A stretch of DNA of 59,375 nucleotides, from positions 1-59,375 of IMG/VR virus record IMGVR_UViG_3300025921_000017; one strand, given 5' to 3'. Shown in pieces: positions 1-59,375 of the stretch. Below the pieces are notes generated by a model that ran no database searches, had not been told where the DNA came from, and saw only the letters and a list, made by a program, of their open reading frames with translations. How positions within the stretch are numbered: position 1 is the stretch's first letter; the number at the start of each line of letters is the position of its first letter. Origin of the DNA: a virus. The translations under genes were made by a program, and so were the position numbers.

Positions 1-39
1 GCTAACCATTGTAAGGTAAACCCCTACCCAAGGAGAAAC

Positions 40-222
40 ATGTCGAAGTACAAGGTCACCGCTGTCTACACCCTCGAGTCTGACGCGACCGAAGAGGAGC
101 TCATTGAAGCCTTCGATCAGGACGTCGATGACACTGTGGACTGCGACCTGGGCGATTCTCAGGTGACGATCACCTACAAAATCGAAGAAGTCGATACAAC
201 CGTCGAGGTTCTCGAGTACTGA
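40..222 (+). CDS. small acidic protein, unknown function
   Basis: A 60-residue protein preceded by a strong AAGGAG site seven bases before the ATG. It is very rich in Asp and Glu, with alternating hydrophobic residues near the C-terminus (VTITYKIEEV), which suggests a small beta-containing fold. I do not recognise a family. It is the first gene of the plus-strand early region. Small acidic early phage proteins sometimes bind host proteins or mimic DNA, but nothing here shows that directly. Confidence 0.7.
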   Translation: MSKYKVTAVYTLESDATEEELIEAFDQDVDDTVDCDLGDSQVTITYKIEEVDTTVEVLEY

Positions 223-274
223 CCTCGCGATTCGGTACCACCATAAGGGTACCTGGACAAAGAAGGGACTACAG

Positions 275-748
275 TTGATCAAGAGAGAAATCAGAGAAAT
301 GTCCAGGACGGCGGTACTGAGTGTCCTGGCAGGGGTCCTGCTCCTGATCGTATGCCTTGTTGTCGGGGCGATGTTTGTCTTCGGATTCGGACTGTTTAGC
401 AACAGCACCGCCAACTTTCGAGGCAACGTCAATCAGACGAATCAGATTCAGGGCAACGGCTCCTATCGAATCGCTGCGTACGACCACTTCTATAATCTGT
501 GCGCTACTGTACAGACGGATGAAGGATCAATCGCAGCTGTTGCTGACGAGCTCAAGACAGCAACAGACCCACAACGCAAACTGGTGCTCGATGCGTCGCT
601 GACATCGCTACGAATCAAGCGGATTGACGACATCAACCAGTACAACGCTGACGCCAGAAAGGACAAGACGCTAGGTCAGTTCAAGGCGTCGAATCTTCCA
701 TATCCGCTCGACCCAACCCAGGAGAAAACTGTATGTACCGTCAACTGA
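275..748 (+). CDS. small membrane-anchored protein, LemA-like pattern
   Basis: A 157-residue protein with one clear N-terminal membrane helix (about residues 13-40, Leu/Val/Phe-rich), then an extracytoplasmic or cytoplasmic domain predicted mostly helical. The spaced pattern YDHFYN... INQYNADAR ... LPYPL recalls the YN and FP signatures of LemA-type coiled-coil proteins, but I would not assign that family. The start is TTG, chosen because AGAAGGGA lies just upstream; an in-frame ATG at 299 is possible. The next gene, a lipoprotein, overlaps its end by 16 bases, so the two are probably co-translated and may act together at the membrane. Confidence 0.75.
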   Translation: MIKREIREMSRTAVLSVLAGVLLLIVCLVVGAMFVFGFGLFSNSTANFRGNVNQTNQIQGNGSYRIAAYDHFYNLCATVQTDEGSIAAVADELKTATDPQRKLVLDASLTSLRIKRIDDINQYNADARKDKTLGQFKASNLPYPLDPTQEKTVCTVN

Positions 749-1326
749 TCGGTCTCCCCAGGAGATTCAGAAAGAGTACTGTCATTCTTGCTGTCATTCT
801 GACTTTCTTTGCATGCTCTGCGGAGAGCTGCAGTAGTGGCAGCAGCAAGGGCCAGAAGACCGACAGCGCTATCCAGAAGACGAACTACGACCAGCTCGTA
901 GCTCAGGACCCCGCGCACACCATGAGCGTGTCCCCGACTCGCAAGACGATCAATCGCTGGATCGACACCTGGGGCAAGGACCCCAACAAGTTGGCGTATG
1001 TGTACTTGCAGAACTCCAACGGTCAGCTGATTGGTTACTACGTATTCAAGGGGTTGCCGGTCTCTTACTGTACTGCGCTCACGCCGACGTACAGGTTCCA
1101 AGATCCTGGTGGCTCTGGTGATCGCTCGAATGCCATGGTGCCAGCGCCTTCAATCGACGGTGTGTTCTACTCAGGCGGTGAGTGTAATACCTACTACGGC
1201 TTCGACGCCACGTCTGGCGCGTACGTGGAATACACAGCTGGTCTCGGCATCAACGTACTGATCTACGACAAACCGCTCACGAACCATCCGAACGTCGAGA
1301 ACCTGGCTCCAGGCGGCGGCAAGTAA
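733..1326 (+). CDS. predicted lipoprotein
   Basis: A 197-residue exported protein. Basic N-terminus (RRFRK), a hydrophobic stretch at residues 17-26 and a lipobox ending FFAC with Cys28 predict lipidation and anchoring on the outer face of the membrane. The mature part has several Cys and many aromatic residues (YVYLQNSNGQLIGYYVF) and looks beta-rich. The ATG follows AGGAGAAAA and overlaps the upstream membrane-protein gene. Phage-encoded lipoproteins expressed early or in lysogens often change the cell surface or block superinfection; that is an inference from location only. Confidence 0.8.
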   Translation: MYRQLIGLPRRFRKSTVILAVILTFFACSAESCSSGSSKGQKTDSAIQKTNYDQLVAQDPAHTMSVSPTRKTINRWIDTWGKDPNKLAYVYLQNSNGQLIGYYVFKGLPVSYCTALTPTYRFQDPGGSGDRSNAMVPAPSIDGVFYSGGECNTYYGFDATSGAYVEYTAGLGINVLIYDKPLTNHPNVENLAPGGGK

Positions 1327-1334
1327 CGTCCGAG

Positions 1335-1362
1335 CAGGTGCGACGCCGACTCTCTGCACCTG
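1335..1362 (+). other. 7-bp stem hairpin after lipoprotein gene
   Basis: CAGGTGC at 1335-1341 pairs with GCACCTG at 1356-1362 across a 14-base loop, ten bases after the lipoprotein stop codon. It is followed by an A-run, not a T-run, so it is not a canonical intrinsic terminator on the plus strand; it may still slow or end transcription. Confidence 0.45.
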
Positions 1363-1383
1363 ATCAAAAAACATAGTCGGGGC

Positions 1384-1448
1384 ACGTTCGCCTGGGTGAA
1401 TGATCCACTCGGGAGGGTATTATCTCGGTTCGATTCCGAGCGGGCGTA
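1384..1448 (+). other. tRNA-like remnant with perfect T-arm
   Basis: 1424-1440 forms a perfect tRNA T-arm: a 5-bp stem CTCGG/CCGAG around the loop TTCGATT. The next seven bases (1441-1447) pair, with two G-T wobbles, with ACGTTCG at 1384-1390 as an acceptor stem would, and ATCC/GGGT could close an anticodon-like loop containing CTCGGGA. The D-arm is too short and lacks the GG of a D-loop, so this is not a functional tRNA by eye. It could be a decayed tRNA, an attachment-site remnant or coincidence. Confidence 0.3.
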
Positions 1449-1472
1449 CGGGAATCAAGAAGGAGAAGTGTA

Positions 1473-1724
1473 ATGAAGAAGTTTGCTGACGGTGTGTATG
1501 TGCGCTCCAAGCTTAAGTCTCGCGAGGGTCAAAGAGGGCGCGTCTATGCAGCTGGGGCGATTATGCACAGGTACACCGTTGGACCTGACGAGACGCTTGT
1601 TTTGTGGCTCATTGAAACGCCGAGTGATGGCGACTGGGCAGGCGATGTAGAGGTTGTCAAAACGCGCAACCTCGTAGAGATTCGCAAGGTCGTGACGGTT
1701 ACCTGGGTAGACGTGAAGCGATGA
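1473..1724 (+). CDS. conserved-looking small protein, unknown function
   Basis: An 83-residue basic protein with an AAGGAGAAG ribosome site. The pattern VYVRSKLKSREGQRGRVYAAG followed by a beta-rich second half (LVLWLIETPSDGDWAGDVEVVKTRNLVEI) suggests a small SH3-like or barrel fold of the kind found in small phage proteins. No catalytic motif is visible. Its stop overlaps the start of the next gene (ATGA), so translation is coupled. Confidence 0.7.
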   Translation: MKKFADGVYVRSKLKSREGQRGRVYAAGAIMHRYTVGPDETLVLWLIETPSDGDWAGDVEVVKTRNLVEIRKVVTVTWVDVKR

Positions 1725-1981
1725 CTGACCGGTTAACTCCAGAACAGCGTAGACAGTGGAAGGCTCGCCCAGTAGCTGCCGACCTGGATGCTTGTTATTC
1801 CGAGCGGCCTATAATCACAGAGCCTGCTATCGGTACGGTAGGTGAAGTTCTCGGTATTCTTGCACGTCGCATGCCTCGTCACGGTCGGTCTGGCCGTGTT
1901 AGATTAAGACGGGACGAGAAGTGCGAATACGTCGCATGGCTACGTTCTGAAGGACTACCTGTACCGGATAGGTATTTGTGA
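1721..1981 (+). CDS. hypothetical basic protein
   Basis: An 86-residue, Arg-rich protein starting in an ATGA overlap with the gene before. The C-terminal half (RMPRHGRSGRVRLRRDEKCEY) is strongly basic, consistent with nucleic-acid binding, though no known fold is recognised. It ends in a GTGATG overlap with the HNH endonuclease gene. Confidence 0.6.
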   Translation: MTDRLTPEQRRQWKARPVAADLDACYSERPIITEPAIGTVGEVLGILARRMPRHGRSGRVRLRRDEKCEYVAWLRSEGLPVPDRYL

Positions 1982-2550
1982 TGACTGATCTACTGGTTCC
2001 CGAATGGCTACAGACTCCACAGCCTTTGCCTATCGAACAGCGCGAAGGTAGCTTTCCCTTCGAACGTTTCTGGTCTAAAGTTGACAAGACTGAAGGCCGA
2101 GGACCGTGGGGTAACTGCTGGGAGTGGACTGAGACCTCTCGTTACCGAGGCGGCTATGGTGCTTTCTGGTGGGGTAGGACTCAGGTTGCACATCGTGTCG
2201 CCTGGGAGCACAAGTACGGCAAGATACCAGAGGGCTTTGTTCTTCTTCATCGTTGTGACAATCCGCCTTGCTGTAGAGTTGATCCAACTGGTCCGTTTGA
2301 AGATGACCACTTCTTTATCGGAACAGTCAAGGAAAACAATACAGACCGCGATTCCAAGAATCGAGGAATTGCGTTAACAGGAGAAGCAAACAGCATGGTA
2401 AAGTTAACAGCCGACCATGTCCGAGAGATACGCAGATTATCCAAATCCGGTATGCCGCAACAGAAGATCGCTGATCAGTTTTTTATAACGCAAGCCGCAG
2501 TTAGCAGGATTGTTCGACGCCAGACTTGGGCACACATTGACCCCTTGTAG
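1978..2550 (+). CDS. HNH homing-type endonuclease with C-terminal HTH
   Basis: A 190-residue DNA endonuclease. An HNH_3-type core is visible: CWEW at 47-50, AHRVAWE at 71-77, HRCDNPPCC at 91-99 (metal-binding His/Cys) and HFFIGT at 111-116 with KENNTDR. Residues 145-182 form a helix-turn-helix resembling intron-associated DNA-binding repeats (IRRLSKSGMPQQKIADQF...AAVSRIV). This two-part layout is typical of free-standing homing endonucleases that cut DNA and spread by recombination. The start is either GTG 1978 (overlapping the upstream stop) or ATG 1981. Confidence 0.9.
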   Translation: MMTDLLVPEWLQTPQPLPIEQREGSFPFERFWSKVDKTEGRGPWGNCWEWTETSRYRGGYGAFWWGRTQVAHRVAWEHKYGKIPEGFVLLHRCDNPPCCRVDPTGPFEDDHFFIGTVKENNTDRDSKNRGIALTGEANSMVKLTADHVREIRRLSKSGMPQQKIADQFFITQAAVSRIVRRQTWAHIDPL

Positions 2551-2553
2551 GGC

Positions 2554-2582
2554 TTGTGCTCGCGCTAGGATGGCACTAGACT
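2554..2582 (+). promoter_or_regulatory. predicted sigma70-type promoter
   Basis: TTGTGC (2554-2559) and TAGACT (2577-2582) are separated by 17 bases, a housekeeping-sigma spacing, in the gap just after the HNH gene and 65 bases before the next start codon. The -10 element resembles the one at 10325 (TAGGCT). Prediction by eye only. Confidence 0.5.
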
Positions 2583-2646
2583 AACCAGCGTTAATGATCC
2601 ACCGATTCGGCCACCACCAAGGCCTCATAACGACACAGGAGAAACC

Positions 2647-3075
2647 ATGACCGAAGCAGTGGTCGAACAGATCGACCTCGAGAAGTTCGAGGCCCTTGTC
2701 GACAAGAAGGTCAAGCTCACCTACGTTCTCGATGGCGAAGAGATCGTCGCCGAGGGCACCCTCATGGCGGTCGCGGCTGGTCGAGGGGCGATGTTCCGCA
2801 AGCGGGGCTCGCAGGCACCCCTCACGCTCACCGAAGACCAGCTTCGTGACGTGGAGTCGATCGCCGAAGCTCCCAAGAAGGTCACCGCCAAGAAGCTCAA
2901 GGCGGTCACTCTCGATGAAGCTCGGGCTCACCTCGCCGACCGGCACGGCTACACGCTCAAGTCAGTCAACGATGCAACACCCGAGCAGGCGATGCTGGCT
3001 CACCAGCAGATCGACCACACCGACCTCGGCCACACGCACGACGACGGAACAGCTCCAGCTGCTACGTCTGAGTAA
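2647..3075 (+). CDS. hypothetical protein, possibly capsid- or DNA-associated
   Basis: A 142-residue protein with an ACACAGGAGAAACC leader. The N-terminal half looks beta-rich (VKLTYVLDGEEIVAEGTLMAVAAG), like a small barrel; the middle has a Lys-rich segment (APKKVTAKKLKAVT); the end holds a His-rich stretch (HQQIDHTDLGHTHDD) that could bind metal. No family is recognised. It stands alone between a predicted promoter and a large hairpin, so it is probably a monocistronic, well-expressed unit; the high G+C third positions differ from those of the downstream genes. Confidence 0.75.
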   Translation: MTEAVVEQIDLEKFEALVDKKVKLTYVLDGEEIVAEGTLMAVAAGRGAMFRKRGSQAPLTLTEDQLRDVESIAEAPKKVTAKKLKAVTLDEARAHLADRHGYTLKSVNDATPEQAMLAHQQIDHTDLGHTHDDGTAPAATSE

Positions 3076-3168
3076 GACCACGGCAGTCCTTGAGTAATTC
3101 TCCGGGCTAAAGCGCTTTACCTCCAAGCGAAAAGTTCTACCTGCTAAACGGCGACGCACACAGCCAGT

Positions 3169-3190
3169 AATAAGGTAGCCAATAAGGTAG
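3169..3190. repeat. tandem direct repeat AATAAGGTAG x2
   Basis: AATAAGGTAG occurs at 3169-3178 and again at 3181-3190, a period of 12 bases (about one helical turn). It lies in a gene-free stretch of 238 bases (3076-3313) before a large hairpin. It could be a pair of protein-binding half sites. Confidence 0.6.
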
Positions 3191-3223
3191 ACAGCTGGTG
3201 AACGAACTCGGATTGCCTTCATG

Positions 3224-3278
3224 GCTGGTCCGGTGCATCGGGGCTCGCGCCCAGGAGCACTCGATGCGCCGGACCAGC
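3224..3278 (+). terminator. strong 17-bp stem with nested hairpin, probable terminator
   Basis: The arms at 3224-3240 and 3262-3278 pair over 17 bases with a single T-G wobble. Inside the loop, GGGC and GCCC (3241-3252) form a second hairpin. The element lies in the gap after the 142-residue gene. No T-run follows, as is common for actinobacterial-type terminators. It could alternatively be part of an origin or a structured RNA. Confidence 0.6.
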
Positions 3279-3313
3279 GCAAAACCCTAACCTCGTAGGG
3301 AGAACTGAACAAA

Positions 3314-3670
3314 ATGACTCATATTACCGATCACGAGCTTGAGTATATGGTTCGATGGGCTGCATCGAATGGAGCAACGATTCAACTTGAAGGCGAGGTT
3401 GGATTCGGCCGCGAATGCGTCGGCGTCTTGGTAGGCACGCACTATCCTGCCTACGACTGTTCAGAAATGGGCTTCAAGCCAGACGATGCTTACCACAAGC
3501 ATGACTGTTTGGCAGTGTTAGGACGTGGACCTAACGCTGAGCGCCAACTTTATGAGTGGATTCGCTGGATAGATGAGCACGACGGAAAGATAGTCGTCGT
3601 TGATAGAAAAGCAGATAACGCGATTGACTTACTTTTCCACGGAGTGACCCAGGCAAAGGTGGTCTTCTGA
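3314..3670 (+). CDS. hypothetical protein
   Basis: A 118-residue protein with an AGGGAG ribosome site 12 bases upstream. It has several His/Asp/Cys residues (DDAYHKHDC) and a mixed alpha/beta pattern (KIVVVDRKADNAIDLLFHG). No family is recognised. It opens a run of tightly packed genes: its TGA overlaps the next ATG (TGATG). Confidence 0.7.
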   Translation: MTHITDHELEYMVRWAASNGATIQLEGEVGFGRECVGVLVGTHYPAYDCSEMGFKPDDAYHKHDCLAVLGRGPNAERQLYEWIRWIDEHDGKIVVVDRKADNAIDLLFHGVTQAKVVF

Positions 3671-3867
3671 TGGCAAAGGTCAGGGTAGATACGACTCTTA
3701 CGATCGAGCTCTCTAGCGGTGATACGTATGCCATCACCGAGACAAAGACGACAATTGCTGGCGATAACCCTCGCTACCTAGGCGAGCATGTCTACTACGC
3801 CACAACAGAAATAGCAGAACGATTCCGACCTTCGGTTGAGGCTCGGTTCGGCAAGAAGCCCGAATAA
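3670..3867 (+). CDS. hypothetical small protein
   Basis: A 65-residue protein, start coupled to the previous stop (TGATG). The alternating pattern KVRVDTTLTIELSSGDTYAITETKTT predicts a beta-hairpin followed by a helix. No family is recognised. Its stop overlaps the next start (TAATG). Confidence 0.65.
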   Translation: MAKVRVDTTLTIELSSGDTYAITETKTTIAGDNPRYLGEHVYYATTEIAERFRPSVEARFGKKPE

Positions 3868-4553
3868 TGCCGATCAAGTACCTCCCGGAGTCTGACAATT
3901 ACTTGGTCACCTGTACTGTCCGACTCTGTTATGTGCATGTCTGCAAAGCAACACTCGAACTGGCTACTGAACATGAGCAAAATCACAAGTGTCCACAATC
4001 TAATGGGCAGACTCACTATTCCTGGGAAATTACTATGACACTGGTTGAGACGATGTGGGCGATTCTTGACAATGAGTTTGACAAGCTCATTGCGCTAAAT
4101 AGCGAACGAGACGGCAAGAATGACGATCTTAGGGCGTTCGCTCAACACCGATTGAGGGGCATGGCTGAGATGACTGCCCTCTATATGTCGCCTCACTTTC
4201 GTGATGCTGATGAGATTGCCCGCGAAGTAGTTCATCGTAAGCAGATGCGAGACGCTGGACAACCTTACGAGACTCCTGGTATTGGTTCTCGACGCTATGA
4301 GATGCCACGCTACGAGCCGAGCGCTGCTCATAAAGAAACTCAGACTAAGCGCGAGAGCATTCAGGAACTCAATGCGCGAAGTGTTTCGCGTACACACCAG
4401 CAGCCGAAGGCCAAGCCAACAGTTAAAATTGTTGGCATAGACGCTGAAACGAGGTCTGCTATCGCAGGGCTCAAGGGTTTTGCTGAGGCGAACGAAGTTG
4501 CAACCATCTACGGTGTAGCCGTAGAAGATGTGGAGACAATCTGGCAAAATTGA
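3867..4553 (+). CDS. hypothetical protein with C-terminal HTH-like segment
   Basis: A 228-residue protein coupled to the upstream gene (TAATG). Residues 1-50 contain Cys and His residues (TCTVRLCYVHVCKAT ... HEQNHKCP), a possible zinc-binding head. The middle is helical and charged. The last 40 residues (AIAGLKGFAEANEVATIYGV... VETIW) look like a helix-turn-helix in which YGVAVEDVETIW would be the recognition part. It could be a DNA-binding regulator. A consensus promoter begins just beyond its stop. Confidence 0.7.
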   Translation: MPIKYLPESDNYLVTCTVRLCYVHVCKATLELATEHEQNHKCPQSNGQTHYSWEITMTLVETMWAILDNEFDKLIALNSERDGKNDDLRAFAQHRLRGMAEMTALYMSPHFRDADEIAREVVHRKQMRDAGQPYETPGIGSRRYEMPRYEPSAAHKETQTKRESIQELNARSVSRTHQQPKAKPTVKIVGIDAETRSAIAGLKGFAEANEVATIYGVAVEDVETIWQN

Positions 4554-4556
4554 CGG

Positions 4557-4586
4557 TTGACACCCGATATAGTGTCATGCTATAAT
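4557..4586 (+). promoter_or_regulatory. near-perfect sigma70 promoter
   Basis: TTGACA (4557-4562) and TATAAT (4581-4586) match the bacterial housekeeping consensus at all twelve positions, with an 18-base spacer. Four bases separate the -10 hexamer from AGGACAGGAGGTG, the ribosome site of the next gene, so the leader is very short. Expected to drive the 4612-7678 gene run, including the integrase. Confidence 0.85.
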
Positions 4587-4611
4587 AAACAGGACAGGAG
4601 GTGTGCTGACA

Positions 4612-4815
4612 ATGGCTTCAAAGATAAGTACAGCGGCTAGAGCGCACACTCCTGCCGAACGCAAACTTCGTGATGCTGCCTTTGTGGTTTACCAGGAACA
4701 AACCGCAAAGGGAAAAACACCAGATCAAGCATGGGATAGGGTTACCGATTTCATAGACTGCAATCTGGTTGGACGGGTCTTGACGGACGAAGGAGCGCTC
4801 AGTGGTTGCACGTAA
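4612..4815 (+). CDS. hypothetical small basic protein
   Basis: A 67-residue protein; ATG 4612 is chosen because AGGACAGGAGGTG ends nine bases upstream (an in-frame GTG at 4603 lies inside that site). Mostly helical with several Lys/Arg (TPAERKLRDAAFVVYQEQTAKG). It is the first gene after the consensus promoter at 4557 and so probably one of the most strongly transcribed early genes. No family is recognised. Confidence 0.7.
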   Translation: MASKISTAARAHTPAERKLRDAAFVVYQEQTAKGKTPDQAWDRVTDFIDCNLVGRVLTDEGALSGCT

Positions 4816-5227
4816 GCCCAGGTTAGATGTGTGCTTCTTTTGTGACACATCTCCCTGCACCTGTGCGAAACCTGTCAAGAAGAGTCAACCAGCGACAGTG
4901 GAGACACAGGCTCCTGTCGTTGAAGAACCTGTATTTACCAAAGAGCAACCTCGTGTTGTTCGCAAAGTAAGTTCGCCTCCTCCTGCTGGTGTAGTTATCC
5001 CAGTAGCATCACCTCTAACTTCCACACCACCTCTAACTATCGTCCCTCCCGTTGTGAGAAAGGTTGAGCGACGACTTACAGACGATGAAATACTCGAGAT
5101 CGCAGCGATTCAGGTGTTCGCCAAGGTTGGATTAATCAGTACTACTGATAACCCACAGCTTGCAGATCTCATTACTATGAGACTTACGCCCCAAGAACGG
5201 GCAGTAGCCTGGAGGGCGAGACTGTGA
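4802..5227 (+). CDS. proline-rich protein with N-terminal zinc-binding Cys cluster
   Basis: A 141-residue protein starting with GTG after GAAGGAG. Residues 11-20 (CFFCDTSPCTC) form a dense Cys cluster, a likely zinc knuckle. A Pro/Val/Thr-rich linker (about 30-90) then leads to a helical tail (DDEILEIAAIQVFAKVGL). The layout suggests an adaptor that tethers a zinc module to a helical binding surface. Start and stop both overlap neighbours (GTGA at the 3' end). Confidence 0.65.
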   Translation: MVARKPRLDVCFFCDTSPCTCAKPVKKSQPATVETQAPVVEEPVFTKEQPRVVRKVSSPPPAGVVIPVASPLTSTPPLTIVPPVVRKVERRLTDDEILEIAAIQVFAKVGLISTTDNPQLADLITMRLTPQERAVAWRARL

Positions 5228-6099
5228 TCGTTGGAACAGACTACTTAGCTGGTGATGAAGCCCAGGGAAGCCTATGGTCTTGCTATGTTTCTTCTTCAGG
5301 TCACCTACATGTGTCGGCAACCGGACACACTGGTTCTGGCCATGCAAACATAGTTCTCGCCAACAATCAAGCGCTCGTCTGTCGCAAACACAGAGTAGAC
5401 GCTTCCGGCTCTTACTGGTGTGAGCATATCGAAACTGCAATTGCTCACCCTGCTCTCCTTGAAAATCTGACCCAAACTATTGGAAAGTCTACATTTGCCC
5501 TGCAGTTAAGAATCAAAGAAGATGTTTTTGCGTCAGTCATGTTTCATTCAGTTACCGAGGCTACTTACTCTGTTTCTGTAGCTGGACATAACGAGAATTC
5601 AATCGGTCTCGTTATGCCAGAGTACGAAGGATTGCTAGTTGTCAGAGAGATGGTAGTAAACCACTACGACGAGTGGACAGCTGCTTCCAAGACGATGTGC
5701 ACCTCGACTCAGCACTGGCGAGCGACTAACGCGGTGTTCGGTCTCAAAGACAAGGTTTGTCTCGACGCCGAGAAGATGTGCTACCCGTGCGCAGCTAGAA
5801 CAGCACAGGCAATGCGTCAGGTAGATGCACCAGAAACGCAAGACAACGGCTTTAGTACCTTGCCTCCTTCTACTCCAAAGAAGGTGCCACTAAGTCCATT
5901 TGCGGGCGGAAATCCTACAACGGTAGGGAGTACACGGTCTTCTGACGGTGCAGTATGGGATGGAACCTGCTGGGTTAATCACGGCAGAAGGAGTGATGTA
6001 AGTCTTCCCTTTAATCTAGGAAGCGCCTTTGCGTCAGCAGTTGATGAAGCTACCTGGTATGAGTTTCGACAGCACCTCGACGCCAAGGATCTCATCTAA
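5224..6099 (+). CDS. hypothetical protein with SWIM-like zinc motif
   Basis: A 291-residue protein with a GTG start in a GTGA overlap. Residues 53-68 (CRKH ... WCEHIE) resemble a SWIM zinc finger (CxCx(n)CxH in the family) with the second Cys replaced by His. A second cluster, C161, C181, C188 and C191 (CYPC), may bind another metal. Residues 240-258 (DGAVWDGTCWVNH) look like a small beta turn repeat. SWIM modules occur in DNA-processing and ubiquitin-type proteins; function here is unknown. The next gene starts in a TAATG overlap. Confidence 0.65.
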   Translation: MIVGTDYLAGDEAQGSLWSCYVSSSGHLHVSATGHTGSGHANIVLANNQALVCRKHRVDASGSYWCEHIETAIAHPALLENLTQTIGKSTFALQLRIKEDVFASVMFHSVTEATYSVSVAGHNENSIGLVMPEYEGLLVVREMVVNHYDEWTAASKTMCTSTQHWRATNAVFGLKDKVCLDAEKMCYPCAARTAQAMRQVDAPETQDNGFSTLPPSTPKKVPLSPFAGGNPTTVGSTRSSDGAVWDGTCWVNHGRRSDVSLPFNLGSAFASAVDEATWYEFRQHLDAKDLI

Positions 6100-6338
6100 T
6101 GCCTCGCAGGTTCAACTACCACTGTACGCGATGTGGCTATGTTCCGGAGGGAACAGAGTCTGAAGCAAAGGCTGCCCTCACTGCAAAGGTGATTATCTTC
6201 AAGGGTGTCGGATACGGAGGACGGACTTTACGATCTCGTGTAGTGGAGTGGCTGTGTAGCAAGTGTTTGATCGCGGACCCTGTCTGGAATACTGGAGATA
6301 GAACCTTCTTGGACCAGATAGCTAAGGATCGTGCCTGA
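6099..6338 (+). CDS. small zinc-ribbon protein
   Basis: A 79-residue protein with CTRCGY near residue 9 and CSKC near residue 53, the two knuckles of a zinc ribbon. Between them lies a basic, Gly-rich stretch. Such miniproteins usually bind nucleic acid or partner proteins. Coupled to both neighbours (TAATG and TGATG overlaps). Confidence 0.7.
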   Translation: MPRRFNYHCTRCGYVPEGTESEAKAALTAKVIIFKGVGYGGRTLRSRVVEWLCSKCLIADPVWNTGDRTFLDQIAKDRA

Positions 6339-6916
6339 TGGTTCTTAGAGGATCTCGTTCAGGTGCTGGATCAATTAGGGCTCGCAACCCTTACAACCGG
6401 GGAGATCGAACGAAGCGCGAACAGATAGCACCGCAGTGGGCGCGCTGGGTAACCACATTTCGCAACTTCTTGGTTCAGTTAATTACAGAAGAAGAGGTCG
6501 AAGGACAAGGTCCATCTGTAATCTTCTACGTTCCAATGTCGCACAATGGAGTCAGATTCGCATTTGACTTCACAGCACTAAGTCCAGATGAGCTAGACGC
6601 AGTCGAAGGTCTCCTCAAGAGTTGTATCGACCTCGCGCGTCCTATTGTCAAGCATCGAGATGGGAAGGCCAAACAAGATGCCGCAGACGGATACGATTCT
6701 AACCCTAGAGTCTATCGACCCCTTCCGACAGTCGTTGAACGTGCGTGGGCTAGGGGTCTCGACGGTCAAAGCTTACTCAACAGACGTACGGGTTTTCTTC
6801 CTCGAGATGCAGCTGACGTCGTTACCGACCACAGAGCTGGAGATTACGGCAGCCTCGTGGCTCAATCAGACGAGGAGGCCCACGCCGGGGTCGAGTCTGC
6901 CGGTAGTGGCTGCTAA
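6338..6916 (+). CDS. hypothetical protein, 3' end overlaps integrase gene
   Basis: A 192-residue reading frame coupled to the previous gene (TGATG). The first ~120 residues look like a normal protein: an Arg-rich start, then a beta/alpha part (GPSVIFYVPMSHNGVRFAFDF, then ALSPDELDAVEGLL). The last ~79 residues lie inside the integrase coding region in another frame and have a shadow-like composition. Either the protein really carries this tail, or a sequencing or natural frameshift removed an earlier stop. The integrase frame is +1 relative to this frame. Confidence 0.6.
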   Translation: MVLRGSRSGAGSIRARNPYNRGDRTKREQIAPQWARWVTTFRNFLVQLITEEEVEGQGPSVIFYVPMSHNGVRFAFDFTALSPDELDAVEGLLKSCIDLARPIVKHRDGKAKQDAADGYDSNPRVYRPLPTVVERAWARGLDGQSLLNRRTGFLPRDAADVVTDHRAGDYGSLVAQSDEEAHAGVESAGSGC

Positions 6917-7517
6917 GACGACTAATCGTCGCATCACCTCGCTACGCAGTTTCGGCAAATGGGCAGGTGTTTCGATTCTCTCTGACTACTCAGGCCCAAC
7001 TCCCCCTCGAACGGTGCCAAGTGTGATACCTGAAGGTGTCGCGGGGATTCGCAAGATGATCGCAGAGATAGAAGATGAGTCCAAGCGAACTCTCCTTGCA
7101 CTCTGTGGTTTATGTATGCTCCGCGTAGGAGAGGCGCTCTCTGTCTGTCCTCGAGACTTCGACCTCGAGAGACGAGTCATCAAGATCTTAGGCAAGGGTG
7201 ATGCCGAGCGTTACGTGCCGTTTACTGAAGAAGTATTCGACATAATCGCAGTCCGGCTGGCGATTACACCTGCAGATATGCCTCTCGTTGGCCTCAATGA
7301 TCGCTGGGCGCGAAAGCTAATCACGCGAGCCGGTGAGGATATTCTGAATCGGCGGATAGCAAGTCACGACCTCCGCAAGACCGGCGGTACGGCAGTCAAC
7401 GAGAAGTTTGGCCTACGTACCGCTCAAGAACTCCTTGGGCATGCCTCAGTAAGAACAACTCAGAACTACACCTTCGTCACATTCGAAGCTATGCGAGCAG
7501 CAATGGAGGGCATCTGA
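6678..7517 (+). CDS. int: tyrosine recombinase / phage integrase
   Basis: A 279-residue site-specific recombinase, probably integrating the phage into the host chromosome. An N-terminal core-binding SAM-like domain (about 10-100: RGLGVSTVKAYSTDVRVFF) is followed by the catalytic domain with Arg149 (MLRVGEAL), Lys173 (LGKGDAERYVPF), His230 and Arg233 (SHDLRKTGG), His255 (LLGHASVRTT) and nucleophile Tyr264 (QNYT). The usual HxLRH third position is Lys. ATG 6678 is chosen because GGGAAGG lies at 6662-6668; longer starts at TTG 6645 or ATG 6660 exist. At this length it lacks the arm-binding domain of large integrases and is closer in size to XerC/D-type enzymes. Confidence 0.9.
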   Translation: MPQTDTILTLESIDPFRQSLNVRGLGVSTVKAYSTDVRVFFLEMQLTSLPTTELEITAASWLNQTRRPTPGSSLPVVAAKTTNRRITSLRSFGKWAGVSILSDYSGPTPPRTVPSVIPEGVAGIRKMIAEIEDESKRTLLALCGLCMLRVGEALSVCPRDFDLERRVIKILGKGDAERYVPFTEEVFDIIAVRLAITPADMPLVGLNDRWARKLITRAGEDILNRRIASHDLRKTGGTAVNEKFGLRTAQELLGHASVRTTQNYTFVTFEAMRAAMEGI

Positions 7518-7678
7518 TGCAAGCTCTAGCGAAGGTCAAAGCTAAGGAGGTTACCGTTTTTTCTGTCAATTGCCCAGGCTGTGGGGATGAGAAGATTTAT
7601 CGTCTGACAGACTCTCTTCATGGTTCTATTCTGACTTGCCCAAGGTGTAGAACGAACTTCAGGGTGGTAACAAGGTAA
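7517..7678 (+). CDS. zinc-ribbon miniprotein
   Basis: A 53-residue protein coupled to the integrase stop (TGATG). It has CPGC at 19-22 and CPRC at 41-44, a textbook two-knuckle zinc ribbon, with basic residues on both ends (AKVKAKEV, RTNFRVVTR). Probably a nucleic-acid-binding accessory protein; a role with the integrase is possible but not shown. Confidence 0.7.
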   Translation: MQALAKVKAKEVTVFSVNCPGCGDEKIYRLTDSLHGSILTCPRCRTNFRVVTR

Positions 7679-7700
7679 TCAACTCCTAGAAAGGGAGACC

Positions 7701-8024
7701 ATGTCCAGTCCTGGGTATTCCCCCAGACATCTTCATCCGCTTTACGACCACTCTGCGCGCAAGCGCGGACCCCTTACTCTCTGGGCTGCTGCGGCTGTTC
7801 TTGCCGTTCTGACGATTGCAACTGCACTATTGCCTTCGTCAAGTACTGACAACTCCCAGCATCTCGCTCGCAGCGGTTTTACTGGCTCAGTCCTAGCGGA
7901 AGTCTTCCTACTCATACTCGTCGGAGGAGTGGTACTTCTCGTCATCTCTGAGCTTGATTACAAGTTCGGATTCCGTCGTCGCCCAAACAATCCACCTTCA
8001 GAATCAGGAGAAATCAAGCCGTGA
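7701..8024 (+). CDS. two-helix membrane protein
   Basis: A 107-residue protein with AAAGGGAGACC before the ATG. Two membrane helices are visible (about 25-44, WAAAAVLAVLTIATALL, and 62-82, VLAEVFLLILVGGVVLLVI) separated by a short polar loop; both ends are charged and probably cytoplasmic. Holin-like in topology but far from the lysis genes, so the role is unknown. Its end overlaps the next start (GTGA). Confidence 0.7.
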   Translation: MSSPGYSPRHLHPLYDHSARKRGPLTLWAAAAVLAVLTIATALLPSSSTDNSQHLARSGFTGSVLAEVFLLILVGGVVLLVISELDYKFGFRRRPNNPPSESGEIKP

Positions 8025-8401
8025 CCGAATCAACGACCGACCAGGCAACCATCGAACTGACAAGTACTGACGAGCCCGAGGAGCTCGTCAAGTACAAGGA
8101 GTTACTGCAGTGGGCAGCAGACTTCTGCGAGAGTAATGACATCTTCGCCCCACAGAACACCGATGTTGTGCATCCTCTCCTTGGAAGACTTCCTGTCAGG
8201 GTAAATGCGCCGAAGCCAGAGACGAAGCTGCAGCTGATCGTTGACCTTGCCGACGATCTCCACGAGATCTGGGTCCAGGCCTCACAGCCCAAGGATGCAC
8301 TGATCGGGACCCTGGATGAGATGGAGTCAGCACAGACACTTCACACGCTCGAACTCGATCGAGACAAGCCACCCGTGGAGTGGACACCTGGCGCGCCTTA
8401 G
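8021..8401 (+). CDS. hypothetical acidic protein
   Basis: A 126-residue, acidic, mostly helical protein with a GTG start in a GTGA overlap with the membrane-protein gene. The central segment (ETKLQLIVDLADDLHEIWVQA) looks like a long amphipathic helix. No family is recognised. Confidence 0.65.
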   Translation: MTESTTDQATIELTSTDEPEELVKYKELLQWAADFCESNDIFAPQNTDVVHPLLGRLPVRVNAPKPETKLQLIVDLADDLHEIWVQASQPKDALIGTLDEMESAQTLHTLELDRDKPPVEWTPGAP

Positions 8402-8706
8402 TGACACAATCATCTGAGGGAACCGAGACTAGTGTAGTCTATGAACTGGAATGGCGCTACCCGACCTGTTTTGATGATGGCGGATGGAGTCACGACTTAG
8501 GTTGGGATACCAGCAAAGCCACGCTCGACGCAGCGACCGACGAACTAGCCAGGCAGATTGCATGGGGCGAAAAGTTTAACCACAAAGAATACTGCCGCCA
8601 CGGACGAAAGAGTTACCCCTTTAGGCTAACTAAGGTCACGACAGAACAGACCATTGACGGATGGAAACGTGTCACCAGAGACGAAATTCCGCTTCGTAAG
8701 GATTGA
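8401..8706 (+). CDS. hypothetical protein
   Basis: A 101-residue protein; GTG 8401 is preferred because it overlaps the upstream stop (TAGTG), while an in-frame GTG at 8380 would add seven residues with no better ribosome site. Rich in Trp and charged residues (WGEKFNHKEYCRHGRKSYPFRL) and ending in a beta/helix pattern (VTTEQTIDGWKRV). No family is recognised. Confidence 0.65.
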   Translation: MTQSSEGTETSVVYELEWRYPTCFDDGGWSHDLGWDTSKATLDAATDELARQIAWGEKFNHKEYCRHGRKSYPFRLTKVTTEQTIDGWKRVTRDEIPLRKD

Positions 8707-8709
8707 TGT

Positions 8710-9405
8710 ATGGTAGTCATTCTCCCTGAAGCAGAGATGCTTCGAAGATACGGCATGTCAAAGCCAATGCTCAGTGGAGATTGTGCTATCGGCTGGCATG
8801 AAGGTACGAAACCTAGGGACTACAAGGGAACACCAGTCCCAGGTTGCGGGCGCTGGGAGACATGTACTTGCGAATGCCATGTGTCTATCAACGAGATGTA
8901 CGAAGTTGCTGGGTTGCCCCGCGAGGTACACCTTAACCCTGAGTACGTACCGTTTAAGAGAACGTGGTACATGCCGATCTTTGGTGTGGATTTCGGTCTA
9001 GACCGTTCCGCTCTAGATGCTACCCGTCTAGATGACACCGGCAGACAACAGCGAACCGTCAGCGAGCCTCCTGGAGCCCGTAGCTTCGAACCTACTCCAT
9101 CCGGTCGGGCAGCGCGAGGACAGCTAGAGGATCAGGTTCTCGAAGTTTGTATCGAGTGGTCAATCGACCCAGGCGAATTATGCACGCCAGCCTTTATCGC
9201 CTGGGATATCGCAAGGGTTCATGGCATCAAAGAACCCTCAACTGGTGCGATCGGTGCAGTCTTTGACCGTTGGGCCAAGTACGGCTTCGCTGTGATCGAA
9301 CGCAAGCCGGTGAGATTTACCGGCTTCACTGAAGCTGCTGACGGCGGAAAAGCTCTCGATTTCCTTAAGGCTCAATACAAGCGTAACAAGAAGATGGGCA
9401 AGTAG
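8710..9405 (+). CDS. hypothetical protein with Cys/His cluster and winged-helix-like C-terminus
   Basis: A 231-residue protein. Residues 46-57 (CGRWETCTCECH) form a dense Cys/His cluster, likely binding zinc. After a Pro/Ser linker, residues 130-225 (LEDQVLEVCIEWSIDPGELCTPAFIAWDIARVHG ending AVIERKPVRFTGF, abbreviated) resemble a winged helix-turn-helix. A DNA-binding role is plausible. It starts four bases after the previous stop and abuts the next gene. Confidence 0.65.
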   Translation: MVVILPEAEMLRRYGMSKPMLSGDCAIGWHEGTKPRDYKGTPVPGCGRWETCTCECHVSINEMYEVAGLPREVHLNPEYVPFKRTWYMPIFGVDFGLDRSALDATRLDDTGRQQRTVSEPPGARSFEPTPSGRAARGQLEDQVLEVCIEWSIDPGELCTPAFIAWDIARVHGIKEPSTGAIGAVFDRWAKYGFAVIERKPVRFTGFTEAADGGKALDFLKAQYKRNKKMGK

Positions 9406-9633
9406 ATGAGACCACACGGCGAGGTAATGGAAGAAATATTGAGTCAACTTGCTGACACAGATTGGGCCAGTGTTGATCTCGGTAATGGATTCTTTATCGA
9501 AGTCACTTACCCAGAACGCCCGAAGCTTGAGTGGCCCTACAATGTCTTTCGTGACCTGGTAGACAAGTACATCGGAGGTTATGCTGGAAACGACGTAGAC
9601 AAGATAGCACTCTTTGCGGCTATGTCAGGGTAG
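9406..9633 (+). CDS. hypothetical small protein
   Basis: A 75-residue acidic protein starting directly after the upstream TAG (TAGATG). Aromatic-rich middle (FFIEVTYPERPKLEWPYNVF). No family is recognised. Confidence 0.6.
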   Translation: MRPHGEVMEEILSQLADTDWASVDLGNGFFIEVTYPERPKLEWPYNVFRDLVDKYIGGYAGNDVDKIALFAAMSG

Positions 9634-9637
9634 AGTT

Positions 9638-9922
9638 ATGCTCTCTGAACGCGACCTCAACGCAACAAATATCCCGCTGCGCGTCTTTCTCTACAGCATC
9701 GACCAGCTGTCGCTGATGCTTAATATCAAAGAGGAAATGCTGATGCGAGATCACATCTTCACTGATCGGGAACCTGGCTATAAACCTCGATGGAAAATGA
9801 GGGCGCATAACATCGCAGCCCCAGACCAAACCCCAGAATGGCGGGTAGCTGACAAAGAGTTCATCCGCTGGCTTAAATTCAAAGGCTTTAGAATCATTGA
9901 GAGGGGGTATGTTAGAGAATGA
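9638..9922 (+). CDS. small HTH protein, excisionase-like
   Basis: A 94-residue basic protein; ATG 9638 is used, four bases after the previous stop, rather than an upstream TTG. Residues 18-70 contain a helix-turn-helix with a basic wing (SIDQLSLMLNIKEEMLMRDHIF, shown in part), then a predicted hairpin and a final WLKFKGF helix, the layout of MerR/excisionase-type proteins. It could control integrase directionality or transcription. Its stop overlaps the next gene (ATGA). Confidence 0.65.
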   Translation: MLSERDLNATNIPLRVFLYSIDQLSLMLNIKEEMLMRDHIFTDREPGYKPRWKMRAHNIAAPDQTPEWRVADKEFIRWLKFKGFRIIERGYVRE

Positions 9923-10272
9923 TAACGAGGTTTGCAGTTACCGGAGGCAGGGATTTCGCCAACGAGTCTATGGTCGCGGCTGCACTAGACGCAATGCCAG
10001 AAGGTGCAGTACTTGTTCACGGAGCAGCCAAAGGAGCGGATACTCTCAGCGCTGCCTATTGGGAGAGCTTGGGCCGTAAGACCGAATCTCATCCTGCCAA
10101 GTGGGCAAGACACGGAAGGGGTGCCGGACTCATTCGAAACCACGAAATGGTAAGAAGTGGTATCGAGACACTAGTCTCTTTTCCAGGAGGCAGGGGCACT
10201 GCTCACATGACAGATCTCTGCAAAAAGGCAGGTGTGCCAGTTATTTACGCTGCCGAGTTAAACAAGTCTTAA
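9919..10272 (+). CDS. SLOG-family protein (YspA / DUF2493-like)
   Basis: A 117-residue Rossmann-like protein. The signature VTGGRDF near residue 7, VHGAAKGADTLS at 33-44, the central RNHEMV and FPGGRGTAHM are the nucleotide-binding elements of the YspA/YpsA-like branch of the SLOG superfamily. These proteins bind or cleave nucleotide-derived ligands and appear both in phages and in defence systems. The exact ligand is unknown. Coupled to the HTH gene by an ATGA overlap. Confidence 0.85.
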   Translation: MITRFAVTGGRDFANESMVAAALDAMPEGAVLVHGAAKGADTLSAAYWESLGRKTESHPAKWARHGRGAGLIRNHEMVRSGIETLVSFPGGRGTAHMTDLCKKAGVPVIYAAELNKS

Positions 10273-10301
10273 CCCGATAGCGCGGTTTATGTCGGTTTGT
10301 G

Positions 10302-10330
10302 TTGCCCTAGCGCCATTCGTCCGCTAGGCT
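10302..10330 (+). promoter_or_regulatory. predicted sigma70-type promoter
   Basis: TTGCCC (10302-10307) and TAGGCT (10325-10330) with a 17-base spacer, 35 bases upstream of the SSB-like gene. Resembles the promoter at 2554. An abundant SSB would need strong expression. Confidence 0.5.
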
Positions 10331-10364
10331 AGAGCCAGGAACACGAGTCAACGAGGAGACTTAA

Positions 10365-11633
10365 GTGACGACAATACTACCTGCAGACGAAGGCGGCTCG
10401 GCCGTCGTTCCCTACACCGGAGACATCGCAGGTCTCGGACTCGAGGACGTGACAACTGCCGACCTCTCGATGCCGCGACTCAACATCATCGGCAAGGAGG
10501 TGGTGTTTCAGAACTCTCAGACCAAGGAGAAGTTCTCCGAGCTCGACGTCGTCTTGATCTGTCAGATCAAGCAGCGCGTTATGTTCCCCAAAGACGCTGA
10601 CACGGTGGACGACAAGTACAAGTTCCCACAGTGCCGTTCAACTGACTTCGAGGTGGGCTTCCCGAACGTCGATCCCAAGGCACCCGAAGCACGGCTGTTT
10701 CCCTGGGCCGAAGGCAATTTCCAGGCCGACGCAGGCCGACAAGGTCTTTATCTTCCTCAGGTCAAGGAGTCAACTGGACTACCGGCACTTCCGTGCGACA
10801 AGTGCAAGTTCAAGGAGTGGGAGAACAAGAAGACTCGCTGTCAAGAGCAGCATGTCTATCCCCTTCTCTACCTCGACTCCGACGGCTTCTGGGTGCCGGC
10901 GATTCTGACCGTCAAGAGTTCCGGCATCGTTCCAAGCAAGACCTACGTCAGCGGATTCGCTACTAGCCGCCAGCCGCTTTTCACCGTCATCACGAAGCTG
11001 ACACTCGTGGCGGCGCAACGAGGCGCAGTAGACTACGCAGTACCGAACTTCCGCAAGCTCGGAGGATCTGACCCATCCAAGTACGAAGAATGGGCTGGTA
11101 CAGTTCACGAAATGCGCCGTTACTTGCGTCGGCACCCGACCGTGCGTGACGAGAACGAATCGACCTTCACCGAGGAGGCCCCGCCGAACGTGAACAGCGG
11201 ACCGCTCGAGATGGTCGCACCGCCTGCGCCTGTCGCGTCGGTCGCGCCTCCGGTTGCGCCACCACCTGCAGCGCCTCCGATTCAGCAACCGGCTGCGCCT
11301 GTTGTGCCGCCCGCTCCGGTTTCTCAACCTGCACCGCCTGCGCCTGTCGCGCCGGTCGCGCCGGTCGCGCCTCCGGTTCAACCGCCGCCTGCAGCTCCTG
11401 CTATCGACCCGTGGGCTTCGATCACGCCACCACCCGGCTTCGAAGCGGCATGGCCGTTCATGGACGATGCAGCGCGAGGTGCCGCTATGGCCTCCGTGAG
11501 CGGCGCTGCGGCTGTAGTGGTCCCCGCTGCGTCAACCCCACCGGCGCAACCGACAGCGCCCGTAGCGGCCCAGCAAGCGCCTGTTACCCCACCCCCCGCT
11601 GCACCCGGTGCACCAGACGATCTGCCGTTCTAG
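10365..11633 (+). CDS. single-stranded DNA-binding-like protein with SSB-type tip
   Basis: A 422-residue protein, GTG start after ACGAGGAGAC. Residues 1-265 form a folded domain with a Cys/His cluster (C144, C147, C159, H163) and beta-rich surroundings (YPLLYLDSDGFWVPAIL), as in zinc-containing phage SSBs. Residues 275-415 are a long Pro/Ala linker, and the protein ends in DDLPF, the acidic-aromatic tip by which bacterial SSBs recruit repair and replication proteins. It should coat ssDNA during phage replication. The N-terminal fold is not a classical OB SSB by eye, so the call rests on zinc cluster, tip and context. Confidence 0.75.
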   Translation: MTTILPADEGGSAVVPYTGDIAGLGLEDVTTADLSMPRLNIIGKEVVFQNSQTKEKFSELDVVLICQIKQRVMFPKDADTVDDKYKFPQCRSTDFEVGFPNVDPKAPEARLFPWAEGNFQADAGRQGLYLPQVKESTGLPALPCDKCKFKEWENKKTRCQEQHVYPLLYLDSDGFWVPAILTVKSSGIVPSKTYVSGFATSRQPLFTVITKLTLVAAQRGAVDYAVPNFRKLGGSDPSKYEEWAGTVHEMRRYLRRHPTVRDENESTFTEEAPPNVNSGPLEMVAPPAPVASVAPPVAPPPAAPPIQQPAAPVVPPAPVSQPAPPAPVAPVAPVAPPVQPPPAAPAIDPWASITPPPGFEAAWPFMDDAARGAAMASVSGAAAVVVPAASTPPAQPTAPVAAQQAPVTPPPAAPGAPDDLPF

Positions 11634-11651
11634 GTGAGGTAATTCAATGCC

Positions 11652-11691
11652 AGTCGGACCGAGGATCAACCCCTGAGTCCTCGGTCCGACT
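11652..11691 (+). terminator. 14-bp perfect stem-loop, probable terminator
   Basis: AGTCGGACCGAGGA (11652-11665) pairs perfectly with 11678-11691 across a 12-base loop, 18 bases after the SSB-like gene. No T-run follows. It separates the SSB unit from the next operon and may also protect the 3' end of the mRNA. Confidence 0.7.
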
Positions 11692-11711
11692 CTAAGTAAG
11701 TAGGAGGCGCT

Positions 11712-12332
11712 GTGGCAGACGACGAGCATGAGGGTCAAGGTGGAGCGTTCGCTTTCGGACCCTTTGTATTCGGCGTACCCTCGGAAGAAATGAGACGGCA
11801 GATGGAAGAAGCTCACGAAACACAGCATCTGCAGGTGTTGGACTTTCAACACACTCTGGAAGAGGCATGGCAAGCGCTGAATTACGAGCAACTCTATGCC
11901 GTGGCGAGATGGATGGCACTCACTGCCGACTCTGGGAATGCCTCGAGAAACTTGGCATACCATGCCGGTTCGCTGTTTCGTTTAGCTGCGGACAAGTCGA
12001 ACAAGTGCATGGTATGCGACAAGGATCACGACAAGGAAGTGGAATCGCTTCTCAATACGCAAGGAGACGGTGCCACTTCGGAAGTAGACAGCGAACCTCA
12101 GCCTCCAACTGACGAACCTGCCGAGCCAAACCTCTCGTACGAAGAAACTCAGCGGATGATCGCTGAGCACGAGGCAAATGTCACCTTGTACCGCTTGACG
12201 CAGAACTTCGACAAGGGTGGTTTCAACTGTACAGGCTGCAATATGCACTACGCAAGTCTCGAAGACCGAATGCTCAAGGCTCCGGGAATCGAAGGCTGTT
12301 CGGGCTGTCAGTGGAAGAGTGGGCATGGCTAA
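11712..12332 (+). CDS. hypothetical protein with two Cys clusters
   Basis: A 206-residue acidic protein, GTG start after GTAGGAGGCGC. The first half is helical with CMVCDKDHDKE near residue 99; the second half has CTGC and a late CSGC pair (about residues 174-199), so two zinc sites are likely. The middle is a Pro/Glu-rich linker. No family is recognised. It heads a run of small zinc proteins leading to the helicase. Confidence 0.65.
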   Translation: MADDEHEGQGGAFAFGPFVFGVPSEEMRRQMEEAHETQHLQVLDFQHTLEEAWQALNYEQLYAVARWMALTADSGNASRNLAYHAGSLFRLAADKSNKCMVCDKDHDKEVESLLNTQGDGATSEVDSEPQPPTDEPAEPNLSYEETQRMIAEHEANVTLYRLTQNFDKGGFNCTGCNMHYASLEDRMLKAPGIEGCSGCQWKSGHG

Positions 12333-12495
12333 GCATGACCAGAGGTTGCCTGGAATAGAACGAGCAATCAAGAAGTGCGTTTCTTGTATTCAGTACGAAT
12401 GTAAGAGATGCATCGACGTAGGCCGTAAAGCCGTATTCGGAGACGGTGTCATCGAGCTGTGTGCTTGTGACCACAGTGAACAGTTCAGCTCATGA
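12325..12495 (+). CDS. zinc-binding miniprotein
   Basis: A 56-residue protein overlapping the previous gene by eight bases; GTGGAAGAGTGG precedes the ATG. Cys residues in CVSCIQYECKRC and CACDH give a likely zinc site. The basic N-terminus (AKHDQRLPGIERAIKK) suggests nucleic-acid contact. Ends in an ATGA overlap. Confidence 0.6.
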   Translation: MAKHDQRLPGIERAIKKCVSCIQYECKRCIDVGRKAVFGDGVIELCACDHSEQFSS

Positions 12496-12704
12496 CCGAA
12501 AACTGCATCTTCTGCGGTAAAGAGATAAACCCATTCGACATTGGCAACTGGACACTTCATGCTACCTGGTCAAGGAGTGATCGTGGATCAGCACGCCCCG
12601 AGGGAGGAAGATTTGTCCTCCCTCTGCTCTACGCCTGCGGAAACTGTGTCCGAGAGCGAACCAACAGAAACTATGATCCTGCTAGATTGTGGCCTCCTAG
12701 ATGA
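12492..12704 (+). CDS. zinc-ribbon miniprotein
   Basis: A 70-residue protein with CIFCG at residues 5-9 and CGNC near residue 49, a two-knuckle zinc ribbon, followed by an Arg-rich tail (CVRERTNRNYDPARL). Coupled to the gene before by ATGA. Function unknown. Confidence 0.65.
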   Translation: MTENCIFCGKEINPFDIGNWTLHATWSRSDRGSARPEGGRFVLPLLYACGNCVRERTNRNYDPARLWPPR

Positions 12705-13020
12705 AGGAGAAGAACCTCACATCTTCCCAGGGGATTGGGTTTTTGGAGGAGCTGATGGAAACGACCCCGGCGCAGACCCGCGCTGGGAATCATCGAGCTA
12801 CCACTACCTCAACGAGTTCGCCCAGACGGTTTGGGTCACAAGTGCCCCACTCTGTGAGCATCAGGCACTCGACCAGTTCACCCTCGTATCCAGCTTCGGC
12901 GATCTTCACCCCAGATATCTTGAGGTTCGCCACCCGGGCGAGTCGACATACACAGTCCTCCCCTGGGAATATCGCGAGAGCGCTGACACGCTTCATCCAA
13001 TGGTGTCTGCAAATGCCTGA
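12673..13020 (+). CDS. hypothetical acidic protein upstream of helicase
   Basis: A 115-residue frame starting at ATG 12673, overlapping the preceding gene by 32 bases. Its composition (LLDEGEEPHIFPGDWVFGGAD, then YHYLNEFAQTVWV and YLEVRHPGES) looks like a real acidic, aromatic protein. The competing upstream extension of the helicase frame over this stretch is Ser/Thr/Arg-rich and looks like a shadow. The ribosome site is weak, so the exact start is uncertain. It ends eight bases into the helicase gene. Confidence 0.55.
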   Translation: MILLDCGLLDEGEEPHIFPGDWVFGGADGNDPGADPRWESSSYHYLNEFAQTVWVTSAPLCEHQALDQFTLVSSFGDLHPRYLEVRHPGESTYTVLPWEYRESADTLHPMVSANA

Positions 13021-14458
13021 ACTAGGTGAACGCAAGTCACTCGAGCCATGGATATCGGATTCTCTGCAGTACTACAAGCACCAGGTAGACGGTATCCGAA
13101 TTCTGGCAAGATGGCGCTCGTTCATCCTAGCTGACGACATGGGCCTCGGAAAGTCTCTGCAAGTTCTCACCGTCTTTATTATCGACATTGTGCTCGGCTG
13201 GTCAAATACAATGATCATCGTCTGTCCGGCTAGCCTTAAAGGCAACTGGGCTGATGAGATCGAAAAGTTCACCAATGGTATACCCTACATCATCTTAGAA
13301 GGTACACCCCAGGAGCGTAATATTCAGCTTATAACCTTCATGCAAATCGAAGGTCCGAGAATATTGATTCTCAATTACGAGCTGGTAGAAAAGCACCTTA
13401 ACGATCTCAACCTTCTTAAGCCTGATATCGCGGTCTTTGACGAAGCGCATTACCTTAAGAACCACAAGGCAAAGCGAACCAAGGCTGCCCACACACTTAA
13501 TGCTCGTCGTAAGTTCATGCTAACCGGAACTCCTATGCTAAACCGAGTTGACGAGCTCTGGTCGCTGCTTCACTTAGTCGAGCCCCAGAAATATTCCGGC
13601 TACTGGAGGTTTGTCAATCGTTACTGCGTCTTCGGTGGTTACCGAGACAAGCAGATTATCGGCGTCCAGAACGAAAAGGAACTCAAAGACAAGCTTCAGG
13701 GCGTGATGCTGCGTCGGTTAAAGAAAGATGTTCTTGATTTACCAGAGGTGCAGATCATCGAGCGCCGAGTTGACCTACATGCTGAACAACGCAAGCTTTA
13801 CGAAGAAGCCCTCCGAGACATGCGTATCACCAGGGCTGATGGCACCGAGACTTCAATTGACAATGCGCTCGTCAAGATGCTCCGCTTGCGTCAGATCTGT
13901 GGTACAACCCTTCCCTTCAATGGTCTTGATATCTCGGCTAAGTTGGACCTGTGTACTCAGGACGACTACGAGTTACTAAGTAACGGTAACAAGATAGTTA
14001 TCTTCACTCAGTTCCGCGATGTTCAAGCTGCTTACCTAAACCGGATGGCAGCGCTCGGCTTTCCGCTCTATGAGCTCAATGGAGATGTTCCTATTCCTTC
14101 AAGACAGGGTGTCGTAAACGCCTGGCGCGATAATCCGCAGCCTAGCGTTATCGTCTGTATCCTTAAGGTCGCCGGTGTCGGCCTTAACATGACAGCCTCA
14201 AGGCATCCTGCCTTCCTGGATGAGGATTCTGTTCCAGGTAACAACCAGCAGGCTATTGACCGCTGTAATCGAATCGGTGCATCATTGACTCAACCGATCC
14301 AGGTCAGAAAGTACATCGCTCGCAACACAGTTGAGTCGCGCATTCAGGCACTTCTGAGAGGCAAAGAGAGAAACATCGAGAACATCGTTGAATCAGACTC
14401 GGCCTGGAAAAAGAAACTATACGAAGCTTTAATGGAAGAGATGGCGGCAGCAGCATGA
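13013..14458 (+). CDS. SNF2-family DNA helicase/translocase
   Basis: A 481-residue ATP-dependent DNA translocase. Motifs in order: I (Walker A) DDMGLGKS at 41-48, Ia CPASLKGNW at 71-79, II DEAH at 143-146, III TGTPMLN at 171-177, the SNF2-typical MLRRLKKDV at 232-240, IV FTQF at 331-334, V VGLN at 389-392, VI AIDRCNRIG at 414-422. It is short, essentially only the two RecA-like lobes, as in phage SNF2 helicases that act in replication or recombination. ATG 13013 is chosen; the frame is open to ATG 12701, but that extension has shadow-like composition. Confidence 0.9.
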   Translation: MPELGERKSLEPWISDSLQYYKHQVDGIRILARWRSFILADDMGLGKSLQVLTVFIIDIVLGWSNTMIIVCPASLKGNWADEIEKFTNGIPYIILEGTPQERNIQLITFMQIEGPRILILNYELVEKHLNDLNLLKPDIAVFDEAHYLKNHKAKRTKAAHTLNARRKFMLTGTPMLNRVDELWSLLHLVEPQKYSGYWRFVNRYCVFGGYRDKQIIGVQNEKELKDKLQGVMLRRLKKDVLDLPEVQIIERRVDLHAEQRKLYEEALRDMRITRADGTETSIDNALVKMLRLRQICGTTLPFNGLDISAKLDLCTQDDYELLSNGNKIVIFTQFRDVQAAYLNRMAALGFPLYELNGDVPIPSRQGVVNAWRDNPQPSVIVCILKVAGVGLNMTASRHPAFLDEDSVPGNNQQAIDRCNRIGASLTQPIQVRKYIARNTVESRIQALLRGKERNIENIVESDSAWKKKLYEALMEEMAAAA

Positions 14459-14649
14459 CCGAGGTCACCTTAAAGGTAGAGGACCGACTCCACACTGTCA
14501 AGGAGGTGGCGAAGATCTTTTCAGTCGAACCAGCCACCGTTCGAGCCTGGATAAATAGCAAGCGGCTGCATGCGATTAAACCAGCAAAATCATGGATGAT
14601 CAGTCGAACAGCCATGGTCGAATTCGCCAACAAGGAGAATGTCAAGTGA
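14455..14649 (+). CDS. excisionase/MerR-like HTH protein
   Basis: A 64-residue protein with a HTH_17-type winged helix: TVKEVAKIFSVEPATVRAWI (helix-turn-helix) then a wing ending WMISRTAMVEFANKE. This family includes phage excisionases and small regulators. It lies far from the integrase gene, so a transcriptional or replication role is as likely as excision. ATGA overlap with the helicase; GTGA overlap with the next gene. Confidence 0.8.
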   Translation: MTEVTLKVEDRLHTVKEVAKIFSVEPATVRAWINSKRLHAIKPAKSWMISRTAMVEFANKENVK

Positions 14650-15359
14650 CTGGCACACTCGTTAGACCCGCTACTCCGGTTCTTCCTTCATCTGTAGTGC
14701 CTGAGTACGGCATCAAGTGGGCTATCGAGAACGGACTCAGTCATCTCAACCCTGATCACGTAGCTCCGCAAGATGCGAAGTTCCTCTTCGTGGACGTCGA
14801 AACGACTGGGCTGGAACTGCACCGAGACATGATCCTCGAAGTAGGCGCTGTGCTCACCGATGCTCAAGGCTTCGTCATCTCTGAGCCGTTGCACTTTCTC
14901 ACCAAGCCTGAACTCTGCGACCCGGTGCGCAACGCAAAGGCACTGCCAGAGATTCTCGAACTTGTCTGGAAGATGCATGAAGATTCTGGGCTACTCGATG
15001 ATCTTACCGACCGTGCCCACAGGTATCACACCTATGATCAGGTAGAAGCAGAGTTGACGGAGTACGTCACTTTGCATTGCGAGAATCCAAAGTCGATTCG
15101 CATGGCAGGAAGTACTACAAAGTTCGACTACTACATGCTTCGAGAATTCATGCCAACCTTTGTGGATTCTCTTCACCACCGGGTGATTGACGCATCGTCA
15201 CTCAAAGAGTTGTGCATGGAGCTCAATCCGGACCTCTATGAGCACATGGCAACTGTGCTTACTCCAATGAAGAAGCACCGCGTTCTTCCCGACCTCGTAG
15301 ACACGCTCCATGAGTTCAGCTTTTATGTAGACAACTTCCTGGTATGGGGAGACATCTGA
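14646..15359 (+). CDS. DEDDh 3'-5' exonuclease, oligoribonuclease-like
   Basis: A 237-residue nuclease. Exo I VDVETTGLE has Asp50 and Glu52; Exo II STTKFDYYMLREFMP has Asp161; Exo III HRVLPDLVDTL has His211 and Asp216. The Exo III shape (HR.L.D...) is like oligoribonuclease, which trims short RNA or DNA to nucleotides. A phage copy could recycle nucleotides from degraded host nucleic acid or proofread. GTG 14646 overlaps the preceding stop (GTGA). An N-terminal extension of ~44 residues precedes the catalytic domain. Confidence 0.85.
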   Translation: MTGTLVRPATPVLPSSVVPEYGIKWAIENGLSHLNPDHVAPQDAKFLFVDVETTGLELHRDMILEVGAVLTDAQGFVISEPLHFLTKPELCDPVRNAKALPEILELVWKMHEDSGLLDDLTDRAHRYHTYDQVEAELTEYVTLHCENPKSIRMAGSTTKFDYYMLREFMPTFVDSLHHRVIDASSLKELCMELNPDLYEHMATVLTPMKKHRVLPDLVDTLHEFSFYVDNFLVWGDI

Positions 15360-15520
15360 TGCCGTACAAGAAAAATGGGGTGTGGCATACCACCAAAGCA
15401 GAAAAAGCTCAGAGACTTGAGTTCTGCGAGGTAGACGGCAACGAGGTCAGAACCATGACCTTCAAGGGCACTGGCGTTTGCTCTGAAACCTGCAGGAAGA
15501 AGCGCGCAGGAGAGGCGTAA
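15359..15520 (+). CDS. Cys-containing miniprotein
   Basis: A 53-residue basic protein coupled to the exonuclease stop (TGATG). FCEVDG at residues 22-27 and VCSETCRKKRAG near the end give three Cys and suggest a small treble-clef-like zinc site of the kind seen in short phage proteins. Confidence 0.6.
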   Translation: MPYKKNGVWHTTKAEKAQRLEFCEVDGNEVRTMTFKGTGVCSETCRKKRAGEA

Positions 15521-15527
15521 GTTTATC

Positions 15528-16211
15528 ATGAGTAGTGCTGAAGATAAGAACCGTGAAGAGTTTAGACGACTCTTTATTGAGCACTACCCTGATATAGTAA
15601 GTGGAAAGAAGCCGATTATCGTCTCACCAAGCGATATGCCGAAGATAACCTTCTCGCCCGAACTTGAAGAAAAATTAGCTCGCTTCGATCCGAGTACACT
15701 GACTGCATCAGGAACCGTTACAGTATCAATACCCTGGTCAGACCCAGCTAGTAATCCACTGAAGGACTTGATGGATGCATATGTAGCAACCGGGGATCGA
15801 ATGCATAAGGATGCAATAGACTCGCTCGCTGGCTCATCTAAGTCCATTGGTGAGTTTGAAAGTTATACCGGACTAGCCGTCAATAGGTATCCGCGACTTA
15901 AGTATTGTGGAAAGTGTGGCTCAAAGAGAACAGAAAGGGTCGATCCCTGGGCGCTCTTAAAGCGTTGTCCAACTTGTGGGTACGTAGATCCTGTGCCAAG
16001 TATTTCCACTTCTTCACCTGATGACACTCCTGCGCCTACGACAATCTCATGGCCAGAGGTTCAACGTCTCCTTGTCGGCATCCTGCGACAGGTAGAAGAC
16101 AATAAAGTCCAGGTGCATCCGAGCGAATTTGACCTCACTGGCATCACGTTCTACCAAGAGACCGACCCTGCAACTGGCATCGTAACTCTGTGGTTTGAAA
16201 AGGCTGACTAG
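15528..16211 (+). CDS. hypothetical protein with central zinc ribbon
   Basis: A 227-residue protein; AGGAGAGG lies 12 bases before the ATG. Residues 127-150 hold YCGKCGSK and CPTCGYV, a zinc ribbon. The N-terminal part is acidic and Ser/Thr/Pro-rich; the C-terminal part (WPEVQRLLVGILRQVEDNKVQ and ATGIVTLWF) looks alpha/beta. It lies directly upstream of the sliding clamp with no gap. Function unknown; it may be a replication adaptor. Confidence 0.65.
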   Translation: MSSAEDKNREEFRRLFIEHYPDIVSGKKPIIVSPSDMPKITFSPELEEKLARFDPSTLTASGTVTVSIPWSDPASNPLKDLMDAYVATGDRMHKDAIDSLAGSSKSIGEFESYTGLAVNRYPRLKYCGKCGSKRTERVDPWALLKRCPTCGYVDPVPSISTSSPDDTPAPTTISWPEVQRLLVGILRQVEDNKVQVHPSEFDLTGITFYQETDPATGIVTLWFEKAD

Positions 16212-17333
16212 ATGACTACCGTAACGTTCGAGACTGCAGCACTGCAAGCCTCTGTCTCCAAAGCTGAGGCAGTTGCCCCCGATAAGGGTAACGCCTTTGA
16301 CAAAGCTGCTGGAATTGTGTTAGAAGTCTCCCCGAAGGATGAAGCGGTAGTCCTGCGTAGCACCAATCTTGATATCTACTACCTAGAATGGCTAGACCCT
16401 CTTGAAGTGGACGGCGAGCATGTCGTATGGCGATTGCCCTCGAAGCCCTTAGCGGCATTTATCAAGACACTGCCCATCGGTTCTGGCAAGACGGTGACAC
16501 TGACTCAAGATGGAAACGGCATAGCATTCTCATCAGGTCGAACCAAGGCCAAAATTCAGATGATGAATGCTGCTGACTACGTGATGTGGCAGCCTTTCGA
16601 CGATACTGACATGACAGAGGTTTCCGACCTTGGCGCACGTCTAGCGCAGGTAGAGTGGGCAGCCAGTAGGGACGTACACGCCTTGGGTTTGCGATTCGAG
16701 CCCGAGTTTGTCTGTGCGACTGATCGTTTCCGGCTTGCGGTCGCGCCTATCAAGATTGCTAACTTGAGTGAGGGTGTGACGATTCCGCCTGCAACACTCA
16801 CGACCGTGCTCAAGCCACTCTCGGACGCTAAGATACGTGTCGAGGGAACTCAACTCTTTGTAATGCCAGATCAATATACTCAGTTACGTTGTGTGTTGAT
16901 TGGCGAGAAGTATCCACCTGTTCACAAGCTCATGATCCGTGAAAGACCAGAGACAGTCAAGTTTAAGAAGACTGAGGTTATCGAGATGGTCAAGCGCGCC
17001 ATGTCTATCTCGTCTGACCGTATGCCACGCCTACGACTCATTATCGGTCGAGAAGAACTTGCAGCGATGGTAAGTGAGGCGCAGACGGGCTTCGTGGGCG
17101 ATGTGCTAGCTCTTACGGGTCAGGCGTTGCATCCTCGTTGCGAGATTCACTTCACGCCAGCGATCTTCCTAGACGCCATTCAGAATTCTCCATCCGAAGA
17201 AGTCGTCATGGGCTACGACCCGAACGATGCGAGAAAATGCAAGGTCTATTTCAACGGCGGCTCTGGATACGAAGTGTGGACCGCTCCTCTAGGAGATGCT
17301 CCTCCTCCACAAGGTAACGGTGAAGAGCGATGA
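16212..17333 (+). CDS. dnaN: DNA polymerase sliding clamp (beta-subunit-like)
   Basis: A 373-residue protein matching bacterial DnaN in length and order of three clamp domains. Recognisable points: SGRTKAKIQMMNAADYVMW at the first/second domain boundary, ATDRFRLAVA (like ATDGHRLA in DnaN) near residue 169, and GEKYPPVHKL (like EGKFPDY) near 233. It would form a ring tethering polymerase to DNA. The C-terminal tail (PPPQGNGEER) replaces the usual MPMR-type end. No polymerase gene is visible in the window, so it may load onto host or other phage enzymes. Confidence 0.88.
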   Translation: MTTVTFETAALQASVSKAEAVAPDKGNAFDKAAGIVLEVSPKDEAVVLRSTNLDIYYLEWLDPLEVDGEHVVWRLPSKPLAAFIKTLPIGSGKTVTLTQDGNGIAFSSGRTKAKIQMMNAADYVMWQPFDDTDMTEVSDLGARLAQVEWAASRDVHALGLRFEPEFVCATDRFRLAVAPIKIANLSEGVTIPPATLTTVLKPLSDAKIRVEGTQLFVMPDQYTQLRCVLIGEKYPPVHKLMIRERPETVKFKKTEVIEMVKRAMSISSDRMPRLRLIIGREELAAMVSEAQTGFVGDVLALTGQALHPRCEIHFTPAIFLDAIQNSPSEEVVMGYDPNDARKCKVYFNGGSGYEVWTAPLGDAPPPQGNGEER

Positions 17334-17578
17334 GTGTGCAGGTCGATATTATTCGTAATCAGGTTGGTGATTGGGAAGTATTCTGCTATGGCAATAGCAC
17401 CTCTTGCATGCTGAGATACTGGTCCCAGCGTGCCTGGTTAAGCCAGGATGCAGCAGTTAATGAGATACTTCACCACATGTACTACGATCACCGTGGTCAG
17501 TCACTTCAACTCGAAATCAAGCCGTGCATAGAAGAGCCCCCTAGTGTGACATATAAAACCGGAAGGCATGCTGCATGA
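17330..17578 (+). CDS. hypothetical small protein
   Basis: An 82-residue protein coupled to the clamp gene (ATGA). Aromatic and beta-rich N-terminus (VGDWEVFCYGNSTSCMLRYW), then a helix with HHMYYDH. No family is recognised. It ends in an ATGA overlap with the HD hydrolase. Confidence 0.65.
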   Translation: MSVQVDIIRNQVGDWEVFCYGNSTSCMLRYWSQRAWLSQDAAVNEILHHMYYDHRGQSLQLEIKPCIEEPPSVTYKTGRHAA

Positions 17579-18177
17579 CGACTACCGCGAGCGGTCGCCA
17601 AGGTGACTGGATTCTTACCTTTACCGGACGAGCGTTTTGGCCTCTAGATGCTAGACCTGACGAGATTGACTCGCGCGACATCGCGCATGCACTGTCAATG
17701 CTTTGCCGCTTCGGGGGCCATACCAGACGGTTCTACTCGGTAGCCGAGCACTGTGTACTCATGTCATATGCAGTTGCTCCAGAATATGCCCTTGCGGCAC
17801 TGTTGCATGACGCAGCAGAGGCGTACATGGTTGATTTGCCGCGTCCTATCAAGCGCAACTTACCGACCTACGGTATTTACGAGGACAGTTTGCTGGACTG
17901 TATAGCACGCAAGTACGGTCTCCACCATGGGCCTGCTGGAGGCAGTGGACGGGACCCAGAGTACGTCATTCCAAAACCAGTGAAAGAGGCTGACAATCGT
18001 ATCCTGCTTGACGAGCGGGCTGCACTTCTAACTAGTAACATTCCATGGGCGAGTCTGATCGGGCTTCAGCCGCTTGGTATTAATATTCGGGCTTGGACGC
18101 CTCAGCGAGCTGAATCTGAATATGCAAATCGTCTCTCTGAGTTGCTGAACGCTTCCGGTGGAGCGTTAGCAGAATGA
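17575..18177 (+). CDS. HD-domain phosphohydrolase, YfbR-like 5'-nucleotidase
   Basis: A 200-residue metal-dependent hydrolase. FYSVAEHCVLMSYAV carries the first metal-binding His59, LLHDAAEAYMVDLPRPIK has the HD pair (78-79) and Glu82, and KEADNRIL supplies Asp140. The DLPRPIK and AEHCVLMS signatures match the YfbR-like group, which removes phosphate from deoxynucleoside monophosphates. In phages it probably adjusts dNTP pools. Coupled to the gene before by ATGA. Confidence 0.88.
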   Translation: MTTTASGRQGDWILTFTGRAFWPLDARPDEIDSRDIAHALSMLCRFGGHTRRFYSVAEHCVLMSYAVAPEYALAALLHDAAEAYMVDLPRPIKRNLPTYGIYEDSLLDCIARKYGLHHGPAGGSGRDPEYVIPKPVKEADNRILLDERAALLTSNIPWASLIGLQPLGINIRAWTPQRAESEYANRLSELLNASGGALAE

Positions 18178-18190
18178 AAGGTGAAGTCAA

Positions 18191-18472
18191 GTGGAGTGCT
18201 GCTGTAACAACGAGTTCATCGCCACTAGGTGCGCTGCCTGCCTCTCTGGTGCACACAGTCAATGTTCTGGCTCTCCATTTCCCACGGATGGTGTGACAAT
18301 GACAGATAACCTCAACCGCGACCCTAAACCAGGGAGTGAGTCAGTTGACCCTCCGAAACAGTTCGCTGCTAGGCTTGTTGCGACCGTTCTTCTTACTCTC
18401 GCGCTGCTCATCCTTGTCTTGGTTGTAGCCGTTTACATTCTCAAGCCGTTAGTCGAGAGGCTTTTTTCGTGA
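18191..18472 (+). CDS. small membrane protein with Cys-rich N-terminus
   Basis: A 93-residue protein; GTG 18191 follows AAAGGTGAAG. Residues 3-26 are very rich in Cys (CCCNNEF...CAACLSGAHSQC), a possible zinc or disulfide site, and residues about 60-88 form one membrane helix (VATVLLTLALLILVLVVAVYIL). In-frame ATG 18300 would give the membrane part alone, so two products are possible. Overlaps the next start (GTGA). Confidence 0.6.
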   Translation: MECCCNNEFIATRCAACLSGAHSQCSGSPFPTDGVTMTDNLNRDPKPGSESVDPPKQFAARLVATVLLTLALLILVLVVAVYILKPLVERLFS

Positions 18473-19059
18473 GTGGTCGTTGGTATGTCCTACATGGTAT
18501 CAACCCAGAGCCATGGAAAGTAGGCCCTATCTCTATCGGGCGTAGAGGCGAGAGGCTCTTTCCTATCGTTGGTGCCGACTCGCAACTCGTTGCCTTTCAG
18601 TCGGCAGTGAGGGAAGCGATAACCAATGCTGCAGAGATGATTGACGGCGAGTTAGAGCTCAAGTTTTTCTTCTGGCGTCGGCGAGCGCAGTACTCAGGTG
18701 CAAAGAAAGAGGTAACAAAGAACGAAGTAGACGCGACTAACATGCAAAAGGCAACCGAGGATGCTCTGCAGGGTCTCGTCATGGAGAATGACAAATTAGT
18801 AAGGAGAGTTTCCAGCGAGATAGTCGAGCAAGACGTTGATGTAACTCCTCTGGTTGTTATCTACGCCGAGCCATGGGTAGCCTTCGATCCATCTCAAATC
18901 CCAACTGAGATATGGGAACGCATCGACCGCGCGCCCACACTGATCGAAGAGGATGACTCGAATGCCTGGCCTCCGAGACCTCGACCTCCCGTTGAACGCG
19001 ATTGTTCTTGTATAGGAAATTCTCACCATCCGAGCTGCAAGATGTGGATTACACCATGA
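18469..19059 (+). CDS. RusA-like Holliday-junction resolvase
   Basis: A 196-residue protein with a GTG start in a GTGA overlap. Residues 62-130 show the RusA pattern: beta-rich KFFFWRRRAQYSG, then NEVDATNMQKATEDALQGL (Asp88, Asn91, Lys94, Asp98) followed by VMENDKLVRR, where RusA normally has DDSQI. RusA dimers cut four-way junctions made in recombination and packaging. The acidic second position is only partly kept. The tail CSCIGNSHHPSC looks like an added zinc site. Confidence 0.75.
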   Translation: MSGRWYVLHGINPEPWKVGPISIGRRGERLFPIVGADSQLVAFQSAVREAITNAAEMIDGELELKFFFWRRRAQYSGAKKEVTKNEVDATNMQKATEDALQGLVMENDKLVRRVSSEIVEQDVDVTPLVVIYAEPWVAFDPSQIPTEIWERIDRAPTLIEEDDSNAWPPRPRPPVERDCSCIGNSHHPSCKMWITP

Positions 19060-19313
19060 GCCGAGAACCGCTTCCGAAGACAGTACCGAAGCTGCTTGAG
19101 CTTGTTCGCAATCAGGTAATCGAAGTAACGGCGCCTGGTTATCCGGACCCAAAACTCGAGTATGAGTTACTGAATAACCTTTGGGAGAAGACAAAGGCAC
19201 ATATCGGCTACTACGGTGCAACTTCATTCGATCTCAACAGCGAGCAGAAAGAGTGGTACCGAGAAGCGGATCACTACATGAAGCTCCTTGAGTTAATGGT
19301 GCAAGGTGCCTGA
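19056..19313 (+). CDS. hypothetical helical protein
   Basis: An 85-residue protein starting in an ATGA overlap with the resolvase gene. Predicted mostly helical (PKLLELVRNQVIEV, YELLNNLWEKTKAH, YREADHYMKLLELM). No family is recognised. Confidence 0.65.
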   Translation: MSREPLPKTVPKLLELVRNQVIEVTAPGYPDPKLEYELLNNLWEKTKAHIGYYGATSFDLNSEQKEWYREADHYMKLLELMVQGA

Positions 19314-19431
19314 CACTAAGGCGCCAGTTACCGGGCCACTTCCGCACAGAATCGACGGAGATTTTTGCCCAGCCTGCAGGGCAGAAGAGGAGAAGAAGCG
19401 TGACGCTAGTTCACCAAATCTGGCTCGGTGA
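19306..19431 (+). CDS. possible CxxC microprotein
   Basis: A 41-residue frame with GTG start overlapping the previous gene by eight bases and the methyltransferase by 32. It contains CPAC and a charged helix (RAEEEKKRDAS). The size and CxxC motif match the other zinc miniproteins here, but a single knuckle and lack of a clear ribosome site keep this tentative. Confidence 0.4.
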   Translation: MPDTKAPVTGPLPHRIDGDFCPACRAEEEKKRDASSPNLAR

Positions 19432-20116
19432 CTCAATCGAACTGTGCCAGAGGTTTAAGCCAGGCCGCGTAAACTGCGTCATCACTGATCCTCCGTTCGG
19501 TGTGAACAACCTCTCTAATCAATCTGTCACACCAGAGGGAAGAGCACACGCTCGAAAGATTGCAAATGACGAGAGTCCTGAAGTGGCGATTCAGGTCTTT
19601 CAGGACGTTATGAACGTTCTACTTCCAAAGACTGCAGAACAATGTGATCTTTACGTCTTCACTTCTTATCAGGTCCTAAAGGAGTGGATGACGATGACTG
19701 ATTACTTCCTTGAGCTTCACAACTTTGTACGTAAGGGTTTAGGAGTATGGGAAAAGGAAGGCCCAGGCATGGGCGATCTCAACTCCTGGGGCATGGGGAT
19801 GGAGTTCATACTCTTTTTCAAAAAGGGTGACCGTGAACGTTCAGACAGACGACGCAACTTCGTTCTCCACACTCCGCAACTTCGTCCCAGTGATCTGATT
19901 CACCCTCATGAAAAGCCACCTGGACTATTAGAGCCACTCATCACCCACAGCACGGTGGAGGGTGATTTCTTAGTTGATCCGTTCGGTGGCTCTGGTTCAC
20001 TTGTTCGAGCCGCCCGCAACACAGGACGCTCGGCCGTAGCAATAGAGATTGACGAATTCAACCATGACAAGTCCGTAGCAAAACTCGAATCAGAAGGCGC
20101 AGGATTATTCGGATGA
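19400..20116 (+). CDS. site-specific DNA methyltransferase (N6-adenine/N4-cytosine type)
   Basis: A 238-residue enzyme. Catalytic motif IV DPPF lies at 30-33 and the AdoMet-binding motif I DPFGGSGS at 193-200, followed by AIEID (motif II), the beta-class order. HPHEKP at 168-173 is the standard conserved segment before motif I. It likely methylates phage DNA to avoid host restriction; no partner restriction enzyme is nearby. GTG start with AGGAGAAGAAGC upstream. Ends in an ATGA overlap. Confidence 0.92.
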   Translation: MTLVHQIWLGDSIELCQRFKPGRVNCVITDPPFGVNNLSNQSVTPEGRAHARKIANDESPEVAIQVFQDVMNVLLPKTAEQCDLYVFTSYQVLKEWMTMTDYFLELHNFVRKGLGVWEKEGPGMGDLNSWGMGMEFILFFKKGDRERSDRRRNFVLHTPQLRPSDLIHPHEKPPGLLEPLITHSTVEGDFLVDPFGGSGSLVRAARNTGRSAVAIEIDEFNHDKSVAKLESEGAGLFG

Positions 20117-20700
20117 AAACTCTTATTATCATCAGTGACCGCGACGACCAACAGAGTCTAGTCAAGGTCGACTCGGATAACACGAGTCCTGGAGCTACTC
20201 GAATTCTTCTGGAACGCTTTCGAGTAATGGATCATCTTCTTCGCACCGCAGAACACGATTCGCAGTACGAGAATGGTGAGCTGGTTCTTGCTGCAGCTGC
20301 ATATCTCTGCGGACCTGGTCCGACTGCTCATGAAGACGGTACACCGTTCTGCTGGCCGTGGGATAATGCAACTTACCATGGTGGCCAAGATCGGGTTGCA
20401 GATCTTGTTCGCGCCGGGCAATTCATCGCAGCCGAGATCGACAGACTCCTTCTATTGGCAGAGAACGGGCGTAACCCAGATCATCCGCCAAACTCTCCAA
20501 GCGAAGGCGAGAGCCTCTCGGGCGGGTTGAAATTGGCTAACTTCCGATCTGATGGCACTCGTCTCGATGCAAACCCTGATACCCAAACTCCGACAGCGAA
20601 GGTTTTTGAACCGGGCACGGGTAGCGATCCGACTACCTGGTTCGGTGGCGCACTTGCTCCCGTGACTGATCCAGCTAGGCCCGATAGTTTACCGGACTAG
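20113..20700 (+). CDS. phage protein with WPW...AEIDRL module
   Basis: A 195-residue protein coupled to the methyltransferase. Residues about 57-114 (LVLAAAAYLCG, WPWDNATYHGGQDRVADLV, AGQFIAAEIDRLL) match a module common in phage hypothetical proteins, in which a WPW turn joins two helices. The function of the module is not known to me. The C-terminal third is disordered, rich in Ser, Pro and Asp. Confidence 0.7.
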   Translation: MKTLIIISDRDDQQSLVKVDSDNTSPGATRILLERFRVMDHLLRTAEHDSQYENGELVLAAAAYLCGPGPTAHEDGTPFCWPWDNATYHGGQDRVADLVRAGQFIAAEIDRLLLLAENGRNPDHPPNSPSEGESLSGGLKLANFRSDGTRLDANPDTQTPTAKVFEPGTGSDPTTWFGGALAPVTDPARPDSLPD

Positions 20701-20765
20701 CACACTGGCTCATCATCCGCTAGCATAGGCGTTTCACGTAAAGTCTATGTTGATTGGATACTCGA

Positions 20766-21020
20766 ATGGCAGCCAGAGAGATCAGATCACCCTGGTCTAC
20801 CACCGACACCGCACTAGCAAAGCGCGATCGTGGTGATTTTTCTGTGTATCCGATTCCAGCGGACCAGCCGGAGTCTGACCCAAAAGCTTCGTCTGCACAG
20901 GAATCTGCCGAAAGCTTGGCTTCTCCGACGACCTCTGCAGCCACGTCGGAGACCCCTGCGGGTGCGGCGAAGGAGTCAGAGCTAGCTCCCCCGACGGAGA
21001 CTCGCTCGCTACCTTTATAG
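20766..21020 (+). CDS. low-complexity S/A/P/E-rich protein
   Basis: An 84-residue frame from ATG 20766 (a TTG at 20754 is possible). Residues 1-30 look ordered and basic; the rest is Ser, Ala, Pro, Thr and Glu rich and probably disordered. The ribosome site is weak. It sits just before the WhiB gene and may be translated together with it. Coding status is moderate. Confidence 0.45.
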   Translation: MAAREIRSPWSTTDTALAKRDRGDFSVYPIPADQPESDPKASSAQESAESLASPTTSAATSETPAGAAKESELAPPTETRSLPL

Positions 21021-21037
21021 CGCAACGCGAAGACTGG

Positions 21038-21319
21038 ATGGAAGATGCTGCGTGTCGAGAGAGCAACTTTCCGCCACCTGGTGCATGGTGGGACACCTAT
21101 GATGGCAACATCTTCTTCCCGGAGCGCGGACGACTCGATGACGTCAACAAGGCAAAGTGGACTTGCTTTGTCTGTCCAGTATCTCAGCAATGCGACGAGT
21201 ACCGCGACCGATCTGGTTCTGACTACGGCATGTGGGCGGGTAGGTTCAAGGAAAAGCCGGAAACAGAAGAGCCTATGCCTCTCGAAGTAGTAGTTGACAT
21301 TCTGCACTTGCCAATCTAG
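21038..21319 (+). CDS. whiB: WhiB-family Fe-S transcriptional regulator
   Basis: A 93-residue Wbl protein. Four Cys ligate a [4Fe-4S] cluster: Cys6 (AACRE), Cys43 and Cys46 (CFVCPV) and Cys52 (QQCDEY); YGMWAGRF is the G[VI]W turn that contacts the principal sigma factor. Phage WhiB proteins reprogramme host transcription and, in the mycobacteriophage TM4 case, block host WhiB2 action and superinfection. The family occurs only in actinobacteria and their phages, which fixes the host phylum. The basic DNA-contacting tail after the turn is short. Confidence 0.92.
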   Translation: MEDAACRESNFPPPGAWWDTYDGNIFFPERGRLDDVNKAKWTCFVCPVSQQCDEYRDRSGSDYGMWAGRFKEKPETEEPMPLEVVVDILHLPI

Positions 21320-21338
21320 AAAGGCTGTTGAAGAAGCA

Positions 21339-21527
21339 GTGACAGACTTAAGTAAGGAACGCGCCGTAAAGGTCACAGACGTCGAGACGCATGCCCGTCC
21401 TGGCTTCACCGAAATCATCATTCGTGTCAGATGCAATTCTCCTGGATACAGTGGCGTACCAGGCGATCCGCCCCCCTCTGAAACAATCCCAGAACAAGTA
21501 CGTACACACTTGAAAGACTGGCTGTGA
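21339..21527 (+). CDS. hypothetical small protein
   Basis: A 62-residue protein from GTG 21339 (a TTG start at 21294 inside the whiB gene is also open). Pattern AVKVTDVETHARPGFTEIIIRVRC suggests beta-strands, then a Pro-rich stretch and a final helix. No family is recognised. Its stop overlaps the next start (GTGA). Confidence 0.55.
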   Translation: MTDLSKERAVKVTDVETHARPGFTEIIIRVRCNSPGYSGVPGDPPPSETIPEQVRTHLKDWL

Positions 21528-21676
21528 TAGGTCTATATGGGCATGGAATGCATGACTTCATACTCAGTGAGATAGAAGTCGGCAAGCGGGTTGCTCTATT
21601 TCAAGATTCAGAAAACTGCGGATGGTCTGCACTAGACGACCTTCGATACGAAGAATACGTAAAGGAGCAGGCGTGA
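21524..21676 (+). CDS. hypothetical microprotein
   Basis: A 50-residue acidic protein with a GTG start in a GTGA overlap and a GTGA overlap at its end with the nuclease gene. Contains VGKRVALFQDSENCGW, which looks like a beta-hairpin. The exact tiling between neighbours supports it as a gene. No family is recognised. Confidence 0.55.
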   Translation: MIGLYGHGMHDFILSEIEVGKRVALFQDSENCGWSALDDLRYEEYVKEQA

Positions 21677-22833
21677 TTCCAGCAACACTCTCGGCCTCTA
21701 GCATACAGGTAGCTGACCTATGTATGAGGCGCTGGGAGTGCGAGTACGGTCACCGTTCTCGGGGTCTCGGAAACGACGCAGCTAATCTCGGAAACGTCGT
21801 ACACAACTCGCTAGAAGATTACGTCAGAAAGGTCTACATCGAGAAGTCTGAAGCGCCTAGTCTCGAGTTGCTGCTCGGCTTCTACTACACCTACACCATC
21901 GCCATCTTCGGTACTCCAGATCATGAGGGTTACGAAGATGGCATCGACATGCTCAATGCCTGGTTCACGCGCACCGAACTCGATCAAGTCAAGGTTCTGT
22001 CGGTTGAGAATAAGCTTCAGTTTATGCTCCCGACTTCGGCCGGTGACATTCCTTTCAATTACATCTTCGACAGGTTCGATCTAGTAGAAGAGGGCGTCTA
22101 TCGAGTCGTTGACTACAAAACGATCAGAGTTCCATACTCTCCAGAAGAACTACATACCAAGGTGCAGCCGAGAACTTACGGTCTGGCTGCTGCTATCTGG
22201 CTCAAATCGCAAGGCATTCCTTACACGAGAATCAAGATCGAGTTCGACCTCCTACGCCATGAGCGCGTAGGTACCTCGTTTACCCACAACGACAATCTGC
22301 AAACCTGGGCATCCCTGCGGCGTGTGGCTGAGAAGATCATCGCCGCAGAAGAAGGAAAGACAGTACCGACCTTAAACATCGAATGTCAGTACTGTCCAAT
22401 CAAGGCGACTTGCCCTGAACTAGTCAAGTCAATCTCGCTTGGCGGGGCAATCGGTATGCCGACAGAGCAGTTAATCGACATACGAGCTCAACTGGAATAT
22501 CAGCGCAAGGCGGTACTTTCGGGCATCGGAGAACTCGATTCGCTGCTTATGGCCCGCGCGAAGGTAGAAGATCGGTTAGAGTTTGAGACAGCAGTGAACA
22601 AAATGACCGTCGCTGTATCATCAACACGTAGTGTGGACGCGGACCTAGTAGAGCGAGTCATAGGTGACGATCTCTTCACCAGGTATGGCGGCAAGTCAAT
22701 AACAATGGGCCAGTTTGACAAGCTACTCAAAGACCCGAACCTGACAGATGATCAGGTAATTGCACTTAGAGGTCTCATCAGTAGGAAGATCGGCGAGCCT
22801 CGTATCAAGGTTGCAAGTAGAGGATTCATCTAA
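21673..22833 (+). CDS. Cas4/RecB-like PD-(D/E)XK exonuclease
   Basis: A 386-residue nuclease. A first Cys (C17, DLCMRRWE) and a late cluster C238, C241, C247 (CQYCPIKATC) would hold a [4Fe-4S] cluster as in Cas4 and AddB-type nucleases. The PD-(D/E)XK core has His44 (GNVVHNSLE), Asp133 (FDRFDLV) and Asp147-x-Lys149 (VVDYKT), then a QxxxY-like QPRTYGLAA. It probably resects DNA ends for recombination with the SNF2 helicase and RusA nearby. GTG start overlaps the previous stop. Confidence 0.88.
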   Translation: MIPATLSASSIQVADLCMRRWECEYGHRSRGLGNDAANLGNVVHNSLEDYVRKVYIEKSEAPSLELLLGFYYTYTIAIFGTPDHEGYEDGIDMLNAWFTRTELDQVKVLSVENKLQFMLPTSAGDIPFNYIFDRFDLVEEGVYRVVDYKTIRVPYSPEELHTKVQPRTYGLAAAIWLKSQGIPYTRIKIEFDLLRHERVGTSFTHNDNLQTWASLRRVAEKIIAAEEGKTVPTLNIECQYCPIKATCPELVKSISLGGAIGMPTEQLIDIRAQLEYQRKAVLSGIGELDSLLMARAKVEDRLEFETAVNKMTVAVSSTRSVDADLVERVIGDDLFTRYGGKSITMGQFDKLLKDPNLTDDQVIALRGLISRKIGEPRIKVASRGFI

Positions 22834-22842
22834 TGAGAACAG

Positions 22843-23190
22843 ATGGTGAAGATAATGAGTTTCAGGGTCAGGGAGGTAAGCCAGGTGCCGCATCAGAATC
22901 GAACAGGGAGATCATGCACCCGCAAGCCCTGCGACGACAAGCATCCGTACCACCTCACAAACGGGAAGATCTCTCGCTCAATCCGCCCGTTCGTCGGAGG
23001 ATTACTTTCAGACGAAACAGAAGCGTACGAGACGAGATACAACAGGAGGGTGACGGGGTTTGTGAGTCAGAGTGACTATGACACCCTCTTAGACGAGCTT
23101 CTCGAAAGTGAAAGAGCGTTACTGGTAGACACAGATACACACGAGCACTGCACCCTACCCTCCGAGGTTCCAGGGCGTCGGTTTTACTAG
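22843..23190 (+). CDS. hypothetical protein
   Basis: A 115-residue frame with GC-rich third positions and plausible composition (CDDKHPYHLTNGKISRSIRPF, VTGFVSQSDYDTLLDELL). A competing frame from ATG 22833 (coupled TAATG start) gives an 80-residue Arg/Glu/Gln-rich product that looks like a shadow. No family is recognised; Cys and His residues (CTRKPC...H) may bind metal. Confidence 0.55.
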   Translation: MVKIMSFRVREVSQVPHQNRTGRSCTRKPCDDKHPYHLTNGKISRSIRPFVGGLLSDETEAYETRYNRRVTGFVSQSDYDTLLDELLESERALLVDTDTHEHCTLPSEVPGRRFY

Positions 23191-23213
23191 CAAATCCAGT
23201 ATGGAGGAAAGAA

Positions 23214-23372
23214 ATGCAATCATCGCAAGTCACTCATGCACTGGTGACACCTCGTGACCACAGTCAACACCGGAGCATTCGAGACGGTGTTCGCTACTGC
23301 ACTCACTGTGGAGCACAAACTGAAGGCAAGGGTGCCTGGGGGCACGACAACGACTGCCCACAGAAGAAGTAG
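23214..23372 (+). CDS. zinc-binding miniprotein
   Basis: A 52-residue protein with a GGAGG site six bases from the ATG. YCTHCGAQ and GHDNDCP give Cys-Cys...His-Cys zinc ligands. It is the last gene of the plus-strand early region and converges on the holin-like gene two bases away. Confidence 0.7.
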   Translation: MQSSQVTHALVTPRDHSQHRSIRDGVRYCTHCGAQTEGKGAWGHDNDCPQKK

Positions 23373-23406
23373 ACTTAGGGTGCCGCGTGTTGACCCACTT
23401 CTTCTG
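23361..23406. terminator. 10-bp inverted repeat at convergent gene ends
   Basis: CAGAAGAAGT (23361-23370) and ACTTCTTCTG (23397-23406) are perfect inverted repeats with a 26-base loop. Each arm lies in the final codons of one of the two convergent genes, so one element could terminate both transcripts. Confidence 0.5.
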
Positions 23407-23650
23407 CAGTTCGGTCAGTGTGTGGCGCTGAGTAACCTGCAAAGAACGTACCGGTAACTGTGACCAGAATGCCAATGATCACAGAGACAGGTGCAGGAAC
23501 AGCAGCCAGCGCATCCGCAGCCTTTGACGCCGAACTACTCGCACCAAAGACAACCACTCCCAGCAGCCAGTCGATGAAGGTAATGGCTGCAACACCCGCA
23601 CCCGATCCTGCAGCTGCAGCGATCACCTTACTCTCGATGACGTTGGACAC
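23375..23650 (-). CDS. holin-like membrane protein
   Basis: A 91-residue protein with a GTG start immediately after the endolysin stop. Two membrane helices (about 8-34, AAGSGAGVAAITFIDWLLGVVV; 51-72, APVSVIIGILVTVTGTFFAG) and a short polar C-terminus ending in charged residues fit a small holin. Its position as the next gene after the endolysin supports a role in making membrane lesions at lysis. Confidence 0.7.
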   Translation of the reverse strand: MSNVIESKVIAAAAGSGAGVAAITFIDWLLGVVVFGASSSASKAADALAAVPAPVSVIIGILVTVTGTFFAGYSAPHTDRTAEEVGQHAAP

Positions 23651-24355
23651 CTAACGCGCACCTCCCTGCAATGCTGCGATCTTGCTGAACAGATCGTCAC
23701 TGATCATCGCAGCCGGAACGCCTGCCGCCTTGAGTGCGTTGAAGTCGGTGTCCGAAACAAACGCAGCTCCCTTCGGCAGTACGAGCATTCCGACCTTGGT
23801 CTTTGCACTTTGCACGAGCATTGGTCCTTCTCCTTCGATCATCTTTGAGATTGAATTCGGATGCGTTGCAGGTACTGGCGCCTGAAACGCAGAGGCAAGG
23901 TTCCAGGGTGTCATGTCGTCATACTCGGCGGGTAGACTACCGCACGAGACGTGAATGTGACCAGTGTGTGGATCACTGCCGGTATAAGCAACCCACTGAG
24001 CCCAAGGCTCCCAGGTTGTGATGTGATGGTCGAAGATCACATACCCAGTAGAGCCGAACATCTTGAAGTGCTTTGCCATCAGTGACTGGAGAAAGTTGGC
24101 CAGAGCATGAGGATCGAAGTCATTGCCTGTGACGTCGATGTCCCAAGCTCTGACTACACCTGCTGCGTTCGGATTGTGGTCAGAAGCACTTCCTTGCGCC
24201 TGATGAGCAGGATCACTTTCAGTTCCCTCTTGGGCTCCCTGGCTTCTGTTTGGGAAGAGTGTGTTGAGCTCACTCATTCCCTGCAGGATACAGTGGGCGA
24301 GTCGTGGATTGCCCGTCGCTGGATGCCAAGCCTTTTCGATATCGAGACCACTCAT
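23651..24355 (-). CDS. endolysin, M15-type peptidase
   Basis: A 234-residue cell-wall hydrolase. Zinc ligands of the M15/VanY-like fold: SDHNPN with His60, AWDIDV with Asp72, and TGHIHVS with His133/His135. It would cut peptide bonds of peptidoglycan. Residues 168-234 (LVQSAKTKVGMLVLPKGAAF) form a C-terminal domain that may bind wall or mediate oligomerisation. No signal peptide, so it depends on the holin. AGGAGAAG precedes the ATG. Confidence 0.88.
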   Translation of the reverse strand: MSGLDIEKAWHPATGNPRLAHCILQGMSELNTLFPNRSQGAQEGTESDPAHQAQGSASDHNPNAAGVVRAWDIDVTGNDFDPHALANFLQSLMAKHFKMFGSTGYVIFDHHITTWEPWAQWVAYTGSDPHTGHIHVSCGSLPAEYDDMTPWNLASAFQAPVPATHPNSISKMIEGEGPMLVQSAKTKVGMLVLPKGAAFVSDTDFNALKAAGVPAAMISDDLFSKIAALQGGAR

Positions 24356-24363
24356 GACTTCTC

Positions 24364-24969
24364 CTACCTACACAATGGAGTTCGAGGCGAACATAGGATG
24401 CTTGAAAGATTTATTATCGGCGAGGACGACGTGCTAGCTGTGGGGATTGGTGACATTGACCCGCTAGGACTAGAGGATGCCGTCACGGACGCGCTGGGTA
24501 CCGCCGCTGGGCTGCTAGATACGGTAACAGCCGTGCTAGGTGCCCCCGGAGCCGCACTAGCCGATCCGACCGAACCAGCTTTTGTTGCCTTGTAGGGCGG
24601 GCACTTATACTTCGCGCGAAACTCATCAGCCTTCACTGACCTTCCTGGAGGAACATCAGAAACAGCAAAGCAGACGAGATCCTGGATCGCCTTATCGTCA
24701 CGAATCTGATTCGCTCTGATCAGTGCATCAGTGCGCCTCTGATCCGCCAAACGAGCGGCCCGCCCGTTTGTAATGGTATCTCGGAGACCATCCTGGAGGT
24801 CAACAACCTTGTTGACTGCGTAGCCCAAGACCAAGAGAGCAAGTACAACTGTAATAATAAACAAACGAATCACGCGAGCCGTTGTAAGGCCAGGGACAAC
24901 TTTCTCGTCCTTGAAGAACGGAAATCTCGGAAGCCTGCGTCTACGACTTACACTTACGCTATGAGTCAT
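24364..24969 (-). CDS. lysis-cassette membrane protein with disordered tail
   Basis: A 201-residue protein: basic cytoplasmic N-terminus (SRRRRLPRFPFF), one membrane helix at about 34-50 (LFIITVVLALLVLGYAV), an outer helical domain with two Cys (DLVCFAV, KYKCPPY) and a long Ala/Ser/Pro tail. Its location before the endolysin suggests a lysis accessory or spanin-like wall contact, but no family is recognised. Overlaps the upstream gene by 11 bases. Confidence 0.65.
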   Translation of the reverse strand: MTHSVSVSRRRRLPRFPFFKDEKVVPGLTTARVIRLFIITVVLALLVLGYAVNKVVDLQDGLRDTITNGRAARLADQRRTDALIRANQIRDDKAIQDLVCFAVSDVPPGRSVKADEFRAKYKCPPYKATKAGSVGSASAAPGAPSTAVTVSSSPAAVPSASVTASSSPSGSMSPIPTASTSSSPIINLSSILCSPRTPLCR

Positions 24970-25387
24970 TTTTAGCTCCCCCCGAAGCTGTTAACGGCGG
25001 TTCAGATGCTGGGTTAATACCGTGAGACCAAAGAAGATTCTCAAGCCTCTCTATCTTTTCATCTCTAAGCTGTGTACCAATCGACCGCTGATGAATTTCC
25101 TTGTCTTTCTCTACGAGCTGAGCTTCAGCAGCTTCAGCTCGCCTGCGCAACTCCTTCTCTAAGTTGTCAGCTGCAACAACAGGAGTCTCAACTCGATTCC
25201 GGTTAAAGGTTGCGACAAGCGATGGAACTGATACTGAAAGAACCAGTCCTACCGCTGAGATAATTGCAACCTTGATTGCAGTCGTATCTGGTGAACCCTG
25301 CTGCACCGGAGATGGACTAGGTGAAGATGGAGCGCTAGAAGCATCTGCAGTGAGAAAGTCAAGAACACCCGCTAACAGATGATGCAC
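24959..25387 (-). CDS. membrane protein with coiled coil
   Basis: A 142-residue protein from GTG 25387, chosen because AGGAGAT sits just upstream and the longer open frame would run over the preceding membrane-protein gene as a shadow. A Ser/Pro-rich N-terminal stretch, one membrane helix (about 37-56, VAIISAVGLVLSVSVPSLVA), then a charged coiled coil (LEKELRRRAEAAEAQLVEKD). Likely part of the lysis or envelope set. Confidence 0.65.
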   Translation of the reverse strand: MHHLLAGVLDFLTADASSAPSSPSPSPVQQGSPDTTAIKVAIISAVGLVLSVSVPSLVATFNRNRVETPVVAADNLEKELRRRAEAAEAQLVEKDKEIHQRSIGTQLRDEKIERLENLLWSHGINPASEPPLTASGGAKNDS

Positions 25388-25394
25388 GCTCGAA

Positions 25395-25862
25395 TTATCT
25401 CCTGAACGGCGGGGGGAGGAGAGTTTTTGCAGTTGCGATAATTGCAGTGAATAGGTAGAACCAGATCGCTGCGTTGTACTGATGGGTAAGTAGTGACCCT
25501 CCGGCAAAAGCAACTGTAATCCAGATCGAGTAGCCGATGAGACCGTATGCCGAGACCTGTACGAGATTCCAGTTCCAGCGGTTGCAGCGCTGAGAGATTG
25601 AGGATATTCCCCAGAGTTGAAGAAGCCCAAGTAAAACCATGATCCAGCCGTGAGTGTGAAAGCCGCCAGGCAGATGCCCGCCGAGAAGGATGACCCTGAA
25701 CGCAGTCGGAACAAGAGTCCCCTCTTTCCCGGCAAAAGCATATCCGCCGCCTATCTCCATAAAGACTAAGGACACAGCTATGCCTAGAACAAACCAGAGA
25801 ATCCGAAGCCTCTGTGCCGGATCTTTGGTAGCCCGTGCCGCTCTCTTAATCACAGACCACAC
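25395..25862 (-). CDS. four-helix membrane protein
   Basis: A 155-residue integral membrane protein. Predicted helices near 21-42 (LWFVLGIAVSLVFMEIGGGY), 72-88 (WIMVLLGLLQLWGI), 102-121 and 130-147. Basic N-terminus (KRAARATKDPAQRLR) would be cytoplasmic. First sizeable gene of the lysis cassette; it may be a holin or antiholin with more helices than usual. GTG start with a weak ribosome site. Confidence 0.65.
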   Translation of the reverse strand: MWSVIKRAARATKDPAQRLRILWFVLGIAVSLVFMEIGGGYAFAGKEGTLVPTAFRVILLGGHLPGGFHTHGWIMVLLGLLQLWGISSISQRCNRWNWNLVQVSAYGLIGYSIWITVAFAGGSLLTHQYNAAIWFYLFTAIIATAKTLLPPPFRR

Positions 25863-25971
25863 CGAAGATATGGCCTGACTGACAGGTACGATAAGGTGTA
25901 CCCCCCTTATGGAGAAGTATCGCAGTCAATTGGATCTCAACTCCTGACGACGCACGTACTTTCCTCGTCAT
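25846..25971 (-). CDS. possible 41-residue leader protein
   Basis: A small ATG frame that fills the gap upstream of the lysis cassette and overlaps the next start by 17 bases. Sequence is basic and has two Cys (RTCQSGH, VVCD). The ribosome site is poor. Reported because its placement would allow coupled translation of the membrane protein, but it may be chance. Confidence 0.3.
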   Translation of the reverse strand: MTRKVRASSGVEIQLTAILLHKGGTPYRTCQSGHIFGVVCD

Positions 25972-26006
25972 GGTATAATCACCGTCAAGTGAACGGTTTC
26001 AAGCTC

Positions 26007-26036
26007 TATCTAGTCCTACCTACGGTCCAGGTACAA
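26007..26036 (-). promoter_or_regulatory. candidate promoter for lysis genes
   Basis: On the minus strand TTGTAC (26036-26031) and TAGATA (26012-26007) are 18 bases apart, overlapping the end of the tail-tip gene and upstream of the lysis cassette. Plausible but unsupported by anything except spacing. The rest of the gap (25863-26019) also holds a TATAAT on the opposite strand. Confidence 0.35.
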
Positions 26037-26322
26037 TTCCACCTTTTAGCACATGCGTGATGAACAGATCAGAGTCTGGACCTTCAATTCTGACATAACT
26101 ACCGACAGTCGGAGTCATCCAGGGTGAACAGGGAATCGCAATCGAGTTCGTGTCTCTACCTATCTGTACTAATACTTTCTGTGTAGTTGGATTGACCGCT
26201 CCAGTCACTGTTCCGTAGCGAGGGAGTGGTCTCAACTTTCTGAGCTGACGGTCGATGATCTTTGTGATAATCTGATGAAGTCTGACCGCAGTGTTGAAAT
26301 CGTTTAAGTTTGCTGGCATCAC
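26020..26322 (-). CDS. small tail-tip protein, OB-fold-like
   Basis: A 100-residue protein. Residues 36-95 (RYGTVTGAVNPTTQKVLVQI, then IAIPCSPWMTPTVGSYVRIEG) have the strand pattern of the OB barrel found in gp5-like tail hub and baseplate proteins. It directly follows the gp27-like hub gene and would sit at the tail tip. Start is GTG 26322 or ATG 26319. Confidence 0.7.
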   Translation of the reverse strand: MMPANLNDFNTAVRLHQIITKIIDRQLRKLRPLPRYGTVTGAVNPTTQKVLVQIGRDTNSIAIPCSPWMTPTVGSYVRIEGPDSDLFITHVLKGGIVPGP

Positions 26323-28059
26323 TCAGCCCACAATCGAAACTCGTTTAGCATTGCCCGTCTGGGGAGCCAGTGCTAACGGAATATTGAAGTTAGTCAAGAG
26401 GTACCTAGCTGGATCACTGCTGTTAAAGGTGTCTACGTACTGAGTTATCTCGCCTGCCTCAAGCCAAGGAAACACGCGAGAACTGTAGTTGAGGTCATAC
26501 GATTCAAGAGCGGAAACCTTTAGTATGCTCAACGCCCAAGCGGCGCACTGTGCATCGGAGGTAAACGTCGGCATGTCAATAAAGTCTGATCGTTCTCCTA
26601 GTCGTTCGATTCGCGTCGGAGACGACGGCTCGTGATTCTCGGCTATTCCTTCGTAGGTCAACCCTTGCACCGAGTTTGACGCGGATGCGCCAGTACAGAC
26701 AATCCGGTTAAACAGGCGACTGTCTTCCGATGTCTTTTCCATACTGACAATATTCGCCTCGATACCGCCGAGGTTAAGATAGAGACTAATCGGCGAAGTT
26801 GCAGGATCAAGGAAGGCGCGAGTAACAATAAAGCCGAACGGGTCAAAGAATACTTCCTGATTAACGGATGCACAGATGGCAACGATAGCTGTCATGCGAT
26901 CTGAGCCTCGCCCGAAGGTTAGATCGCCAGGCAAAACAGCTCCATCACCTGCGAGCTTGCATTTATAGACGCCACCATTTGCAGCCTCTGCCTGAACAAG
27001 CAGATCAACACTTGTACCGACCACAAAGGTAACAGTCTGGTCGAACTTGCTCAGACTCAACAGCTTGGCATAATCCCTGCCTGAGATCTTGATCTCGTGT
27101 GGAAATCTCGGCTCGCTAATCTTGTCGATGCAGAACTCGCCGACCTGTGTTTCGTATTGCTCAGTTGCACCGTAGCTATATAGCCAGCTGATAAACGCTT
27201 GAAACAAGATGAGAAACAATCCGACATTACTCTGAGGAGTGAAGTTTAGGTTAATCTGCGGATGGTAGTGCAGCCACTGACCACCGCTTGAATTCTGAGC
27301 CACGAGGATAGACGGTGACTGACTGCTTGCAAAAGTCGTAGTGCCGACTACGCGAACCCCAGGAGCAACGGTCGAGATTATAGTCTCGCCGTTGGTAGCA
27401 GAGGTGTTAAAGCTAGCGAACTTAGATTGAAACAAGTTGTCATAGATCGGTGGATTAACGTCCCAGGCAGTCGATAGGCCTCGTATTGCAGTTGTAGCGA
27501 TCAGTGGAACACTTGCGCTTGTGGCAAAGTTGCAGACGCTAAGTACGTTCCCACTTGCGTTATAGACCCCAGACAGTAACGCTGCAACAGAAGCTGACAA
27601 GTCAGAGTCTTTTGAATAACCGACGACTATGTCGAACCCAAGTAAATCTCCAACTTGCAACGAAGCAGTATCTGGAAAAAAGGTAAAATCGGTTAGACCG
27701 ATACGTCTGAATGCATTTACAATTACATCAGAACCGGAACTACTAAGACCGAGTAGCGCGAGTGATGGACTACGCTTAAGATTCTGATATTTAACGCCTC
27801 TGTACACCTTGATTATCTTGTCATACCAAAGACCATTCACAGGATCATGGATGATCAGTCCTTCTGTATTGTCCAGAGTTAGATCAAAGTTCCGCCGATC
27901 TACACGAGTGTAATCCACCGTAACCGTACCATCTTTGACCTTTGGCCCCAATACGTACGGCGTAACACCATCAGCTTCATAAAGCTCGGCCCGGCGTGTT
28001 ACAGAGGTATTACCAGAAAGAATCGCATTGATAACCGAGGTCGAGACAAAACTTCCCAC
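26323..28059 (-). CDS. tail hub / minor tail protein with inserted domain
   Basis: A 578-residue protein, GTG start overlapping the upstream stop (TAGTG). Residues 1-92 and 300-578 resemble gp27-like tail hub proteins (VTVDYTRVDRRNFDLTLDN ... HEIKISGRDYAKLLSLSKFD), with ALSILKVSALESYDLNYSS near the end. Residues about 93-300 interrupt this fold with a Rossmann-like domain (NAFRRIGLTDFTFF, DLLGFDIVVGY, NVLSVCNF), similar in pattern to class-I glutamine-amidotransferase/ThuA folds. The hub joins tail tube to tip proteins. Confidence 0.75.
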   Translation of the reverse strand: MGSFVSTSVINAILSGNTSVTRRAELYEADGVTPYVLGPKVKDGTVTVDYTRVDRRNFDLTLDNTEGLIIHDPVNGLWYDKIIKVYRGVKYQNLKRSPSLALLGLSSSGSDVIVNAFRRIGLTDFTFFPDTASLQVGDLLGFDIVVGYSKDSDLSASVAALLSGVYNASGNVLSVCNFATSASVPLIATTAIRGLSTAWDVNPPIYDNLFQSKFASFNTSATNGETIISTVAPGVRVVGTTTFASSQSPSILVAQNSSGGQWLHYHPQINLNFTPQSNVGLFLILFQAFISWLYSYGATEQYETQVGEFCIDKISEPRFPHEIKISGRDYAKLLSLSKFDQTVTFVVGTSVDLLVQAEAANGGVYKCKLAGDGAVLPGDLTFGRGSDRMTAIVAICASVNQEVFFDPFGFIVTRAFLDPATSPISLYLNLGGIEANIVSMEKTSEDSRLFNRIVCTGASASNSVQGLTYEGIAENHEPSSPTRIERLGERSDFIDMPTFTSDAQCAAWALSILKVSALESYDLNYSSRVFPWLEAGEITQYVDTFNSSDPARYLLTNFNIPLALAPQTGNAKRVSIVG

Positions 28060-31000
28060 TAGAAAGCCACCTCAATGTACGGTAGAGTCATCGTACCAAA
28101 CTCTGCCGTTACTCCAGCCATCCGATCAAAGTCATTGTTGGGAAGCTTCACATAAAACGACTGACCGAATGGAGTCTTTAAATACAACGGCCTGCCGATG
28201 TTCTTGATAGTCTGAATATCTTCGAGTTGATTTGTCGCAGTGTAGTACCCGCTCGTGTAACTCGAAGAAGCATTTGCTGCACCGGTCCAGTTAGCACCTC
28301 GAGAATTGCCATCAAAGTAGGGAGTGGTCTTTGCTTCAAGCTGTGAGCCACCTGTAATGAGACCGTACCCACCAGAGACGGTACTCTGGATTACAGTTTG
28401 AACCGTCATATGGTCAGTCAGCAGAGGCATATTGTGCAACGCCTCGTATCGAGCCCACGAGCCAGTGTTGAGATCTCCAGAACTACTCGGTTCGTAAGTG
28501 TCAACTCGATTCGCACTGATAGTCTCAGTACTGATGACAGCATTTGCACTGTTGTAGTAAGTAACCTTGGACTTTACAGTCGGAAGACTTAGCACGTTGC
28601 CAACAACAGGCTCAACTGCATACCACTCGGTATGACTGAACGTAGAGCCGGGAACACATGGCAGCCTGTCCGATGTGATCAGTTGCGAAATTGTTAGCGC
28701 ATCACCTGAACCATTTCCAAGAGCACTTGCACGCATTACGAAATTAATCAGCTCTCCGTTGGGAGCCGGCTCGTAGAAAGTGTAGTAGTCAGTTGAGATA
28801 GCACCGAATGATCCGGTGCCAGCTATAGTCCAGTTGTCTGGTTGGTTTACAAAGGTTGCGGCTTGCATTGCTGGGTTGAGGAACTGGTTAATCGAGGCTA
28901 CTAGGCCAGTTGCCTTGTCGCGCACCTCGATTGTCATTGATCCATTTACGCCGAGAATATCTCCCTCGTCCACAACGCGACCGAGACCAACAACTGTATA
29001 AGTTGCTGAATCCTGTTCGTTTGTGTACTTGTCCGCTGTAACACTGAAGATTGGTACTGAATCAAATATACCCAAAGAATCAATTAACCAATAAGATGCA
29101 GACGGGATAGACACCTGTGCGCCAGGTGCCAGTACTGATTCAATCTGATCACCTAGGACATTGACTACCTGAGTGATTGCGTATTGATAAAGTTTACCTG
29201 CCTTTACGTCGTAATCACGGTAGCCGTAAGTGAGTTGAACATCAGAAGTGCTATTGATCAGCTCCCAGAGACTATCACCTACTGCTCGCCTGTACAGGTT
29301 CCAAGCAACAAAGCGAGAGTCATAATTGAGGTTACTCCAGCCGATGAACACATAGCCGTCAGAAATGTAACGGTAGAGATAGACTCGCACAATGTCAGCT
29401 GCAGCTGGCGGCGTCCAGGAGGTCGTGAAGCCTACCGGAACACTCGAGGACGACAATCCCAGAGTATCGGTGACTGTAACTACGACTGTGTATGACTTCG
29501 CGTTGTGGATTACTCCAGTTGGGAGGGTGTGCGACAGTGCGGTACCTGATACCAAGGCGTAATAGACAGACTGTCCAGTGACACCATCGTAGATCTGTAC
29601 AGCGTAACTGGCCTGAGACTTACTGCCTCCGATGCCATTGGTAAACGTGATGACTGGAATTCCAGTAGTAAAGACCTGGGCAGGAGTTGGCGACGTAACC
29701 GTGACTACGGGCGGATCAGATACATAGAATACCTGCCATCCCGAGAACGCTCCAGCTACACCATCCTTATCCCAAAGCATAACGCGCCACTGCAACTGAA
29801 CGTCTTTGTATGTCGATGAGACCGCAACATTCACCGACCCACTAGAAGATGTAACCTTACCCGAATCGTAGACGCTAGCACCTGCGGTCGTCTGAATCTG
29901 TGCCTGAAACGCTGACTGGTGGTCGTTAATGTAGGGATCAGTAAAGGCCCAGGCTAGCGTAACCGTTCCGGCACCATAGGAAAGTATCTGTCCACCCGTA
30001 GGATGAAGGTTTGCGCCAGACGGTGGATGAGAAACTGTAAAACTCGTTACCGCAGAGACAACACTGAACCTTTGCCACTCGTCATAGGTGTAAGCACCGA
30101 TGTACCAAACACCCTGGGTTAATTCCAGGGACAGGTCTGTCGGTGAGTAAAGGTCTGATACCTTAAGCCCGTGCGCCACATCGGTAAACTGTGGGGTGTA
30201 GAGATTCGGACTTAAGATAGACTTTCGACTTGTTGTTAGGCCAGCGTCTTTTGCGATGTAGTAGAACTGTTGCACAACGCCTGACGGAGTCGAGTAAGGA
30301 AGTTTGAAATCTGCCCCCACTGACGGGAGCGCAGTTTGGACAGTCGCTCCAGACGACGGAATGACATTAGCAGGCGCGTTAGGCAGACTCGGAAACACGC
30401 AACGAGCCTGATAGACGTGTGCGTAATAATGAATCAGGAAGTTGATCTGAGCTCTGTTGAAGTTGCGGTTATTGCCCCCGGAAACACAGCCGACAGCGTT
30501 GGCTGTTAGCGAAATGCCCTGATCTAGAGTGAGCGCATTCGCACGAAACACTCCAGTCTTTGTCTGCGCCGTTACATTAAAGCAGTTCGTATCTGCTTGC
30601 GTAAAGGCATAGGTCATCGCACAGTAAGTGTTATCGACATACTGCATTGTTGCAGTGATGTACCCATTGACACCTGGAGCATCTGGAACGTAACCACTAA
30701 GTGCGGTAGTCGCTAAACTACTCTGGTATGTAACTGCTCCCGCTGAAGTAATGTTCATTCTGCGATAGCCGTACACTGCTCCCGTGCCAGCAGTTATTAC
30801 GCCATAGACAAGCTCCTTTGAGCCATCAGCACAAAAGAGCATGTACTTACGATACTGCTTTCCTGACAATGGTATAGCACTGTCAGTTAGGAAATTGATC
30901 TCAGCGCCAGTATTCGTATTGACTTGGCCAACCCAGAGGTAGTCACCACTATCTACACCGGAAGCTGGTTGCGCCGAAGCGATCATCATCCAGCTGCCCT

Positions 31001-31643
31001 TATTGGATGAAACTGTCTCGTGAGTAGCCGTGATTGTAATATCATCAGAATACGCCTTGGCATTCACGCCCGACAGTATCTGAATTGACTTGGTGTAGAG
31101 AACCGTGCCAGTAGTTGAAAGAAGAAATGCATACGCCTTTGCGCCGAGAGCAGCCCCTGTGCCAATCGTCGACTGTGTATAGACTGCGATGATAGGCTGA
31201 GTCGTAGAAAAGCAGTCGATATCTACTCTAGATGCTACAAAGTTAGAAGCTGACGTGTAAACAGTTACCGCAGCTCCAAGTGTGAATGCTCCAGCGCTAT
31301 AGGTAGCCTTAACCCATTTTACCGCAGCGCCGCCGTCAATCCAGACGATGTGAACACTATCGGCAGAATCAACAACAGACGAATAACCAAGGATACTGCT
31401 AGCAGATGTGATCGTGGTAGCGAGAGTTGCCTTCAATGTCCAAGTTGTGGCGTCAGGAGAGCTATAGATATAAAGTTTCTGAGTGTTCGAGTTGTCCCCA
31501 GCTGCCCCAGAAACTCCAGACCTGTTGGCGTCCGCTACCACCATTACCAGTGTTCCATCTGACAGTCGATGAGAAGCACGCTTTCCTACTGGTCCGCCTA
31601 GACCAGCCGGGCCACCGAGAAACCGTACGAGCGTGTTTGCCAT
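28059..31643 (-). CDS. large minor tail protein with beta-propeller-like and FN3-like domains
   Basis: A 1194-residue structural protein. Residues 1-400 have repeating strands with SDGTLVMVVAD and DSVHIVWIDG patterns, as in a beta-propeller; about 440-850 contain several FN3/Ig-like domains (for example VTVTSPTPAQVFTTGIPVIT, SYTVVVTVTDTLGL); 850-1194 is another beta-rich part ending in YLKTPFGQSFYVKLP. Such proteins extend from the tail tip and contact the host surface. ATG follows the tape-measure stop directly. Confidence 0.8.
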   Translation of the reverse strand: MANTLVRFLGGPAGLGGPVGKRASHRLSDGTLVMVVADANRSGVSGAAGDNSNTQKLYIYSSPDATTWTLKATLATTITSASSILGYSSVVDSADSVHIVWIDGGAAVKWVKATYSAGAFTLGAAVTVYTSASNFVASRVDIDCFSTTQPIIAVYTQSTIGTGAALGAKAYAFLLSTTGTVLYTKSIQILSGVNAKAYSDDITITATHETVSSNKGSWMMIASAQPASGVDSGDYLWVGQVNTNTGAEINFLTDSAIPLSGKQYRKYMLFCADGSKELVYGVITAGTGAVYGYRRMNITSAGAVTYQSSLATTALSGYVPDAPGVNGYITATMQYVDNTYCAMTYAFTQADTNCFNVTAQTKTGVFRANALTLDQGISLTANAVGCVSGGNNRNFNRAQINFLIHYYAHVYQARCVFPSLPNAPANVIPSSGATVQTALPSVGADFKLPYSTPSGVVQQFYYIAKDAGLTTSRKSILSPNLYTPQFTDVAHGLKVSDLYSPTDLSLELTQGVWYIGAYTYDEWQRFSVVSAVTSFTVSHPPSGANLHPTGGQILSYGAGTVTLAWAFTDPYINDHQSAFQAQIQTTAGASVYDSGKVTSSSGSVNVAVSSTYKDVQLQWRVMLWDKDGVAGAFSGWQVFYVSDPPVVTVTSPTPAQVFTTGIPVITFTNGIGGSKSQASYAVQIYDGVTGQSVYYALVSGTALSHTLPTGVIHNAKSYTVVVTVTDTLGLSSSSVPVGFTTSWTPPAAADIVRVYLYRYISDGYVFIGWSNLNYDSRFVAWNLYRRAVGDSLWELINSTSDVQLTYGYRDYDVKAGKLYQYAITQVVNVLGDQIESVLAPGAQVSIPSASYWLIDSLGIFDSVPIFSVTADKYTNEQDSATYTVVGLGRVVDEGDILGVNGSMTIEVRDKATGLVASINQFLNPAMQAATFVNQPDNWTIAGTGSFGAISTDYYTFYEPAPNGELINFVMRASALGNGSGDALTISQLITSDRLPCVPGSTFSHTEWYAVEPVVGNVLSLPTVKSKVTYYNSANAVISTETISANRVDTYEPSSSGDLNTGSWARYEALHNMPLLTDHMTVQTVIQSTVSGGYGLITGGSQLEAKTTPYFDGNSRGANWTGAANASSSYTSGYYTATNQLEDIQTIKNIGRPLYLKTPFGQSFYVKLPNNDFDRMAGVTAEFGTMTLPYIEVAF

Positions 31644-34600
31644 CTATCGACTTCCGTTCGCAAGTGCTTCGAGGGCGTCAATCAACTCTTGTGCATCAGC
31701 ACCAGACGTTATATTAGGTAACACCAGTTTGTCAACATGTAAAGTTGTTGACTTGCCCTCACTGGAAGCTGACGTAGTAGGTGGAGAAACCGGCGGCGGC
31801 GGCGGTGGAGGAGGAGGAACTGTAGGTGCAGGCATTTTTCCTGCAAACGAAGTAATCGAGGGCAAAGTTCCGATAGCCGGAAGGACCGGGGTAGCAAACT
31901 TGTATGCACTGATTGCATTCGAGATATCCTTCATCTGGTTAAGGATAAAGGGCTTCTCGTTGATAAAGCCTACTCCGATACCTTGAGCAAGAGGGCCACC
32001 GATCTCTTTCGCCATTAGCTTCGACGGCGAAGCGATTCCAAAGAACTTCTTGATTGGGCTAGGCAAATGGGATGCAAGTCCCGAAATACTGTCAACTACC
32101 GTGTGCCAAGAGTCTTCAATTCCTCGCTTGATGCCACCAACGAGATCGCCGCCTACGCTGTAAAGCAGGTTTCCAAGATTTCCTAGAGATGTCACGATAC
32201 TATGGGGGAGTCCAGTCACCCAGCTGAGAAGTATCTGCCAGTGAGTCCTGAAAGCATTGAGTGCTGTATCAATACCATTAGCTGCCCAGTTAGCCAACTT
32301 TCCTGCAAGGCTAGAAGCAGCCTGGATAAGTGCAACCGGGATACCAGTTGCCCAGCTAAGGATTAACTGCCAGTGCGTCTTGAAGGCATTAAGTGCAGAG
32401 TCAAATGCCCCTGCCGCCCAGCTGGCTAGTTTGCCACCAAGGCCTGCCAACTTGGCTATCAGTGTTACAGGCAAGCCTACAGTCCATGCAAGTATCGTAG
32501 CCCAGTGAGCCTTCATGTTATTGTAAACAAGGTCGAAGGCGTTAGCAAATAGATTGACCAGTAGCTTGCCTAAATTCTCAAGGGCCTTTAGCAGCTTTTC
32601 AGGCAGACCACCAAACCAATCTACAATAGAGTTGATCAAGTCAGGAATGATGGAGTGTCCGACAAGAACATCGTAGAGCCACTTGAAGAAGTCTACAATA
32701 CCAGTTACGAATCCCTTGACGATACCCCAGACTAACTTGCCGGCACCCTCGATGATATGACCAATCAACGAGAAGGTTGCCTCTACGAAATCAACCGCGT
32801 CATGCCAGGCTGCTGCCCAGTCGCCATTAATAATGTCAGTGACAAAGTTCACAACATCAGTAATGATCCGAATAACATCACCGAGAACTGCGATAATGGT
32901 GTGAAGTGCTGTTCCAAGAACATTAACGAAGATATCCGCAGCTATTTTCAAAGCTGCGACAAGCACGATCCCAACTATCTCGGCAAGCAACTTAACTGCG
33001 GGCCACAGCGTCTGTAGCAGATGCCCAAGCGACTGCAGTAACGGTAGAATCTTTGGCCCAATATCATTTCCGATCTGCATAAACGCATCACGCAGATCAT
33101 GCCAAAACTTAACCACATCAGGCTTAAAGAGTGCCCAGAGCATACTCAACTGTCGCCACAACGGCTCGAGCCACTTGTTTGCTGCTTCGAAACCTCGAAC
33201 CAGTCCGTCCCAAGCACTAGAAGCTGCTCCGGACACTGTGCCGCTACCCGTAACCTGTCGCCACAACTTAGAAACACCAGGCGTTACAGTACCTGTCCAC
33301 CACCCCGTGAACTCATCCCACTTCTTCTTTATCCCACCGAACGGATTAAGCTTGCCAAGAGCGTTCTGTAGATTTTCCTGCGCCTGCTTGGTAAGTGCGT
33401 CAATACCTGCAATATCACCAGCCTTGCCTCCGGCGATATCACCAGTACCGATAGCAGATGGGAAATTACCCCCGGCAGCGGCGGCGAAGTTCTTATCAAG
33501 GTTACTGCCCGCCTTGCCAGCCTTGGCTGCGGCAGCTGCAGCCTGGTTAATGTTGTTCGCAGATGAGGTTAACTTCTGCAACTCGGCGTTTACATCACTA
33601 ATCGCCTGTCCGACATCTTGATAAGCCTTCTTAAGCTGGTCTAGCTTGGCGTTCTCGGTGTCATAAGTTGCCTGCAGTGCATCACGCTTAGCGGTGATAG
33701 ACTTGATAACTTCTTCTTGCTCCTTGACCGCAGCGGTTGCTGCGTCATACTGACTTGTGTACTGATCCAAGGCTGCCTTGGAATCAGTTACACCCTTAAG
33801 AATCTGATCGAACGGCAACTCCTTCATCGCTGTCGCAGCATCGTTGATCTGCTTCGTTAGCGGATCATAAGTCAGACTATCCTGTAATTGCAACTCTTGA
33901 GTCTTGCGCTGAGCGTCAGTCAGCTGCTGATTTAACTGGTCGTATTGAGCAACCTGATTCTTTGTATCATCGTACTGCTTTTGCATAGCAGTCACTTGCT
34001 GATCATAGACACCAGTAATATCAGCCGAAGCGCCGGCCTCACGGAGAGCCTTAGATGTCCCTCTCAAGGCGTCCATCGAGCCCTGCAGTGCCTGCATGCG
34101 GGACTGAACATCTTGCATTGGCCCAGTAACATCTTCAATCTTCATCATCTGCAGCTGAAGGTCTTTCTCCTTCATCTGAGATTCGAAGATCGCATCCGAC
34201 ATAGCCTTCTGTCCGATGATACCATAGCTCTGGTACTTCTGAAGATCCGACTGTGCCTGGCTCATTCCCTCCTGTGCAGCAGACTGAGTTTCCTGCAACT
34301 GGGCCAAAATTGCATTCTGAGCAGCTAACTGCTGATTATAAGCCTTGATGCCGGAGTCTAGCTTATCAACGATCGCCTGCTGCTGCTTCATTGCAGCATT
34401 GAGTGCAGCCTGGCGCGCAGTCAATGCTGCGACATCTGCTGTTTCGGTTAGATAAGCATTTACCGCACCAGTACCGCCTCCGGCTTTCCGAATATTTGCG
34501 ACGTCTGCATTTACCGTAATGGTATTCGAGTGTCCTTCAAGTGCGGCTACCGCAGAACCAAAGCGCTTGATGTCATTGTACGCCTTGTCAATTGGCCCAG

Positions 34601-37163
34601 AGACATCTTCTAGCAGCGCAAACTGTGCCATGACAGCTTGCATACCAGTTGTTACGTTTTCTACCAGCGAAGGAGAGTGATGCGCCCAGGGGTTGAGGTA
34701 GCTGAACAAACTGTAAACAGCCTCAGCGGCAGACTTGACGATATTCACCACAGCCATAAGGGCGCTTTGGACACCCTGTGGCAAAGCATCGAATCCCTTA
34801 ATAACAAGACTGATTGCGTCATAAAAGACATTGACCAAAGGAGCTAACGCACCTGCAACGGCATTTGAGCCTGACTGGAACCAGTGAACGACTGAGTCCC
34901 AGCCTTCTTCGATCTGCTTACGGAATAGTGCGACTGCTAACAAGACAGCGGCAATAGCTATCCCGATCGGGCCTGTAAGTGCGGCTAGGATAGCCCGCCC
35001 GCCCGTCAGGATGGCCGGTGCAATGCCGCTTATTACCCGTAGCAACATTCCGGGGAGCCCAACTAAAAGCCCCACGATTTTACCCGGTAGGCCAATAAAG
35101 AATCCGAGTATAAGTGCCGGAATTCGTGCCAAACCACTCAATAGCCCGCCACTAGCTGCAGCTGCACCGGCTGCTGTTTCACCTTCAATGGCTAGCATGC
35201 CAGCTCGAGTTGCACTGACCTGAGCTAAGAACCCTTCGTTTATGATTACAGTATTGCGAAGTTGTGCTGCTGCAAATTCAGCATTCCAAAGAACTAATCC
35301 AGTTTCAGTTTCTCCTAGCAGAGCTGCCATGCCTGTAGCTGCCTCGGCATTTATCGTACCCATACCGGCTACAGTCTCATTAAAGATGAATCCCATAGTT
35401 GCAGTCCAGATTGCAACTATGGAAGCACCGCCTGTTGTGAAGGTAGCGACTACAAGATCTAGCCCAGCTGCTACTGCAGTATCAGTTGCTGCCATGCCAA
35501 CAGTTGCCTCCTCGGCAACTGTTCCGAACCCAGCGGAAGCTATGGATCGCAGAATAAGAAACATCTGCGCAAACTGTTCTCTGATCACATTTATAAGTTC
35601 AAACAAGTTTGCTGCGATGATCTCAGTGTTAGCCGAGATACTAGCAGTCATCTCGGCTACCGAGGCACCAACCTGAACCGCGCCAGTCGTAGCCTGTCGT
35701 CCGCTGAAAGTGAACAGTGCTCCTATAGCACCAATGAGCGCCATAGCGCCACGAGCGGGAGCAAGGATTAGACTCAATGCAGCCGGAATGAGCCCTAATG
35801 GCTTCAGGAAGAAGAAGAGTGCGTCACCGCCAAAACGTGCGACATCTCGCAGAGCGGAAAGGTACAGAAGTACTGGCCCAAGTGCCGCCATCAGCAACAG
35901 GAAGATTCCAACGGCCTTCTGGACGTTGGGGTTGAGATTACTGAACCAGGTTACAAGACTATTTACAGCTGCTACGATGCTGATTATAACAGGCAGCAAC
36001 TTGACGAGAATATCGGCAAGGTTGTTCTTCATCATATCCCCGAGAATCTGCAACTTCTTCGGGTTAGAATCAAGAACAGTCTGAAGCTCTTTTTGGGCAA
36101 CCTCAGCATTAACAGTCGGGTCGATGGTCGCAGCCATCGCCTTACCATACCGGCTTTGCGCAGCTGTCGTCTTGTCAAGACTTAATGCAATATCTCGAAG
36201 AAGGACATCGAATCGACTGACCTGGAACGCGCCAGACAACTGTCGTGCGATGACATTCTTCTGGGCATCACTCAGATTTTCGAAGGCCTTTGCGACTTCC
36301 TTCAACTTGTCAGTAGCAGTAGCAGACTTCCATCCGGTATCTGCAATGTTTATACCGACAAGCTTTAGCGCCTCGGACGCAGCATGTGATGGAGCTTCAA
36401 GATTAGAGATAATCGTCTTGAGGCTGTTACCAGCCTGCGCTGCCGTACCAGCGTAAGGAGTGATCGCAGCAAGTAAAGCGGCAAGCTCTCTATAGGTTAC
36501 TCCACCATTCGCAGCTGCACCAGCAGCACGCTGGAAACCTGTTATGAGCCCTTCCATACTGATTGCAGTTGTATTCTCTACGACGTTGAGGTCATTGAGA
36601 ATCTTTGTCAGATCTGACGCACTTGCTCCGTATTGCCCCTGAATTGAAATAAGTGCTTCGGTTGCCTGTGCAGAGTTGATATCACCAATGACCATAGTCT
36701 TTAGTGTGTTGTCAACAGAACGCGCTAGCGCTGCACCTTGAACTCCAGCCGCTGCCCAAGCGGCACCAATCTTGATTACCTCAGTCTGGTTTACGCCATA
36801 TTCGTTACTTAAAGCCTCGAAGTTCTTTCCGAGCGCGGCAACATCTTTGCTGTAATCAGCTAGAGGGTTAGTACCGTAAACCTTCTTGAGGTCGGCCATT
36901 GCAGTTTCGTTAGCCAGACTAAAACTAAGCAGAGAACGACCCGCGAGTAACAGTGGTGCTGTAAATGTCGCACTCAGCGCGTAACCAGCAGAGCGGATAC
37001 TCCCAGTGAGTCGATCAACACCTGCAACACTTGTAGCAGTATTGAATCCAGCGCCTCCGCGCATAGCAGAGTTTAGGCCGGTTATCTCTCCGCGCAGCGA
37101 GGCGAGTGCCGCCTCGGCCTGAGCCTTTGCTACCCTGATCGTAATGTTTAGGTAGCTTTCCAA
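31644..37163 (-). CDS. tape measure protein
   Basis: A 1839-residue protein, the longest in the window, that sets tail length. The N-terminal 350 residues match the phage tail tape-measure core (NETAMADLKKVYG, AAGVQGAALARSVD, YGASASDLTKILNDLNVVE, RQLSGAFQVSRFD). Then come several hydrophobic segments (about 380-470 and 690-760), a central coiled-coil region (950-1190), three 44-residue repeats near 1539-1670, and a Pro-9 run near the end. TTG start, supported by AAAGGTGG just upstream. By rough rule, this length predicts a tail around a quarter of a micrometre. Confidence 0.95.
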   Translation of the reverse strand: MESYLNITIRVAKAQAEAALASLRGEITGLNSAMRGGAGFNTATSVAGVDRLTGSIRSAGYALSATFTAPLLLAGRSLLSFSLANETAMADLKKVYGTNPLADYSKDVAALGKNFEALSNEYGVNQTEVIKIGAAWAAAGVQGAALARSVDNTLKTMVIGDINSAQATEALISIQGQYGASASDLTKILNDLNVVENTTAISMEGLITGFQRAAGAAANGGVTYRELAALLAAITPYAGTAAQAGNSLKTIISNLEAPSHAASEALKLVGINIADTGWKSATATDKLKEVAKAFENLSDAQKNVIARQLSGAFQVSRFDVLLRDIALSLDKTTAAQSRYGKAMAATIDPTVNAEVAQKELQTVLDSNPKKLQILGDMMKNNLADILVKLLPVIISIVAAVNSLVTWFSNLNPNVQKAVGIFLLLMAALGPVLLYLSALRDVARFGGDALFFFLKPLGLIPAALSLILAPARGAMALIGAIGALFTFSGRQATTGAVQVGASVAEMTASISANTEIIAANLFELINVIREQFAQMFLILRSIASAGFGTVAEEATVGMAATDTAVAAGLDLVVATFTTGGASIVAIWTATMGFIFNETVAGMGTINAEAATGMAALLGETETGLVLWNAEFAAAQLRNTVIINEGFLAQVSATRAGMLAIEGETAAGAAAASGGLLSGLARIPALILGFFIGLPGKIVGLLVGLPGMLLRVISGIAPAILTGGRAILAALTGPIGIAIAAVLLAVALFRKQIEEGWDSVVHWFQSGSNAVAGALAPLVNVFYDAISLVIKGFDALPQGVQSALMAVVNIVKSAAEAVYSLFSYLNPWAHHSPSLVENVTTGMQAVMAQFALLEDVSGPIDKAYNDIKRFGSAVAALEGHSNTITVNADVANIRKAGGGTGAVNAYLTETADVAALTARQAALNAAMKQQQAIVDKLDSGIKAYNQQLAAQNAILAQLQETQSAAQEGMSQAQSDLQKYQSYGIIGQKAMSDAIFESQMKEKDLQLQMMKIEDVTGPMQDVQSRMQALQGSMDALRGTSKALREAGASADITGVYDQQVTAMQKQYDDTKNQVAQYDQLNQQLTDAQRKTQELQLQDSLTYDPLTKQINDAATAMKELPFDQILKGVTDSKAALDQYTSQYDAATAAVKEQEEVIKSITAKRDALQATYDTENAKLDQLKKAYQDVGQAISDVNAELQKLTSSANNINQAAAAAAKAGKAGSNLDKNFAAAAGGNFPSAIGTGDIAGGKAGDIAGIDALTKQAQENLQNALGKLNPFGGIKKKWDEFTGWWTGTVTPGVSKLWRQVTGSGTVSGAASSAWDGLVRGFEAANKWLEPLWRQLSMLWALFKPDVVKFWHDLRDAFMQIGNDIGPKILPLLQSLGHLLQTLWPAVKLLAEIVGIVLVAALKIAADIFVNVLGTALHTIIAVLGDVIRIITDVVNFVTDIINGDWAAAWHDAVDFVEATFSLIGHIIEGAGKLVWGIVKGFVTGIVDFFKWLYDVLVGHSIIPDLINSIVDWFGGLPEKLLKALENLGKLLVNLFANAFDLVYNNMKAHWATILAWTVGLPVTLIAKLAGLGGKLASWAAGAFDSALNAFKTHWQLILSWATGIPVALIQAASSLAGKLANWAANGIDTALNAFRTHWQILLSWVTGLPHSIVTSLGNLGNLLYSVGGDLVGGIKRGIEDSWHTVVDSISGLASHLPSPIKKFFGIASPSKLMAKEIGGPLAQGIGVGFINEKPFILNQMKDISNAISAYKFATPVLPAIGTLPSITSFAGKMPAPTVPPPPPPPPPVSPPTTSASSEGKSTTLHVDKLVLPNITSGADAQELIDALEALANGSR
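32154..32549 (-). repeat. three tandem 44-residue repeats in tape measure
   Basis: Three 132-base units (32418-32549, 32286-32417, 32154-32285) encode the pattern AFDxxLNAFKTHWQxILSWxxGxP...LAGKLANW. Each has a conserved HW pair, typical of tandem tail-length repeats. Confidence 0.85.
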
Positions 37164-37235
37164 CGGACACCACCTTTAGGGTACTCGAAACCACTACGGG
37201 CTTCAGGCGCCCAACAAGGTGTGCTCAGAATAGCA

Positions 37236-37275
37236 AACCGCCCCGGCACCTACCAGCTTAGGCACCGGGGCGGTT
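37236..37275 (-). terminator. 11-bp GC-rich stem-loop upstream of tape measure
   Basis: AACCGCCCCGG (37236-37246) pairs with CCGGGGCGGTT (37265-37275); inner CCTA/TAGG extends the fold. On the minus strand it lies after the 112-residue gene and before the tape measure, followed by TTT GC. It probably reduces transcription into the tape measure. Confidence 0.65.
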
Positions 37276-37284
37276 CGCTTCAAA

Positions 37285-37623
37285 CTAGGGGACGCGAGGC
37301 GGCCAGAACGCGAACATGCCACTGTTCAGGTAGTTCGCATAGGCAGCATCCGCACCTCCGGCGTAGCCCTCGTGAACCTGCTCTGCTGTCTCTCGACAGT
37401 ACCTCTCGGCGGCCTGACGATCTTCGAAGAGCCGTGCCGAGGTCTTCCACTCTCGATCACTCGGGTGAGCATCGAGAAGCAAGCGGAGATTGACCGTGTG
37501 ATACTCGGGCGACGCCTCGTTTCCCCAGCACCTGGTGAGCACGGCGGGGGCGACATCGCTGCCGTTGTTCTGAGCTCTGTCCACGAGGACGTGAACCACT
37601 CGACCGACTGAAGGTTCCTGCAT
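37285..37623 (-). CDS. hypothetical protein between tail chaperones and tape measure
   Basis: A 112-residue protein, ATG with AGGAGATAG upstream, three bases after the chaperone stop. Contains a helical part (EDRQAAERYCRETAEQV) and a beta start (VGRVVHVLVDRAQNN). No family is recognised. Its presence between the frameshifted chaperones and the tape measure is unusual; it may assist tail assembly. Confidence 0.7.
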   Translation of the reverse strand: MQEPSVGRVVHVLVDRAQNNGSDVAPAVLTRCWGNEASPEYHTVNLRLLLDAHPSDREWKTSARLFEDRQAAERYCRETAEQVHEGYAGGADAAYANYLNSGMFAFWPPRVP

Positions 37624-37625
37624 GC

Positions 37626-38440
37626 CTATCTCCTATTCTTCATCTCTGCTTCTTGTTGACGTTGTCTCTGTAGCTGGTAGTGGGCATCCATCTCGAAGAG
37701 AATGTCCCACTCGTCTATGAGTTGAGGGTGTTGGTCATAGAGACCACCTGCAACGGGGAGGTGTGCCCACTTCATCGCTTTGCATCTATGCCATAGCTTG
37801 ATTGAAGTAGGCAGGTTCGTGAGCGGCTGGCCTTGAAAGTATAACTCGGCCTTGGCTCTAAACCTTATTTTCCCTCTTCGCGCTTCACCGCCTCTTCGCG
37901 CATGACATTGAGCTCTGCAATCTGTTCGTCGATATCCTTCACGGTCAGCTCGGCTCGCAGCCACGGGTTGGCCTTGCGGATAGCTGCCTCGAGGTCAGAG
38001 ATCCAGACCGGGTTGGCCTGAGCTCGCCACTTGTCGAAGTTGCCTCCCGGCTTAGGCTTGCCCTCGCGGTCGAAGGGCTGAGCATCCCACTCACCAGTCT
38101 CGGGATTCTTCTTGACGATGAACCAGCCGACGATAGACTCTTCGAAGAGGATCGTACGCTCTTGGCTCGGATCGACCTTGATGCTTGCGTCGCCAGACGT
38201 CTTGAACAGACGGACGTCCTTCGATGTCTTCTGCTGGTAGCGACCGCGAGCTCCGTCGTTCATGATCTTGAACTCGATGTACTGCTTCCCGTCAGGGAAG
38301 AACCACTTGTGCGTCTCTTCGAAGCCGAAGTAGTCCTCGAAGCCAGGCTCGTCAATCGCAACGCCTGCACGGAGCATGTTCTGCTCGGTATCGGACAGAT
38401 CGGTTCCAGGCGGCGGGATGATTGGTAGCGCAGTGTCCAT
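37626..38440 (-). CDS. tail assembly chaperone, frameshifted long form (GT-like)
   Basis: Translation of the short chaperone slips -1 at 37868-37874 and continues to the stop at 37626, giving a 271-residue fusion whose last 80 residues (KLWHRCKAMKWAHLPVAGG, DQHPQLIDEWDILFE) have the typical T-domain composition. In lambda-type tails the long form binds the tape measure and recruits tail-tube subunits. The T part has no start codon of its own in good context. Confidence 0.88.
37865..38440 (-). CDS. tail assembly chaperone, short form (G-like)
   Basis: A 191-residue protein, ATG after AAAGGG, located between tail tube and tape measure as expected. Acidic, ending in a charged helix (IDEQIAELNVMREEAVKREEG). 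It holds the tape measure soluble before tube assembly. The slippery heptamer is its last two codons plus one base. Confidence 0.85.
   Translation of the reverse strand: MDTALPIIPPPGTDLSDTEQNMLRAGVAIDEPGFEDYFGFEETHKWFFPDGKQYIEFKIMNDGARGRYQQKTSKDVRLFKTSGDASIKVDPSQERTILFEESIVGWFIVKKNPETGEWDAQPFDREGKPKPGGNFDKWRAQANPVWISDLEAAIRKANPWLRAELTVKDIDEQIAELNVMREEAVKREEGK
37868..37874 (-). promoter_or_regulatory. -1 programmed frameshift slippery site GGGAAAA
   Basis: On the minus strand the mRNA reads GAG GGA AAA TAA. The heptamer G GGA AAA fits the X XXY YYZ rule, so both tRNAs can re-pair as GGG AAA and read on as ATA AGG TTT. The stop codon directly after the heptamer favours pausing. Confidence 0.9.
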
Positions 38441-38481
38441 GTGTGACCCTTTCAGAGTCTTTGGGATTTATCCTCAAGCAG

Positions 38482-38520
38482 CGAAGCGCCGCTCGCCCAT
38501 GGTAGGCGAACGACGCTTCG
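38482..38520 (-). terminator. hairpin after tail tube gene
   Basis: CGAAGCG (38482-38488) pairs with CGCTTCG (38514-38520), and inside it TCGCC pairs with GGCGA, giving an imperfect long stem in the gap between tail-tube stop and chaperone start. Confidence 0.6.
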
Positions 38521-38537
38521 ATGTCTAGCGTTGCCGA

Positions 38538-39560
38538 CTAGGCAATGAGGAGCAGGTCAGTCTTGGCGACGGCCGTGATCAGCTTGGTTGCATTCGCCGG
38601 CCGCAACGCCTGGAAGCTGATATCCGTGTCGATGATGTTGTCCCCCGATGGTGCGAACGAGAACGGCAGGAACGCTACCTTCGGAAGGGTCAACGTCAGA
38701 CTGTATGACGTGGTTGGGGTTCCGCCTGGAATCGACTCGTAGGTGGTCATGGTGATCACCATTTGCTGCTTGGTGGTCAGACCGCCCGCTTGTGTAGCCG
38801 TCGAAGCTCCGTAGACCGCCTGCTTGAACAGCGCAGAATCGGCAGGACGGAACAGAAAACTCCCGGTCACGTCGCGTCGCTTGGGCACCAGGGAGCCGAC
38901 ATAGAAGCTTCCCATGCGGTAGTCGTTGTTCTCGAAGTTGTTCTTGATATCCAGCTTGTAGTTCTTGACTGGAATCGTCACTCCGTTGTACGTCAGGGTG
39001 ATGTTCGTCCCGACAGTCAGGAAGCCGTTGTCGTACAGGTTGGTCGGATCGGTCGGGGTAACTCCAGCAACCTGCTTGATGGCAATGATGTCTGCGTTAC
39101 CCATGAGGTAACCATCCGCCGAAGCCTCGAGGTGGAGGTTGTTCACGACTCCATCGGTGTAGTCGAAGGTCTCCAGACCTGCGCCAATCGACTCCTCGAT
39201 ACTGAGGAATGGTAGTGCCGCTCCGTCAGACGGAGTGATCGTCTGGGTTGTGACCCCCGTCGTCGTGGCTGGAGTACCCACCACTCCGAGGGCCGCAGCC
39301 AACAGGGTAAGGAACGAGTTGATCCTGGTATAGAAGGAATACTGCCCCTCCCAGATCGCCGGGCCGAGGTAGGCGTCAGGAATGTCTCGACTGCCTCCGA
39401 TCTCAGGCGTCGGGACCATGAGGGTACGAGAAGGTCCGAGTGAACCGCCCGTAAGCTTCATCGCCACGCCAGCAGTTGCCAGGTCTGCCGCGAGGGTTCC
39501 CTGAGCGGACTGAGTGCGGAAGATGACATGCCCCGCCTGGGACGAGTAACCGTTCGCCAT
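38538..39560 (-). CDS. major tail (tube) protein
   Basis: A 340-residue beta-rich protein that polymerises into the tail tube. Its position just before the chaperones, its size and the pattern of the strands (FSFAPSGDNIIDTDISFQAL, SLTLTLPKVAFLPF, SGSFLFRPADSALFKQAVYG) fit phage tail-tube folds. It is flanked by hairpins, in line with a separately controlled, abundant transcript. Confidence 0.85.
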   Translation of the reverse strand: MANGYSSQAGHVIFRTQSAQGTLAADLATAGVAMKLTGGSLGPSRTLMVPTPEIGGSRDIPDAYLGPAIWEGQYSFYTRINSFLTLLAAALGVVGTPATTTGVTTQTITPSDGAALPFLSIEESIGAGLETFDYTDGVVNNLHLEASADGYLMGNADIIAIKQVAGVTPTDPTNLYDNGFLTVGTNITLTYNGVTIPVKNYKLDIKNNFENNDYRMGSFYVGSLVPKRRDVTGSFLFRPADSALFKQAVYGASTATQAGGLTTKQQMVITMTTYESIPGGTPTTSYSLTLTLPKVAFLPFSFAPSGDNIIDTDISFQALRPANATKLITAVAKTDLLLIA

Positions 39561-39563
39561 GAC

Positions 39564-40193
39564 TTAGGCGTCCTTTCCGGTGTCAGTTGCCGCCGCATCT
39601 GCGGGTGCTGGTGGAGTTGGTACCGGCGGAAGTGGCGGCACTGGAGGTTCACCAGTGCCGCCTGAAGTATCCGAAGGCTGGCCTGAACTGTCGTCAGGTA
39701 CCGACGGAGTCGTCGGTACCGTCTCTGCCGGCGTAGGCGGAAGGTTGGCAGGAGGTGCCGTCGAAACAGCCTGCTGACTTGCCGCAAGGGCTTCGTCGAG
39801 CCGCGCCTGCGCATCGGACGCAGCCTGTTCGGCTGCTTGCTTGGCATCTGCCTCTGCCTGCCTGCGCCTCTGCTCGTCTGCCGCCTCTACGTCGGCAGCA
39901 GCTGCATCATCCGCTGCCTTCTGATCCCTGACTTGCTGCTCGACAGCTGCGAGCATCTTCTGCTTCGCGTCTGCGATGTCAGTCGAAGGAATGCCTGCAT
40001 GCCCAGCGATGACGTTGAGCTGCTCGTCGATCTGCGCATCGAGCAGGCGCTCTTCGGCAGCAAGTGCCTCGCTGCGATCATCGAGTGCAGCAGTTGTCAC
40101 CAGCGCTGCCTCCTGCGCCTTGAGGGCAGCTAAGACGCGCCGCCTTTCCTCGATGCCATCCTCGACGGATGCAAGGTCAGTTGCTTCTGTCAT
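39564..40193 (-). CDS. coiled-coil protein with Pro-rich tail
   Basis: A 209-residue protein, ATG in an ATGA overlap with AAAAGGTG upstream. Residues 1-140 are a long Ala/Glu/Arg coiled coil (EERRRVLAALKAQEAAL, DEQRRRQAEADAKQAAEQAA); the rest is Pro/Thr/Ser-rich and disordered. It lies between the connectors and tail tube, so it is probably a virion or assembly protein, but no family is recognised. Confidence 0.65.
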   Translation of the reverse strand: MTEATDLASVEDGIEERRRVLAALKAQEAALVTTAALDDRSEALAAEERLLDAQIDEQLNVIAGHAGIPSTDIADAKQKMLAAVEQQVRDQKAADDAAAADVEAADEQRRRQAEADAKQAAEQAASDAQARLDEALAASQQAVSTAPPANLPPTPAETVPTTPSVPDDSSGQPSDTSGGTGEPPVPPLPPVPTPPAPADAAATDTGKDA

Positions 40194-40693
40194 GCTGTCA
40201 CCTTTTCTACCTCAAGCATCACGTCGTTGATGGTTGCGTACATATTCGTTCCAGAAATGTTCTTACTGTGGTACCTTGCTCGATGAACCCACCATCTCTT
40301 GAGACGTTCGGTTTCACCGTTGAAGGTACACGTCAGTCCGCCCAATTGTGTACGAAGGGGTACGTCACTGGCAAGGATAGTCCGTATTGTCTTGCTAATT
40401 ACGGAGTGGGCAATCAGAGCTTCTTCTTCATCCTCCATCTTGACGAAGGCCTCAACAGAAAGAAGGTACTGCTCAATGGTGGAAGCCCTCGAGTGATCTA
40501 CTCCCATCATTTCCATGCTGTTAGGTACGGGCGCCCAGTCGACAGCAGAGACTCCTATGGAGTAATTGGGGTCTTGAACGCGAAGACCTCGGCGAAACAC
40601 TGTAAGAAGTGCCGGGTCGATTACCTCAAATCGAGTAGCAATAAGCTCCACGACGTTGTTAGGAAAGACCAACTGAGTCAAGTCAAGACTCAT
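40190..40693 (-). CDS. tail completion / terminator protein
   Basis: A 167-residue protein in the slot and size range of tail terminator proteins, which cap the tube next to the head. Mixed alpha/beta with helix-strand pattern (RFEVIDPALLTVFRRGLRV, TQLGGLTCTFNGETERLKRW). Motif support is weak; the call rests mainly on gene order. ATGA overlaps at both ends. Confidence 0.6.
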   Translation of the reverse strand: MSLDLTQLVFPNNVVELIATRFEVIDPALLTVFRRGLRVQDPNYSIGVSAVDWAPVPNSMEMMGVDHSRASTIEQYLLSVEAFVKMEDEEEALIAHSVISKTIRTILASDVPLRTQLGGLTCTFNGETERLKRWWVHRARYHSKNISGTNMYATINDVMLEVEKVTA

Positions 40694-41232
40694 AGAGCAC
40701 CTGCTAGACCGCCGGAGCGAAGCTGTGATTCAAGGTGCACAGCTAACAACTCAGTCAGAGTCACAGCGTCCGTAGAATTGATACCCAGAACTGGCCGCTT
40801 TGGAATAGGATTGCCCCACTTACTCGTACCACCCGACTGAGCCACAGAGAGCTTAAGGGCTAGTTCCCCATCTGGCGCATCTCCTGGTGTCACTAATTCT
40901 ACACCAGAACCAGTTAAATCAGTCTTGCCACCTGACTGTGTAATGAACGCCTCTAACTCGCCAGTACGCTTGTTGATCGGGTGAGCACCACCGAAGCCTT
41001 GAGACTGCCTAATGTCAACGGTTGCTGGAGCAAGCTGCTCCCACTGACCAACTACATCGTCGCCCTCTTTAGCGAACCTATCTGCAGCTCGTCTTGCGAT
41101 GTAACTATTGGCCTCTCCTGAGAGCCAGGCTTCAAGAGAGGCTTCAGAGAGTGCATTCTCGATCCCACGCACAGCACCGAGTACGGATTCAGGTTCGGAC
41201 GTAGCCCAAACCTGAATCATAGCACTTGTCAC
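40690..41232 (-). CDS. head-tail connector / HK97 gp10-like or virion morphogenesis protein
   Basis: A 180-residue protein; GTG 41232 has TTAGGACA upstream, ATG 41220 is an alternative. FAKEGDDVVGQWEQLAPATVDIR followed later by NKRTGELEAFIT (each shown in part) and GNPIPKRPVLGI fits the gpG/virion morphogenesis group that joins head and tail. Located between adaptor and tail terminator as expected. Confidence 0.65.
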   Translation of the reverse strand: MTSAMIQVWATSEPESVLGAVRGIENALSEASLEAWLSGEANSYIARRAADRFAKEGDDVVGQWEQLAPATVDIRQSQGFGGAHPINKRTGELEAFITQSGGKTDLTGSGVELVTPGDAPDGELALKLSVAQSGGTSKWGNPIPKRPVLGINSTDAVTLTELLAVHLESQLRSGGLAGAL

Positions 41233-41241
41233 TGTATTGTC

Positions 41242-41439
41242 CTAATTCTTCGGTGGCTTGATGATCTGCAAGACACTTCCAAGCTGCGGAAGCGGCCCCC
41301 TGAGACGACTCCATGCTCCCTTGTTCGCCGGAAAGACGTGAGGAAACAGTCTACGGGTCGGAAGTGAAGAGTCGACTTGAGGATTATCCTCGAACCCGAC
41401 TCCGTTGTCAGGGTTGTTGACTGTAGGATTACCTACCAT
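41242..41439 (-). CDS. small head-tail region protein
   Basis: A 65-residue basic protein. ATG 41439 is chosen: GGAGGTG lies 11 bases upstream and the start overlaps the adaptor's 3' end by 11 bases; the longer frame would only shadow the adaptor. Pro/Asn-rich N-terminus (NPTVNNPDNGVGF), then RRLFPHVFPANKGAW. Possibly a connector or stopper. No family is recognised. Confidence 0.6.
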   Translation of the reverse strand: MVGNPTVNNPDNGVGFEDNPQVDSSLPTRRLFPHVFPANKGAWSRLRGPLPQLGSVLQIIKPPKN

Positions 41440-41929
41440 AAGGAACAACACCTCCACGCAGATACCACGGAGGAGGCGATGCTGCCCAACCGTAGAAAGC
41501 CTCGACCTGTGAGTACCCATCGAGATTGTTGACAAGAACCTTGCCGCGAGTGGAGTCGGGGTTTTCATTCTCCACAGTAGGGCGCAAGTTTGCATCACCC
41601 TTGACAATCGCGTCAAGGGCCATATCCGCCTGCTGAAGCAGATATAAGGCATAGTCGTGAACCTTTGTACCTTCGCCAGCCTGATCACTTTCCATCAGGA
41701 GACGTCCGCTCGCTATGTTAATAGCGATCTGCTTTAACAGCAGCCAGCCAGGACGGCTTACACTGTTCGAGTCAACAGGCGTCGAATAGATCGCACCGAT
41801 GGCAGCGTCAATCTTGTCAGCTGCTCCGTCGATGTGCTTCTGTAGAGTTGCGTCTGCAGTCGCTGCTTTGAGCGTTAAATCACCAATCAGCAGATCATCA
41901 CTCTTGCAGTACACACCAGCGTATGCCAT
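41429..41929 (-). CDS. head-tail adaptor protein
   Basis: A 166-residue, mostly helical protein (ATLQKHIDGAADKIDAAIGA, KQIAINIASGRLLMESD, ALYLLQQADMALDAIVKG), the helical pattern and gene position of adaptor proteins that bind under the portal. GAAAGG upstream of ATG. Confidence 0.75.
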   Translation of the reverse strand: MAYAGVYCKSDDLLIGDLTLKAATADATLQKHIDGAADKIDAAIGAIYSTPVDSNSVSRPGWLLLKQIAINIASGRLLMESDQAGEGTKVHDYALYLLQQADMALDAIVKGDANLRPTVENENPDSTRGKVLVNNLDGYSQVEAFYGWAASPPPWYLRGGVVPYGR

Positions 41930-42022
41930 TGCTGCAACCTTTCAGGCTCACTAAGGGACGGCCGACCTGCCACGGCTCATTTAAGTCAGGGGGGCTTATT
42001 CCCTGTCGCTCCCTGATGCCTG

Positions 42023-42247
42023 CTAGAGCGGCTTGTTGCGGACGTCGGCGTACGTGCGGTACTCCGAAGTCACGTTCCTGTAGCCACTCACGTCGTTGCC
42101 GTCGTGGTTGAAAGGCGCCTTGGTGTCATCGAGCAGCGCAGACGCTGCAGGCTGGACAGTCACACCTGAAGACGCAGGCACGTTGTTGCCACCTGTGGTC
42201 TTGTAGGCGGTAGCCGTCTCGGTGACGCGCCCTGGTCCCTTTGACAT
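42023..42247 (-). CDS. small protein after the capsid gene
   Basis: A 74-residue Thr/Asn/Ser-rich protein (TATAYKTTGGNNVPASSGVT). Probably a minor head protein given its place between capsid and adaptor, flanked by a hairpin. No family is recognised. Confidence 0.65.
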   Translation of the reverse strand: MSKGPGRVTETATAYKTTGGNNVPASSGVTVQPAASALLDDTKAPFNHDGNDVSGYRNVTSEYRTYADVRNKPL

Positions 42248-42281
42248 CTTCTCTCTCGTTTCTCTCGGCGAACTTCAGACC

Positions 42282-42318
42282 TGAACCCCAGCCTATTCTT
42301 TTCAAGACTGGGGTTCAG
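42282..42318 (-). terminator. 11-bp perfect stem-loop after capsid gene
   Basis: CTGAACCCCAG (42282-42292) pairs with CTGGGGTTCAG (42308-42318), 22 bases after the capsid stop in the direction of transcription. Likely trims or ends the capsid mRNA. Confidence 0.7.
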
Positions 42319-42339
42319 GGAACCTCGATGACGCTAGGC

Positions 42340-43524
42340 TTAAGCGAGCACCTGCATCACGTAGCTATATTCCATGAACGGGAAGACAGGGAACGCCTTG
42401 ATACCCGTACCCTTGACGTGCATCCAGGGGTCACGAGTCTCGTCTTCCCACTCGTAGTAGCCGCTCTGCCAGTTGCCCTCGGGGTGCGGCGAAGTGAGGG
42501 TCTTGGCGAAGCCGATCACCGTGTCGTCGATCTGGTTGAGCTGCTCGAAGGACGGCATGAAGATGATCTTGTTGTCAGACGTGAACCTGTTGTTCACCCA
42601 GGTCTGCGTACCGAAGTCGCGCGTACGGTACACACTGTCGTAGACCGTGAACTTGATCCCCGTCGAATTCTCCAGGATCTGCAGCGCCTGCTGTGGACCG
42701 AAGCCCTGAGCAAGGTAGTTCAGGTCGATCGGACTCGAAGGTGCTCCACCGGCCGGCAGTCCTACGATCGGCGCGTAGACTCCGACGAACTTGCTGGACT
42801 TCCAGAACGAGTGCAGGATGCGACGGCTGATGTAGGCGTGATCCACCGTGATCTTCCAGGTGTCCCACATGTACTGGTTCATCGCCAGGCAGTCACCGAT
42901 CGGGTCGGAGGCTGCAGTGTCCCAGAGGTTGCCACTGGCTGGAGCCTGATCCTGCTGGTTGGCGGGACGGCCGTAGTCCACCGTGAACTTGATCTTTCCG
43001 TCGTTGTAGACGATCTTGCCAGTCTCCAACGCAGTCATGATCAGCCACTCGATGCGGTTGTCGAGCTTGCGGCGACGAAGCGCGTCGTGTCGAGCGACAC
43101 GCGCAGTGAAGTCGGCAACCGGGTTGCCGACGAAACCTTGCGCCAGACTCAGCCCATTGATTCCATTGAGCTGCTCGGCGATCAGCAGACCATCTCGGAA
43201 CCTGGTGACATCTGAGGCGGTGTACTTGTCCTTGAGCGACCAGTCGATCAAGGACGCGCGACCCTGAATGTAGGCACCTTCGTCCTTCTGGCTCAGCTCG
43301 GACTCGGCATCCTCGGCACGCGCGGGGGCCAGACCTTCACTGAGGCCACCCTTGATGTAATCGAAGATCACATCGTCGGTGTCCACGTTCAGGAAGGGCG
43401 CGATCTGCGCCAAGCCGATGTGGTCAGACGGTGGCAGCATCTCACGGATCGTCCCGAGGGACACCTCCTTGCGCACCAGCCGATTGAACGGCGGATACGC
43501 AGGCTGCAACAGCGGAACAGTCAT
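42340..43524 (-). CDS. major capsid protein (lambda gpE-like)
   Basis: A 394-residue protein with an AAGGAG site. The centre (KLDNRIEWLIMTALETGKIV then KIKFTVDYGRPA) and the C-terminus (DPWMHVKGTGIKAFPVF) are signatures of the phage_cap_E family, lambda gpE-like HK97 folds. It follows a decoration protein as in lambda. It would form hexamers and pentamers of the head shell. Confidence 0.92.
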   Translation of the reverse strand: MTVPLLQPAYPPFNRLVRKEVSLGTIREMLPPSDHIGLAQIAPFLNVDTDDVIFDYIKGGLSEGLAPARAEDAESELSQKDEGAYIQGRASLIDWSLKDKYTASDVTRFRDGLLIAEQLNGINGLSLAQGFVGNPVADFTARVARHDALRRRKLDNRIEWLIMTALETGKIVYNDGKIKFTVDYGRPANQQDQAPASGNLWDTAASDPIGDCLAMNQYMWDTWKITVDHAYISRRILHSFWKSSKFVGVYAPIVGLPAGGAPSSPIDLNYLAQGFGPQQALQILENSTGIKFTVYDSVYRTRDFGTQTWVNNRFTSDNKIIFMPSFEQLNQIDDTVIGFAKTLTSPHPEGNWQSGYYEWEDETRDPWMHVKGTGIKAFPVFPFMEYSYVMQVLA

Positions 43525-43568
43525 GTCTCTTCTTTCTCCTTCTCAGGGACTGTTATGGACGACTCGGC

Positions 43569-44384
43569 CTAGTGCCAGCCGATATCGACCATCTTGCCCG
43601 CCGCTCCCCCGCGCTGCATTGCTGCAGCCGTGGTGTTGGACAGGGGGACGAGGTTGCCGTTCAGGTCGTACTCCGTGCACCATCCCTGAACTGCTTCGCA
43701 GTCGTAGACGACGCTGATCTCGACGTCGCGCTCCATGAGCTGCCACGGCAGAGTGGTCAGGTTCAGGCCGACGATGTTCGCCAAGGTCTGGCGACCATCG
43801 GCAGCGTCACCGGCGACACCAGGAGTCGATGTGGCAACCGTTGCCACAGGGGCGGTGCCGCCCGTGAAGTGTGGGGTGAACTGCAGTGCCGGAACGTCTG
43901 CGTCGTAGGCACCGCCCCCGAAGGTGATCGTGAAGGCTCCAGTTGCGAGTGGGCCTCCGGTCACGGTCGGAAGGAAGGCTGCGTACGAAGGCATCGTCCG
44001 AAGTGCATTCTGTACGTCGAGGGCGACGGCTCCGATCGGCAGGTTGACCTTGTCTCGCGGGTCGGCGCTGCCTGCAGCCTGAAGGTCGAAGTTCCCTGTT
44101 GCACCAGCGTAAGTTCCGCCGGGAGTCAGGGTCTGAACCTCGGCAGTGCCGGTGCTTGACTGGAACGGACCCACCTTGCCGATGCCGGGGCCAGAAGTGA
44201 TCTTCGCCATGACGGTTCCGGCCTGGAGCATCTTCATTCCAGGGTTGCCGTCGCGGTACTGAGGCGGAATAGAGCCGGCGTAGCAGGTGTAGGGCTCGGT
44301 GCCGAGATCCTTGGTACTGCGTAGGAACTCGACAACACCGAAGGGTGCCACCGGAGTACCCATTTGACTCACGAAGTCTGGCAT
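43569..44384 (-). CDS. head decoration protein with inserted phage domain
   Basis: A 271-residue protein with GGAAG upstream. The N-terminal (MKMLQAGTVMAKITSG) and C-terminal (WQLMERDVEISVVYD) segments form a lambda-gpD-like or trimeric decoration core. Residues 80-193 are an insert (VQTLTPGGTYAG ... ALDVQNALRTM ... ITFGGGAYDADVPALQF) that matches a domain recurring in structural proteins of actinophages. It should clamp the capsid shell from outside, with the insert displayed on the surface. Confidence 0.8.
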   Translation of the reverse strand: MPDFVSQMGTPVAPFGVVEFLRSTKDLGTEPYTCYAGSIPPQYRDGNPGMKMLQAGTVMAKITSGPGIGKVGPFQSSTGTAEVQTLTPGGTYAGATGNFDLQAAGSADPRDKVNLPIGAVALDVQNALRTMPSYAAFLPTVTGGPLATGAFTITFGGGAYDADVPALQFTPHFTGGTAPVATVATSTPGVAGDAADGRQTLANIVGLNLTTLPWQLMERDVEISVVYDCEAVQGWCTEYDLNGNLVPLSNTTAAAMQRGGAAGKMVDIGWH

Positions 44385-44424
44385 GTTTCTTCCTTTGCTT
44401 CAGGTTCTCAGGCGACTGGTTCTG

Positions 44425-45642
44425 TTAGCTCGCCGCAGCAGTCAGCTGCTGGAGCTCGATGTAGGAAGGCATCTTGGCGATGTCGGCCTCAGTCGTACCG
44501 CCCATCCGGTGCCGAGCGACGATCTCGGTCAGCACGCTGATACGCTCGGTACGTTCGTTCTTCGGCTGGCCACCCGAGACGATCGGATTGCCAGTGCCGT
44601 TGGTCTGTCCGTGCTGCTGAAGAACGGTCGCCGACGGAGCCGCCTCGTAGATCGCCTTGAAAGCAGCGAACTGCTCGTCGTTGAGCGACAGAGCGTGAGC
44701 CGTCAGACCGGTCTTGTCGTCGCCAACCTGAGTCTGCAGAATCTTGCTTTCCCTCGCGAGGGCTGCGACGAAGTTCCTCCGGCCGGCAGCTGCACTCTCG
44801 GTAGCGAACTGTTCGAGGGTGGCGTTGCGACCTTCGATGGCGATGATGTGCGCCTGAACTGCCGCATAGTCGGTCGTCTGCCTTCCGCCGATACTGAACT
44901 GCAGCGGCTGGGTCGGCTGAGTTGACTGAGCAGGTTGACCGGCTCCCGGCAACTCGAGAGACGGAGGCGAGGCCGGAGCTGCCGGGCCAGCCGGAGCTGC
45001 GGGATTGGTCAGTGAGGTCACGCCAAACTCCTTTGGATCGTCAACAAGAATGCTGAACCTCGGCCCAGCGTCCTTCTGGTATTTGCGGAAATTGAGACCT
45101 TCTACCGCTGGAATGTCAACATACGCGAAACCCATGTAGCAAGGCCAGTATTCGGTTTGCGCGTTGTTGACGTACGTCCCAATTTCAGAGCTGCGGTTAG
45201 GCCAATTGTCTTCGGCGACCTTCTCTGCGGCATCTTTGTCAAAGATATAGAAGTCCGTGAGAAGGTAGGTGTAGGTCACACCATCGACTGGCGACTGCAT
45301 GTCCTGAGTTCGGAGCGCAGTATGCCAGCCGATTAAGCTGTCCATTGCGTCTGAAAAGAACGATCCATGCCCACGGCGCACGGGAACATTCTCGAAGGTC
45401 TTGTGAGCCCGGAGGTAGTCGAAATTGTTCTGCATTTGCGTCATATGCAGAGTTTCCCAGGTGTTTAATTCACCCATGGAGTCTCTGAAAACGCCTGACC
45501 GAAAGACAGGAACGTCGGTCAGCTTCAGAACATTTTTCCCGCCCTCGAGAGAAAAACGCTTAGTCGGACTAAAGCCGAAGTCACCCGAGTGAAACCAGGC
45601 GACAGAAGGATGAGTCGGTGGCGCTACTAGCGAGGCGGTCAT
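44425..45642 (-). CDS. capsid maturation protease-scaffold fusion
   Basis: A 405-residue protein; ATG 45642 is chosen because GTG 45675 lies inside a hairpin stem. Residues about 75-210 look like a prohead protease of the Mu gpI-like group: NVPVRRGHGSFF supplies the His, NRSSEIGTYV the Ser. Residues 220-260 are a Pro/Ala linker; 265-405 are helical (HIIAIEGRNATLEQFATES) like scaffold. Fusion of protease and scaffold is common: the scaffold guides shell assembly, then the protease destroys it. Confidence 0.75.
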   Translation of the reverse strand: MTASLVAPPTHPSVAWFHSGDFGFSPTKRFSLEGGKNVLKLTDVPVFRSGVFRDSMGELNTWETLHMTQMQNNFDYLRAHKTFENVPVRRGHGSFFSDAMDSLIGWHTALRTQDMQSPVDGVTYTYLLTDFYIFDKDAAEKVAEDNWPNRSSEIGTYVNNAQTEYWPCYMGFAYVDIPAVEGLNFRKYQKDAGPRFSILVDDPKEFGVTSLTNPAAPAGPAAPASPPSLELPGAGQPAQSTQPTQPLQFSIGGRQTTDYAAVQAHIIAIEGRNATLEQFATESAAAGRRNFVAALARESKILQTQVGDDKTGLTAHALSLNDEQFAAFKAIYEAAPSATVLQQHGQTNGTGNPIVSGGQPKNERTERISVLTEIVARHRMGGTTEADIAKMPSYIELQQLTAAAS

Positions 45643-45670
45643 AGTGGGCACCACTGTAGTCCACAAACCC

Positions 45671-45695
45671 CCCACCTAGGCAAGCACTAGGTGGG
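45671..45695 (-). terminator. 9-bp perfect stem-loop before protease gene
   Basis: CCCACCTAG (45671-45679) pairs with CTAGGTGGG (45687-45695) with a 7-base loop; on the minus strand it is followed by GGGTTTG. The upstream gene's stop codon is part of the stem. Confidence 0.65.
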
Positions 45696-45971
45696 CTGGG
45701 TTGTTTCGTCGTGCAATTCTTCAGGAGGCGGATTTTCCTTTAGAACTGGCAGGTGAGTGGATTGATCAAATGTCACCCTGTGCCAACGAAAACAGTCACG
45801 ACAATGAATAACGACTTCACCTGAATAAACAATACTCTCGGCGAAGATACGCTTCTGCTTATATGTTTTCTGATGCACATAGACTCGTCCGTTGGCGTCT
45901 ACACCATAGGTCGCAAGCAACGGCTTTCGAGCACAGAAGCACCTTAGCTCGTTATGAGGACGTTCGCTCAT
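45687..45971 (-). CDS. zinc-ribbon protein, Com-like
   Basis: A 94-residue protein; ATG 45971 overlaps the preceding stop (ATGA), while a TTG start at 45983 is also open. RCFCARKPLLATYG and HCRDCFRWHRV are two CxC/CxxC knuckles spaced like Mu Com-type zinc proteins, small regulators of translation in head operons. It lies between portal and protease, so a regulatory or packaging role is plausible. Confidence 0.65.
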   Translation of the reverse strand: MSERPHNELRCFCARKPLLATYGVDANGRVYVHQKTYKQKRIFAESIVYSGEVVIHCRDCFRWHRVTFDQSTHLPVLKENPPPEELHDETTQPT

Positions 45972-46297
45972 CGCACGAGCCAATCAGGAACAGGAACCAT
46001 CGCAACGCTCTGACCCACTAAGGGATGAGTGCAGTCTGCTAGGAATTGCCAGATGCCGCCTCTTATGTACGAGTGACAGCGAGGCGTATCAATAACCTCA
46101 CTACCTATTCCGTCCTTGAACTTTTTGTGACTATACACAAGAATGCTAGGATCAAAGGTAGGAGCCTCAAGGTTTCCATCCCAAGTCCAATGAGGACTCT
46201 CGATTCTGTGAGTGTCATTGCAACCCGGACACCAAAACCAGTGCGAAATGACTCCCGGCTTACCTTGTATGCCCATATTCACCATTACTGGATTCAT
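45968..46297 (-). CDS. DUF6527-like phage protein
   Basis: A 109-residue protein, coupled to the portal gene by ATGA. HWFWCPGCNDTHRIESPHWTW then APTFDPSILV (parts) and RCHSYIRGGIWQFLADCTH carry a Cys/His zinc site and Trp pattern of DUF6527, common in phages and often mislabelled ammonia monooxygenase. Function unknown. Confidence 0.75.
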   Translation of the reverse strand: MNPVMVNMGIQGKPGVISHWFWCPGCNDTHRIESPHWTWDGNLEAPTFDPSILVYSHKKFKDGIGSEVIDTPRCHSYIRGGIWQFLADCTHPLVGQSVAMVPVPDWLVR

Positions 46298-48006
46298 ACT
46301 GCAAGCCGATCCAGTTCGTAGTCAAGAAGTCCGGTGAACTCCTTCATAAACTTGGCAGAATCCGGCGTATGCGACTTACCTAAAGACGTAATATCCCGAC
46401 ACCAGGCGTCTAAACGTGCATACATCGAATATGCTGCACTTCCAGCGTCGGTAACGCCATCCGCTTGTAAAGCGCGCTCCATTTTACGCCGATAGCCGAT
46501 ATTGACTTGAAGGTCAGCGTTGAAAGCCCCATCGCTAAACGCCCGATCGACCTGTCCCTTGACACGATTTAGAATGTCTCGGCGAACAGATGATGAAAGA
46601 TTGAGTATCCCAGGCTCGTCCGTCTCGGTGGTCGTCCCAGGCTCGTCGCCACCTAGAGCATCTGGGTCGATATCATCCCCTGGCTTGAGTCCAGTCGGCA
46701 GCGCCAGAGTTTGCTGTGCCTGTTCGATTGTCAACCCGGCCATCTCGCCAAGTTGAACCAGGTCAAACTTGATAGCGCCCTGGCCGATCAGTGCTTGCAA
46801 AATGATCTGCAGCATCTGTGCGTTAGTGTTATCTAGCTTGTTGAACCTAATCTTGGGCATCTTGCCCTTGGGGTTGAAGTTCAACCTGTAGAGCGGAGCA
46901 AGAATGTACTTGTTGATATACTGCGCGCGGTCAGCGTTGATCGCGTTGAGCATCCAGAGGTACATCTGCATATGCCCAACACCGAGATTATACGAGCCTA
47001 CGTCAGCAGTCTTCATCAGAAGAACTGGGGTAAAGATTGCCAGTGAAATTTCTTCATCAAGACGCTGCATATACCGCTCGAAGTCAGCGCCGCGCATCTG
47101 CGATTCGAGATATTGCAGATCGTAGTCAAAGTAACCACGACCGTTTGTATCCATGTCTCGATCGGATGGGAGCACTACGGTTGAGCGATTACGAAGCTGT
47201 TGCAACTGATACATCATGTACTCATGCGCAGGCATCTGCGTATAGCCACCCTGACCGTCAGGCAGGCTGACCATCTCGTCCTGGGGTGCACGCCCTACCG
47301 GAGTCGGCTCACCGAAGCGCTCGTAGTAGCGATTCGAGAACAGGTGAAGCAGCATCGAAAAGAAGTACGATGTGTATGCAGACTTGAGAAGCTTTGAACC
47401 GTAGTAGTCGCCATTCTCCATGAGAATCGGATACCAGAAGGTACAATCCGAAGGAATCGGGTGAGGCCAACCCAACTGCTTGATACCGTCGTACACTTTG
47501 AGCTTTGGAGGAACCTCTCCTGGAGGTGCGTATCCGTCAACCTGCTTCCAGTTGACACCGCACTCTTCCGGAATAAGATCCTTGATCTTTGTAAGTACAA
47601 CAGCATTCGAGTTAGAATCATTCTCGAACTGCAAAACATTGGGAGAGAAGCCAGCCCAGTTAGCTTGACTCATCCCACGATTTAGCTGTGTCCAGATCGC
47701 CGAAAGATTCTCTGTCATGAAGTCGACAGCCTTCGGATCAGGATGCTCGATTGTCCAGTTGGACTGGTGCTGCATAAACGACAGAACCGAGAGAGATGAA
47801 TTTACCTGATAGTGAGTTCTCATTGCTCGATAGTCACTGAGGGTAAGCGAATTCAGATCAAACTGAATAATGCCGCCCCCCGGCAGACTGATGAAATCGG
47901 TGTTTCGCCCTGCCCAGTGTCCAAATCTTTCACCAGTAGGTGGAGACGACTGCTTCTTGTAAACCGACATGTCGATCGGCCTACCTCGATGATCGAGCAG
48001 TGTCAC
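46294..48006 (-). CDS. portal protein (Mu gp29-like)
   Basis: A 570-residue protein, GTG start with AGGAGATC upstream. Segments such as NRYYERFGEPTPVGRAP and TPVLLMKTADVGSYNLGVGH are diagnostic of DUF935/gp29-like portals. The dodecamer forms the DNA gate at one head vertex. Order (terminase, portal, protease, capsid) is standard. Confidence 0.9.
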   Translation of the reverse strand: MTLLDHRGRPIDMSVYKKQSSPPTGERFGHWAGRNTDFISLPGGGIIQFDLNSLTLSDYRAMRTHYQVNSSLSVLSFMQHQSNWTIEHPDPKAVDFMTENLSAIWTQLNRGMSQANWAGFSPNVLQFENDSNSNAVVLTKIKDLIPEECGVNWKQVDGYAPPGEVPPKLKVYDGIKQLGWPHPIPSDCTFWYPILMENGDYYGSKLLKSAYTSYFFSMLLHLFSNRYYERFGEPTPVGRAPQDEMVSLPDGQGGYTQMPAHEYMMYQLQQLRNRSTVVLPSDRDMDTNGRGYFDYDLQYLESQMRGADFERYMQRLDEEISLAIFTPVLLMKTADVGSYNLGVGHMQMYLWMLNAINADRAQYINKYILAPLYRLNFNPKGKMPKIRFNKLDNTNAQMLQIILQALIGQGAIKFDLVQLGEMAGLTIEQAQQTLALPTGLKPGDDIDPDALGGDEPGTTTETDEPGILNLSSSVRRDILNRVKGQVDRAFSDGAFNADLQVNIGYRRKMERALQADGVTDAGSAAYSMYARLDAWCRDITSLGKSHTPDSAKFMKEFTGLLDYELDRLAV

Positions 48007-48015
48007 AGAGATCTC

Positions 48016-49914
48016 CTAGCGCTTAGGTCGGAGATGCGGAGGTATAGCAGACCCTGCAGATCCTAGAGAAGGCGGCAAGGGAGCCTTAAGTCCGTTACCA
48101 CTCATTGCATCTAGCATGTGCTGTAGTGTGCCTGGCCTAGCATTTCCAGTCGGAGTACTCGGCCCATTATTACCTCTCTTGGTGCCCACGTCAACAGAAG
48201 TAACCCCCCGCTGAAATGAGCGATTTCCGACCAAAGTTGTGGTCACTCCAGCCAGGGCGTCGGCGACGTCCTTACTGCCGTTTGGGGGGTGATCTATCTT
48301 ACGCCCGTCATCAGTAAGCTCCATAAGCTCCTGAAGCGCTATCTCTACAATCTTGTCCGAGCCCTTGTAAAGATGTGTGACATACTTCGGAAACTCGATT
48401 CGCTCTTCGTAAATGGCCTCTCTTAAGTCTTCATACGGAAGAGTTGACTTGTCCATAGATAAGTACTCAACCTGAAAACGCCTCTTCCTAAGTTGCTGTA
48501 CCGTGTCGGTCGACTGAAAGCCATCAATAGTAATCGACTTGAGATTGAATCCAAGATCGTCCTTGAGATAGTAGATAATGCGTCGGACATCAGAGAACAT
48601 AATCTCTGTACCAGGAAGAGCCTTGAGTCGTGCCATAAAGTCAATTACAATAAGCGGCTTCTTTTCTCCGCTATCTGTAATTACCATCTCTTCGACATGG
48701 CCCATAGCAATCCCAAGACCATCACCATTCGCAGAGTATGCATTGTCAATATGTAAAGTACGACGGCGAGGGTCATTTCCACCCTTGAACCACTCTGCAA
48801 ACTCTACACGACTGGGGTTATCCGAAACAGGTGACTGGTCTCCTACGTTGTGCCGCGCATGCCAACGATCCCTGCAGGCTTCGATCTTATCCACTAGCGA
48901 GATAAACGGATCAGATACTGCAGGTGGAATTCCAGCAAGGTCTCGAAGTGCGCGCTCAGGGTTGTTCTCGAAATCCTTTCGGAACTCGTTAGGAATTTCA
49001 ATTAGATGTTCTTTGTGGTCCTCATCTAAGAGGTCAGCAACTAGTGCTGGAATGATAGACTTGCGCTTGATATCATAGAAGAAAGAATCACGAGTTCCGT
49101 CAGCCCGCAGATAGTTCTTCCAGCCGAACGACTCCCAGAGAGTCATTCGGGTGACATGGGCACCAGGATCACCAATGAACTCTGCATACTTTCCAGCAGC
49201 GAATCCATTTGCTTTCTTCATCTGGCCAATCAGGATCAAAAGCCCACGATTGCCAAATCGAGATGTAATACGAGCATGAATTGTGTTATAGCCAGACTCG
49301 GCATAATCTTTCTCTTTAGTGATCTTATGAGAATCCATCTCGTCAAGAATTCCGCCGAGAATGTTATAACCCTCGAACGTAGTCTCTGCAGAGTCGCCCG
49401 GAAGAATCCAGATATCCTTACCTGGAAATCTAATCTGCTTGGTGTACTTTTCGTCGTGAGGTGCGTTGTTCACGAACCATGGACTGTGCTTGATTCGAGC
49501 AAAAATATCACCGAAGATGACCTCGCGAGCTTGCGACTCGGAAGTTGACATCTGCATAAAAGCAATGCGCGAGCCGGGCAACAGATTGAAGAAATCCTGC
49601 GGATCTTTTAAGCACAACACCCAATGAACCATGTAAGGCAGAGCAATAGAAGCCAGTGTTGTCTTTCCGATACCGATAGCCCCAGTAAACATAGCTCTTT
49701 GCACAGAGGCTATGTTATGAGACTGTACAGTTGTTCCGAAGATCTCTTCCAGCGCGAGAGCTACCCCGTCACGTACCTTGGATGCAATCTCAAGGTACCC
49801 AGTACCGAGAAACTCTCGTATAGTGGCTGGGCGCTCATAGAAGGCTGGGTTAAGCTTTAACCACTCGAGTTCCCAGTCAACTTTTGCGGGATCGAACTCG
49901 ATTGGTACCGTCAT
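48016..49914 (-). CDS. terL: terminase large subunit
   Basis: A 632-residue packaging motor. Walker A GAIGIGKTT at 78-86, Walker B GILDEMD at 188-194 with an adjacent coupling segment (LLILIGQMKKANG), then an RNase-H-like nuclease with Asp390 (LHIDNAYS), Asp464 (ITIDGF) and a late Asp (KDVADALAG). It cuts concatemers and pumps DNA into the head. AAAAGGTGC precedes ATG. Confidence 0.93.
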   Translation of the reverse strand: MTVPIEFDPAKVDWELEWLKLNPAFYERPATIREFLGTGYLEIASKVRDGVALALEEIFGTTVQSHNIASVQRAMFTGAIGIGKTTLASIALPYMVHWVLCLKDPQDFFNLLPGSRIAFMQMSTSESQAREVIFGDIFARIKHSPWFVNNAPHDEKYTKQIRFPGKDIWILPGDSAETTFEGYNILGGILDEMDSHKITKEKDYAESGYNTIHARITSRFGNRGLLILIGQMKKANGFAAGKYAEFIGDPGAHVTRMTLWESFGWKNYLRADGTRDSFFYDIKRKSIIPALVADLLDEDHKEHLIEIPNEFRKDFENNPERALRDLAGIPPAVSDPFISLVDKIEACRDRWHARHNVGDQSPVSDNPSRVEFAEWFKGGNDPRRRTLHIDNAYSANGDGLGIAMGHVEEMVITDSGEKKPLIVIDFMARLKALPGTEIMFSDVRRIIYYLKDDLGFNLKSITIDGFQSTDTVQQLRKRRFQVEYLSMDKSTLPYEDLREAIYEERIEFPKYVTHLYKGSDKIVEIALQELMELTDDGRKIDHPPNGSKDVADALAGVTTTLVGNRSFQRGVTSVDVGTKRGNNGPSTPTGNARPGTLQHMLDAMSGNGLKAPLPPSLGSAGSAIPPHLRPKR

Positions 49915-50089
49915 GCACCTTTTCCGATGTCGTCATGGCCTGGTCAAACTTCTGACTGACCTGTTGGCGAGTAGTAGACCCAGCCTGAAATCCGTTCGAG
50001 ATAAACCTAATGACCGGAAAGGCTGAACCAAACCTCTTGAACGTCTTTATCTGACCAACTTTTATTACTTTTGTTGACCTGATAACCAC
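49877..50089 (-). CDS. hypothetical small basic protein beside terminase
   Basis: A 70-residue frame from GTG 50089 that fills the 181-base gap between two terminase-region genes and overlaps terL by 38 bases. Lys/Arg-rich with Phe and Val (IKVGQIKTFKRFGSAFPVIR), compatible with DNA binding. The ribosome site is weak. Could be a small terminase-like accessory but unproven. Confidence 0.45.
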   Translation of the reverse strand: MVIRSTKVIKVGQIKTFKRFGSAFPVIRFISNGFQAGSTTRQQVSQKFDQAMTTSEKVHDGTNRVRSRKS

Positions 50090-50095
50090 AGCGCA

Positions 50096-51505
50096 TCAGC
50101 CGTCTATGACTAACGGCTTCGGTTCTGGCGGCGCGAGCGACGCTGGAACCATCGGACGAGCGCCTGCGCCAGTAAGTACACCTTGAATCATCTCCGATGT
50201 AATCTGGTCTCGAGGATAACCCTGAGACTCCAGCTCCTTGATTGCCTGTGCAATGAACTGTCGAGGGTCACCCATCTGAATTGCGGTCTGCCCACCGTTG
50301 TTGCCGATGTTGACTTGTACCTTCGGGCCACCTCGAAGAGTCGGATCAACAAGCTTTGCAAGCTGCACAGCCTGGCCGTAGAGAGAACTAGCAATCTTTG
50401 TAACCTCTGGGTCTAGGCCCATGAGCTTTTCCTGCTCCCGACCTTCGACTAGTCGGTCAGACTGGATCTCAAGAATGTCGCTCAATCCATCGAGAATTGA
50501 CTCTACGTCACGAGTTTTGAATCGAGACGAAAGCGCCTTTGGTTCGGTAGATGGCAACGTACACACCGACCCTTCTCGATAGAACTTGCAAGCAATGCTC
50601 AGTGAACATGAGTCGCACACATATTTATCTCCAGGCAATGGAGTAACTCGCTTGAAGAAGTGCGATGATTTTGGATCTGTCTCTGGATCATAGTTGGCGT
50701 CAGGTGTCGTTGTGTCAACAGTAGACGCTACAGCAACGATCTTAAGATCCTTGGAAAAGTTTGCGGCAGCCCATGCAGCTGCACGTATGTTCATCATGCA
50801 GCGATTACGTGGCTCATCCATATCGACTGGCTTGAACCCAAGTACCTTGAGCCACTCTTTGTGAGGCTCTCTGTGTTCATTCTTTGTAACTCGTTTGCCG
50901 GTCGGCATGTAAAATGCACCGCCAGCAGCTGGAATTCGTGGCTCCCAGTCGAAGGCCCTAATACCTAGCCGCACTGGCATACTAAAGGTTGTCGCACCGT
51001 GGAGGTGGATAATGACGTCTGGGTACTCCAGCTGAAGGTCATTGAGGAACTTTAAAAACACCTTTCCAGGGCCAGTGTTAAGCTCTGGGAAGTTCATAAC
51101 TATTACTCGATGGTCCTGGCCTGCAACAGGAATCATCTCAATGGTGAGAGTTTTGTCTGGAATCATTCCAGTCAGGTCAGCATCATTGCCGACATTGTTC
51201 TGAAGGTACTCCTCAAGAATACCTTCGTCTTCACCATACTGCCAGGTGGGGTAAACCGCCACCGGCAGATCGTTTCCAGGGCGATATTCTGGGCTACCCT
51301 GCTCGCCGCATAAAATAAGTCGATAGGCGGCTTCATTTTCTCCGAAGTGCAGTTTGCACCACTTTACAGGATCAATCTTGCGTCTGTGGATATAGCCATA
51401 GTCAAAGATGATATTGCGCTCGTTGCACTCGAGTAATTCTTTGACGTAGTGCTGTGGTGAGCGAAACCAAACCTCAGATGGCATGGTCGGCACTATATAG
51501 TGCAT
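50096..51505 (-). CDS. terminase-associated protein with Cys cluster, candidate small-subunit role
   Basis: A 469-residue protein upstream of terL. The middle (HLHGATTFSMPVRLGIRAFDW) looks alpha/beta; CDSCSLSIACKFYREGSVC at about 302-320 is a Cys cluster; the C-terminus (EVTKIASSLYGQAVQLAKLV) is helical with a disordered end. Its position matches terminase small subunits, which bind packaging sites, but the length is far greater and no HTH is clear. Start is ATG 51505 or in-frame ATG 51484. Confidence 0.6.
   Translation of the reverse strand: MHYIVPTMPSEVWFRSPQHYVKELLECNERNIIFDYGYIHRRKIDPVKWCKLHFGENEAAYRLILCGEQGSPEYRPGNDLPVAVYPTWQYGEDEGILEEYLQNNVGNDADLTGMIPDKTLTIEMIPVAGQDHRVIVMNFPELNTGPGKVFLKFLNDLQLEYPDVIIHLHGATTFSMPVRLGIRAFDWEPRIPAAGGAFYMPTGKRVTKNEHREPHKEWLKVLGFKPVDMDEPRNRCMMNIRAAAWAAANFSKDLKIVAVASTVDTTTPDANYDPETDPKSSHFFKRVTPLPGDKYVCDSCSLSIACKFYREGSVCTLPSTEPKALSSRFKTRDVESILDGLSDILEIQSDRLVEGREQEKLMGLDPEVTKIASSLYGQAVQLAKLVDPTLRGGPKVQVNIGNNGGQTAIQMGDPRQFIAQAIKELESQGYPRDQITSEMIQGVLTGAGARPMVPASLAPPEPKPLVIDG
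51490..51503. promoter_or_regulatory. 14-bp perfect palindrome at start of packaging operon
   Basis: GCACTATATAGTGC is a perfect palindrome lying in the first five codons of the 469-residue gene. It could be an operator or the core of a divergent promoter (TATATA centre). If it is a promoter element, translation would start at ATG 51484. Confidence 0.45.
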
Positions 51506-51516
51506 TTAGAGAGAGC

Positions 51517-51553
51517 GCAAGCCCCGCTCCCTCCCGAGAGGAGCGGGGCTTGC
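51517..51553 (-). terminator. 14-bp perfect GC-rich stem-loop
   Basis: GCAAGCCCCGCTCC (51517-51530) pairs perfectly with 51540-51553 around a 9-base loop, downstream (minus direction) of the 234-residue gene; followed on that strand by GCTCTCTCT. The most stable-looking terminator in the window. Confidence 0.8.
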
Positions 51554-51634
51554 TTAACGCAGCAGATGTTTCATCAGAGCCGTAGGGACACTCCGTCCCG
51601 AGATCTCCTCGGGCACCATGTCTGCCGCGCAGTG

Positions 51635-52339
51635 TTACGGAGCCAACTGCGCACCAGAGGAGTCGGGCGCACTGGCGGTAGAGCCGGCCGCGTCAGTGGA
51701 AGCAGTCGGTTGCGGATCGACGGGCGGTTGCGAGCTGTCCGTCGTTGATTCCGAACCAGCCGAACTCGCCGACGTCTGGGTCTCCCCGGTGTCGGCCGAC
51801 GTAGGGAGCTGAACAGATTCGACCGGCACCGTCGGTGGAGACTGAGTCGCTCCGGTCAGGTCCGGCGGCGAGGACTGACCAGACGAGGAGTCGACCGGCG
51901 GCTGGACTGTCGGCAGCGGAACGTCCGGACTCGGACCATCCGGGACTGGCGGCTCGACCGGAGCCGCTTCGGTGGGAATGGTGCCGACGACCGACTGAAG
52001 CTGGGTCGTGACTCCGTTGATCGCATCGACGAGCACCTGAGCATCGGCCTTGACGACGACCTGGCCGTTGTTGACCTTGTCCACGATCGTCTTGACCGCA
52101 GCTGCAACCTCGCCCTCTTCGGTGGCGAGCGCGTTGATCGCATCGACCACTGGCTGAAGTTCTGCTTCCATGTCTCCCTGCCCTTGCATGACGGAGGCTA
52201 ACGCCTCGAGGATTGAAGCGACTCCACTGAGGAGGTGGTTTAGCTTCCGATTGATGACTAAATCTGTGATCTCTTCACGCTCTTCATCTTCCCGAGCGCG
52301 CCATGCATCCTGGTCCCAAATTGATGCAGCTAAAGTCAT
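51635..52339 (-). CDS. helical protein with P/S/T-rich tail
   Basis: A 234-residue protein with an AAGGAG site. Residues 1-115 are helical (REEITDLVINRKLNHLLSGV; VVDAINALATEEGEVAAAVK), and 116-234 are Pro, Ser, Thr and Asp rich and likely disordered. A separate transcription unit between a terminator and a divergent promoter region, so probably abundant. It may be a virion or assembly protein; no family is recognised. Confidence 0.7.
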   Translation of the reverse strand: MTLAASIWDQDAWRAREDEEREEITDLVINRKLNHLLSGVASILEALASVMQGQGDMEAELQPVVDAINALATEEGEVAAAVKTIVDKVNNGQVVVKADAQVLVDAINGVTTQLQSVVGTIPTEAAPVEPPVPDGPSPDVPLPTVQPPVDSSSGQSSPPDLTGATQSPPTVPVESVQLPTSADTGETQTSASSAGSESTTDSSQPPVDPQPTASTDAAGSTASAPDSSGAQLAP

Positions 52340-52369
52340 CTCGGACTCCTTGGGTTAAACCGTAGGATC

Positions 52370-52410
52370 AGGGCGGTTGGCCAGCTTCCTCGTTACCGAC
52401 CAACCGCCCT
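52370..52410 (-). other. 11-bp stem-loop in divergent control region
   Basis: AGGGCGGTTGG (52370-52380) pairs with CCAACCGCCCT (52400-52410). It lies in the untranslated leader of the minus-strand gene if that gene uses the promoter at 52443, so it could be an attenuator or an RNA processing site rather than a simple terminator. Confidence 0.55.
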
Positions 52411-52442
52411 GCCTCGGCTGCATCTGGGAAGACGCAGCTATG

Positions 52443-52472
52443 ATGCTACACCTATGCAACCGATGGCGTCAA
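52443..52472 (-). promoter_or_regulatory. candidate late promoter on minus strand
   Basis: On the minus strand TTGACG (52472-52467) and TAGCAT (52448-52443) are 18 bases apart, upstream of the 51635-52339 gene. The whole gap 52340-52582 (243 bases) separates divergent units; it also holds imperfect repeats around CCCGGTA (near 52475 and 52506). No clear plus-strand promoter was found by eye. Confidence 0.45.
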
Positions 52473-52582
52473 CGCCCGGTACGTATGGACATGCGCGTTA
52501 GCACCCGGTATGGTGGGGCTTTCCGTGCCCCCTAGGCGCTCGGCTGCGCTATCGGGCTACACAATACCTGGGAGACTGCTGA

Positions 52583-53440
52583 ATGTCAACTGAGCTGGTA
52601 AACTTAATCTCAAAGAGGTTTATCGCCAGAACAGACGTCAAGGCCCGTCAGTATGACCGTGGATATACTCCTGTTCGAGAACGTGGACCGGACGGACAGT
52701 TTAGCGGTCCTTATGTACCCTGGACAAGATCTGACCTAGAGGCACACCTTGCCGGCAGGGAGAGCTTCGGTCACTACCTCGTCAACACTGACGATCAGTG
52801 CAAACTGTTCGCCTTTGACATTGATCTCGAAAAATCCGGCCTTCTGCCGCCGGCCGACCCCTGGGCGAGCGCTGAAGAATTCTGTGAAGAACCAAACCTC
52901 CGCGACGCCTGGCATGTAAAGGCAGCGCCTCCAGGACACCCGCTGCATGATCCCCTCCTGTGGGCACGCAGAGAGTACATGAAGATCAACTTCATGTACT
53001 TGGCAAAGACACTTGCACTCACTGTTCAAGATCTTCTCAGTCTCGATGTAGCTGTAGCTTACTCTGGCAACAAGGGCGTCCACGTCTATGCATTCCTGCC
53101 GAGATTAATGGATGCCTCGTTTGCCAGAGAGGGTGCACTCGCTGTACTTGAGGCCTGCGAGTTTGCGCCCCGAACCCCAAACTCTGAAATTTTTTTCAAA
53201 TCGGTAGACACCAGTCCCATCACAGGTTTTCCGAACCTGTCGGTAGAAGTCTACCCAAAGCAAGACTCGATCGGAAACAAAGACTTAGGCAACCTGCTTC
53301 GGCTTCCCCTCGGATGCAATCTCAAGTGGCCTAATGACCCCACATTCTTTATCGACATGACAGAGGGTTTAACAGTTATGAAGCCGACCGATCCGCTGCG
53401 CGCCCTCACTCCTGGTAACAACCTTCTTGCGAAGGCGTGA
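52583..53440 (+). CDS. archaeo-eukaryotic-type primase
   Basis: A 285-residue primase-polymerase of the AEP superfamily. FAFDIDLEKSG has the metal-binding Asp79 and Asp81; YSGNKGVHVYAFLP (160-173) is the nucleotide-binding SGxKGxH motif; SVEVYPKQDS and GNLLRLPLG (220-244) match the third motif region. It would make primers for phage replication. TGGGAGACTGCTGA precedes the ATG. Its GTGA overlap with the next gene links it to a helicase partner. Confidence 0.88.
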   Translation: MSTELVNLISKRFIARTDVKARQYDRGYTPVRERGPDGQFSGPYVPWTRSDLEAHLAGRESFGHYLVNTDDQCKLFAFDIDLEKSGLLPPADPWASAEEFCEEPNLRDAWHVKAAPPGHPLHDPLLWARREYMKINFMYLAKTLALTVQDLLSLDVAVAYSGNKGVHVYAFLPRLMDASFAREGALAVLEACEFAPRTPNSEIFFKSVDTSPITGFPNLSVEVYPKQDSIGNKDLGNLLRLPLGCNLKWPNDPTFFIDMTEGLTVMKPTDPLRALTPGNNLLAKA

Positions 53441-55371
53441 CAGAATCAGAGCTGTCAAAGTTTGAGCAGGTCGTAGAAGCAAGAAGGCTAGCAAAGTTAG
53501 CCCGGGAGGCTAAGACAGCCCCTCCTGTATTCGCTGATGACCTCATCCCAGAGGCGCAGTATGCTCGCTCTGAAGAATTCAACGAGATTGACCGCATACT
53601 TGCGGGGATTTCCATTGTCGATGCATATATCCGCTGGTGCGGAAAGATGCGCCCTAACATACGCCCTGGACAAAAAGAGTCCATAATGATCTCGTGTCCT
53701 AGACCTGGACACAAAGACGCTAATCCTTCAGCCTGGCTTAATATCGAAAAGAATGTCTGGCACTGTGCTGCCTGTAATGTCGGCGGCGACATGTTCGACA
53801 TAGCTGCAGATCACTTCGGAATTACTGACTACAAATCTTCGTCTAACTTCCCTGAACTGCGGCGCAAGATGGTTCAAGACTTGGGCTACGTGGTTACTAA
53901 ATCAAAGAGCCCCGGAGTTCCTGATGAAGTTTACCTGCCCGAAGTGCATGTACCAACTGTTATTGAGGTTCCGGTACCCGATCCTATTTCTCCTCCTGCT
54001 GTTGTACTTCCAGAATCTGGAGAAACTAGCACTGATGCTGTAGCAAAAGTTATCGGTATAGCAGACGGAAAAGAAATCGTCTCTATTGTCGAATCAGCAC
54101 ATGACTTCGAATTTGATGACCTCTTCGTAGCACCAACCTTCAACTGGCGCGACATTGTAACACCTGGTACCTTTCTTGACACCTACATGGCACTATGTAT
54201 CAACGATGACGCAGCAGAAGAGTATCACTTCTGGAATGGGATACTTGCTGTCAGTCTCGCTGCTGGGCGAAACAAGAAAGTTGCAGACGGTAGACCAGTC
54301 TATGGCAACCTTCTTACCTGCATAATCGGTCGCTCGGGAGATAGAAAATCGCGCTCCATCGAGCACCTGACAACACTTCTCGAAATGGCGATGCCTTACA
54401 ACAGAGATATTCACTCTGGCGCATCGCTCATGCAAGGCGTTGCATCTGGAGAACAGCTCATATCATTGTTCGACAGCACGATTCGTGATCCAGTTACGTC
54501 AAAGCCCATCGGAAGCAGTTCTGTTACTGGACTTATTGAATATCCAGAACTATCAGACCTTACCGCCCGTGCTATGCGGCCTGGGAGTACACTCAAGTCA
54601 ACGCTTCACCAGCTGGCAGATACAAAGGTAATAGTAGGGACCAGCTCTCGTATCGGCGGTAGAGTCGAGGCAATAAATCCGTACGCCTGCCTTACTACGA
54701 CTACCCAACCGGACTCACTCAAGGGCCTACTTCAAGAGAATGACACAAAGTCAGGTTTTCTAAACAGGTTCGTCTTTGTGACAGGAAAACCAAAGCAACA
54801 CGTTCCTATCGGTGGCGTAACCATCGACATGACTGCTGCAGTAAAGCCATTGCAAGACATCGTTGGACAACTCGATAGAACACTGACCTGGCAAACAGCT
54901 GCACAGTCTCTTTTTGAGCAACACTTCTTTGAGAGATTGGAACCAGCACAGCAATCTGATGAAATGCTCGCACGCATTGACCTGCTTACGAAGAAGTTAA
55001 TTCTTCTATTCAGCCTCAATGAGGCACTCAATGAAGTTACACCAGAGATGGTCGAAAAGGCCATCTATCTTTTTGACTATCTCGTCTCTGTCTACCGCCT
55101 AACCGGCGAGCGCGTACTCGGGAAACATCAGAACGCAGAGATTTACGAAGAGTTAATAAGACATATCAGAAACCTCACCCCAAGATCAAAGTTTGGCCCA
55201 AGCAAGAAAGACGTAAAGGATCGAGTAAAGCGTAAGGGATGGGATCCTTCTGTTGTTGAAAAGATGCTAGAAATCATCAAAGAAGACGAAAACGTCTCTG
55301 TAAACATGGGCGACCCTACCAAGCCGGGACGCAAGGCAGAACACTTTCAATGGATCGGAGAGACGGCATGA
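53437..55371 (+). CDS. primase-zinc / DUF3987-like replicative helicase
   Basis: A 644-residue protein with a GTG start in a GTGA overlap. Residues 87-113 form a DnaG-type CHC2 zinc finger (CPRPGHKDANPSAW, HCAACNVGG). After a linker, the P-loop GRSGDRKS lies at 298-305, then ATPase elements (GLIEYPELSDL; TTTTQPDSLKGLL; SGFLNRFVF), as in DUF3987. A final winged-helix-like part follows (KKDVKDRVKRKGWDP). It probably unwinds DNA at the fork and couples to the AEP primase. Confidence 0.85.
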   Translation: MTESELSKFEQVVEARRLAKLAREAKTAPPVFADDLIPEAQYARSEEFNEIDRILAGISIVDAYIRWCGKMRPNIRPGQKESIMISCPRPGHKDANPSAWLNIEKNVWHCAACNVGGDMFDIAADHFGITDYKSSSNFPELRRKMVQDLGYVVTKSKSPGVPDEVYLPEVHVPTVIEVPVPDPISPPAVVLPESGETSTDAVAKVIGIADGKEIVSIVESAHDFEFDDLFVAPTFNWRDIVTPGTFLDTYMALCINDDAAEEYHFWNGILAVSLAAGRNKKVADGRPVYGNLLTCIIGRSGDRKSRSIEHLTTLLEMAMPYNRDIHSGASLMQGVASGEQLISLFDSTIRDPVTSKPIGSSSVTGLIEYPELSDLTARAMRPGSTLKSTLHQLADTKVIVGTSSRIGGRVEAINPYACLTTTTQPDSLKGLLQENDTKSGFLNRFVFVTGKPKQHVPIGGVTIDMTAAVKPLQDIVGQLDRTLTWQTAAQSLFEQHFFERLEPAQQSDEMLARIDLLTKKLILLFSLNEALNEVTPEMVEKAIYLFDYLVSVYRLTGERVLGKHQNAEIYEELIRHIRNLTPRSKFGPSKKDVKDRVKRKGWDPSVVEKMLEIIKEDENVSVNMGDPTKPGRKAEHFQWIGETA

Positions 55372-55571
55372 ACTTCTTGCTAGATATCGTTTGGGATACG
55401 GCGGGCTGGTGCCTAGAAAAGTTTCTCGACTGGACTCATGCCCGCTGGCAGAGAAAGGTTGTTACACCTCACTTGGTAGCTCTTCCTCGGGAACTATCCT
55501 CTCGAGATCAGCTACTGTTGGACTTGGCCGTGGACTATGACGGCGACACACAGTCCAGTCAGTATCTCTGA
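55368..55571 (+). CDS. hypothetical small protein
   Basis: A 67-residue protein coupled to the helicase gene by ATGA. N-terminal hydrophobic/aromatic segment (FLLDIVWDTAGWCLEKFLDW) could be membrane-associated or amphipathic. Its last 110 bases run antisense to the convergent minus-strand gene, an arrangement to be verified. Confidence 0.5.
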   Translation: MNFLLDIVWDTAGWCLEKFLDWTHARWQRKVVTPHLVALPRELSSRDQLLLDLAVDYDGDTQSSQYL

Positions 55572-55749
55572 CCTTGTAGTGTGCCCAACGGTAACACCGC
55601 TTTATATCGCACGTCTTGTTCTGCCAGTATCCGAATGCTGCGCCTACGATTGCTAAGTGACTCAGGTCCCCGCCTACGCCAGACCAGAACAAATAATAAG
55701 AACCAGATGGGTCGTCAAGTCCAAGAACGCGAGAAAACCAACTAGACAT
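55462..55749 (-). CDS. hypothetical Cys-containing protein
   Basis: A 95-residue protein. GAAFGYWQNKTCDIKRC, RWAHYKVRDTDW and VCRRHSP give Cys/His residues spaced like a small zinc-binding phage protein. Start overlaps the previous gene by eight bases. No family name is known to me. Confidence 0.65.
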   Translation of the reverse strand: MSSWFSRVLGLDDPSGSYYLFWSGVGGDLSHLAIVGAAFGYWQNKTCDIKRCYRWAHYKVRDTDWTVCRRHSPRPSPTVADLERIVPEEELPSEV

Positions 55750-55951
55750 CTAGCCAGACTAGCTCTGTTGCCCCATTATGTCCATGTATGTGCATAGCGT
55801 CCTCGAGTGAGCTCCAAAGGACGGTTGACGGTCGATCTCCTAACCACCTGAGCGCAACGCTGCCATCGGTAAACCTTACTCCTTCTGCAACTACGCCCGT
55901 ACCAGACACGCCAGTTATGTCTCTCTCGCGATGTAGGACGAATGGACGCAT
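55742..55951 (-). CDS. conserved small protein (VSGTGVVAEGV type)
   Basis: A 69-residue protein with a GGAGGTAAAGCG site. The motif pattern FVLHRERDITGVSGTGVVAEG, FTDGSVALRWLGDRPSTVLW and HGHNGATELVWLD (parts) belongs to a widely shared small beta-barrel-like protein of actinobacteria and their phages. Function unknown. Confidence 0.8.
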   Translation of the reverse strand: MRPFVLHRERDITGVSGTGVVAEGVRFTDGSVALRWLGDRPSTVLWSSLEDAMHIHGHNGATELVWLDV

Positions 55952-56010
55952 TCGCTTTACCTCCTAGCGTAAATTCCCCCCGCTATGGCTAAAGCGTAGC
56001 TATCCGACCG

Positions 56011-56175
56011 TTACGGACGGCTTGCTTTGGGTTTCTTCTGATCCGAAATGCGCGCTACGCCGTCGAAATACTCGACCTGAATAGCGTTCTCTATGTAATC
56101 ACTAATACATGGACAAGATCTATAACAGTATGTATGGAAACCCTTGTGATACTCACAAGTACAGATTCTTCTCAT
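56011..56175 (-). CDS. Cys-rich miniprotein
   Basis: A 54-residue protein; ATG 56175 overlaps the upstream stop (TAATG). The N-terminus is dense in Cys and His (CTCEYHKGFHTYCYRSCPC), likely binding one or two zinc ions; the rest is acidic then basic. No family is recognised. Confidence 0.6.
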   Translation of the reverse strand: MRRICTCEYHKGFHTYCYRSCPCISDYIENAIQVEYFDGVARISDQKKPKASRP

Positions 56176-56438
56176 TAGCCACCCCCTGGACAGATTCTGC
56201 CCTCTCGGCCCTTCCTCCACTCCATACCGCATACGACACATCTGATGTTCTGTGCATGCACTTTATCTGCAGCAAGAATGATCTCACCCTTAGCCAAGTT
56301 CTCGTCTAGCATCTCGAATACAACAGTAGCTAGCCAGAGATGTGATCGCTCTTTGATTCTCTCAAGACCAAGCTCTAAGAGGCTCTCCGGAACACCGTTA
56401 AGGTGTTGTCCGTTTACCTGTGACGGCTGCAATGGCAT
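56175..56438 (-). CDS. small protein with C-terminal zinc knuckle
   Basis: An 87-residue protein. Helical body (ESLLELGLERIKERSHLW, ATVVFEMLDENLAKG) and CVVCGMEW ... CPGGG at the end as a zinc-ribbon-like site. Coupled to the Cys-rich miniprotein downstream. Function unknown. Confidence 0.65.
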   Translation of the reverse strand: MPLQPSQVNGQHLNGVPESLLELGLERIKERSHLWLATVVFEMLDENLAKGEIILAADKVHAQNIRCVVCGMEWRKGREGRICPGGG

Positions 56439-56453
56439 GACTACCCAGTTTTT

Positions 56454-57005
56454 CTAGTAGAGAATAGAACCAGAAACAATCTTGAAGTAAAAATCTACAT
56501 CTCCAGCAGTTGGAGCCTGTGTATACGCAGGACTCGGCTTTTCTGGACTAACGTCCTGTGATCCGTCGATGAGGTTGACATAGACAGGACTTGTTGTCAG
56601 AAATTGCACCGGATAAATCACTATCGGAGTGTTTCCAGCTAAGAGCATATCGGCGCTTTGACTGGCAAGAATGTTATCAGACTCTCCTACAGGAAAATCA
56701 GTATCTGGCCCGAACATATCCTTTCCGCTATTAGCCCAGAAGCCAAAAGACAGTCGTGGCCAGCCGCCCTCTGGGCATACAAACGGAGCCCTAAGAACAA
56801 GCCTGCTGCTAATTAACCAGTCACCCTCTCTTGGAACAAAGAGCTGGTGTCCAACCTCGGATGCTAAATCAGGTGTTTGATAGGTAATGGTATATGGCCC
56901 ATACCACACCTCTACACCCTGTGTAGAACCGCCCCCCGCAACGGATGAGATGAAGTCACGTAGACCTTTGTTGTAAATGTAAGCCTCGTTGTTCTCACCG
57001 GACAT
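56454..57005 (-). CDS. beta-rich protein, possible tail accessory
   Basis: A 183-residue protein; ATG 57005 fits AAGGAG with nine-base spacing, better than ATG 57014, which abuts it. Many aromatic and beta residues (VEVWYGPYTITYQTPD, LISSRLVLRAPFVCPEGGW, TPIVIYPVQFLT). Looks like a jelly-roll or fibre-tip module. The neighbouring spike gene supports a receptor-binding or virion role, without proof. Confidence 0.6.
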   Translation of the reverse strand: MSGENNEAYIYNKGLRDFISSVAGGGSTQGVEVWYGPYTITYQTPDLASEVGHQLFVPREGDWLISSRLVLRAPFVCPEGGWPRLSFGFWANSGKDMFGPDTDFPVGESDNILASQSADMLLAGNTPIVIYPVQFLTTSPVYVNLIDGSQDVSPEKPSPAYTQAPTAGDVDFYFKIVSGSILY

Positions 57006-57037
57006 ATGACTCATCTCCTTAGATAAGACGTCAGCAC

Positions 57038-57063
57038 GGGGTACGAATCAGCGTTCGTACCCC
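57038..57063 (-). terminator. 10-bp perfect stem-loop
   Basis: GGGGTACGAA (57038-57047) pairs with TTCGTACCCC (57054-57063) around a 6-base loop, just past the secreted-protein stop in the minus direction. A likely terminator. Confidence 0.75.
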
Positions 57064-57074
57064 ATACTCAAGCC

Positions 57075-57740
57075 TTATCGAGCCACGCCGACATACTTGT
57101 CTCGAACGGACTGTTCCTCTGTTGCAGTCAGACTCGGGTATTGATAGGTAGCATCCTGCATGCACGTTGCGCCTGAAGCAGCTTCGAGTTCAGCGATTGC
57201 CCGGCCGTCCTCGTGACAGAACAGTGACTGCATCGCAGTGTACGTGAAACTGTCGATTCCGTTACTTCGGTTGAACTGCACGGTGGTATGAGTCACCAGC
57301 GAATTCGTACCGTCATACCTGCACCACTTGTTCGCCGCCAGACAGTTCGTGTACGCCTCGGTAGTGAGACCATCCCAGCTAGTGGTACCGTAAAAGTCGA
57401 AGTACACCCGGTTACACGGCATGTTCACCACACAGCCTTGTTCCAGGATGTTCAACGTCGAGCCAGCCACGGTGCGGTAGTAACTGAGTCGTTCGTGGAA
57501 CCACGTCATTTCGGTGTTCGTGCCGGCCTTCATCACCTGGAAGATCACCGTTGATCTATCCCAGGCATTCGGACCAATGTTGCGTTGAGACGCCTGGTAG
57601 GTGTGTGGAGCGACGGGATGAGAATGCACAGCGGCGACGACGATACGACTGTTCGTATGCGTAGCACTTGCATTCGGAGCACTGAATACCCCGAATGCAA
57701 GTGCACTGATCAGCAGAAGAACCGCTAAGACCCTCTTCAT
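57075..57740 (-). CDS. secreted protein with degenerate metalloprotease motif
   Basis: A 221-residue exported protein with a clean signal peptide (KRVLAVLLLISALAFGVF, cleavage near ASA-THT at 26/27) and seven Cys. The C-terminal part, FCHEDGRAIAELE then ATCMQD and YPSLTATEEQSVRDKY, resembles the active-site helix, Met-turn region and closing helix of metzincin-like proteases (HExGHxxGxxH ... CM), but the second and third His are Arg180 and Glu186. So it is probably not active as a protease. GGAGGAAGAA precedes ATG. Confidence 0.7.
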   Translation of the reverse strand: MKRVLAVLLLISALAFGVFSAPNASATHTNSRIVVAAVHSHPVAPHTYQASQRNIGPNAWDRSTVIFQVMKAGTNTEMTWFHERLSYYRTVAGSTLNILEQGCVVNMPCNRVYFDFYGTTSWDGLTTEAYTNCLAANKWCRYDGTNSLVTHTTVQFNRSNGIDSFTYTAMQSLFCHEDGRAIAELEAASGATCMQDATYQYPSLTATEEQSVRDKYVGVAR

Positions 57741-57749
57741 TTCTTCCTC

Positions 57750-59375
57750 CTAAATTAACGAATCTGCGTTGGCCCCCGTGGTAAATACAGTGTTATTGAG
57801 CACCTGGCGCGTGATTCCGACGTCAATAGCAGAGTACTGCAAGCTTCCATCACCATAGTGCGCGCCAGGCACACCGAGGCTATTACCTAGAAGCTTGAAG
57901 CTGTTTACCGTTCCACCGGCACCTCCAGTTCTGATGTTAAAGAGTGGGCCACCGCCGTTGAGGTAAGAGTCTTTGCAGATGAAGTTTGTAATCGGACCAA
58001 AGTCGCCCTGAACGTTGATAGCACAGGTCTGCGTCTGATCAAGGTCGATGTAACAGTGACTGACTGTCGAGTTCGACCCTTCAGAACACTCCACTCCGTC
58101 GTAGTGAGGTGATCCACCGCTTGACGTGAATGTGTGCATCCAGGAATCGCTGATCGTGCAATTTCCACCGAGGCGCACTGCGTTCTCGCCGTGGTGGATA
58201 TTGCATCTAGCAGCCGTCCAGGAAACGGTGCCACTTCGGTACTGCGACCTGATGCCACCCGCTGAAGAAGAGTTGCAGTTGATCTCACAGTCAGTGATGG
58301 TGACCGAGGCAGGGCCTGAGAATCCGATGTCGATGCCCCACTCGCCAACACCTGCAAGGATGCGACACTTTCTGATGATCACGCCTGTGTGATCGACATA
58401 GATGGAACCAGTCACATCTAGAGAATCAATCACCTGGTTATCGGCAGACGTATGAAAACCTGCCGATGCAGTCAGTGTCGTACCAGCAGGCACTCCAGTG
58501 AAAGCTGATGGGTTGTCGAAGAATCCCTGACCGGCAGAGTGAAACTCAAGGCCGACATAAAAGCTTGCTGTTGAAGTACTCGTCGGACGAGTGAGCGAGC
58601 TCCCGGTGGTAAATCGCCCGCCTGTTACCACAGTGTGCGAAGGAGAATTGTCGATCGCAGTTGCAGCCTCGCCCGTGGTGAACGAGTAAGCACCAGTCGG
58701 ATCGAAGTATGCGATGGTATAGGTTTGCCCAGTATTCATGGTCACTGTTGCAGAGAAGTCAACCCAGATCCAGCCGATTGCATCTGCTGACGTCTGAAGT
58801 CTTGATCCGCTCGCAATCAGCGTGCCTGAGCCGTCATAGAGTCCGACGAAGATTGTCCGCGTATCGTTCTGAGTACCCTGTCGCCAGTAGCGCGCCCTTG
58901 TCGAGGTGCACGTCTTGTCAACCGTGAACGCCATGCCGACTGTGATCGGAGAATCAGATGCCGGCGTTGCGGGAGTTCGAGAGCCAAAGAGTGTCGTCGT
59001 AACCGCTGCAGCTGTGACCACTACAGTACAGGAAGCAGTGTCAGTGCCAGAGGTGTTTGTCGCTGTGACCGTGAAGGTGTAACTACCTACCGTTGCAGGG
59101 ATTCCCTCTAAGACGCCTGACGGGTCTAACCAGAGACCAGGTGGAAGATTGCCTGCAGTGATGGTGTAGACTGGTGTCGGACTACCTGATGCACTGAAGC
59201 TGTAGGAGTAGATCGAGTCAACAACACCACTCGGAGGTGAGTGCATGGCAAACACCGGGGCGGAAGCCGAGCTGGCAACTGTGAAGTTTACCTCGGCTAG
59301 TTCTGAACCGAAGTTATTGGTCGCCTTGACAACAAGACTCACTGAAGCCCCAGCGGTTGGGTTCCAGTGATGTCG
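57750..59375 (-). CDS. tail-spike-like protein with Ig-like, DUF4082-like and beta-helix domains (5' partial)
   Basis: The frame is open through the right edge, so the start is outside the window; 541 residues are present. Order from N to C: Ig-like repeats (SPTPVYTITAGNLPPGLWLD, YTFTVTATNTSG), a DUF4082-like domain (MAFTVDKTCTSTRARYWRQG, IFVGLYDGSGTLIASGS), then a right-handed beta-helix (VIIRKCRIL, VTITDCEINCNSS, CTISDSWMHTF, STVSHCYIDLD). Beta-helix spikes often bind or cleave surface polysaccharide. No catalytic residues were identified. Confidence 0.8.
   Translation of the reverse strand, partial: RHHWNPTAGASVSLVVKATNNFGSELAEVNFTVASSASAPVFAMHSPPSGVVDSIYSYSFSASGSPTPVYTITAGNLPPGLWLDPSGVLEGIPATVGSYTFTVTATNTSGTDTASCTVVVTAAAVTTTLFGSRTPATPASDSPITVGMAFTVDKTCTSTRARYWRQGTQNDTRTIFVGLYDGSGTLIASGSRLQTSADAIGWIWVDFSATVTMNTGQTYTIAYFDPTGAYSFTTGEAATAIDNSPSHTVVTGGRFTTGSSLTRPTSTSTASFYVGLEFHSAGQGFFDNPSAFTGVPAGTTLTASAGFHTSADNQVIDSLDVTGSIYVDHTGVIIRKCRILAGVGEWGIDIGFSGPASVTITDCEINCNSSSAGGIRSQYRSGTVSWTAARCNIHHGENAVRLGGNCTISDSWMHTFTSSGGSPHYDGVECSEGSNSTVSHCYIDLDQTQTCAINVQGDFGPITNFICKDSYLNGGGPLFNIRTGGAGGTVNSFKLLGNSLGVPGAHYGDGSLQYSAIDVGITRQVLNNTVFTTGANADSLI

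Follow-up and report, generated by a model that had tools for sequence, protein, structure and literature searches.

Why the hub protein at the tip of a phage tail should be interrupted within its N-terminal domain by what looks like an enzyme is the question raised by the locus described here. The window, that is the whole stretch of DNA analysed, comprises 59,375 bases of virus record IMGVR_UViG_3300025921_000017, carries siphophage genes on the minus strand and probably derives from a virus of actinobacteria. Computation established that the protein has the fold of a baseplate hub, that a domain with a fold of its own is inserted into it at a precise point, that the slot so occupied exists in several variants and has changed state repeatedly among homologs, and that no catalytic triad is conserved in the insert.

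Genomic context

The structural genes of the window were assigned as follows:
48016-49914, minus strand: large terminase, assigned by pattern
Present in the window, minus strand: capsid-side genes, assigned by pattern
38538-39560, minus strand: tail tube protein (Pfam Phage_tube_2)
31644-37163, minus strand: tape measure protein (phrog_5448)
28059-31643, minus strand: minor tail protein of 1194 aa in the Dit position, between tape measure and hub (phrog_5287, 2e-80; Pfam Ig_Rha78A_N)
26323-28059, minus strand: baseplate hub gene (gp27/gp44-like, BHP/Tal), 578 aa, GTG start (PHROG and Foldseek)
26020-26322, minus strand: protein of 100 aa adjoining the hub gene (weak matches to PHROGs of unknown function)

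The hub gene is placed after the tape measure and Dit-position genes, as it is in Gordonia phage GTE7. To judge by position and pattern, its 100-aa neighbour is probably the OB/spike-base protein that partners the hub. Decoration is apparently present on the 1194-aa Dit-position protein too: Ig_Rha78A_N matches its residues 558-640, and a CBM-like ending close to its C-terminus, YFDGNSRGANWTGAANASSS, resembles those in the hub inserts of relatives. A 234-aa protein encoded at 23651-24355 (minus strand) displays the pattern SDHNPN...AWDID...HTGHIHVS, yielded a weak PHROG match only and is probably a peptidase-type endolysin.

The hub fold

The hub protein matched phrog_1887 (PHROG 1887, tail protein) at E = 2e-82, the best stretch starting only at residue 213. 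An AlphaFold2 model of the full-length protein, built with 21 sequences, had a pLDDT of 84.3 and a pTM of 0.57 and does not fix the orientation of the insert relative to the hub trimer. When this model was submitted to Foldseek, the baseplate hubs matched were the Neisseria tail protein 3d37 (3.0e-14), 1wru (5e-12) and T4 gp27 (1k28, 5e-7), with Mu gp44 and VgrG also among them, in agreement with the gp27-like hub proposed in the first-pass annotation. The same search returned structures resembling glutamine amidotransferases (GATases), namely GH42 (5xb7, 9e-7) and SpuA (7d4r, 6.5e-6); as both sets of structures were retrieved in one search, both parts of the protein were recognised within a single model. 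On this model, residues 1-92 together with 302-578 are a baseplate hub of the gp27/gp44 type, sharing the fold of the T4 gp27, Mu gp44 and YqbQ-XkdQ hubs. We know of no GATase-like insert in the latter three. The protein is divided as follows:
27784-28059, minus strand: hub part 1, N-terminal hub domain, residues 1-92 (strands in the full-length model)
27157-27783, minus strand: inserted class-I glutamine-amidotransferase-like (ThuA/GATase1-like) domain, residues 93-301 (AlphaFold2 and Foldseek; loop empty in nine homologs)
26326-27156, minus strand: hub part 2, remainder of the gp27/gp44-like hub, residues 302-578 (full-length model and Foldseek)

Boundaries and fold of the inserted domain

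The edges of the insert are sharp. It is flanked by the conserved strands WYDKIIKV (residues 78-85) and YETQVGEF (residues 302-309), which stand 204-231 residues apart in homologs with the GATase-like domain, and in the full-length model the hub strands 82-92 and 299-315 lie on both sides of a separate alpha/beta domain. The first-pass annotation had split the hub at residues 93-300, which is correct to within one or two residues, and had proposed a comparison with hubs lacking the insert; in nine such homologs (L011, L025, L028, L029, L031, L032, L035, L037 and L038) the flanking strands are joined by 10-21 residues.

Folded alone by AlphaFold2 with 14 natural homologs, the insert gave a model of pLDDT 83.7 and pTM 0.86, in which the elements run beta-alpha-beta-alpha-beta-alpha-beta, after which come several strands in succession and, last, a long helix. 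SpuA was the best match of this model in the PDB (Foldseek, 4.4e-8), in the company of GMP synthetase amidotransferase subunits, the middle (B) domain of GH42 beta-galactosidase (5xb7), the N-terminal domain of IFT52 (5fms), the ThuA-like structures 1t0b (7.7e-6) and 4e5v (2.6e-5), and Agd3 (6nwz, 2.2e-5). There were 74 matches at E ≤ 0.001, and those listed were all class-I glutamine-amidotransferase-like. The Rossmann-like insert of class-I GATase or ThuA type that had been suggested from sequence motifs was thereby recovered from the predicted structure, and the motifs themselves, FDIVVGY at residues 142-148 and NVLSVC at 171-176, are present. Neither a continuous hub fold across the region nor an ordinary beta-sandwich insert was seen. 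In overall fold and order of elements the domain resembles ThuA (PF06283), SpuA/PuuD and GuaA, with C176 at the elbow position, but it differs from ThuA and the class-I GATases in having neither a family HMM match nor a conserved catalytic triad.

Sequence comparison returned little. The ThuA profile PF06283 and the Pfam GATase HMMs matched nothing in the window, nor any of 14 inserts at E ≤ 10, and a Pfam search of the inserts gave no convincing family. A sequence search with the insert alone found no phage match, insert patterns retrieved no relative from IMG/VR, and comparison with PDB sequences produced CheY-like matches only, at chance level. The insert alignment was too divergent for scanning a collection; a genome scan yielded two partial bacterial contigs only. 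With sequence-only searches empty, the insert is therefore detectable only through the hub or by structure. Its best viral structure matches (BFVD), compared by length only, are of 565 and 744 aa, figures that agree with the lengths of a hub bearing the GATase-like domain alone and of one bearing a nested module, respectively. In BFVD the GATase-like fold is also matched by A0A6J5R861 and A0A6J5NUZ1 from uncultured Caudovirales, with autotransporter-like and peptidoglycan-binding-like annotations, which may represent the same sort of module elsewhere in virions.

The slot in homologous hubs

The comparison covered 36 homologous hubs, the window's own included, drawn from IMG/VR and from named phages. 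The slot holds a GATase-like domain alone in 19 (including the window), a GATase-like domain with nested modules in six and a CBM-like domain instead in two; it is empty in nine, comprising eight with a linker of 10-21 residues and that of AbbeyMikolon, a distant Streptomyces phage whose hub totals 372 aa. The slot is also empty in L038, a partial homolog. The CBM-like occupants are those of L008 (Pfam CBM_4_9, 4e-8) and, by resemblance, L006. In some of the empty-slot hubs (L028, L035 and L037) the open frame runs far upstream, where L028 has SDLRW repeats and L037 has stretches rich in Gly; this suggests a decoration fused N-terminally instead of inserted.

The six hubs with nested modules are L007, L009 and those of phages Jumbo (L036), Chelms (L044), Demosthenes and PokyPuppy. 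CBM_4_9 was matched in the nested modules of L007 (1e-6) and, weakly, of Chelms and Jumbo; no Pfam match was obtained for those of L009, Demosthenes and PokyPuppy, which were classed as CBM-like by resemblance. In all six (L007, L009, L036, L044, L048 and L050) the nested module comes after one and the same motif, GWxxW/F, which stands 126-130 residues from the start of the insert. The corresponding site in the window is:
27382-27420, minus strand: loop residues 214-226 (family motif GWxxW/F), site of nested, mostly CBM-like modules in six relatives, placed by motif position

At 782 residues, the slot filling of L007 (2715-5060) consists of a GATase-like domain with several consecutive nested CBM-like modules, in a hub of 1146 aa.

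In a maximum-likelihood tree built from hub sequence with the insert removed, the presence of the GATase-like domain changes at least four times and a four-state slot character at least nine times, counts that are rough as several deep forks are unresolved. Recent changes are evident in near pairs: GMA3 is without and Jumbo with the nested module, and L025 is empty where L006 is filled by a CBM-like domain. Chance does not explain why so many divergent homologs carry a full-length domain at the very same point.

Conservation of the insert

Mean pairwise identity among 19 homologs was 22% for the insert, 46% for hub part 1 and 41% for hub part 2, and the insert fell below both hub parts in 169 of 171 pairs. 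Lower conservation than the hub is as expected of a receptor-facing part, and the faster divergence is also compatible with relaxed constraint. Despite this divergence the predicted fold, the length and the motifs GGRWFH and GWxxW are kept. The conserved columns are mostly structural in appearance (P98, G121, D143, P185 and W262), and conserved W/F columns occur at 214 and 262.

Comparison with known tail-tip proteins

Evolved Dits and Tals bear CBMs in loops; Tals have them in their gp27-like N-terminal domain (PMC7291167). For a Dit insert, a contribution to adsorption has been shown (PMC10688798). The window protein resembles the evolved Tal and Dit proteins of lactococcal, streptococcal and Lactobacillus siphophages in several respects: a module occupies a loop of a classical tail-tip ring protein, homologs exist with and without it, and CBM-type modules occur in the same slot in relatives. 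As in evolved Tals, the module sits in a loop of the gp27-like N-terminal domain and is missing from classical homologs. The window insert differs in being an alpha/beta, class-I GATase-like domain and not a beta-sandwich CBM, and in the nesting seen in some relatives.

A second precedent is Agd3 of Aspergillus, whose N-terminal domain is GATase1/ThuA-like, has no Cys-His-Glu triad, binds its polysaccharide and founded CBM87 (PMC7229062). The window insert shares that fold and the absence of the triad with Agd3 (6nwz, as above). The likeness is structural, and the Agd3 domain is part of a deacetylase and not of a virion; glycan binding, demonstrated in Agd3, would apply to the window insert by analogy. 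The CBM_4_9 matches in the relatives L008 and L007 favour, again by analogy, saccharide binding by the insert. In mycobacteriophage Douge, surface domains bind mycobacterial glycans (PMC13033339).

Domain II of the Corndog Dit, called Rossmann-like in a preprint (PMC13252515), is likewise a domain of approximately 220 aa between two conserved parts of an actinophage tail-tip ring protein, but is located in the Dit and not in the hub. It was considered as a homolog of the insert and rejected: the Firecracker equivalent is DUF7257, which has no profile similarity to the insert. In Firecracker gp56 (L054:11924-13675, equivalent to Corndog gp58) the region of the Rossmann-like domain matches Pfam DUF7257 at E = 2e-34, and its sequence is apparently beta-rich. 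Alignment of the full-length hub with the Corndogvirus hub by hhalign gave no signal.

Proposed function and alternatives

The reading favoured here, with a probability of roughly 0.62, is that the protein is an 'evolved' baseplate hub (Tal/BHP) carrying a non-catalytic, ThuA/CBM87-like insert that would bind the cell envelope. Because the slot is shared with CBM-like modules, and because Agd3 and the evolved Dits and Tals offer precedents, binding of envelope glycan is the most likely function. The first-pass annotation had named sugar binding, with action on the host surface, as an option, and this is plausible. In a trimeric gp27/gp44-like hub, a hairpin loop within the N-terminal domain would hold the insert of approximately 205 aa, which would project from the tail tip; were the hub a trimer, as is usual, each virion would have three. 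The insert would bind a cell-envelope glycan through the face that houses the active site in the enzymes, and this binding would add avidity to adsorption ahead of hub opening and DNA ejection.

Of the competing explanations the strongest, which we regard as possible though rather unlikely, is a structural or docking role of the insert, which would link hub subunits to one another or to other baseplate accessory proteins. GATase-like domains are known in scaffold roles, as in the GH42 B domain (trimerisation) and the GIFT domain of IFT52, and both 5xb7 and 5fms are among the structural matches. Douge, moreover, has an interface between the peripheral domain of the hub and the BppU-ring CBMs (PMC13033339). 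However, hubs with an empty slot manage without the insert, CBM-like domains substitute for it, and co-variation with a partner gene would be expected of a docking module.

More doubtful is a stronger role in host recognition, in which the GATase-like fold would have been turned into a genuine receptor-binding domain. Glycan held in the dead cleft would move the N-terminal domain of the hub and help to trigger opening, and the slot would be an exchangeable host-range cassette of actinophages, filled by a GATase-like domain, a CBM or a CBM nested in a GATase-like domain.

That the insert is a plug or gate closing the tail tube, like the hdII insertion of T5 pb3, is improbable. Large hub insertions do close the tube in T5 and GTA (PMC10038345), but the T5 insertion is in hdII and that of the window in the N-terminal hub domain. 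The nine homologs without the insert must close the tube otherwise, and the more than 500 further residues nested in the insert of L007 would be hard to fit in the lumen.

Still less credible is an active enzyme that would act on the host envelope as the phage enters, be it an amidohydrolase, a glutaminase or another Cys hydrolase, although the fold is that of the GATases and two segments bear on the question:
27532-27549, minus strand: NVLSVC, residues 171-176, strand and turn of the nucleophile Cys in active class-I GATases (hhalign to GuaA and PuuD)
27259-27285, minus strand: GGQWLHYHP, residues 259-267, the most conserved strand of the insert (family GGRWFH; alignment columns)

The Cys that the first-pass annotation had noted in the right region is C176; weak hhalign alignments pair it with the catalytic residue of GuaA and of PuuD, which puts it at the nucleophile position. 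H264 and H266 lie on a strand resembling that of the catalytic His. Yet across 19 inserts the Cys176 column contains Gly in 11, Ser in four and Cys, Asn, Arg and Ala in one each, the only Cys being the window's own. The His264 column contains His in 14, Asp in three and Ala in two, and two residues further on, at the Glu position of the enzymes, His (six) and Gln (five) are found among others and Glu in 0 of 19. The enzyme-like action that the first-pass annotation had envisaged as one option is not supported by these columns, which rule out a conserved glutaminase-type activity; the family profiles, too, found no match. What is left is at most a lineage-specific activity of the window copy, which is unlikely.

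A neutral passenger domain with no selected role would account for the low conservation and the absence from some lineages, but is barely tenable given a near-constant size, conserved GGRWFH and GW motifs and a fold retained in 19 proteins at about 22% mean identity.

Distribution and significance

A search of the phage collection returned 123 records at E ≤ 0.01, of which 118 had one place covering at least 80% of the query, a figure equal to the combined total of the Gordonia (105), Rhodococcus (six), Tsukamurella (six) and Nocardia (one) records. About 118 phage records thus appear to share the insert; the full sequences read were those of eleven named phages. Among the Streptomyces records, those inspected match hub part 2 only, and the one read, AbbeyMikolon, is without the insert. 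Gordonia, Rhodococcus, Tsukamurella and Nocardia have mycolic-acid envelopes. This host spread fits a role of the insert at such an envelope, but is confounded by descent.

The labels seen on the proteins of relatives were only 'tail protein', 'minor tail protein' or 'hypothetical protein'. In the tail-tip literature searched, no description of a GATase-like fold in a tail hub was found and ThuA was not mentioned together with a phage tail; the match for GATase-like with tail protein concerns a host gene. The insert is probably a surface-gripping module, of a kind not reported in that literature. Evolved Tals are already known as a type of system, of which the GATase-like decoration would be a variation.

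Tail-tip decorations are known mainly as beta-sandwich sugar-binding modules; here the decoration has the fold of a glutamine amidotransferase, at a hub position tolerant of domains of 200 to 780 residues. Natural pairs with and without a module are provided by GMA3 and Jumbo (nested module) and by L025 and L006 (empty versus CBM-filled slot). The domain hints at an adhesion module, so far unrecognised, among phages whose hosts have mycolic-acid envelopes.
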